From positions 1-25,358 of IMG/VR virus record IMGVR_UViG_3300032213_001749: DNA of 25,358 nt; one strand, written 5' to 3'. A model generated the notes under the pieces. The model saw only the letters and a program-made list of their open reading frames with translations. It had not been told where the DNA came from and did not search any database. The position numbers and the translations under genes are program-made. This DNA comes from a virus. This document shows positions 1 through 25,358 of this stretch, one piece after another (the stretch's first letter is position 1; the number at the start of each line of letters is the position of its first letter).

Positions 1-293
1 CCGTCAATTAGCTTGTCCTGTGCGTGTTCAATGTCCACGTTCATCGCATCGCATAGAAACGCGAAGCTGACTCCACGTTGCCCGTCGTGTGGCATCGTCA
101 ACCAGTGCCACGCTCGCTTGCCCAGCGTGATCACATCGTGGTCCTCGCGCCAGTGGATATTCGTCTCCATGTAGCGCTGTGCCGTGCCGATGTCCTCGAT
201 AGCACGCTCGACCATTGCGGCGGCCAGCGTCATGTACGGGGCCAGCGGTGAAGCGACCTCGCTGCGGTAGTCGTAGGCTCCCTCGTGTGGCAT
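1..293 (-). CDS. Small phage protein of unknown function, partial (runs off left edge)
   Basis: This reading frame starts at an ATG that shares one base with the stop of the upstream 31-residue gene (TGATG). It stays open for 97 codons to the window edge, so the C-terminus is missing. The visible protein has a mixed helical N-terminal half and then a stretch around residues 55-95 with Trp, Phe and Cys (pattern AWHWLT...SFAFLCDAMNVD). From memory this stretch resembles a small phage/bacterial family in which a short helix precedes a 'CEALGLD'-like HTH-sized segment. That similarity is weak and no function should be assigned from it. The tight coupling to its neighbours supports it being translated as the last visible gene of the leftward small-gene operon. 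Confidence 0.6.
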   Translation of the reverse strand, partial: MPHEGAYDYRSEVASPLAPYMTLAAAMVERAIEDIGTAQRYMETNIHWREDHDVITLGKRAWHWLTMPHDGQRGVSFAFLCDAMNVDIEHAQDKLID

Positions 294-388
294 CACTGGC
301 CCTTTCGTTCCTGCCACGCGAACCACGCCAGGCACAGCACAGCGGCGAGGCACGGCCCAGCGGACTTCAGTAGGGCGGGGTCGATCAT
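293..388 (-). CDS. 31-residue single-pass membrane peptide
   Basis: A short frame begins with an ATG overlapping the upstream stop (ATGA) and ends in a TGA overlapping the next ATG (TGATG). It is therefore locked into the operon on both sides, which is the main evidence that it is real. The peptide has one hydrophobic segment at about residues 11-25 (AGPCLAAVLCLAWFA) and a charged tail (QERKGQ). That looks like one transmembrane helix with the charged end in the cytoplasm. Position among accessory genes fits a small membrane protein such as a lysis or exclusion factor, but nothing in the sequence identifies it. Confidence 0.5.
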   Translation of the reverse strand: MIDPALLKSAGPCLAAVLCLAWFAWQERKGQ

Positions 389-654
389 GAAGCACCTCGC
401 TTTTCGGTCTGTTGCATGATGCCCTCGATCTCTTTTTCGATGGCCGTTTGCAGGTCAGTCACGGATTGCATTCGCGCCCGATGCTGCTCGACGGCTTTTT
501 CCATCAGGCCCGGCATCGGGTAGTAATCCCTGCCGTTCGGCGCGCACTGCTTTAGTGCGTCCATCAGTTTGCTCGCGGCGTAGTAGGCGTCGGACAACGC
601 CTCGCAAAGCCGGTCGGCACTGGTGCCGTTCATGTGGACGATTGGCACGATCAC
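385..654 (-). CDS. Conserved small phage protein (IVPIVHMNGTS N-terminus), function unknown
   Basis: The chosen start is a GTG overlapping the upstream TGA (GTGA), preceded by AAAGG at about 9 bases. It keeps the N-terminal pattern IVPIVHMNGTS. An ATG at 633 would drop these residues. The 89-residue protein continues with a predicted helix (about residues 12-30), a short segment APNGRDYYP (about 38-46), and a long helix rich in Glu, Gln and Arg (about 50-85). From memory, small phage proteins with 'VHLNGTS ... APNGRDYY' followed by a coiled helix occur in many tailed phages without known function. The stop overlaps the start of the 31-residue membrane peptide, so the two are coupled. Confidence 0.7.
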   Translation of the reverse strand: MIVPIVHMNGTSADRLCEALSDAYYAASKLMDALKQCAPNGRDYYPMPGLMEKAVEQHRARMQSVTDLQTAIEKEIEGIMQQTEKRGAS

Positions 655-890
655 GAGGCACTGCCTTTCAGCACGATCACCGCCTCGACGAACGTCCCCG
701 GCTCGGGCAGCGTTCCGCGAACTGACGCGGCAGACACTTCGCCGAGGTATTCGCACTCGTCGTTTGACTGAGAATGGCCCTCGTCAAATGACGGCGGCTG
801 CTTACCGCTGAACAAGTGCAGGCCATCTGCAAGAAACGGTCGCATCGAAAACTGCTTTGGCGCATCTTTCGCCAGCCACAGCTTGAGCAT
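651..890 (-). CDS. Hypothetical 79-residue protein, first gene of the leftward small-gene operon
   Basis: The ATG is preceded by GGGGTGA about five bases upstream, a good ribosome-binding site. The stop overlaps the GTG of the next gene. The protein has no recognisable domain; it ends in a beta-like stretch (GTFVEAVIVLKG). It is the first gene downstream of the promoter/operator at 1125-1152, and about 230 bases of structured leader separate them. Function is unknown. Assignment as coding rests on the ribosome-binding site and the overlapping stop and start. Confidence 0.55.
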   Translation of the reverse strand: MLKLWLAKDAPKQFSMRPFLADGLHLFSGKQPPSFDEGHSQSNDECEYLGEVSAASVRGTLPEPGTFVEAVIVLKGSAS

Positions 891-928
891 GAATCACCCC
901 ACAGGCGCGCACTGGTGGCGCGGAAACC

Positions 929-1027
929 TGCGGGCGGTCGGTGCAGACGGCTCAACGCGACACTGGAGAAAGTCGCGGAACTGCTGCCAAATGAGCTACG
1001 GCGGTAACGCACTCCCGACCGCCCGCA
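929..1027 (-). other. Nested inverted repeats in the leader of the leftward operon
   Basis: A perfect 13-bp inverted repeat (929-941 against 1015-1027, GC-rich, core GCGGGCGGTCGG) encloses 73 bases. These contain a second perfect 6-bp stem (CGCGAC at 956-961 against GTCGCG at 972-977, 10-base loop). Transcribed leftward, this would fold as a long stem closing an inner hairpin, between the promoter at 1125-1152 and the gene at 890. No convincing gene covers it. It could be an attenuator or leader structure, a DNA-level site, or chance in GC-rich DNA. The rest of 891-1124 shows nothing else I can support. Confidence 0.4.
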
Positions 1028-1124
1028 CTGGACGGTTATGCCGCGCTGGTCGCCAGAGGGGCGAAGAGGTTGGCTGTTCATTCACTCGTCGTTGCAGGCG
1101 TTCAAACCAGCAGCGACGGCACAG

Positions 1125-1152
1125 ATACTACCGATATCGGTAGCGTCGTCAA
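1125..1152 (-). promoter_or_regulatory. Leftward sigma70-like promoter A for the small-gene operon
   Basis: On the minus strand, TTGACG (1152-1147) is followed by a 16-bp spacer and TAGTAT (1130-1125). The spacer is almost filled by the palindrome described next. Transcription would run toward the gene starting at 890. The -10 matches consensus at four of six positions, so strength is uncertain. The identical geometry at the second promoter (1393-1420) is the best support. Confidence 0.45.
1128..1143. promoter_or_regulatory. Operator A: perfect 16-bp palindrome inside promoter A
   Basis: CTACCGATATCGGTAG reads the same on both strands. It sits between the -35 and -10 of promoter A and shares bases with the -10. 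The core TACCG-N4-CGGTA recurs at 1397-1410 in the same position within another putative promoter. This is the expected place for a repressor, or for a MerR-type activator acting on spacer DNA. The binding protein is unknown; the HTH protein encoded at 1173-1394 is the nearest candidate. Confidence 0.55.
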
Positions 1153-1172
1153 GCGACGTTTACAAGAATCTG

Positions 1173-1394
1173 TCAAGAATTCTGAACAGGCTTCGGGCCG
1201 GGACGCCGTACCAATGCGCGGTACGCTTCAACCGACGACCTGCTAATGAGCCAGCATCGCTCCGTAACCTTCTCTCCGACCAGCACACCGGCTCGCAACA
1301 ACTGGCGCACGCGCCCGGTCGTCAGTCCAAGGGCGCTGGCTGCGGCTTCAACGGTCAGGGCGTAGGGGTCAAGTGCCACGATCATGCCTCGCAT
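1173..1394 (-). CDS. Excisionase/MerR-like helix-turn-helix DNA-binding protein
   Basis: This 73-residue basic protein has the layout of the small excisionase and AlpA/MerR-like HTH families. A helix-turn-helix covers about residues 12-35 (LTVEAAASALGLTTGRVRQLLRAG), followed by a short beta wing (VGEKVTERCWLISRSSVEAYRALV). Such proteins bind att-site arms or promoters and direct excision or early gene control. It lies beside the integrase gene and is transcribed away from it. The start is uncertain: ATG 1394 or ATG 1385. The putative promoter at 1393-1420 would place the transcript start near ATG 1385 and give an almost leaderless message, favouring the shorter 70-residue form. The operator copies upstream and downstream suggest autoregulation, which is inference. 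Confidence 0.7.
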   Translation of the reverse strand: MRGMIVALDPYALTVEAAASALGLTTGRVRQLLRAGVLVGEKVTERCWLISRSSVEAYRALVRRPGPKPVQNS

Positions 1395-1420
1395 ATTACC
1401 GGCAACGGTACTAATTGCAA
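1393..1420 (-). promoter_or_regulatory. Leftward promoter B of the HTH gene with operator B in its spacer
   Basis: On the minus strand, TTGCAA (1420-1415), a 16-bp spacer and TAATAT (1398-1393) form a promoter-like pair. The spacer holds TACCG-TTGC-CGGTA (1410-1397), the same inverted repeat as in promoter A. The distances from operator to -35 and from operator to -10 are identical in both sites. The -10 ends seven bases before ATG 1385. Confidence 0.45.
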
Positions 1421-1670
1421 AACGAAAACTCGGCGAGACGTTGAACGCCTGCGAACAGCTTTGAGCAGGTGGACGGCCTCACGGCGTGTCCCGTCTCGTC
1501 GAATGCCGAAGGTGGCATTGCGCGTTGCCAAAACGCCACACGCTCGATCTCTCGGCAGGCCCGGTCCCAGACTTTGCCGAAATGCGGCCCGGATTTCGCA
1601 TCGCTCTGTATCGCAGCCCTGCGGCTTTACATCATCGGTCCCCGTGTCTGCACTCCGGGGAGAACTCTTT
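1421..1670. other. Intergenic region between the divergent HTH gene and integrase
   Basis: No gene is supported here; an open plus-strand frame passes through but looks non-coding. Two small inverted repeats are visible: AATGCC/GGCATT (1502-1507, 1514-1519) and CGAAAT/ATTTCG (1578-1583, 1593-1598). In temperate phages this position often holds attP and integrase arm sites. I see no tRNA-derived or otherwise recognisable att core, so this stays a location guess. Confidence 0.3.
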
Positions 1671-2537
1671 ATGACGCTTTACGAATTGTTTGCCGCATAC
1701 GAACGCGAAACACTGGTCGGCGCGACCTCCAACACGGTCGCCAAATTCAGGATGGCCATTGGCGAGCTGTCCCGCGTCGTCGAGCGGATCGCGACCCTCG
1801 ACGACTTGAGCGACAGCAATCTAGCCGAGGTCGCCAGACGCAAGCTGGCAGCGGGGAGATCGCCAGCCACGGCAAACGTCAGCCTGCACAAGCTGGCGGC
1901 GCTCTGGTCGTACGCTCACCGCGACGGCCTGACCAAGAAAGGGCCGAGAGTCAAAGCCCTGACCGAACCGGAGCGCAACCCGACAGCCTGGAGCCGCGAG
2001 CAACTTGACCGGCTGTTCCGAGCCGCTGAGAACTACGCCGTGCCGGTCGGCCCGATCCCCGGCGGCTTGTGGTGGAGTGCCTGCCTCGCGGTCCTGTGGG
2101 ACACCGGCGAGCGTTGCGGGGCGATCATCAACCGGGCGACGTGGGACGACCTGCTCGACGGCGTGCTGCTCGTCCCGGCCTCGCATCGCAAAGGCAAGAC
2201 GCGGGACAAGCTCTACACGCTGCACCCCGAGACGGTGGCGAAGCTGGAGCGGTTGCGCGAGTACAATTCCCCGCTCGTCCTGCCGTGGCCGCTCCACAAG
2301 TCCAGCCTGTTCAACCACCTGAAGCGGATGCTACGCGGCGCGGGATTGCCTGCGGACCGGTGGCACATGCTTCACGCGATCCGGCGCAGTGTCGCGAGCC
2401 ACGCGGCGAAGGCGGGCGCGGACGCTTCGGCGTTGCTCGATCACTCGGACGCGAGCATCACCAGACGCTACTACATCGACCGGCGCATTGTGCCTGCGCC
2501 GAGGGCGATTGACGTTCTGTTTCGGCCTGCTGGTTAG
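1671..2537 (+). CDS. int: Tyrosine recombinase (phage integrase)
   Basis: The 288-residue protein has an N-terminal SAM-like core-binding domain (about residues 1-95) and a complete catalytic domain. The catalytic set is visible: Arg148 in DTGERCGAI, Lys174/Lys176 in HRKGKTRDK, His235 and Arg238 in LHAIRRS, His258 in LDHSDASITRRYY, and the nucleophile, most likely Tyr267. Such enzymes recombine attP with attB for integration, and with an excisionase reverse it. The ATG at 1671 follows GGGGAGA by about eight bases. The same frame is open upstream to about 1038, but that stretch lacks integrase features. It is the only clear plus-strand gene with a known function, and it ends tail-to-tail with the next gene, overlapping by three bases. 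Length is somewhat short for a phage integrase, and no arm-binding domain is obvious. Confidence 0.93.
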   Translation: MTLYELFAAYERETLVGATSNTVAKFRMAIGELSRVVERIATLDDLSDSNLAEVARRKLAAGRSPATANVSLHKLAALWSYAHRDGLTKKGPRVKALTEPERNPTAWSREQLDRLFRAAENYAVPVGPIPGGLWWSACLAVLWDTGERCGAIINRATWDDLLDGVLLVPASHRKGKTRDKLYTLHPETVAKLERLREYNSPLVLPWPLHKSSLFNHLKRMLRGAGLPADRWHMLHAIRRSVASHAAKAGADASALLDHSDASITRRYYIDRRIVPAPRAIDVLFRPAG

Positions 2538-2800
2538 GCGGGCTTGACCGGCTGGAACTCGCCGCACCATTCGTCATGTGGCACCAATGGCCGCTTTAGC
2601 AGTTCCGGCTCGCCTTCCAAATCAAAAGTAAAGTCGCCCACTGGCGACACTGGCGGGAATCGCCTGCAAGGCCCCCACGCTGTGCGGCTGCCGCCATCCT
2701 CATCCATAAACGATGTCCGCATCGACCAGTCCCAAAACCGGCACTTTGCGCAGCACTCGCCAGACAACTCGGCCCACTCGTCCGGCAGTTCACTCGCCAT
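2534..2800 (-). CDS. Small four-cysteine (putative zinc-binding) phage protein
   Basis: The 88-residue protein carries Cys17-x2-Cys20 followed by RFW, Cys45 in GPCRRFPP, and Cys79 in EWCGEF. From memory, this CxxCrFw...CRRyPP...WCGEf arrangement is a recurrent small phage and bacterial family thought to bind zinc; its role is unknown. The ATG is preceded by GGGGGTG and lies inside the end of the upstream gene (11-base overlap). Its TAA overlaps the integrase TAG tail-to-tail, leaving no room for an intrinsic terminator between them. It is the last of three coupled small genes downstream of promoter P1. Confidence 0.75.
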   Translation of the reverse strand: MASELPDEWAELSGECCAKCRFWDWSMRTSFMDEDGGSRTAWGPCRRFPPVSPVGDFTFDLEGEPELLKRPLVPHDEWCGEFQPVKPA

Positions 2801-2996
2801 CTTGCACCCCCTGTTCTTTCTTCGGCTTCCCCGGCTTCGGCATCGTCGGTATCAAATCCTTCCGCCCCGCTTTCGTAAGCATCAGCCGCCGCGCCCAGTC
2901 GGCTACGTTGTGCCCGTGGGCGTGGCAATACTCGTCGATCACCTGCTTGATGACGGCGGTCATCGGGATTGAGATTCGCGGTCGTTTTGGTGGCAC
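2790..2996 (-). CDS. Ribbon-helix-helix-like small protein
   Basis: The frame is open further upstream, but GTG 2996 with GAGG about nine bases before it gives a compact 68-residue protein. It has a short beta strand (RISIP), a helix (AVIKQVIDEYCHAHG), a second helix (NVADWARRLMLTKAG) and a basic, Pro-rich tail (KPGKPKKEQ). That order and spacing match the ribbon-helix-helix (CopG/Arc) DNA-binding fold. Known members repress transcription as dimers, often at short inverted or direct repeats. It could be the regulator acting at the GTACACAC sites upstream, but this is inference. Alternative starts further upstream, including one at 3167, are less likely because they add a low-complexity Arg-rich segment. 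Confidence 0.6.
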   Translation of the reverse strand: MPPKRPRISIPMTAVIKQVIDEYCHAHGHNVADWARRLMLTKAGRKDLIPTMPKPGKPKKEQGVQDGE

Positions 2997-3070
2997 TGTG
3001 TGATCCTCGTGCCGGTCAGTCACCGGCGGGACGTGGCCCGGTCGCGATTGACCGGGCGTTGGTGTTGGCC

Positions 3071-3340
3071 TTAGGCGTCTCCGATGGTCTCGATCTGCGC
3101 AATCGACTTCGCCCCGGCGTCGTTCTCTGCATCCTCTTCGCTCGCCCAGATCAGCAGTCGCTTGCACGGCTCGTCGTCATCGTTGACGCCGTCGGCATCC
3201 CACTGATCGCAGACAACAACGTCGTCATACCCATCATGCACGAGCATGCCCCTCGCTTGTGATTCAGCGTGTGAGTCGTCGTCGGCGAAAAACTCGATAC
3301 ACTCCCCAGTCCCTGCGATATTCAGCGTGTAAGACTTCAT
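3071..3340 (-). CDS. Hypothetical acidic 89-residue protein
   Basis: ATG 3340 is preceded by GGGGGCGAG and gives a protein beginning MKSYTLNIAGTGECIEFFADDD. It is strongly acidic, with a run of Asp residues near position 60 (NDDDEP). The N-terminal beta pattern (SYTLNIAGTGECIEFFADD) followed by a helix (HAESQARGMLVHDGY) looks like a small alpha/beta fold, but I do not recognise the family. It is the first gene behind promoter P1. A longer frame upstream would begin at or before the predicted transcription start, so it is not preferred. Acidic early phage proteins are sometimes DNA mimics or inhibitors; there is no direct evidence for that here. Confidence 0.65.
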   Translation of the reverse strand: MKSYTLNIAGTGECIEFFADDDSHAESQARGMLVHDGYDDVVVCDQWDADGVNDDDEPCKRLLIWASEEDAENDAGAKSIAQIETIGDA

Positions 3341-3385
3341 CACTCGCCCCCTTGTGTGTGGTGTTGTCGTCTGCGTCATGGCGTT

Positions 3386-3428
3386 ATTGTACACACGTTA
3401 TCGACCCGGTCAAGATAAACGTACACAC
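3386..3428 (-). promoter_or_regulatory. Leftward promoter P1 with directly repeated GTGTGTAC octamers
   Basis: On the minus strand, TTGACC (3413-3408), 16 bp and TACAAT (3391-3386) form a strong sigma70-like promoter for the gene at 3340. The octamer GTACACAC (plus strand) occurs at 3389-3396, overlapping the -10, and again at 3421-3428, upstream of the -35. The two are in the same orientation, start to start 32 bp apart. Octamers at these positions are likely operator half-sites. Confidence 0.7.
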
Positions 3429-3486
3429 AATTTCGAGGATTTTCAGGAATCGCGGAACGCCCCGAGAAACGGCGCATAAAACGAAG

Positions 3487-3520
3487 AAACCCGGCGAGCC
3501 TTTGCAGGTCTGCCGGGTTT
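3487..3520 (-). terminator. Hairpin terminator of the P2 transcript
   Basis: AAACCCGGC (3487-3495) and GCCGGGTTT (3512-3520) form a perfect 9-bp stem with a 16-base loop. On the minus strand the stem is followed by a pyrimidine-rich run containing TTTCTTCGTTTT, as expected for an intrinsic terminator. On the plus strand the following bases are less U-rich, so leftward termination is favoured. It lies just upstream of promoter P1 and would insulate P1 from P2. Confidence 0.6.
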
Positions 3521-3533
3521 GCTTGCTTGCCGT

Positions 3534-3656
3534 TTAGTGGCTTGCTCCCTGCCAGCTTGATTCCCCGCTGACTCGGTATTCACCGTTTCGCCGTGATTCG
3601 CTAGCCCCTGATTCCCCGTGGCTTGGTAGGTCTGTTTCGCCGACTCCCGCTATCAC
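3534..3656 (-). CDS. Possible 40-residue peptide between P2 and its terminator
   Basis: A GTG at 3656 is preceded by GAGGGA at about six bases and opens a 40-codon frame ending in TAA. It begins MIAGVGETDLPSHGE and is rich in Ser, Gly and Glu, with short internal similarity (GESGASES, VSGESS) caused by a repeated GGGGAATCA-type sequence in the DNA. It fills most of the roughly 150-base transcript expected between P2 and the hairpin at 3487-3520. The alternative is that this transcript is a non-coding small RNA and the frame is chance. I cannot separate these by reading. Confidence 0.35.
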   Translation of the reverse strand: MIAGVGETDLPSHGESGASESRRNGEYRVSGESSWQGASH

Positions 3657-3679
3657 TTGGTTTCCCTCGTGACGGTCTT

Positions 3680-3723
3680 ATTGTACACACAGTATCGGCA
3701 GCGTCAAGCGTAATGTGTGTACA
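3680..3723 (-). promoter_or_regulatory. Leftward promoter P2 with inverted TGTACACACA arms
   Basis: On the minus strand, TTGACG (3707-3702), 16 bp and TACAAT (3685-3680) give a promoter nearly identical to P1. TGTACACACA (3682-3691) and its exact reverse complement TGTGTGTACA (3714-3723) flank it, again 32 bp start to start. Unlike P1, the upstream arm is inverted. Similar A/T-rich sequence (ATTTTCGGGATTTTG, compare ATTTCGAGGATTTTC at P1) follows beyond the upstream arm, so the two promoters look like diverged duplicates. Confidence 0.7.
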
Positions 3724-3750
3724 TTTTCGGGATTTTGTGGGGAATCGTTC

Positions 3751-5445
3751 TCAGCCCGCAATCCCGGCATGGTCGCACCGCACGTCCCAATCGACCTTCG
3801 CCACGCTGCCCGCTGGCAGGTCGCGGTAGAAGTTCGGGTCGTAATCGCCTCGGTGCCCGTGGTGCAGCACTGTGCCCAGCAGCACGCTCGCCCGCAGCAT
3901 CACGCAGCCAAACCCGTTGCCGCCCACCACCTCGACGCCCGTGCCTGGTTGGCTGTACGCCTTGCCATCAGCCCGCCACGCAACGTACGTCGGCTGGTAT
4001 CGCGAGCGGTACACGCCCGACACGCTGACGGTTGCCGGGTCGAAGCCACGCAGCAGACGCTCAACGGCGTCGTCTGGCGGCAACACGTCATCCTCGACGA
4101 TCATTGCCCACGGCGTCGCGATCTCCTGCCGCACCCGGTTGTAAATCCTTGGCATGGCCCGCTGGACCGCCCTGTACGCTTCCTGCTGCGTTCGGTCCGC
4201 GTCCGCCAGTCCGGCATCGCCCACGTCTAAGGCGACGTATTGCACGTTGGGATAATCGCACGTCATCAGCCACGCCCGCACCTCGCGGGCAAAGTCCGCA
4301 TCGGACGAGGTGTTGACCAGCAGCAGACGCACCTGCCCGTGCGGCCATGTCTGCCACTCCAGCCAGTTCCGCAGGCGAGGCCACCATTTCCACCGGCCAG
4401 ACAACGGCACCGCAATCGTCACGTCGTCCGCTGCGATTGCCGCGAGGTCGTAGTACGTCGCCTGCCGCTGGACGATCCGCCAAGACATTGACCCGCTGTG
4501 TTTTCGGTAGCGGTAGACTGATGGCGTTTTCACCGCCCGCCAGCCGTCCCGCATGATCGCCCGCCAGAGTTGCCAGTCCTCCAGCGACAACGGCAGCTTC
4601 GGTCGCTCCAGCCCCCGCACGGACTCGACGGCCACCCGCCGCACGACTGACCCGGCGTGGATGTAGTTCTCGCGCGTGATGTCGGCCCGTGACGGATCGC
4701 GAGGGTGAACCATGCGGCCCGAGTCGGCCCCAAACGTCACCATGTCCGTGTAGGCAATCGCCGCCCCAGGGTCTTTGTCCAGTGCAGCGACCGCCGCTGC
4801 GAGGTAGTCCGGGGCGAGCGTGTCGTCAGCATCCAAAAAACAGAGCAGGGGAGCGGTTGTCGCACGCATCCCAGCGAGCCGGGCCGGGTTGACGTTGCCC
4901 ACCTCGACCCGCAGATACTTCACGCCACGCGCCGCGTAGCGACCCGCTACATCTGGTGTAGCGTCGGTGGACAAGTCATCGACGACCACGATTTCAGCAG
5001 GCCGAGCGGTCTGGGCGAGAACGCTATCGAGGCACTCCGCGAGGTAGCTGCCGTAGTTGTGGCACGGGATGACGACGGCGACCGGCGCGACAGGCCGCAC
5101 GTCTGCCCGGTCGTCGCACTTGCGGCAAACCTTCACCGCCGGGATGGCGTGCTGATTGACCGTGCAAAGCTGGTGCAGATCGCACGCGAATACGTCCACC
5201 TCTGGCCCGCCAATGCAGCGTTCAAGGCGGCAGGTATCTTTCCGCGAGAACGCCCCCCGGTGAGCGCAGGGCAGTTCGTCCGGCGTCTTCAACTCGCGTT
5301 CCGGTGCGGGCTTCGCATCTTTGGCAAACGCCTCGCGGTAGTCCGCCCGCGTCTGGCAGAGGTGATGCAGGCGCGGCGTCATCTGCCGATTGAAACGGTG
5401 GCACATGCCGGGCGTGTCGCAGTTGCAGGGCGCGGGCGTGTTCAT
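3751..5445 (-). CDS. Two-domain glycosyltransferase with Cys-rich N-terminus
   Basis: The ATG overlaps the preceding stop (ATGA), giving 564 residues; a longer open frame upstream is rejected. Residues 1-115 hold 13 cysteines (7, 9, 15, 30, 60, 72, 77, 88, 94, 107, 110 among them) and several His, suggesting zinc-binding knuckles. Residues 122-320 are a GT-A, family 2 domain: VVIPCHNYGSYL start, Asp156-Asp157, the DAD metal site at 205-207, the ED pair at 289-290 and YRKHSGS at 313-319. Residues 342-560 look like a second GT-A-like domain with Glu451-Asp452-Asp453. Family 2 enzymes move a sugar from a nucleotide sugar to an acceptor. As the last gene of the tail operon it may glycosylate a virion protein or the host surface to block superinfection. 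Acceptor and sugar are unknown. Confidence 0.85.
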   Translation of the reverse strand: MNTPAPCNCDTPGMCHRFNRQMTPRLHHLCQTRADYREAFAKDAKPAPERELKTPDELPCAHRGAFSRKDTCRLERCIGGPEVDVFACDLHQLCTVNQHAIPAVKVCRKCDDRADVRPVAPVAVVIPCHNYGSYLAECLDSVLAQTARPAEIVVVDDLSTDATPDVAGRYAARGVKYLRVEVGNVNPARLAGMRATTAPLLCFLDADDTLAPDYLAAAVAALDKDPGAAIAYTDMVTFGADSGRMVHPRDPSRADITRENYIHAGSVVRRVAVESVRGLERPKLPLSLEDWQLWRAIMRDGWRAVKTPSVYRYRKHSGSMSWRIVQRQATYYDLAAIAADDVTIAVPLSGRWKWWPRLRNWLEWQTWPHGQVRLLLVNTSSDADFAREVRAWLMTCDYPNVQYVALDVGDAGLADADRTQQEAYRAVQRAMPRIYNRVRQEIATPWAMIVEDDVLPPDDAVERLLRGFDPATVSVSGVYRSRYQPTYVAWRADGKAYSQPGTGVEVVGGNGFGCVMLRASVLLGTVLHHGHRGDYDPNFYRDLPAGSVAKVDWDVRCDHAGIAG

Positions 5446-6251
5446 TCGGTGATCGTCGCAAGCTGGTAGATCGATCCGCGCAGGTTCGACACGTTGCTGC
5501 CGTTGCTCAGCAGGTAGTCGGTTGCACCGGGGTAGAGCGTCGTGCGAGCGGTGTTGATCGAAACGCCGGTAGACTCGACCAGGATCGGCGCGCACGTTGT
5601 CGCCGTGCCCCCGCCAAACCACATGCCGCGATAGGATTCGACGAGCGGCGACGTGCTGACGCGCTGGCCGTACCACGGCGTAAAGGCGGGCGTTGACGAA
5701 CTGCACACCCTGCGAAAGTCCACTGTGTACCGATCCCAACCCTCCTGATCCGTGGTCGCTTCCTGCTCCTCGTCGAACACCCACGCGAGAACGCACGACC
5801 CAACCCCCGGCACATCCTCGGCAGTCGGCGTTCCAACCGAGAAGTCCGCCAGTTGCGCGAACGCCAGACGACCAGTCACGCCGGACCCGGAGAACACGTT
5901 GTCGCCTAGATCGGCAACGTCCATCGACCCGCTGACGTACCACCCCGCAGGCCGGTAAAAAATTCGCCCGATGGGATGCGCTGCCCCGGTGTTGAGGTTG
6001 ATTGGCTGGTCGTACGCCTCGGGAATAGACGTTGCGTAGGTGAGCGTGATTGGCGACGACGTTTCGAGAAGCGTCGCCACGTCACCAGTCGGGCAGAACA
6101 CGTTTGAGCCGGGCGATGTCTCGGCAACGGTGTCGCCCCAAAGCTGGAACTCGACCGTCAGCGTATTGACCGCGTTCGACGCATCGCCACGGAAGATTCG
6201 ATCCACACAACATGCCGTCGTGCAGCAGCAAGCCCCCATTCCCATTCCCAC
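5442..6251 (-). CDS. Hypothetical tail-associated protein with Cys-rich N-terminus
   Basis: GTG 6251 is preceded by AAGGAG at seven bases, so it is preferred to the two following ATGs. The 269-residue protein starts MGMGMGACCCTTACC, with five cysteines in the first 15 residues. It is otherwise beta-rich with many Ser, Thr and Gly, like receptor-binding or tail-decoration proteins. No domain is recognised. It begins one base after the stop of the previous gene, and its TGA overlaps the start of the glycosyltransferase, so it is part of the late tail operon. The clustered N-terminal cysteines could bind metal or form disulfides. Confidence 0.65.
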   Translation of the reverse strand: MGMGMGACCCTTACCVDRIFRGDASNAVNTLTVEFQLWGDTVAETSPGSNVFCPTGDVATLLETSSPITLTYATSIPEAYDQPINLNTGAAHPIGRIFYRPAGWYVSGSMDVADLGDNVFSGSGVTGRLAFAQLADFSVGTPTAEDVPGVGSCVLAWVFDEEQEATTDQEGWDRYTVDFRRVCSSSTPAFTPWYGQRVSTSPLVESYRGMWFGGGTATTCAPILVESTGVSINTARTTLYPGATDYLLSNGSNVSNLRGSIYQLATITE

Positions 6252-6252
6252 G

Positions 6253-6519
6253 TTAGCACTCCTTGCCGGTGATTTCCCAGCCGTGCGGGAACCGCGTCAG
6301 GTGAACCCATCGCCCGGAGTCAACGTACGTCATCCGCGTATAGGCCGAGACCGTGAGCGCCGTTGCCGAGAGCGAAGCCGCCGTCGATCCACGCCACAGC
6401 GTCACCACGCCCGACGCACCTTTGGCGATGTAGGCATTGGCCTTGCCCACGGCGACCGTGCCATCCGTGACCGCGAGTCGTGGCGCGTCGCCGACCGGCC
6501 TCAGGTGTCCCGCTTGCAT
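6253..6519 (-). CDS. Hypothetical 88-residue tail-region protein
   Basis: ATG 6519 follows GGGGGTG and sits two bases after the stop of the hub-like gene. The protein is beta-rich with the repeated pattern small-hydrophobic/Thr-Ser (VTDGTVAVGKANAYIAKGASGVVTLW). It could be a small tail-tip or fibre accessory, but no family is recognised. Its TAA is followed after one base by the GTG of the next gene. Confidence 0.6.
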   Translation of the reverse strand: MQAGHLRPVGDAPRLAVTDGTVAVGKANAYIAKGASGVVTLWRGSTAASLSATALTVSAYTRMTYVDSGRWVHLTRFPHGWEITGKEC

Positions 6520-6521
6520 AG

Positions 6522-8573
6522 CTACACCCCCGCCGCGATGTCGTCAAACGTCTGGAGCGTTAGGACCGTCGTCATTTGCGTGAACTCAATGCCCGTGATC
6601 TGCGGATATCGCTTTGTGGCATTCGTCGCGGCGTTGCTGTTGAACGACAGGCCGCGCCCTTCCACCTCTTTGACGAGGTCGCCGATTTCGTATTCAGGGT
6701 GGTAGCCTTCAAGCGTGACCTGCGGCGAGACTCTGGCAGACTGCTCTTGGTCTCGCAGCTTGATGGCGTACGTCTCCAGTGCCGTCGTGTCGTCCGCAGT
6801 GTCTGCCGTCGAGAGCGGCGTAATCAACGCCAATTCGCTGTAGCGGGATTTGTACGTCGCCCCGCTATCGGTGATCCGCACCCGCTTATGGAACCGCCCC
6901 GACAGGTCAACCACCAGCTTGATATCCTCAGCATTCGGTGACGTTGCCGCCCGTGAGGATGTGTAAGACAGCCGCTGGTCGGATCGCAGGCACGCGGTGA
7001 TCCGCAATTGTGCGTCAGCCCCCAGCGCGATCAGTTGTTCCGGCGGCTTTTGCCCCGTGAACAGGATGCCGCATTCGCGTTCTAACACTTGATAGTGCCC
7101 GTTCGTGAGCGACAGAACATCTTTCCAGTAGCCGGTGTACGCGGGCGTGCCTTCTTCAGCGTACGCATCAGCCGGGACAAAGTATTCGACCAGCACATCC
7201 CGCCGTCCGTCGTCGGCCCGCTTGGTCAAAGGCGCGTAGAACTTCCGGCGTCGGCTGATGTTGTTCGCCCCGAGCGGACGCAACGCACCTTCACCCGCAG
7301 CCCGGTCGAGGATCGCGTTCACGTCGAAAGTCGTGTTGCCGGTCCGCGTTGCCGTGTAGTCGCCGACTTCGTTCAACACCCACTTCCGCCACACGTCGGG
7401 CTTTTTTTCGTACTGGCTCGGAAGGTCGGTTGTCGGGTCGGTTGACTTGGCCAGCGCGTCAGCGGTCAGGCTGTCATCGCTCGCCACCCATGCACGTTGA
7501 AGCGGAAACGTCCCTTCGACTTCGAGATGCGAGCCGTACGCCTGGACGATGTTGAACGCCTCCGCAATGTTCCATTCGCACGAAACCGCCGCGACGTTGG
7601 CCGTGTTGGTCTTGCGGTCCTTGCCCTCGGCAGGCAGCTTCACCGTTTTTTCCGTGCCGGTCCCGCGTTTGAACACCGTGATCCGCCGTTGAACTTCGTC
7701 TTCGTCGGAACTGTTTTTGCCAATTGAGTAGCGGACAAACCAGAGGTAGCCGTGAGGCACCAGCAGCTTATCCAGCGCCTCGGGCAGGTAGACGCCGCGC
7801 GGAATCGTCCAGTCCCGCAGCACCGGCGCGGAGTCAAACACCTTCGCCAGCGCCTGAAAGTCGGGATTCTTGATGTACTCCTCATCGGGGTTGAGCAGGT
7901 AGCACAGCGACATAACCGCCTGTGCAAGCGTCCATTCCTCGGCAGACTGGTCAAGAATGGTTTGTGCCCCGGTTGTCCGCACCGACTCCGGGTCGATCCA
8001 TGTGTACCATCGCGACCCGGTTGCCGCGTCGAGTTCGATGTACCAGTTGCTTCGGTTGTTGAGAATCCGCCGGTCAATCTCCGGGTTGAAGCGTACGTCG
8101 TCTTCGATCGTCCGGTAGACGGTCTGCGCCGATTCGTCCTCAGTCTTGAAACGCCAGCCCACGAGCGGTGTGCCAAAGTGCCATTGCTCGGTGCGTGCGG
8201 TCGCCTTCGCGATCTGCTGGCCCCGGTCGTCGAGAGTCAGCGAGGCAACGCCCATTTCGCCCCGGAACACCACGTCGGCAGGCGGTGACGTTTCTTCGTC
8301 ATCCTTCGCCGCTGGTGCCGCGATAACGTCTACCTTTTTGCGGTAGTCCACCGGCGTCTTGATGTCCGCGATAATCTTGTCAGTCGCGTACGTGAACTCC
8401 GCAGTGTCCAGCCGCTGCCCACCCGCAGACCGCTTGATTGACTCGACGCGGTACTCTTTGGTTTCGTCCGTGTCGTCTGGCTGGTCGTCGCCGTCCGACA
8501 GGCGCACCGCGAAACGCTGCACCGGCTGGGATGCAGTGTTGTTGACCTTGCTTGTGAGCGGCGGAGCAGCCAT
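6522..8573 (-). CDS. Baseplate/tail-hub-like protein
   Basis: This 683-residue protein starts with an ATG overlapping the preceding TAA (TAATG). The N-terminus has the feel of a phage hub protein of the gpD/gp44 type: alternating strands about residues 20-125 (YRVESIKRSAGG, AEFTYATDKI, VFRGEMGVASLTLDD). A central helical and aromatic region follows. The C-terminal segment (about 600-683, beginning YHPEYEIGDLVKEVEG) reads like the final beta structure of tail-hub proteins (PQITGIEFTQMTTVLTLQTFDD). Hub proteins cap the distal tail and hold the tape measure and fibres. Placement after the tape measure and fibre genes fits. The homology is inferred from pattern and context only. Confidence 0.5.
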   Translation of the reverse strand: MAAPPLTSKVNNTASQPVQRFAVRLSDGDDQPDDTDETKEYRVESIKRSAGGQRLDTAEFTYATDKIIADIKTPVDYRKKVDVIAAPAAKDDEETSPPADVVFRGEMGVASLTLDDRGQQIAKATARTEQWHFGTPLVGWRFKTEDESAQTVYRTIEDDVRFNPEIDRRILNNRSNWYIELDAATGSRWYTWIDPESVRTTGAQTILDQSAEEWTLAQAVMSLCYLLNPDEEYIKNPDFQALAKVFDSAPVLRDWTIPRGVYLPEALDKLLVPHGYLWFVRYSIGKNSSDEDEVQRRITVFKRGTGTEKTVKLPAEGKDRKTNTANVAAVSCEWNIAEAFNIVQAYGSHLEVEGTFPLQRAWVASDDSLTADALAKSTDPTTDLPSQYEKKPDVWRKWVLNEVGDYTATRTGNTTFDVNAILDRAAGEGALRPLGANNISRRRKFYAPLTKRADDGRRDVLVEYFVPADAYAEEGTPAYTGYWKDVLSLTNGHYQVLERECGILFTGQKPPEQLIALGADAQLRITACLRSDQRLSYTSSRAATSPNAEDIKLVVDLSGRFHKRVRITDSGATYKSRYSELALITPLSTADTADDTTALETYAIKLRDQEQSARVSPQVTLEGYHPEYEIGDLVKEVEGRGLSFNSNAATNATKRYPQITGIEFTQMTTVLTLQTFDDIAAGV

Positions 8574-9253
8574 TAGGACGCAATCAGAGAAGCGGAAGGG
8601 GCACTCGGCCCGGTCGTGTCAGCCGTGAACGTGATGCCGGTGAGCAGGTCATACGTTGCGACGCCGACCGTGGCAAAAATCTTGACCGTGTAGGCGGACG
8701 CAGACGACAAGCCCACGTAATCAAAGTCGATGAACGTATCCCCGCCCGTGTAGGCGACCGTGACGTTAGACGGCGACGTTGGCCCGGCAGTTCTGGCCAC
8801 CGTAAATGATTCCGGTTGCAGGCCCGAGAGCGACGGCGTGTACCGCGCTTTGATCCGCACGTCACCGCCTGCCCGCACCTGCGTCTCGAGCAGCACGAGC
8901 GACCCCTGAACGCCCGAGGTGTCGTTTCCGCTGCCGTCGAGAATCAACAGCCGCGTGCCCTGCGACACTTCCAGTTCCACGTCATCGAGGTACGGCCGAA
9001 TCTGAAACCGCACCGCCAGCCCGGCATAGGCCGACACGTTGAGCGTAAACGTCTCTGTCGGTGCAGCTTGCGAGGCCACCCGCGCCGTCTTAGACGTGCG
9101 AAAAGCCCGCATCGACTGCGGCAGGTCGCACCGGTCGTTTCGGTACGTGATCGCAGCCGCGCCCGGATCGGTTGCCCCAGAGGCAAGGTACAGCGACACG
9201 CCTTCGCCGGAGAAGGGTCGGTGCGAGTAGATTCTTCGTCGCGCTTGCAGCAT
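8573..9253 (-). CDS. Hypothetical beta-rich tail protein
   Basis: The 226-residue protein looks all-beta. Its C-terminal half (about residues 150-215) reads like an Ig/FN3-type sandwich (TVARTAGPTSPSNVTVAYTGG followed by YVGLSSASAYTVKIFATVG). Such domains are common in tail-tip proteins and fibres and mediate surface contacts. No catalytic motif is visible. The start lacks a strong ribosome-binding site but follows the previous stop by five bases; its own stop overlaps the hub-like gene's ATG. Confidence 0.6.
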   Translation of the reverse strand: MLQARRRIYSHRPFSGEGVSLYLASGATDPGAAAITYRNDRCDLPQSMRAFRTSKTARVASQAAPTETFTLNVSAYAGLAVRFQIRPYLDDVELEVSQGTRLLILDGSGNDTSGVQGSLVLLETQVRAGGDVRIKARYTPSLSGLQPESFTVARTAGPTSPSNVTVAYTGGDTFIDFDYVGLSSASAYTVKIFATVGVATYDLLTGITFTADTTGPSAPSASLIAS

Positions 9254-9258
9254 GGTCG

Positions 9259-9933
9259 TTACCCAAAATTTGCGACAGGGAGCTTGAACGTCGTTGCCGT
9301 GCCCGAGACCGTGGCCGCGAGCGTGTGCTGATACGCACGGTCTGCGGTATAGCCGGGCGACGACTGCGACACGTTAAAATCGCCTTGACTCGTGACGGTT
9401 GCCGCCGACGAGGCGTACAGGTCAGCCCCGGCCCCGTGTTCGCGAGCGGTGACGGTGCAGGTTGCCGTCGAGTCGAGCGAATACACGTCAATCGGCTTGC
9501 CGTTCCGCAGGATCGTCACGATACCCCGCATTGTCGGCGTACCGCTGATCGTCGTGTACACCGGGCAAAACTCGATGTCCAACTCGTCTTCGCCGATCTC
9601 CGCAGCCTGCACCGCAAACGACGTGCGGTAGTTGATCGCGGTATCTGTCAGCGGTGCCGCAGACCCGCCAGCCCGCTCGTAAAACGTGATCCAATACCGG
9701 ACAGTCGCCAGCGTCTTGTTCAGCCGTGACAGGTCAAGCGAGTAGATGTAATTCGACTTGCCCGATCCACCGCCGCCGGTCTGCTCGGTGAGGGCGACCG
9801 TTGGCGTTGTGGCGGACCCCAGCGCCTTGAACGTGTTGTCGTTGAAGTCCAGCACGTTGCCAGCCGCGTTCGTGACGACAGCGTAGACGTTCTTGGTTTC
9901 CGTGTAGTCGATGTTCCAGACGTACGAAGCCAT
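9259..9933 (-). CDS. Hypothetical tail-tip or fibre-associated protein
   Basis: ATG 9933 is preceded by GGAG nine bases upstream and begins where the fibre gene ends. The 224-residue protein has an N-terminal beta domain (VWNIDYTETKNVYAVVTN...VLDFNDNTF), a Gly/Ser linker (GGGGSGKSN, about residues 53-61), and a second beta domain (about 65-224). The first part resembles small domains found in phage upper-baseplate or fibre-anchoring proteins, but I cannot name a family. Its position between fibre and hub genes suggests a structural role at the tail tip. Confidence 0.6.
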   Translation of the reverse strand: MASYVWNIDYTETKNVYAVVTNAAGNVLDFNDNTFKALGSATTPTVALTEQTGGGGSGKSNYIYSLDLSRLNKTLATVRYWITFYERAGGSAAPLTDTAINYRTSFAVQAAEIGEDELDIEFCPVYTTISGTPTMRGIVTILRNGKPIDVYSLDSTATCTVTAREHGAGADLYASSAATVTSQGDFNVSQSSPGYTADRAYQHTLAATVSGTATTFKLPVANFG

Positions 9934-11781
9934 TTATGCAATCTCCGCATCTGCCGTAAGGTGGAAAGTGTTCTCTGCGCTGGTCGCGCCCGTGGTGATC
10001 CCGACGAAAATGCCCGTGTCGTTCGCCCCGCCGACTGCCGCCGTTCGGTCTGCCGAGTTTGTGGTGTCGCGAATCGTGCCAGTCGAGCTACTGATCGGGT
10101 TGTAGACGACAACTGTAGGGGCGCGGTGCATGCGCTGGCGGAACTTGGTGGCAAAACCGCCAGTCGCGTAGGACGTGTAGAATCGCTCGGCCCCTTGGTT
10201 GTTGCCGACCGCCGTTGTCGGAGTTTGCGTGGTGGCAAACGTCTTGTAGAAGTACCGCTCGCACTCGGCCAATTCCGCAGCATCAGGATTTGCGGAGAAT
10301 GATCGCGACGTAGTTCCTTCAAACAGGTCTGCGCTCCTTAGCGTCAACTGAACGGTTGACGTGCTATCTCGCCACACCATCACGCAAAGGTTGCTTGCCG
10401 ATGAAGATACAGTTCCAGAGCATGACACAGTTTGCGGTGATCCAGCCGTGATTGACGCGCTGCCGGTTGCGACGACAGAAAGCGTCGTTGAGTTGAAAAA
10501 GTTTCCGGGCGTAAACGTCCCGCTTGACCAGTTATTGACAGGGTCTCGGTTGACTCCAAGGTCATCTATCGTCCCTGTCCATTCGAGGATTGCCACCCGC
10601 ACTGTTTCAGTTCCACTGCTTAGGTCTGCCAAAACTGAAAAGTTCAGGGTTTTTCCCAACTGCGTTCGAGTTTGGTTGTTGCTCAGCCATTGCGCCACAC
10701 CGAACCGGCCAGTAACAAGCGAGCCAATGCGGAGGCCATTGCCAGTCAACTGAGTGCCCCTGCCATTAGCAATTGCAGAGTCAGATAGGTATAGCCACCT
10801 GTCGCACGCCGAGAAGCTGTTATCAAGAGCGCCAGTCGATATCGACACCGTGGACGCAGTCGCCGAAGCGTTGGCGCTCATCGTGAACGACGTTGAAGAA
10901 ACGATAGAGGCGACTGTCGTGCCCGCAGGAATTCCAGAGCCAGACACGCCAACGCCGATGTCAAGATTTGCCACAGACGAGACGCTATTAACGGTCGCTG
11001 AACCGCTGGCCAGATTGCCTGTGATCGTCCCCGTACCAGAGCCTCTCTGTGCAACTGAAAACGCCCCGTTGATAAGCAGGTTTCGAGCTACCGTTGTTGC
11101 CGCAGTCACCGCGATTGTCGGGTTTCCGCTGACACCATCCCCGTTGGTGACGGTCACGCCACTGCCAGCCGTAATCGTCCGCGTCGTTGCCGTGCCGTCG
11201 CCCGTTCGCACCACGACACCCGTAGACGACAGCCCCTCATAGGCGGCGAGGTCGTTGGCAAGGGCGATTGTCGGGTTTCCTGATACGCCATCGCCGTTTG
11301 TGACGCTGATTCCCGCAGCCGGTCCCGTCAGCGTGCGTGCAGACGCCGTTCCGTCACCGGTGCGAGCGACCAGTCCAGTCGTAGACAGCCCCTCATACGC
11401 CGCAAGATCATTCGCCAAGGCGAGCGTAGGATTCCCGCTCACGCCGTCTCCGTTGCTCACCGTGATCCCGGCAGCCGGGGCGGTGATTGTCCGCGTGGTC
11501 ATCGTGTCCGTAGCCGTGCGAGCCACGAGGCCCGTACCGCTCAGCCCCTCGACGGCGGCAAGATCGTTTGCGAGCGCCAGCGTCGGATTGCCAGCGACCC
11601 CGCCGCCATTCGTGACGGTCACGCCTGCCGCCGGGGCGGTGATAGTCCGCAATGCCCAGGTATTGTCTGCCGTGCGAGCCGCGAGACCGGTCCCCGTCAG
11701 CGCCTCGATAGCCTGCACATCAGCCGCGCCGACGAGGTCAGCAAAAGCCGTCTTCATCTGGATCGTCGGTTCCGCACTCAT
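9934..11781 (-). CDS. Tail fibre / receptor-binding protein with N-terminal 52-residue repeats
   Basis: The 615-residue protein starts at ATG 11781 after CAGGAG. Residues 26 to about 229 are four repeats of about 52 residues built on EGLSxTGLVARTxD...TRTITAPAAGITVSNGDGVSGNPTLALANDLAA. Such repeats form the triple beta-helical shafts of phage fibres. Residues from about 232 (NLLINGAFSVAQRG) form a carbohydrate-binding-like C-terminal region ending with the ECERYFYKTF motif common in tail fibres. Its role is recognition of the host surface. The DNA of the C-terminal part (roughly 10000-11050) looks clearly less GC-rich and uses more A/T-ending codons than flanking genes, suggesting domain exchange. 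Confidence 0.85.
   Translation of the reverse strand: MSAEPTIQMKTAFADLVGAADVQAIEALTGTGLAARTADNTWALRTITAPAAGVTVTNGGGVAGNPTLALANDLAAVEGLSGTGLVARTATDTMTTRTITAPAAGITVSNGDGVSGNPTLALANDLAAYEGLSTTGLVARTGDGTASARTLTGPAAGISVTNGDGVSGNPTIALANDLAAYEGLSSTGVVVRTGDGTATTRTITAGSGVTVTNGDGVSGNPTIAVTAATTVARNLLINGAFSVAQRGSGTGTITGNLASGSATVNSVSSVANLDIGVGVSGSGIPAGTTVASIVSSTSFTMSANASATASTVSISTGALDNSFSACDRWLYLSDSAIANGRGTQLTGNGLRIGSLVTGRFGVAQWLSNNQTRTQLGKTLNFSVLADLSSGTETVRVAILEWTGTIDDLGVNRDPVNNWSSGTFTPGNFFNSTTLSVVATGSASITAGSPQTVSCSGTVSSSASNLCVMVWRDSTSTVQLTLRSADLFEGTTSRSFSANPDAAELAECERYFYKTFATTQTPTTAVGNNQGAERFYTSYATGGFATKFRQRMHRAPTVVVYNPISSSTGTIRDTTNSADRTAAVGGANDTGIFVGITTGATSAENTFHLTADAEIA
11095..11706 (-). repeat. Four tandem 156-bp coding repeats of the fibre shaft
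   Basis: The units begin at about 11706, 11550, 11394 and 11238. Each encodes about 52 residues; the last is a few residues shorter (AGSGVTV for APAAGITV). DNA identity between units is visible but incomplete, so they have been diverging and may recombine or expand. Confidence 0.8.
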
Positions 11782-11784
11782 GCG

Positions 11785-12423
11785 TTATCGCTCCTGGTAG
11801 TCGTAGGTGATCGTGGCCGTACCGCTCGTTGCGGTGACTTGAAATCGTGCGCCGTCCGTCGCCAGTGCAAAGTCAGGCGGCTGCGTCGAAAGCGTTGCTG
11901 TCAGCGACGTGACCGATCCCCGGTTGCCGCTCTCGGGTTTGTCGTCAATGCCGTACGCCACAAAGGCATACTCGCCGCTCGGCCCGATTGGCTCGCTCGT
12001 CAGCGTGTACGAACCGTCCGTGTAGAACAGGCCCCGCACCTCGTTCGCGTAGTTGACCGCCCCGCCCGGAGTGTCAGCCCACGCGATGGCGACAAGCCGA
12101 GAATCGGAGGGCCAAGCGCTCGTCGTGATCGTCACTTCCGCTTTGTTGTACGGACGCGGCGGCAGGTCCGGCCCGTAGTCGGTCAGCACGTTGTCGGGAT
12201 CGACCGCCACCACGGCGAAAAACTGAGGCCAAAGCGAGACACTGACCGGCGCGGCGATGAACCGCTCGTTCGTGTTGACCGTCGAGCCGATCAGCGACCG
12301 GCCCGCGTAAAGCTGGTACTGGTACTGGCTTCCGTAGGTCGAAACGAAATCGGCCCGGATCGCCGTGGGATTTGTCCAGCGGAGCGAGGTGATCCTCAGC
12401 CCGCCAAGGTATGGAGCGGCCAT
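11785..12423 (-). CDS. Hypothetical beta-rich tail protein
   Basis: The 212-residue protein begins one base after the upstream stop (TGA-C-ATG). It looks like two or three beta-sandwich segments (about 10-75 and 90-205), with patterns such as YQYQLYAGRSLIGSTV and YAFVAYGIDD typical of FN3-like tail modules. It lies between a distal-tail candidate and the fibre, so it may connect the fibre to the tail tip. No enzyme motif is seen. Confidence 0.6.
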   Translation of the reverse strand: MAAPYLGGLRITSLRWTNPTAIRADFVSTYGSQYQYQLYAGRSLIGSTVNTNERFIAAPVSVSLWPQFFAVVAVDPDNVLTDYGPDLPPRPYNKAEVTITTSAWPSDSRLVAIAWADTPGGAVNYANEVRGLFYTDGSYTLTSEPIGPSGEYAFVAYGIDDKPESGNRGSVTSLTATLSTQPPDFALATDGARFQVTATSGTATITYDYQER

Positions 12424-12424
12424 G

Positions 12425-12829
12425 TCACGTCCTCAACTGGCGGAAGGTGAGTTCAAGTTCGGCCATCCAGCCGGAGTAGCCCGAGACCGACGAAGCCCCG
12501 GAAACAGGGATCGGCCCACGCAATCGGCGGACGCTCACGAGCGTGCAGTTCCCGAACGTGCGCGCGATCAGGCCGCTTTCGACGAGGCTGCCGTTTGTGT
12601 TTTGCAGGGCTTCTAGGTTGACGATGGCGGTGTTGCAGGCTGATGATGTCGAGTATGAATTGAACAGCGTGACATTGACTTGGAATTCTCGGGCAGCCGT
12701 TTGCCCTCGGACTTCCGTTGCCCCTCGCGTTCCGGCGGTCGCGACTTCCGAGCGCAACGCTTCCGGGGCAGGGGGCAGAATCTCCCCGTTGATGCCCGGA
12801 ATCGACGTTCCTCGAAAGGTGATTGCCAT
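12425..12829 (-). CDS. Probable distal-tail or tail-tip protein
   Basis: The 134-residue protein follows the tape measure gene, the classical place for the distal tail protein. It begins MAITFRGTSIPGINGE and ends in a strand (WMAELELTFRQLRT), a pattern I associate with small structural tail proteins, but the family is not certain. Its ATG (minus strand) shares two bases with the ATG of a plus-strand membrane ORF, and 137 bases separate it from the tape measure stop. A weak AGAAGA precedes the start. This unusual gap is where the minus-strand operon is least tightly packed. Confidence 0.6.
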   Translation of the reverse strand: MAITFRGTSIPGINGEILPPAPEALRSEVATAGTRGATEVRGQTAAREFQVNVTLFNSYSTSSACNTAIVNLEALQNTNGSLVESGLIARTFGNCTLVSVRRLRGPIPVSGASSVSGYSGWMAELELTFRQLRT

Positions 12830-13010
12830 GATTGTCTTCTATGAGTTGCTGCGGTTCGCCTGCGTTGTTGGGTTTCTGTTTTCGCTGGTGGCTCTTGCGA
12901 GTATTGAGGGGGCTTGGAACGGGGTTGTTTGGTCGTGCCTTTTGTTCATCGCAGCCGATATTGCAGCTACCTTCCGCCGGTCCCAGCAGCAGCCGAAGCA
13001 GGCTTCTTAG
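12828..13010 (+). CDS. Possible two-helix membrane protein on the opposite strand of the tail operon
   Basis: ATG 12828 is preceded by AAAGGTGA at about five bases, a good ribosome-binding site on the plus strand. It opens 60 codons. Two hydrophobic helices are visible (about residues 6-26, LLRFACVVGFLFSLVALASI, and 29-48, AWNGVVWSCLLFIAADIAATF), followed by a polar tail (RRSQQQPKQAS). The order resembles a small holin or a superinfection-type membrane protein. Many codons end in T, unlike its neighbours. It fills the only sizeable gap in this stretch of the late operon, reaching 44 bases into the antisense of the tape measure gene. No convincing plus-strand promoter was found, so translation is unproven. 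Confidence 0.45.
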   Translation: MIVFYELLRFACVVGFLFSLVALASIEGAWNGVVWSCLLFIAADIAATFRRSQQQPKQAS

Positions 13011-14460
13011 GAATCGCGGGCTTCTCGATTACCACTGGTGGCTTGGCCGTGTTCTTGACCAATTCACGCAGCAACTGCTTTTGATCCTCAGAGGACTTGA
13101 GCAGCGCCGCTGCGTCCGACAGCCCGGCGGCAGTCGCACCGATTGGCTTTGCTGGATTCATTGCATCGCCGCCAAACGACAACGCCAGCGCCGTCTCGTC
13201 ACTCGCGCCCATGTACTTCAATGCGCGTGCTGCGGCAGTACCAAAGTCCGTAGACGCGGCTGATTGCCCTGCGTTGCGATCCCGACGGCGCACCGCCTTC
13301 AACTTTTCGTCAAAGCCGGTGTCTCGCGCCGCTGCCTCTTCCTCGTCGATAACCTGCTGCCGTCGCACCGCAGCACCTTTTCCGCCAGTCGCTCGATTGG
13401 CCGCTGCGGTAAAACCGGCCTCGTCGGCCTGCTGCTTAACAAGCGCGTTCAGCTTTTCTCGGTTGTCGATGAACAGCGATGCCGCTCCAGCCGCTTCGGT
13501 GCCAAACAATTTCTGAAGCTGCCCGGCTCTCTGCTCCGGTTTCAGTCGCTCAAGCCCCGTGGCCAGAGAGTCGAGAACTTGGCCAATGTTTTCGCCGAGG
13601 AGGTCAACATCCTCGGGCTTTAACCCCATCGTCTTCAACACGTCCTCACGCTGCTTGTCACCCTTCGCGCCCATCAATCGCTCGCCAACAATCTTGATGC
13701 CGGTCGCAGCGTTGTCGGCACCGAGAACGTCTTTTCCTACAGTCATCATTCCCAGCAGTTCAGGGATTGAAGCACGGCCCTTGAACGACAGCCCCTTTCC
13801 AGCGAGTTGCGACAGGTCCGATAGTTGGATGTTGTTCGACTCAAAAAGCCGCTGCGTTCCCTGCATTACGACCTTGAGGTTTTCCGCGTTGAGTTTCTGA
13901 CCTTGAGAGTTCAACAACTGAGACACTGACTGCGCCAGTGCCGTCGTGTCTTGACCTTGAAGGTTCGATGCCGCAGCACCCTTGATGAACACGTCCAGCG
14001 CCGCACCAGAGGCGTCTTTGGCGCTGAATCCAGACGACACCAATTGCGTAGCCGCTGCCGCTGTCTCCTCAGCCGTGAACCCGTATTTCTTCGCAACCCC
14101 GAGAACACCGGCTTGAGCGTCAGCCGATTCAAGATCGTTCAATGCCGCCTGCACCCGTAGCTTTCGGAACAGGTCGTCATACTTCAGCGCAGCCGCGCTC
14201 GCCTGCTCGATCATCTGCCGATTAGCGTCGATGACTCCGCTAAGCGCGCCTTGGAACGTCAACGCTCCAGCAGCCATCGAGGCCATCCCGGCAACGCCCT
14301 TAGTGAAAAACCCCTCTTGCGTTTTGGCTGATTTCGCCTGTGCCTCTTCCATCTTGCCGATACGCGCAATCACCGCGTTGATAGCGTTCTGCTGCCGATC
14401 CCAAGCCGCCTTAGCGCCTTGGTCGTTCGCGGTGATGTCGAATTCGGCTTTCGCTGTCAT
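12967..14460 (-). CDS. Tail tape measure protein
   Basis: ATG 14460, preceded by GGGGTGG, gives 497 residues; a GTG nine bases upstream is less likely. The protein is Ala/Gly-rich and helical throughout. It has a hydrophobic patch (about 48-75, GVAGMASMAAGALTFQGALSGV) and the tape-measure core (about 85-290) with FTAEETAAAATQLVSSGFSAKDA and GERLMGAKG. It ends in an Ala/Pro/Lys-rich tail. Tape measure proteins fix tail length and are ejected ahead of the DNA. At the usual 0.15 nm per residue this would mean a tail of roughly 75 nm, which is only a rule-of-thumb inference. Its start overlaps the stop of the frameshifted chaperone extension (ATGA). Confidence 0.85.
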   Translation of the reverse strand: MTAKAEFDITANDQGAKAAWDRQQNAINAVIARIGKMEEAQAKSAKTQEGFFTKGVAGMASMAAGALTFQGALSGVIDANRQMIEQASAAALKYDDLFRKLRVQAALNDLESADAQAGVLGVAKKYGFTAEETAAAATQLVSSGFSAKDASGAALDVFIKGAAASNLQGQDTTALAQSVSQLLNSQGQKLNAENLKVVMQGTQRLFESNNIQLSDLSQLAGKGLSFKGRASIPELLGMMTVGKDVLGADNAATGIKIVGERLMGAKGDKQREDVLKTMGLKPEDVDLLGENIGQVLDSLATGLERLKPEQRAGQLQKLFGTEAAGAASLFIDNREKLNALVKQQADEAGFTAAANRATGGKGAAVRRQQVIDEEEAAARDTGFDEKLKAVRRRDRNAGQSAASTDFGTAAARALKYMGASDETALALSFGGDAMNPAKPIGATAAGLSDAAALLKSSEDQKQLLRELVKNTAKPPVVIEKPAIPKKPASAAAGTGGR

Positions 14461-14570
14461 CGCATCCACCCCAACAGAACAAGATCGCCCAACGTCGGCA
14501 CAAACTTCGGCAACAAACCATCACGCCACGCCCGGACCCTCAAGAGGTGCGGGCTGCGGACTCCCCCGCG
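14457..14570 (-). CDS. Frame -1 extension of the tail assembly chaperone (T-like)
   Basis: In the -1 frame relative to the upstream gene there is an open window from 14570 (just after an in-frame TAA at 14573-14571) to a TGA at 14459-14457 that overlaps the tape measure ATG. It encodes RGGVRSPHLLRVRAWRDG and continues to LVLLGWMR. It has no good start codon; only a TTG overlapping the zero-frame TGA is available, without a ribosome-binding site. The five-G run at 14567-14563 (GCG GGG GAG) is the only obvious slip site in the window. This is the arrangement of lambda G/GT, so I read it as a C-terminal extension made by -1 frameshifting. Confidence 0.5.
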   Translation of the reverse strand, partial: RGGVRSPHLLRVRAWRDGLLPKFVPTLGDLVLLGWMR

Positions 14571-15229
14571 TTAATCTCCGTCTTCAGATTGAGCAGCTTT
14601 TCGCGGTCCACCGTCGCACCCATCGCCCCAATCCAGCAGTCCGAATCGAGCAGACCCAGCGCGTAAACCATCTCGGGCACAAGGCGATAGTTCACCGCCA
14701 GCATTTCCGCGACGTACATGCGGCAGAGCTTTTCCGGCAGCAGCACGCCCTTATGGAAGTGATCCGCGAGCGTGCCCAGTGCCCACGTCGCCCGGTTCTC
14801 AATGTGCCGCCATTCATCCCGCGTCCGTCGCACCTCGTCGCCCGTCTCGTCGATGTCGTACACCGCAGGCAACTGCATCACGTTGGGCAAGACGTACTCG
14901 TTACCGTCGCCCATCGGCATCGAGTAGCCCTTGATGCAGTTTGCTCTGGCCAGCCCTTCGGGGTTCGGCTTGCGGTCGGTCTGCACCCCGAGCCAGTAGC
15001 CGCCCGGCATCTTTCGCCACGTCTGCCGCGCAGGGTCGTAGACGACGGCGACACTGTTCGACGGATTGCGCGGATCGCCCCAGGTGCAGAACAGCCCCGG
15101 TTCGTCGCTCGGCGTGACCGGCGACGTGAACCACTTTTCATTCCCCGCCAGTGAACTCAGTCCCGTCGCTTGGAACGTCGTCTTGCTCTGGTTCGTCGCG
15201 TTCGGGAAGAACAGCAGGTAGGAGTTCAT
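14540..15229 (-). CDS. Putative tail assembly chaperone (G-like)
   Basis: The 229-residue protein from ATG 15229 (AAGGTG upstream) lies between the tail tube candidate and the tape measure gene, where tail assembly chaperones sit. The sequence is not recognisably homologous to lambda gpG. It has a central WRHIENRATWALGTLADHF helix and a C-terminal helix (EMVYALGLLDSDCWIG) before the polar end (EINAGESAARTS). The assignment rests on position and on the -1 frameshift architecture at its 3' end. Such chaperones coat the tape measure and recruit tube subunits. Its 5' end overlaps the upstream 52-codon gene by 92 bases in another frame, so the true N-terminus could be further downstream. Confidence 0.5.
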   Translation of the reverse strand: MNSYLLFFPNATNQSKTTFQATGLSSLAGNEKWFTSPVTPSDEPGLFCTWGDPRNPSNSVAVVYDPARQTWRKMPGGYWLGVQTDRKPNPEGLARANCIKGYSMPMGDGNEYVLPNVMQLPAVYDIDETGDEVRRTRDEWRHIENRATWALGTLADHFHKGVLLPEKLCRMYVAEMLAVNYRLVPEMVYALGLLDSDCWIGAMGATVDREKLLNLKTEINAGESAARTS

Positions 15230-15296
15230 CACGCACCTTTTGAGGCTGCGGGACAGGCCCGCCGTATTGCTTGTGTGGCTTCTGTTCTTCCGCCAT
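15138..15296 (-). CDS. Small acidic proline-rich protein overlapping the chaperone gene
   Basis: ATG 15296 follows GGGGTG at about five bases and opens 52 codons starting MAEEQKPHKQYGGPVPQPQK, with an acidic end (DEPEQDDVPSDGTEFTGGE). The frame overlaps the 5' part of the next gene by 92 bases. The charged, proline-rich composition looks like a small disordered phage protein. Its stop is preceded by GGC GGG GAA TGA, where a +1 slip on GGG would join the downstream frame; I regard this only as a possibility. Confidence 0.55.
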   Translation of the reverse strand: MAEEQKPHKQYGGPVPQPQKVRDELLPAVLPERDEPEQDDVPSDGTEFTGGE

Positions 15297-15307
15297 GTTC
15301 ACACCCC

Positions 15308-16231
15308 TTACGAAATCGCGGTTGCTAGTGACTGCGACAGGTTGCCGACGATCTGCGCCGAAATCGTGGTTGTCACGTCGCCCATGCCGCTGACGTTCTG
15401 CCCGGTCACGTTCCACGCCCCTGTGCTGGCCGAGAACGAAACGTGTTCGGTCGTCGCGAACGCAACACGACCGCCGCCCGTAGCCGCGACCTTCTGCAGG
15501 TAGACCACAACGCCGGTCCCCGAAAACGCGGAGATGATGCTGTCCAGCGTCGAAATCATGGCGGGATTCAGGACTTCGATTTCAATCGTCGGCGTCCGCT
15601 GCGTGATGCTGACCTGCGTTTGGAAGATCGCCCCGCTGGCCCGCGATCCACTTTCGACCTTCAGGCCGGAATTGATCGTCACTTTGGTGACACCAGCGAC
15701 CGCAGTGCCGTTCGCGTAGACCGGCCCCAATGCCAACCGCGAGTTGATCGCAGGCGACCCAGCGAGGCTCTGCGAAGTGTTCTCGGTAATCGGTGCCGTG
15801 TAGCCGGGCGAAGCCCCACCAGACAGGGGAATCAGTTCGAGCGTGCCTTCGGCCCCGTCCGCCGCATCCTGCGAGGCGCTGATCGAAGTCCAGTAGAGGA
15901 ACCCGTCCGTGCCGTTGAGCGTGACGTGGTTCGTGCTGCTGGCAAACGTGCCGCCCGCCAGCCTCTTCTGGTACTGCACTTCCCACGCCCCAGCCGCGAC
16001 CGACTGGCCCGCCGTCAGCGTGCAGGTCGAAAGCACGGTCTGAATGTCGCCCGTCGTGATCGTGATTTTCGGGTCGGCGTAGTTGGCCGCAATCAGGGCA
16101 GCCGTCACCGCACCGCCCGGAATCGCGATCATGTTCGTTACGCCCGAGTTGTAGGCGACCGACCGCACGTCGTTGATGGTCGTCGTGTCGAACGAACACG
16201 GGTAGGAACCGTGGCGAAGTGGCGTAGACAT
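15308..16231 (-). CDS. Probable major tail tube protein
   Basis: The 307-residue protein begins at an ATG overlapping the previous stop (TAATG), with AGGGGA five bases upstream. It is rich in Ser, Thr, Ala, Gly and beta-branched residues and lacks enzyme motifs, as tube subunits do. A duplicated feel is visible (KITITTGDIQTVLS...VSITQRTPTIEIEVLN), consistent with one or two tube-type beta sandwiches plus an Ig-like part. Tube subunits polymerise around the tape measure to form the DNA channel. The assignment comes from gene order: after the terminator and gp10-like genes, before the chaperone and tape measure. Confidence 0.65.
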   Translation of the reverse strand: MSTPLRHGSYPCSFDTTTINDVRSVAYNSGVTNMIAIPGGAVTAALIAANYADPKITITTGDIQTVLSTCTLTAGQSVAAGAWEVQYQKRLAGGTFASSTNHVTLNGTDGFLYWTSISASQDAADGAEGTLELIPLSGGASPGYTAPITENTSQSLAGSPAINSRLALGPVYANGTAVAGVTKVTINSGLKVESGSRASGAIFQTQVSITQRTPTIEIEVLNPAMISTLDSIISAFSGTGVVVYLQKVAATGGGRVAFATTEHVSFSASTGAWNVTGQNVSGMGDVTTTISAQIVGNLSQSLATAIS

Positions 16232-16764
16232 TAGTTCCCCTTGGCTCGCTTGCGAATTCGACCGCCCGAAGCGATGTGCTTATTGACCAAACCGACGTAG
16301 TAGTCCCGGCGAATCGTCGCCAACGTGTTGATTTCCGTCTGGCTGATGGCTTCCAGTTCGGCGACCCGTCGCATCATTTCGACCTGTCCAGCAACCGCCC
16401 GCAGCTTCATTCCGGGGCGGATTCGGAATCGACCTGTCCCGCCGACAAGCGGCACTTTCATTGTCAGCCGTGCGCCCTTTGGCGTAGCTCGAATCGTTCT
16501 GTTAGCCAGCATCTCCCGCCGTGTTGCCCCGGTGAACACGTTGGGTAATGCGTGGTTGTATTTCCGGTGTTTCCGCTTGGCGTACTTTGCCGTTCGTCGG
16601 TCCAGTTTGTACTTGGAATAACCAGCCATCTTGAAATGGTCTGGCATGTGTTCTTTGTGGTGGTACGCAGCCGCATGTTCGTTGGCCGTTCTCAGTGCCC
16701 GATTATGTTCGCGGATGAACAGACGCGGATCAGGGACAATTAACTCGGCTTTGATGTAGCCCAT
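16231..16764 (-). CDS. Basic neck/tail-completion protein candidate (gp10-like position)
   Basis: ATG 16764 lies one base after the preceding stop with GGGTGTG upstream. The longer frame to 16953 adds an Arg/Thr-rich stretch that overlaps the preceding gene, and is rejected. The 177-residue protein is very basic (segments HKEHMPDHFKMAGYSKYKLDR and KRKHRKYNH) with a helical C-terminus (AVAGQVEMMRRVAELEAISQTEI). Its order among neck genes fits HK97 gp10-type or minor-tail (gpZ-like) proteins that help join head and tail. Family membership is inferred from position and charge only. Confidence 0.5.
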   Translation of the reverse strand: MGYIKAELIVPDPRLFIREHNRALRTANEHAAAYHHKEHMPDHFKMAGYSKYKLDRRTAKYAKRKHRKYNHALPNVFTGATRREMLANRTIRATPKGARLTMKVPLVGGTGRFRIRPGMKLRAVAGQVEMMRRVAELEAISQTEINTLATIRRDYYVGLVNKHIASGGRIRKRAKGN

Positions 16765-16765
16765 G

Positions 16766-17242
16766 TCACACCCAGCGGCAGAGGATGGCACAGGTAAAGT
16801 ATTGCGAAGCCGGGTCGCCAGCCTGCTCTTGAACCAGATACGGCGACTCGGCTTGAGAGATCGCCGTGAGGTTCCAGTAGTTTGACCCGTCGCCTTTCGA
16901 CGTGTTGGAGTTCGTCGAAATCTGGTCCATGATGTCGTCAACGTCATTGGCAAACGCCAGCCATTTTGTTTTGTCCGTCGTCGGGGTCGAGTAGTAGGAC
17001 TCCGGCACCTCGATTGTGAGCATCAGGCTACCGCCAGCGCTCAGCCGGATTTGTTCTTCCCACTCTGTTCCAGTGCCGCCGTCAATCAGTGCCCAAGGTC
17101 TGGCATCGCTCGATAGCGGATACGGGTAGTGAATGAACGCCAGAGCAGCCGTCGCGTTTGCAGCCCCGGTTATCGTGCGGAACTTGGCAGACGAAGCCAC
17201 CAGCCCGCCCAGCCCCTGGTATGAGTTGACGATCCGACCCAC
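16766..17242 (-). CDS. Tail terminator candidate
   Basis: The 158-residue protein has a helix (WLAFANDVDDIMDQIS, about 88-103), then strands, and ends in a hydrophobic strand with aromatic residues (YFTCAILCRWV). That helix-then-final-strand pattern and the length match tail terminator proteins, which cap the tube on the head side. It starts three bases after the closure candidate's stop. Recognition is by shape and position, not by strong sequence identity. Confidence 0.45.
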   Translation of the reverse strand: MGRIVNSYQGLGGLVASSAKFRTITGAANATAALAFIHYPYPLSSDARPWALIDGGTGTEWEEQIRLSAGGSLMLTIEVPESYYSTPTTDKTKWLAFANDVDDIMDQISTNSNTSKGDGSNYWNLTAISQAESPYLVQEQAGDPASQYFTCAILCRWV

Positions 17243-17245
17243 GGC

Positions 17246-17605
17246 TTAAACCCCCATCGGTCGGGCGCGTCGTTGCTTGCTTTGGTCGATGCGCCGCACG
17301 GTCACAACCTTCAACCCGTCGTGCGCGTCCGTACACGCCACCGTTTCCCAGCGGTCCCCAGACACCTGCCATTGATCCGCCCGCGTGACACTTTGAGACG
17401 CGGCGACCTGCAGGCCCTTCATTCGGACAACGTCCACGCCGTGATTCTGCTGGAGTTCCATCCCGCCATCGTCAAGGTCGTTGACGATGGCGGTGACGGA
17501 AGTTCCGTTGCCTGTGCCGTTCGCGTAGTAGGTCACGCTGTCGCCCTGATAGGCGAGCATTTGCGCGCCCCCAGAGGCAGCGAAATCACTACTGAACGAC
17601 GACAT
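17246..17605 (-). CDS. Head closure / gpFII-like candidate
   Basis: The 119-residue protein has the beta pattern of head-tail joining proteins: GDSVTYYANGTGNGTSVTAIVND near the N-terminus, then RADQWQVSGDRWETVACTDA and a final strand (LKVVTVRRID). Proteins of this type seal the connector after packaging and receive the tail. GGAG lies nine bases before the ATG, and the gene starts three bases after the decoration protein stop. I have no alignment; this is from fold pattern and gene order. Confidence 0.5.
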   Translation of the reverse strand: MSSFSSDFAASGGAQMLAYQGDSVTYYANGTGNGTSVTAIVNDLDDGGMELQQNHGVDVVRMKGLQVAASQSVTRADQWQVSGDRWETVACTDAHDGLKVVTVRRIDQSKQRRARPMGV

Positions 17606-17608
17606 GGT

Positions 17609-18580
17609 TTACTGCTCCGAGAAGCGAGCGGTGAACTGGTCGATTTCGATTGAGGCGGTCGCTGTGCTGCTGGTCTTCTCTAGATGCACAAGCAAGCCAA
17701 GAGGGCCAGTCGCCGCCGCGATGTTGAACGTCGTGCCCGACAGCACCCGTACACCGTCGATGTACAGCGCCGCAGCCGCTGGGTTGCGAAGGTCAATCCA
17801 GAACTCAAGGCGATTGGCGACCGCAGAGCCTTCCGTCGCGTTGACCGTGGTGTCAGTCGCAGCAACTTCGGTCGTGCCGTCGTCCGACTCGGCGAAGATG
17901 TCGAGCGCCCCGCCGTCGATGTGGAAAAAGATCGACTCGGCAATCGCGTCAGCGTCGGTCGTGCTCGTCGCGTTGGCGACCCCGATGTTGAAGTCAACAG
18001 CCGAAGTCGTACCGTTGGTCGGAATTCGCAACCGGGCTTCCACAATCGCATTGGCCGACAACGCGAACCGGTCTACCGACAGCATGTCGATACATTGGGC
18101 CTCATTCGTCGCCGTCAGGTCGATGCGGTGCATGTTTCCGCAAACCTTCGGAAATCCGAACCCGCCAACGGCCTGCGTCCCCGTTGGCACCGGGCGAAAC
18201 GAACTGTGAGCAAGGCTCAAGTCGTAGTCCCACTCGGGAGTGTTCAGATTCACGCGAGCCGTGGTGTCGGCCGAAGCCGCATCACCAACAGCCCGGCCAA
18301 TGTAAAAGTCCCGGTCGTTGACCTTGCGGAACGTCGCGGCGTTCGCGCTGTGGTCCCAATACACCCGCCCGCCGTCCAGAAACACGACGCCCGAGGTCTT
18401 GGTGACGAGGAACTGGCCACAGTCATAGAACGCCACCCGGTCGCCAGACTCCGGGGTCGCCAGACCAGCAAGAACACCAGCACGCCCGCCGGGCAACTGC
18501 TGAACCTCGCCGCTCCCAGCAGCAGCCGCAAGAAAAATCTTGCGTTCATCACACGAATCAACCAAAGCCGCGTCAGCCAT
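17609..18580 (-). CDS. DUF2190-type capsid cement protein with C-terminal lectin-like domain
   Basis: The N-terminal part (about residues 25-112) matches the DUF2190 cement pattern: GRAGVLAGLATPESGDRVAFYDCGQFLVT, then VYWDHSANAATFR and FYIGRAVGDAASADTTARVNLN. Known members bind the outer capsid and stabilise it. Residues from about 125 to 323 form an extra domain with the look of a concanavalin-A/LamG jelly roll (IVEARLRIPTNGTTSAVDFNIGVAN, NRLEFWIDLRNPAAAALYIDGV, and TASIEIDQFTARF at the end). At 323 residues it is more than twice the usual length of about 110-130. The position directly after the capsid gene fits. AAAGGGG precedes the ATG by eight bases. The lectin-like part may bind glycans on the capsid surface. 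Confidence 0.7.
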   Translation of the reverse strand: MADAALVDSCDERKIFLAAAAGSGEVQQLPGGRAGVLAGLATPESGDRVAFYDCGQFLVTKTSGVVFLDGGRVYWDHSANAATFRKVNDRDFYIGRAVGDAASADTTARVNLNTPEWDYDLSLAHSSFRPVPTGTQAVGGFGFPKVCGNMHRIDLTATNEAQCIDMLSVDRFALSANAIVEARLRIPTNGTTSAVDFNIGVANATSTTDADAIAESIFFHIDGGALDIFAESDDGTTEVAATDTTVNATEGSAVANRLEFWIDLRNPAAAALYIDGVRVLSGTTFNIAAATGPLGLLVHLEKTSSTATASIEIDQFTARFSEQ

Positions 18581-18618
18581 TGTATGAACCCCTTTAAACT
18601 TGAATTGCGGGAAGAATC

Positions 18619-18646
18619 AGCCGGGGCAGCACACGCCACCCCGGCT
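18619..18646 (-). terminator. GC-rich hairpin between capsid and cement genes
   Basis: AGCCGGGG (18619-18626) and CCCCGGCT (18639-18646) form a perfect 8-bp stem with a 12-base loop in the 80-base gap after the capsid gene. On the minus strand it is followed by GATTCTTCC, not a strong U-run, so it could be a partial terminator or an mRNA-stabilising structure that sets capsid expression relative to downstream genes. Confidence 0.4.
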
Positions 18647-18660
18647 ATCACAGACTGACA

Positions 18661-20733
18661 CTACGCACCGGCGGACTTGTACATGCCCTTGTGGTCGATG
18701 GCTTTCACACCGATATCGAGAACGATGTCCCAGCCGATGCCGTACTGGCCCTTGTCGAGATTGAACCGGCGAATCTGAGGAGCGCGGCCCGTGCCCGACA
18801 GGTAGCCCACTCGGACGGTGCGACCCGGTTCCGAAGCGAGGAACCAGTTCGTCGCCGTCCCGGTGTAGGCCGTCTCGGTGGCCGGGTCGATCACGCCACC
18901 AGCGTTGAGCCGGTTATCCATAACCAACTCGATACCGAGGCCGTTCAGCGTGTTGGCGTTGCCGCGTTCCGTCACGCTGCCAGCCGTGCCCGCAATGACG
19001 ATGCCGGTCGATTGCAGAAGTTCACGAGCGGTGAACATCAGGTCGGACGGAATCAGCATGTAGCGCGGCTTGATGTTGAGTTGCTTCACGCCACCGGTCG
19101 GGTCGTACTTCACGACCTTTGCCATGGCGGTGATCGCGGTCTTCAGCGACGAAGCCGACAGAGCCGAGCTACCACCCGTAGCCAAGTTCGCGTGCCCCGT
19201 GCCGGTCGCCGTCTGGGCGGTCGCGTTGAACAACGCCCCACCCGTCGCCGAAAGCGTCGGATTGGCCAGCAACAGAGCGTAGACGAGGTCAGGCCGCAGG
19301 TTGCGAGCAGTCTGCCCGTACTCGGTCGGCAACTGGTTGAAGAAGCCCAGGTTTTCGTCGACGATGTCCTGCTCGTCGATCACCATCTGCTGCGCGTAGC
19401 GGGCGATCTTGTACTGCTCGCGCTTGTCGTCGGTCTGGCCGTGTTCAGCCGTCCCGCCGCGAGGCAGTTTCTTCATCCGCGTCACGCTGCCCGGAGTGAT
19501 GATGTCGTTCGTCTTGAAGTTTGGAACATCCTCTTCCGAACACCAAACCGTGGTGTCGTCCGTTTCCTGATACGCAGCCAGCAAACGGGCCTGCATCGAG
19601 GTCGTGAACACGAACGACAGCGTCGAGCCAGACACCGCCGCACGGATGTAGCTCAGGTTTCCAGCCGGGTCGCTGTTGTTGTGGGGATCGCGCGCACAGT
19701 CGATACGGGCGCACTCGCGAACCATCTCCATCAGCGAATAGCCCGCGTAGCGTTCCGCCGTGTTGGCGACCTGCTCCCGCGTGGCTTCCGGCTGCGCGTT
19801 GAAGTCGTACGTCCCGCACCGCTGTTGCAGAGCGGCAACCAGCACGTCTTTCGACAGGTCGGTTTCTTTGTTGCGAACGTGACCCGCCGGGGCTTCTCCA
19901 GCAGGCTTCGCCGTCTTGGCGCGGACATGCTCTAGAGCGGTCGCGGTGAACCGGGCCGTATCCCAACCCTCGGTGATCGAGCGGTTGACAACGTCTTCGG
20001 GAACGTCTTTTCCGGCGATCTTGCGAATCTCCGCGATACGGCTGCGTTCCGACTCGACGGCTTCGCGACGCAGCTTGTCGGCGTCAATCGCCATCCGCGT
20101 CACGTCCGGCACCGGCGTAGCGCTGACATTGGTGGACACTTCCGAGCGAACCGCCGTCTCAGCGGTCTGCTCAACGGCAGTTTCTTCGGCCATGTTCCCG
20201 TCTCCTGTGGTGGTTACGTCGGCGCGAAACTTGGCTGCTTGATCCGCGCCAACGGGAACCAAGCTCACTTCTCGAATCGTGTATGAGGTCGTGACACGCA
20301 GAGGTCGCGGGCCAGTGCGATACTCCAACCCATTGACCATCCGGGCTGAGTTGGCCGGGATCTCCTCCCAGTTGTTGACCCGGTAGCCGATAGACACGTC
20401 TGTCAGGTGCCCTTGCCGCAGCAAGTCCCAAGCGCGGTTTCCAGCGTCCGTCTCGGCAAACGCCACCCGCCCGACAACCCGATTGCCTTCCAGCCGAATA
20501 TCCCGCACCGATCCGCGAATGTTGTCGGTCGAGGTCGTGTTGTGGCCGTCAATGAGCGGCAGTTGCGTCCCGAATTGCGCTCCGTCAGCCCGCAGCACTT
20601 CCTCTACGATGCCCTTGCCGCTGCGGACCATCGACGGAGTTTCTGTCGATAGCACCGCCTCGACGGAGCGGGTCGCCTCGTCAATCGTGCCGGGCGTCAG
20701 CGTCATTGCGCGGGTTGTAATCTCGCAGGTCAT
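18661..20733 (-). CDS. Prohead protease-major capsid protein fusion
   Basis: The 690-residue frame starts with an ATG overlapping the portal stop (ATGA). Residues 1-180 are an HK97-type (S78) prohead protease: His in LPLIDGHN (about 63), Ser in LTDVSIGYR (about 113), and the REVSLVPVGAD strand with the likely third residue (about 152). Residues 181-300 are charged and helical, like a scaffold/delta region. Residues about 310-690 match the major capsid type often found fused to such proteases (MQARLLAAYQETDDTTVWCSEEDVPNF, PRGGTAEH, then KPRYMLIPSDL, VMDNRL and NWFLASEP). The protease processes scaffold during head maturation; the capsid part builds the shell. An internal start at 20193 probably makes capsid alone (see next entry). 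Confidence 0.88.
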   Translation of the reverse strand: MTCEITTRAMTLTPGTIDEATRSVEAVLSTETPSMVRSGKGIVEEVLRADGAQFGTQLPLIDGHNTTSTDNIRGSVRDIRLEGNRVVGRVAFAETDAGNRAWDLLRQGHLTDVSIGYRVNNWEEIPANSARMVNGLEYRTGPRPLRVTTSYTIREVSLVPVGADQAAKFRADVTTTGDGNMAEETAVEQTAETAVRSEVSTNVSATPVPDVTRMAIDADKLRREAVESERSRIAEIRKIAGKDVPEDVVNRSITEGWDTARFTATALEHVRAKTAKPAGEAPAGHVRNKETDLSKDVLVAALQQRCGTYDFNAQPEATREQVANTAERYAGYSLMEMVRECARIDCARDPHNNSDPAGNLSYIRAAVSGSTLSFVFTTSMQARLLAAYQETDDTTVWCSEEDVPNFKTNDIITPGSVTRMKKLPRGGTAEHGQTDDKREQYKIARYAQQMVIDEQDIVDENLGFFNQLPTEYGQTARNLRPDLVYALLLANPTLSATGGALFNATAQTATGTGHANLATGGSSALSASSLKTAITAMAKVVKYDPTGGVKQLNIKPRYMLIPSDLMFTARELLQSTGIVIAGTAGSVTERGNANTLNGLGIELVMDNRLNAGGVIDPATETAYTGTATNWFLASEPGRTVRVGYLSGTGRAPQIRRFNLDKGQYGIGWDIVLDIGVKAIDHKGMYKSAGA
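20191..20206 (-). promoter_or_regulatory. Internal ribosome-binding site for a protease-less capsid protein
   Basis: On the minus strand, AGGAG (20206-20202) lies eight bases before ATG 20193, in frame at residue 181. The sequence before it completes the protease domain, and the sequence after it begins MAEETAVEQ. Translation from here would yield a 510-residue scaffold-capsid protein (18661-20193). This gives many capsid subunits per protease, as lambda does with C and Nu3. Confidence 0.7.
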
Positions 20734-22187
20734 CGCGTCGCCCCCTCTTCCATGTGGGCTTCAATTTGTTCAGTGATCCAGCGTTGTTGGGCAGGCGTCA
20801 GCGGTTGAGCGGCAGGAACGGCAGGCACCGGCACAGCTTCGAGGCCCAATTCCTTCAGCAGTTCCTTTTCGCGGGCCTGCTGGCGTAGCACCTGCTCCCA
20901 GTCCTTGCCGCCGGTCGCGCACACGTCCGCAAGCGTCGTCGTCTTGTTCGCCAACTGCTTTTCCGCCGCGTCAGCTTCCTTGCTCGGATCGACGTGTGGC
21001 ATTGCTTCCCACGTCCAGCGCTTGTCGTATGAGTCCGGCACCGTCACGCCATCAACCAAGCTGGCTTCACGCATCACGCGATCCGCCAGACGGTTTAACG
21101 CAGTCCGGGCAAGCCACCGCTGGCACGCCCCAACACCACGGGAAAACAACTGGCCATCGAACCGAGCCGACGAGTAGTTATGGTTCGACGAATCCAGCCG
21201 AACCATCATCAGCGGCATATTGACCGGGCGACCGATTTCCCGCAGTTTCTCAGAGCGGTAGTCTTGGTATTGCGCGGCTGGCTGTTGAGACTGCATTTGC
21301 GCAGCCTTCCAGCCGGGCGGTAGCGTGCGGATTGTCCGGCGTTCAATGGAAGTTGATTCATTGACGGCAACGTATGTTGCGTCGCTGTGATCGGTGTACA
21401 GCAACACAGCCATATCCGCAGCCGCCCGCGCCGCGTCCATCACCTGCTCGTCATAACACCGCAGATCGGCACACGTTTGCAGCACCGGAGCAAGCCACGG
21501 GATTCCGCGAATTTGGCCCGGCTCGCGATGCTTAAATCCGTGAATCACGGAATCGGCTTGGTACTCAGTGACTTCGCCGGTGGCCGCAATGGCGTTTTCT
21601 GCCGATAGAAACGACTCGATGAAATAGCTGACCGGCTTGCCCAGCGAGTCCCGCTTAATCCCGTCACGCTGCAACGGACTGACCGCACCAAACAACGGGG
21701 CCTTGAGTCGTCGCGGATGCACGTCTTGCAATCGCAGCGTGATCGGCTGGCTTTCATCAGACACCAGCAGCGATACAAACTCGCCGCAGGTCCACAGGCT
21801 GCGGACCCATTGCCGCATAATATCGACGCCGGACAGTACGCCATTGATATCCGGCGACTCCCACCACGTCGCCCAAGTCCTTTCGGCCCACTCAGTGAAC
21901 TCCTTATCGTTCTTGTCGTTAGTTTGAATCTGCAACGACGGTCCGTCGATACCCACGACCGAGGCAACGTATGTTTCAATCATCCCCTCGACGAACGGAT
22001 TCCGTTCCGCTTCGTCAATCGCGCGATCCCGCAGCGTCGAAGCGTCCAGCCCGATCTTGTCGTTGATGTGCTGACCGCGAGCCTGAGACCACTGCGACTC
22101 GTTAAGCCTGGTCGTTTTGGCCGCATCCCAAGCGCGGGAAGCGTTGCTACCAAACATCGCGCGGCGAATAGAAGACCAGACACCCAT
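20730..22187 (-). CDS. Portal protein, lambda family
   Basis: The 485-residue protein begins MGVWSSIRRAMFG and carries the lambda-type portal order. An N-terminal arm includes RLNESQWSQARGQHINDKIGLDASTLRDRAIDEAERNP. A wing follows (MRQWVRSLWTCGEFVSLLVSDES). The stem/crown region includes VIHGFKHREPGQIRGIPWLAPVLQTC and a helical C-terminus. Portals form the dodecameric ring at one capsid vertex through which the terminase packs DNA. The ATG overlaps the previous TGA (TGATG), and the stop overlaps the protease start. Length is a little below lambda gpB. Confidence 0.9.
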   Translation of the reverse strand: MGVWSSIRRAMFGSNASRAWDAAKTTRLNESQWSQARGQHINDKIGLDASTLRDRAIDEAERNPFVEGMIETYVASVVGIDGPSLQIQTNDKNDKEFTEWAERTWATWWESPDINGVLSGVDIMRQWVRSLWTCGEFVSLLVSDESQPITLRLQDVHPRRLKAPLFGAVSPLQRDGIKRDSLGKPVSYFIESFLSAENAIAATGEVTEYQADSVIHGFKHREPGQIRGIPWLAPVLQTCADLRCYDEQVMDAARAAADMAVLLYTDHSDATYVAVNESTSIERRTIRTLPPGWKAAQMQSQQPAAQYQDYRSEKLREIGRPVNMPLMMVRLDSSNHNYSSARFDGQLFSRGVGACQRWLARTALNRLADRVMREASLVDGVTVPDSYDKRWTWEAMPHVDPSKEADAAEKQLANKTTTLADVCATGGKDWEQVLRQQAREKELLKELGLEAVPVPAVPAAQPLTPAQQRWITEQIEAHMEEGATR

Positions 22188-22477
22188 CAGTATGACGATA
22201 GCTCCGAGGGGTTGACGTAGTTCACCTTCTGCACCTGCATGATCCCGGCCGAGTTCCCCAGCCCCGTGGATGCAGATTGCAGCTTGCGAACCTGATTGAT
22301 AAACGCCTCAACGCCAGCAGTCCGCCACCGCATTTCGCCAGACCCGTGCCGAGAATCCGGCAGGATCGCCATCAGCCCCAGAGCCTTTGTCGCGTACGAA
22401 ATAGCCGCGCCGTAATCGCCCGTGCCCATGTAGGCAACGGCGGTATCCATTGCGGTATTGATGTCAGCAACGCTCAT
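22187..22477 (-). CDS. Small head-tail joining protein candidate (gpW position)
   Basis: The 96-residue protein lies between terminase and portal, the position of lambda gpW. It starts with a helix (VADINTAMDTAVAYMGTGDYGAAISYATKALGLMA) and later has AGVEAFINQVRKLQSASTGLG and a C-terminal strand (IMQVQKVNYVNPSEL). gpW is a 68-residue protein that stabilises packaged DNA and joins the tail. The similarity here is only in position and helical character. The start has AGG only three bases upstream, so initiation may be weak. Confidence 0.5.
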   Translation of the reverse strand: MSVADINTAMDTAVAYMGTGDYGAAISYATKALGLMAILPDSRHGSGEMRWRTAGVEAFINQVRKLQSASTGLGNSAGIMQVQKVNYVNPSELSSY

Positions 22478-22544
22478 GACCTAAGTTTCGCAGGAAACTC
22501 GGGGAGCGATAGAGGCGCAGAGGTGTTGTGTTACAGGCCGTGTA

Positions 22545-22841
22545 CTAGTCCTCGACGGACTGAAACGCCTTGTCACAGTCGCCGCACTTGTGCCAACGGA
22601 TTGTTCCGCGTGTTGAAGTGGTGCGGACGTTCTTCGAGCCGCAGCCGGGACACCTCATGCGGATGTATTTGACCACGCTTTTTGCGGGCGCAATCTTCTC
22701 GACCACCTTTGCGCCGTAGATCACCCCGCAGTTCGCGCACCGCAACCGCTCGACGGCTTCGCCCCACCAGCGAGACTGCGACACGACTTCGCTCTCTTCA
22801 CATCCACAAGAGGTGCAGGCCGCTCCGGTTACGCGATCCAT
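22545..22841 (-). CDS. Double zinc-ribbon protein between terminase and portal genes
   Basis: ATG 22841 comes one base after the large terminase stop and follows AAAGGCGGTG; a longer frame upstream is rejected. The 98-residue protein has four Cys pairs: CTSCGC and CANC in the first ribbon, CPGC and CGDC in the second. Zinc ribbons of this spacing bind nucleic acid or protein. The role is unknown; location suggests packaging or late transcription control. The 67-base gap after its stop holds a small AGTTTC/GAAACT hairpin only. Confidence 0.75.
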   Translation of the reverse strand: MDRVTGAACTSCGCEESEVVSQSRWWGEAVERLRCANCGVIYGAKVVEKIAPAKSVVKYIRMRCPGCGSKNVRTTSTRGTIRWHKCGDCDKAFQSVED

Positions 22842-22842
22842 G

Positions 22843-24813
22843 TCACCGCCTTTGTTGGGATGCGAACCAAGTGGTAACTGGTGCAGCAGGATTTCCGGGC
22901 GTGTCTGCGTCGTTATCATTCAGCTTTACCCCCGCGTGACACCCGGCGACGGTCGCCAGAATCGTCGAGTCAAACCAGTGATTAGGCCGCTTGTGCTTGT
23001 TGATCCACCGGACAACCTCGCCACGCCGTCGGTCGATTTCATATTGCTTCTCTTCGGCGGTCTGGTGTTTGGCGAACGCCAAGTGCGTGTTGGCCTCGCC
23101 CGACTGAAACAACGTGATCGCCCCGGCCCCGGCCTGCCCGCACTGGTAGCCCTCGTGCAGTCGGCTTTTCCAATGGTCCGCGTCCACCTCGACCAACTTC
23201 ACGCCACCGGTTGAGGCCAGCCGCTCGACGTGATAGCCCTCGCCGATGTGTGCCGTATGCCGCCCGGTTGCCGTGGGCCTGCTGTATTCGGTCGTCGAGA
23301 ATCCCTTAGTCGGATAAAGCCGCGTCGGATTGTTCTTGCAGAACGTGTAAATCAACTCCGGTCGATACCCCGAGTCGATGAACACGTATTGCGCCCCAAT
23401 TGAGGTCTCACCTTTCCGCCAGCCGCCTTCCCACGTTTCCGCCAATTCGGACAGGGCCGCAGGAATCCCCACATCCTCGCCCCGCTGTGCCGCGTAGGTC
23501 TCGACGATGCCGTAGTCGATAATCTGGCCCCGCCCCTGTGACCGCCACGCAACAGCCGTCCAGTGGATCATGTGCTTACCGATGTCGATCCCCATCGTGA
23601 CGCAGTCGCAATCACTCGGCACGTAGCCCCGGCCCGGATGTTGCATACGCTCAGCCAGCGAGCGAGCGTCGAGCGACACCAGAGCCTCGACCGTGGGCTT
23701 CGGCGGCACCGCCCAAACGAATTGGCACAACTCCCGCTCGGTCGCTTCCTCGTTCTCGGCCTTCGTCGCCCGCCACTCTGCCGCCCCGATCTCCGCAGCC
23801 GACCGGAAAAAGTTATTGGGAGCCGCATACCGATAGCCCAACGTGAACGTACGCGGCGGATCACCGACCACGTTGCCCGCTTCGTCTACCTTCTGGTCTC
23901 CGTGCAGCAGCTTGGCCTCTTTGTGTGCCCCAAGACGCTCCGCCTCGGTCCACATCTCGCCGCAGTCCGGGCAGTAGTACGCAGACCGCTCATAGGCTTG
24001 CATCTCGTCTGCGGCCCCCTGGTGGCCGATTAGACTATCCCGCCCCGGCGTCACCCAGTGCAGGCAGTGCGGACAATGCAACGCGATCCGCGAGTTACTG
24101 CCGCCCTTCAACTCCTGCCACGTTCGCCCAAGTTCAGTCGAAACTGTGCATTCGAGGAAGATTCTCGCACGCTCGCCAAACGATGCCGTACGGGCTTCCA
24201 GTTGCCGAAGCGGATCGGCCTCGCGGCTCGAATCACCGGCCTCGTCCAGCCCGTCTGTCTCGGTGACGATCAACACCCGCGACGTAAACGCAGACCGTTT
24301 TTTGTCCGACCCGCCGCCCGACATAAACTTGAGGGTCGCACCGTTCTTAAACGTGATGCTTTCAAACTTTCCGCCCCGCGATCCCGTGCCGCTCGTCGGA
24401 ATCAGGTCGCGATACCGGCTGGCCCGGATCGCCGGCTCGATATCCATTTCCCATTTGTCGGTAGCCATCTCCATCGACGGCAGGCCGAGGATCACGGTTT
24501 CCCCGCACTCAAACAGGTAGTACATGGCGACGATGACGAATCCGATTAGCGACTTGCCCGACTGCACCGGCCCCGTCAGGACGTGCCGCCGCCATCGCTG
24601 ACTGTCGATCTCGGCGAACCACAACGCGACGTGAGGCTGCCGCGCAACCGAGAACTTGAATCCCTTGAACGGACCGTCAGGGATGACAATCTCTTGTTCC
24701 GCGAACTCCCGCATCGTTCGCAGACGAGGCGCACGAGCCAGCGACGAGAATCGAGGCATCATCTGCCGCAAAGCCTCGACGTTCACCCGCCCGCTACTCG
24801 TCGCCGTTACCAT
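22843..24813 (-). CDS. terL: Terminase large subunit, GpA family
   Basis: The 656-residue protein has Walker A GPVQSGKS (81-88) and a Walker B-like strand RVLIVTETDGLDEA (about 179-192). Two Cys pairs form a zinc site (CPHC and CPDC, roughly residues 248-283) as in GpA proteins. The RNase H-like nuclease follows: DCVTMGIDIGKHM (about 405), YVFIDSGYRPELI and the final RPNHWFDSTILATVAG. The motor uses ATP to translocate DNA through the portal and the nuclease cuts concatemers. The start is ATG 24813 (GGGGCGT upstream), 20 bases inside the small subunit gene; a longer frame to 24879 adds Trp/Arg-rich sequence and is not preferred. The Walker B acidic pair is ETD rather than the usual DE. Confidence 0.93.
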   Translation of the reverse strand: MVTATSSGRVNVEALRQMMPRFSSLARAPRLRTMREFAEQEIVIPDGPFKGFKFSVARQPHVALWFAEIDSQRWRRHVLTGPVQSGKSLIGFVIVAMYYLFECGETVILGLPSMEMATDKWEMDIEPAIRASRYRDLIPTSGTGSRGGKFESITFKNGATLKFMSGGGSDKKRSAFTSRVLIVTETDGLDEAGDSSREADPLRQLEARTASFGERARIFLECTVSTELGRTWQELKGGSNSRIALHCPHCLHWVTPGRDSLIGHQGAADEMQAYERSAYYCPDCGEMWTEAERLGAHKEAKLLHGDQKVDEAGNVVGDPPRTFTLGYRYAAPNNFFRSAAEIGAAEWRATKAENEEATERELCQFVWAVPPKPTVEALVSLDARSLAERMQHPGRGYVPSDCDCVTMGIDIGKHMIHWTAVAWRSQGRGQIIDYGIVETYAAQRGEDVGIPAALSELAETWEGGWRKGETSIGAQYVFIDSGYRPELIYTFCKNNPTRLYPTKGFSTTEYSRPTATGRHTAHIGEGYHVERLASTGGVKLVEVDADHWKSRLHEGYQCGQAGAGAITLFQSGEANTHLAFAKHQTAEEKQYEIDRRRGEVVRWINKHKRPNHWFDSTILATVAGCHAGVKLNDNDADTPGNPAAPVTTWFASQQRR

Positions 24814-25261
24814 ACGCCCCGACCACCTTATCCAGCGTTTCGCCCGCCTGCTCCAGCACGCCATCAAGGTCGCTGACAAGCTCCGGCGCGACCTTCGCTA
24901 CCTTCTCGCCAAAGCCACGCAGCAGGCCCGCGAAGGATTGGAGCCATTGCTGGATGTGTTCCGACTCGACCAGTTCAGACCGCAGTCGAGCCAGCTTCAA
25001 TTCTTCCATCTGGGCACGAGCGAGGCGGTAGCGCTCGAGGGCGGGGGAGTCGGCATCGCCTTCGAGGTCATCGCCCTGCGTCTGCGATGTCTGCTTCCGC
25101 TTGTCGCCACGCCGGTCTAGCCACTCAACGCAATCCTCCAGAACGTACGCACCTGGAGCGCCCGGCATTCCCTCGCCGAGCCAAGTGCTGATAACACGCT
25201 CAGACCGCCCCAGCTTTCGAGCCAGTTCCGCCCGTGTTTTCAGTACCGCCTTGCGAGCCAC
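24794..25261 (-). CDS. terS: Terminase small subunit, Nu1-like
   Basis: The 155-residue protein has an N-terminal HTH (TRAELARKLGRSERVISTWLGEG, about 9-31) as in lambda Nu1. A helix resembling the Nu1 self-assembly region follows (ALERYRLARAQMEELKLARLRSELV), then a helical C-terminus that would contact the large subunit. It binds the cos or pac site and loads the motor. The start is a GTG at 25261 without a clear ribosome-binding site, so it could be elsewhere. It overlaps the large subunit gene by 20 bases, in a different frame. Confidence 0.8.
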   Translation of the reverse strand: MARKAVLKTRAELARKLGRSERVISTWLGEGMPGAPGAYVLEDCVEWLDRRGDKRKQTSQTQGDDLEGDADSPALERYRLARAQMEELKLARLRSELVESEHIQQWLQSFAGLLRGFGEKVAKVAPELVSDLDGVLEQAGETLDKVVGAYGNGDE

Positions 25262-25358
25262 AGGAACGCCGTGCCAAAGTGCCCCAAAACGTCATCAAAC
25301 TAAGGGGAGGAATCGGGTTTTGAATCGTTTTGATACAAGAATTGTGCGATGTATCCAC
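25262..25358. promoter_or_regulatory. Region upstream of the small terminase gene with short direct repeats
   Basis: GAATCGGGTTTTGA (25310-25323) is followed by GAATCGTTTTGA (25322-25333). This A/T-rich upstream stretch is where cos/pac recognition sites or the late promoter would lie. No convincing -35/-10 pair is visible, and the window ends. Confidence 0.3.

Follow-up and report, generated by a model that had tools for sequence, protein, structure and literature searches.

A putative tail assembly chaperone gene with a probable −1 frameshift at G_GGG_GAG in a tailed-phage late operon

The window analyzed here is the whole of an IMG/VR viral record, 25,358 bases long, whose minus strand carries a tailed-phage late operon. 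The genes follow one another in the order terminase, portal, fused protease-capsid, several small genes, putative tail tube, a 229-aa gene and tape measure. The tape measure protein (TMP; 12967..14460, minus strand, 497 aa) was recognized by PF10145 (PhageMin_Tail, 46.3 bits against a cut-off of 33.2) and also matched several TMP PHROGs. The putative tail tube protein (15308..16231, minus strand, 307 aa) is conserved and without a family match, and was named by position only. The 229-aa gene (14540..15229, minus strand) extends from ATG 15229 to a TGA at 14542-14540, and the MNS.. N-terminus that follows this start is kept in all close relatives. By synteny, its zero-frame product is a G-like protein; the name putative tail assembly chaperone is taken from its position together with the frameshift pattern described below. 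Two further reading frames of the operon were noted. A 690-aa ORF (18661-20733, minus strand) resembles a fusion of prohead protease and gpT-like major capsid protein and matches phrog_4523, 'major head and protease protein'. A small ORF beginning MAEEQKPHKQYGGPVPQPQ... (15295-15140, minus strand) follows the putative tail tube gene and overlaps the start of the chaperone gene by about 90 nt. It has a counterpart in the relatives L001, L003, L016 and L017, and in L008/L009 the counterpart ends at the chaperone ATG.

On the minus strand, the zero frame of the chaperone gene ends in ..GAG ATT AAC GCG GGG GAG TCC GCA GCC CGC ACC TCT TGA. The five Gs shortly before this stop form part of the heptamer G_GGG_GAG (14561..14567, minus strand). 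In the −1 frame, a TAA at 14573-14571 stands just ahead of the G run, and from there the frame stays open to a TGA at 14459-14457, which overlaps the TMP ATG at 14460-14458. Entry into this frame at the G run would yield a T-like extension, GGVRSPHLLRVRAWRDGLLPKFVPTLGDLVLLGWMR (14457..14567, minus strand). The only usable start codon within the extension is a TTG at 14543-14541, which shares the letters TTGA with the chaperone stop. The initial annotation had proposed a −1 frameshift at this place, and every coordinate it gave for the G run, the zero-frame stop and the limits of the open −1 frame proved right. Its description of the extension as lacking a good start codon likewise held, as did its comparison with the lambda G/GT gene order: the two-frame gene lies directly upstream of the tape measure gene, which begins at the stop of the T frame. 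When 15 CDSs of the window were scanned, G_GGG_GAG in the slip register occurred once in 5,551 codons, exactly at the chaperone site. The bare string GGGGGAG is not rare, with 2 occurrences in the window against 3.6 expected, so the evidential weight of the heptamer comes from its conservation.

Relatives were collected from IMG/VR scans with the chaperone, capsid and tail tube proteins as queries; the tape measure protein as query retrieved none. Six close relatives have chaperones 94, 93, 67, 65, 43 and 41% identical to that of the window. All six carry NNG GGG GAG T at the same place with an open −1 frame, and the extension reaches the tape measure start in each except L003, whose sequence breaks off inside it. 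A comparison of relatives had been set beforehand as a check on the frameshift candidate, and it came out in favor: both frames and the slip site are kept, the −1 extension contains no stops, and the G run is retained throughout the close clade. The start codon of the extension is not conserved among the relatives, while the T frame itself is open and conserved. Between lineages, the protein alignment of the −1 frame gave z values of 20.8, 11.6 and 13.8, against −0.4 to 3.4 for the other two frames of the same segment. Within close pairs, the codon changes in the extension divided into synonymous and nonsynonymous changes of the −1 frame as 4 vs 1, 3 vs 1 and 6 vs 3.

The slip site itself varied less than its surroundings. 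The GGG-GAG codons were identical in 32 of 32 inter-lineage comparisons, compared with 729 of 1593 (0.458) for same-amino-acid codons upstream or elsewhere, and this pair ranked at the top of 19 eligible two-column windows of the alignment for codon identity. The interval in which a slip could occur in all close relatives extends from the −1 TAA of the window to the zero-frame stop of L016/L017, where the zero frame ends in GGG GAG TCG TGA or TAA. The G run is the only slippery sequence within this interval.

More distant members of the family were reached with profiles. The tail-tube profile led to L030/L031, the capsid profile to L037, L044 and L047, and the chaperone profile to L057. An alignment joined the chaperones of L030, L037, L044 and L047 to the window's family, with 22-35% identity to L030; that of L057 matched the family's profile at 5e-47. 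Four of these sequences carry a run of A at the codon homologous to GGG GAG (A9 in L030 and L037, A10 in L044 and L057), and in all four the same T-like core follows in the −1 frame. The core reads approximately W-x2-G-x3-P-x-F-x-P-T-x2-D/E-L, from which individual members deviate; examples are RLEWERWRAGLDNKFRPTLAEL in L030 and RWLMFRLWYAGKSPRYRPTMADL in L037, against LLRVRAWRDGLLPKFVPTLGDL in the window. In L030, L037 and L044, loci of 12-19 kb with 55-63% GC, the A9-A10 run is the only run of at least eight As. Thus, the expectation that relatives keep the G run held for the close clade, while the distant clade has another slippery run (A9/A10) instead. The two-frame arrangement is common to ten sequences from several metagenomes. 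On sequence grounds, every member that has the extension can be accounted for by a −1 shift at the homologous slippery run. L047 (10203-10841) belongs to the chaperone family but has no −1 extension, and there the chaperone stop and the ATG of the tape measure gene overlap. Close to its end, the L047 chaperone gene nevertheless contains a GGGGG run. In L057, an extra ORF of about 209 codons (6827-7454), unlike anything at this place in the window, separates the T extension from the tape measure-like gene.

Other searches returned little beyond this family. Neither the G protein nor the T domains had a significant match in Pfam or PHROG, and PDB profile searches gave no meaningful one. Scanning GTDB genomes with the alignments of chaperone and capsid found no relatives, and among named phages there were no convincing chaperone relatives and only distant capsid similarity. 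AF2 models of the chaperone (pLDDT 49) and the putative tail tube protein (pLDDT 31) were too poor for use.

Downstream of the heptamer, the RNA may fold into a hairpin (CCGC.GCCCG.ACCT / GGGT.CGGGC.GTGG; 14526..14559, minus strand) with a predicted energy of −19.6 kcal/mol. The GCCCG main stem starts 6 nt downstream of the heptamer, the outer CCGC/GTGG pairs 1 nt downstream, and the zero-frame stop sits in the loop. A hairpin of about −20 kcal/mol was predicted in each full-length close relative. L001 resembles the window, with the inner GCCCG stem at 6 nt and the outer stem at 1 nt, and in L008/L009 and L016/L017 the main stem also starts 6 nt after the heptamer. The stability falls within the lowest 1-2.5% of windows in each contig; 4-13% of synonymous-codon shuffles per sequence were as stable, only a modest excess over what the codons themselves provide. 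Between lineages, the pairs start at the same place in different registers. Covariation was considered and is not claimed, since the pairing registers differ. The hairpin, a predicted stimulatory element, is likely. Upstream, a GGAG (14576..14579, minus strand) lies 8 nt before the heptamer and could serve, with weak to modest support, as an internal Shine-Dalgarno stimulator of the dnaX kind. Pairing to the anti-Shine-Dalgarno sequence upstream of the slip site was better than the median in all 10 members (top 2-28%); motifs similar to GGAG occur in most of them, and the GAG codon is invariant in the close clade. An Rfam scan of the junction gave no match.

The T frame could also be reached by termination and reinitiation, in which ribosomes ending at the chaperone TGA would start again at the TTG and make a separate protein of about 28 aa. 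The possible start overlaps the stop in the window (UUGA), and UGAUG is found at the same alignment position (L-M-x3-W) in L001, L008, L009, L037 and L044, which makes reinitiation a serious rival. These UGAUG overlaps may be a chance product of Leu-Met codons, or a reinitiation site. However, the overlap codon varies, being TTG or ATG in the window clade, ATG in L008/L009, CTG in L016/L017, GAG in L030 and AAC in L057, and a conserved start codon overlapping the upstream stop in the UGAUG manner is absent from L016/L017, L030 and L057. L017 has GTA in place of the GTG that overlaps the TGA in L016; the substitution is silent in the −1 frame and keeps a zero-frame stop while abolishing the start. 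Moreover, reinitiation would cost L030 and L057 conserved residues: the zero-frame stop comes after the conserved RW in the former and, in the latter, within the core behind RWRAGL. It would also leave the invariant G run and the upstream A9-A10 runs unexplained. Given the variable overlap codon, the GTA of L017 and the stop positions in L030 and L057, reinitiation fails as a general mechanism, and we consider it quite improbable as the route to the T frame. A combination, in which a fusion is accompanied by a free T-like micro-protein of about 28 aa reinitiated at the UUGA or UGAUG of several lineages, is unlikely; if true, one short segment would supply both G-T and T alone.

The same fusion would result from transcriptional slippage, in which RNA polymerase slips on the homopolymer run and produces mRNAs that read into the −1 frame. 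Runs of nine or ten As, as present in the distant relatives, are long enough for this, whereas five Gs are short for polymerase slippage. In addition, conservation in the close clade reaches the AG that follows the run, and the predicted hairpin lies at ribosomal spacing; a polymerase would require neither. This explanation is therefore very improbable. That there is no functional shift at all, the −1 frame of only about 37 codons in the window being open by chance through an assembly error or in a pseudogene-like remnant, deserves hardly any credence, since the same arrangement and frame-specific protein conservation in ten sequences from several metagenomes refute it.

The locus is thus very probably, judging from the compared sequences, a chaperone cistron of the lambda G/G-T type with a −1 programmed frameshift on G_GGG_GAG. 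Most ribosomes would terminate at the TGA at 14542-14540 and release the 229-aa G-like protein, whereas a minority would pause at the hairpin and slip back one base on the heptamer. In a tandem slip, the tRNA-Gly on GGG would re-pair with GGG, and the tRNA-Glu on GAG would re-pair with GGA through a G:U middle pair; alternatively, the P-site tRNA may slip alone. After the shift, these ribosomes would translate another 34 codons in the −1 frame before terminating at the TGA that shares bases with the tape measure ATG; their product would be a fusion of about 257 aa with a C-terminal T-like domain. By analogy with lambda, the G part would bind the tape measure protein and the T part would recruit tail tube subunits, so that the slip rate would set the ratio of G to G-T. 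In the lambda-type cassette the fusion is a minor product that tail assembly requires, and the same analogy putatively extends this trait to the present locus.

Comparison with known systems places the locus in a familiar class. The canonical slip heptamer of lambda is G_GGA_AAG. The locus shares with lambda the order tail tube (putative here), G, T in the −1 frame and tape measure, a slip (probable here) near the end of G, and a T frame that ends at the TMP start. It differs in its slip site, which the initial annotation had already set apart from the canonical GGGAAAG heptamer and which lacks the canonical X_XXY_YYZ form, in an extension of only about 34 residues, and in G and T parts without detectable similarity to curated families. 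That form is usual in lambda-type cassettes but dispensable, as the GGGGGAA of SEA-PHAGES illustrates. The class of lambda's heptamer has been described, and the G/G-T arrangement is widely conserved among tailed phages (PMC5009743). The closest counterparts of the present site are of the GGGGGAA type. G_GGG_GAA is a documented slip site of phage tail assembly chaperones and is frequent in SEA-PHAGES, where it is called 'fivetwo' (PRFect, PMC10885494); corynephage phi16 has a published GGGGGAA site with an internal Shine-Dalgarno sequence and a pseudoknot (PMC5506516). Common to these sites and ours would be the form G_GGG_GAR, on which tRNA-Glu can re-pair to GGA through G:U, together with an internal Shine-Dalgarno-like motif and a downstream structure. 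The window differs from them by one wobble base (GAG instead of GAA), by a chaperone family without known relatives, and by a simple predicted hairpin where phi16 has a pseudoknot. GGGGGAG as a named site was not found in the phage frameshift literature searched. The A9-A10 runs of L030, L037, L044 and L057 are instead similar to the A_AAA_AAG of dnaX and the AAAAAAG site of phage AH2 (PMC3483164), while the window clade has G5AG in place of an A run.

The arrangement is therefore known from lambda; what is new is a chaperone family that no Pfam or PHROG profile covers, and the occurrence of two types of slip site, A9-A10 and G5AG, among its members. An unrecognized family of tail chaperones is thereby added to the G/G-T class, with two kinds of slip signal at the same codon. 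Such natural variation could be used to explore what makes a sequence usable as a phage slip site, and the locus can serve as a model for annotating short T domains of the sort that gene callers overlook. Two minor observations concern other parts of the window. A 730-aa protein with a GT2 glycosyltransferase domain (PF00535) is encoded downstream of the phage tail genes (3751-5943, minus strand). An AAATTTT close to the end of gene 9933-9259 resembled a second slip site.
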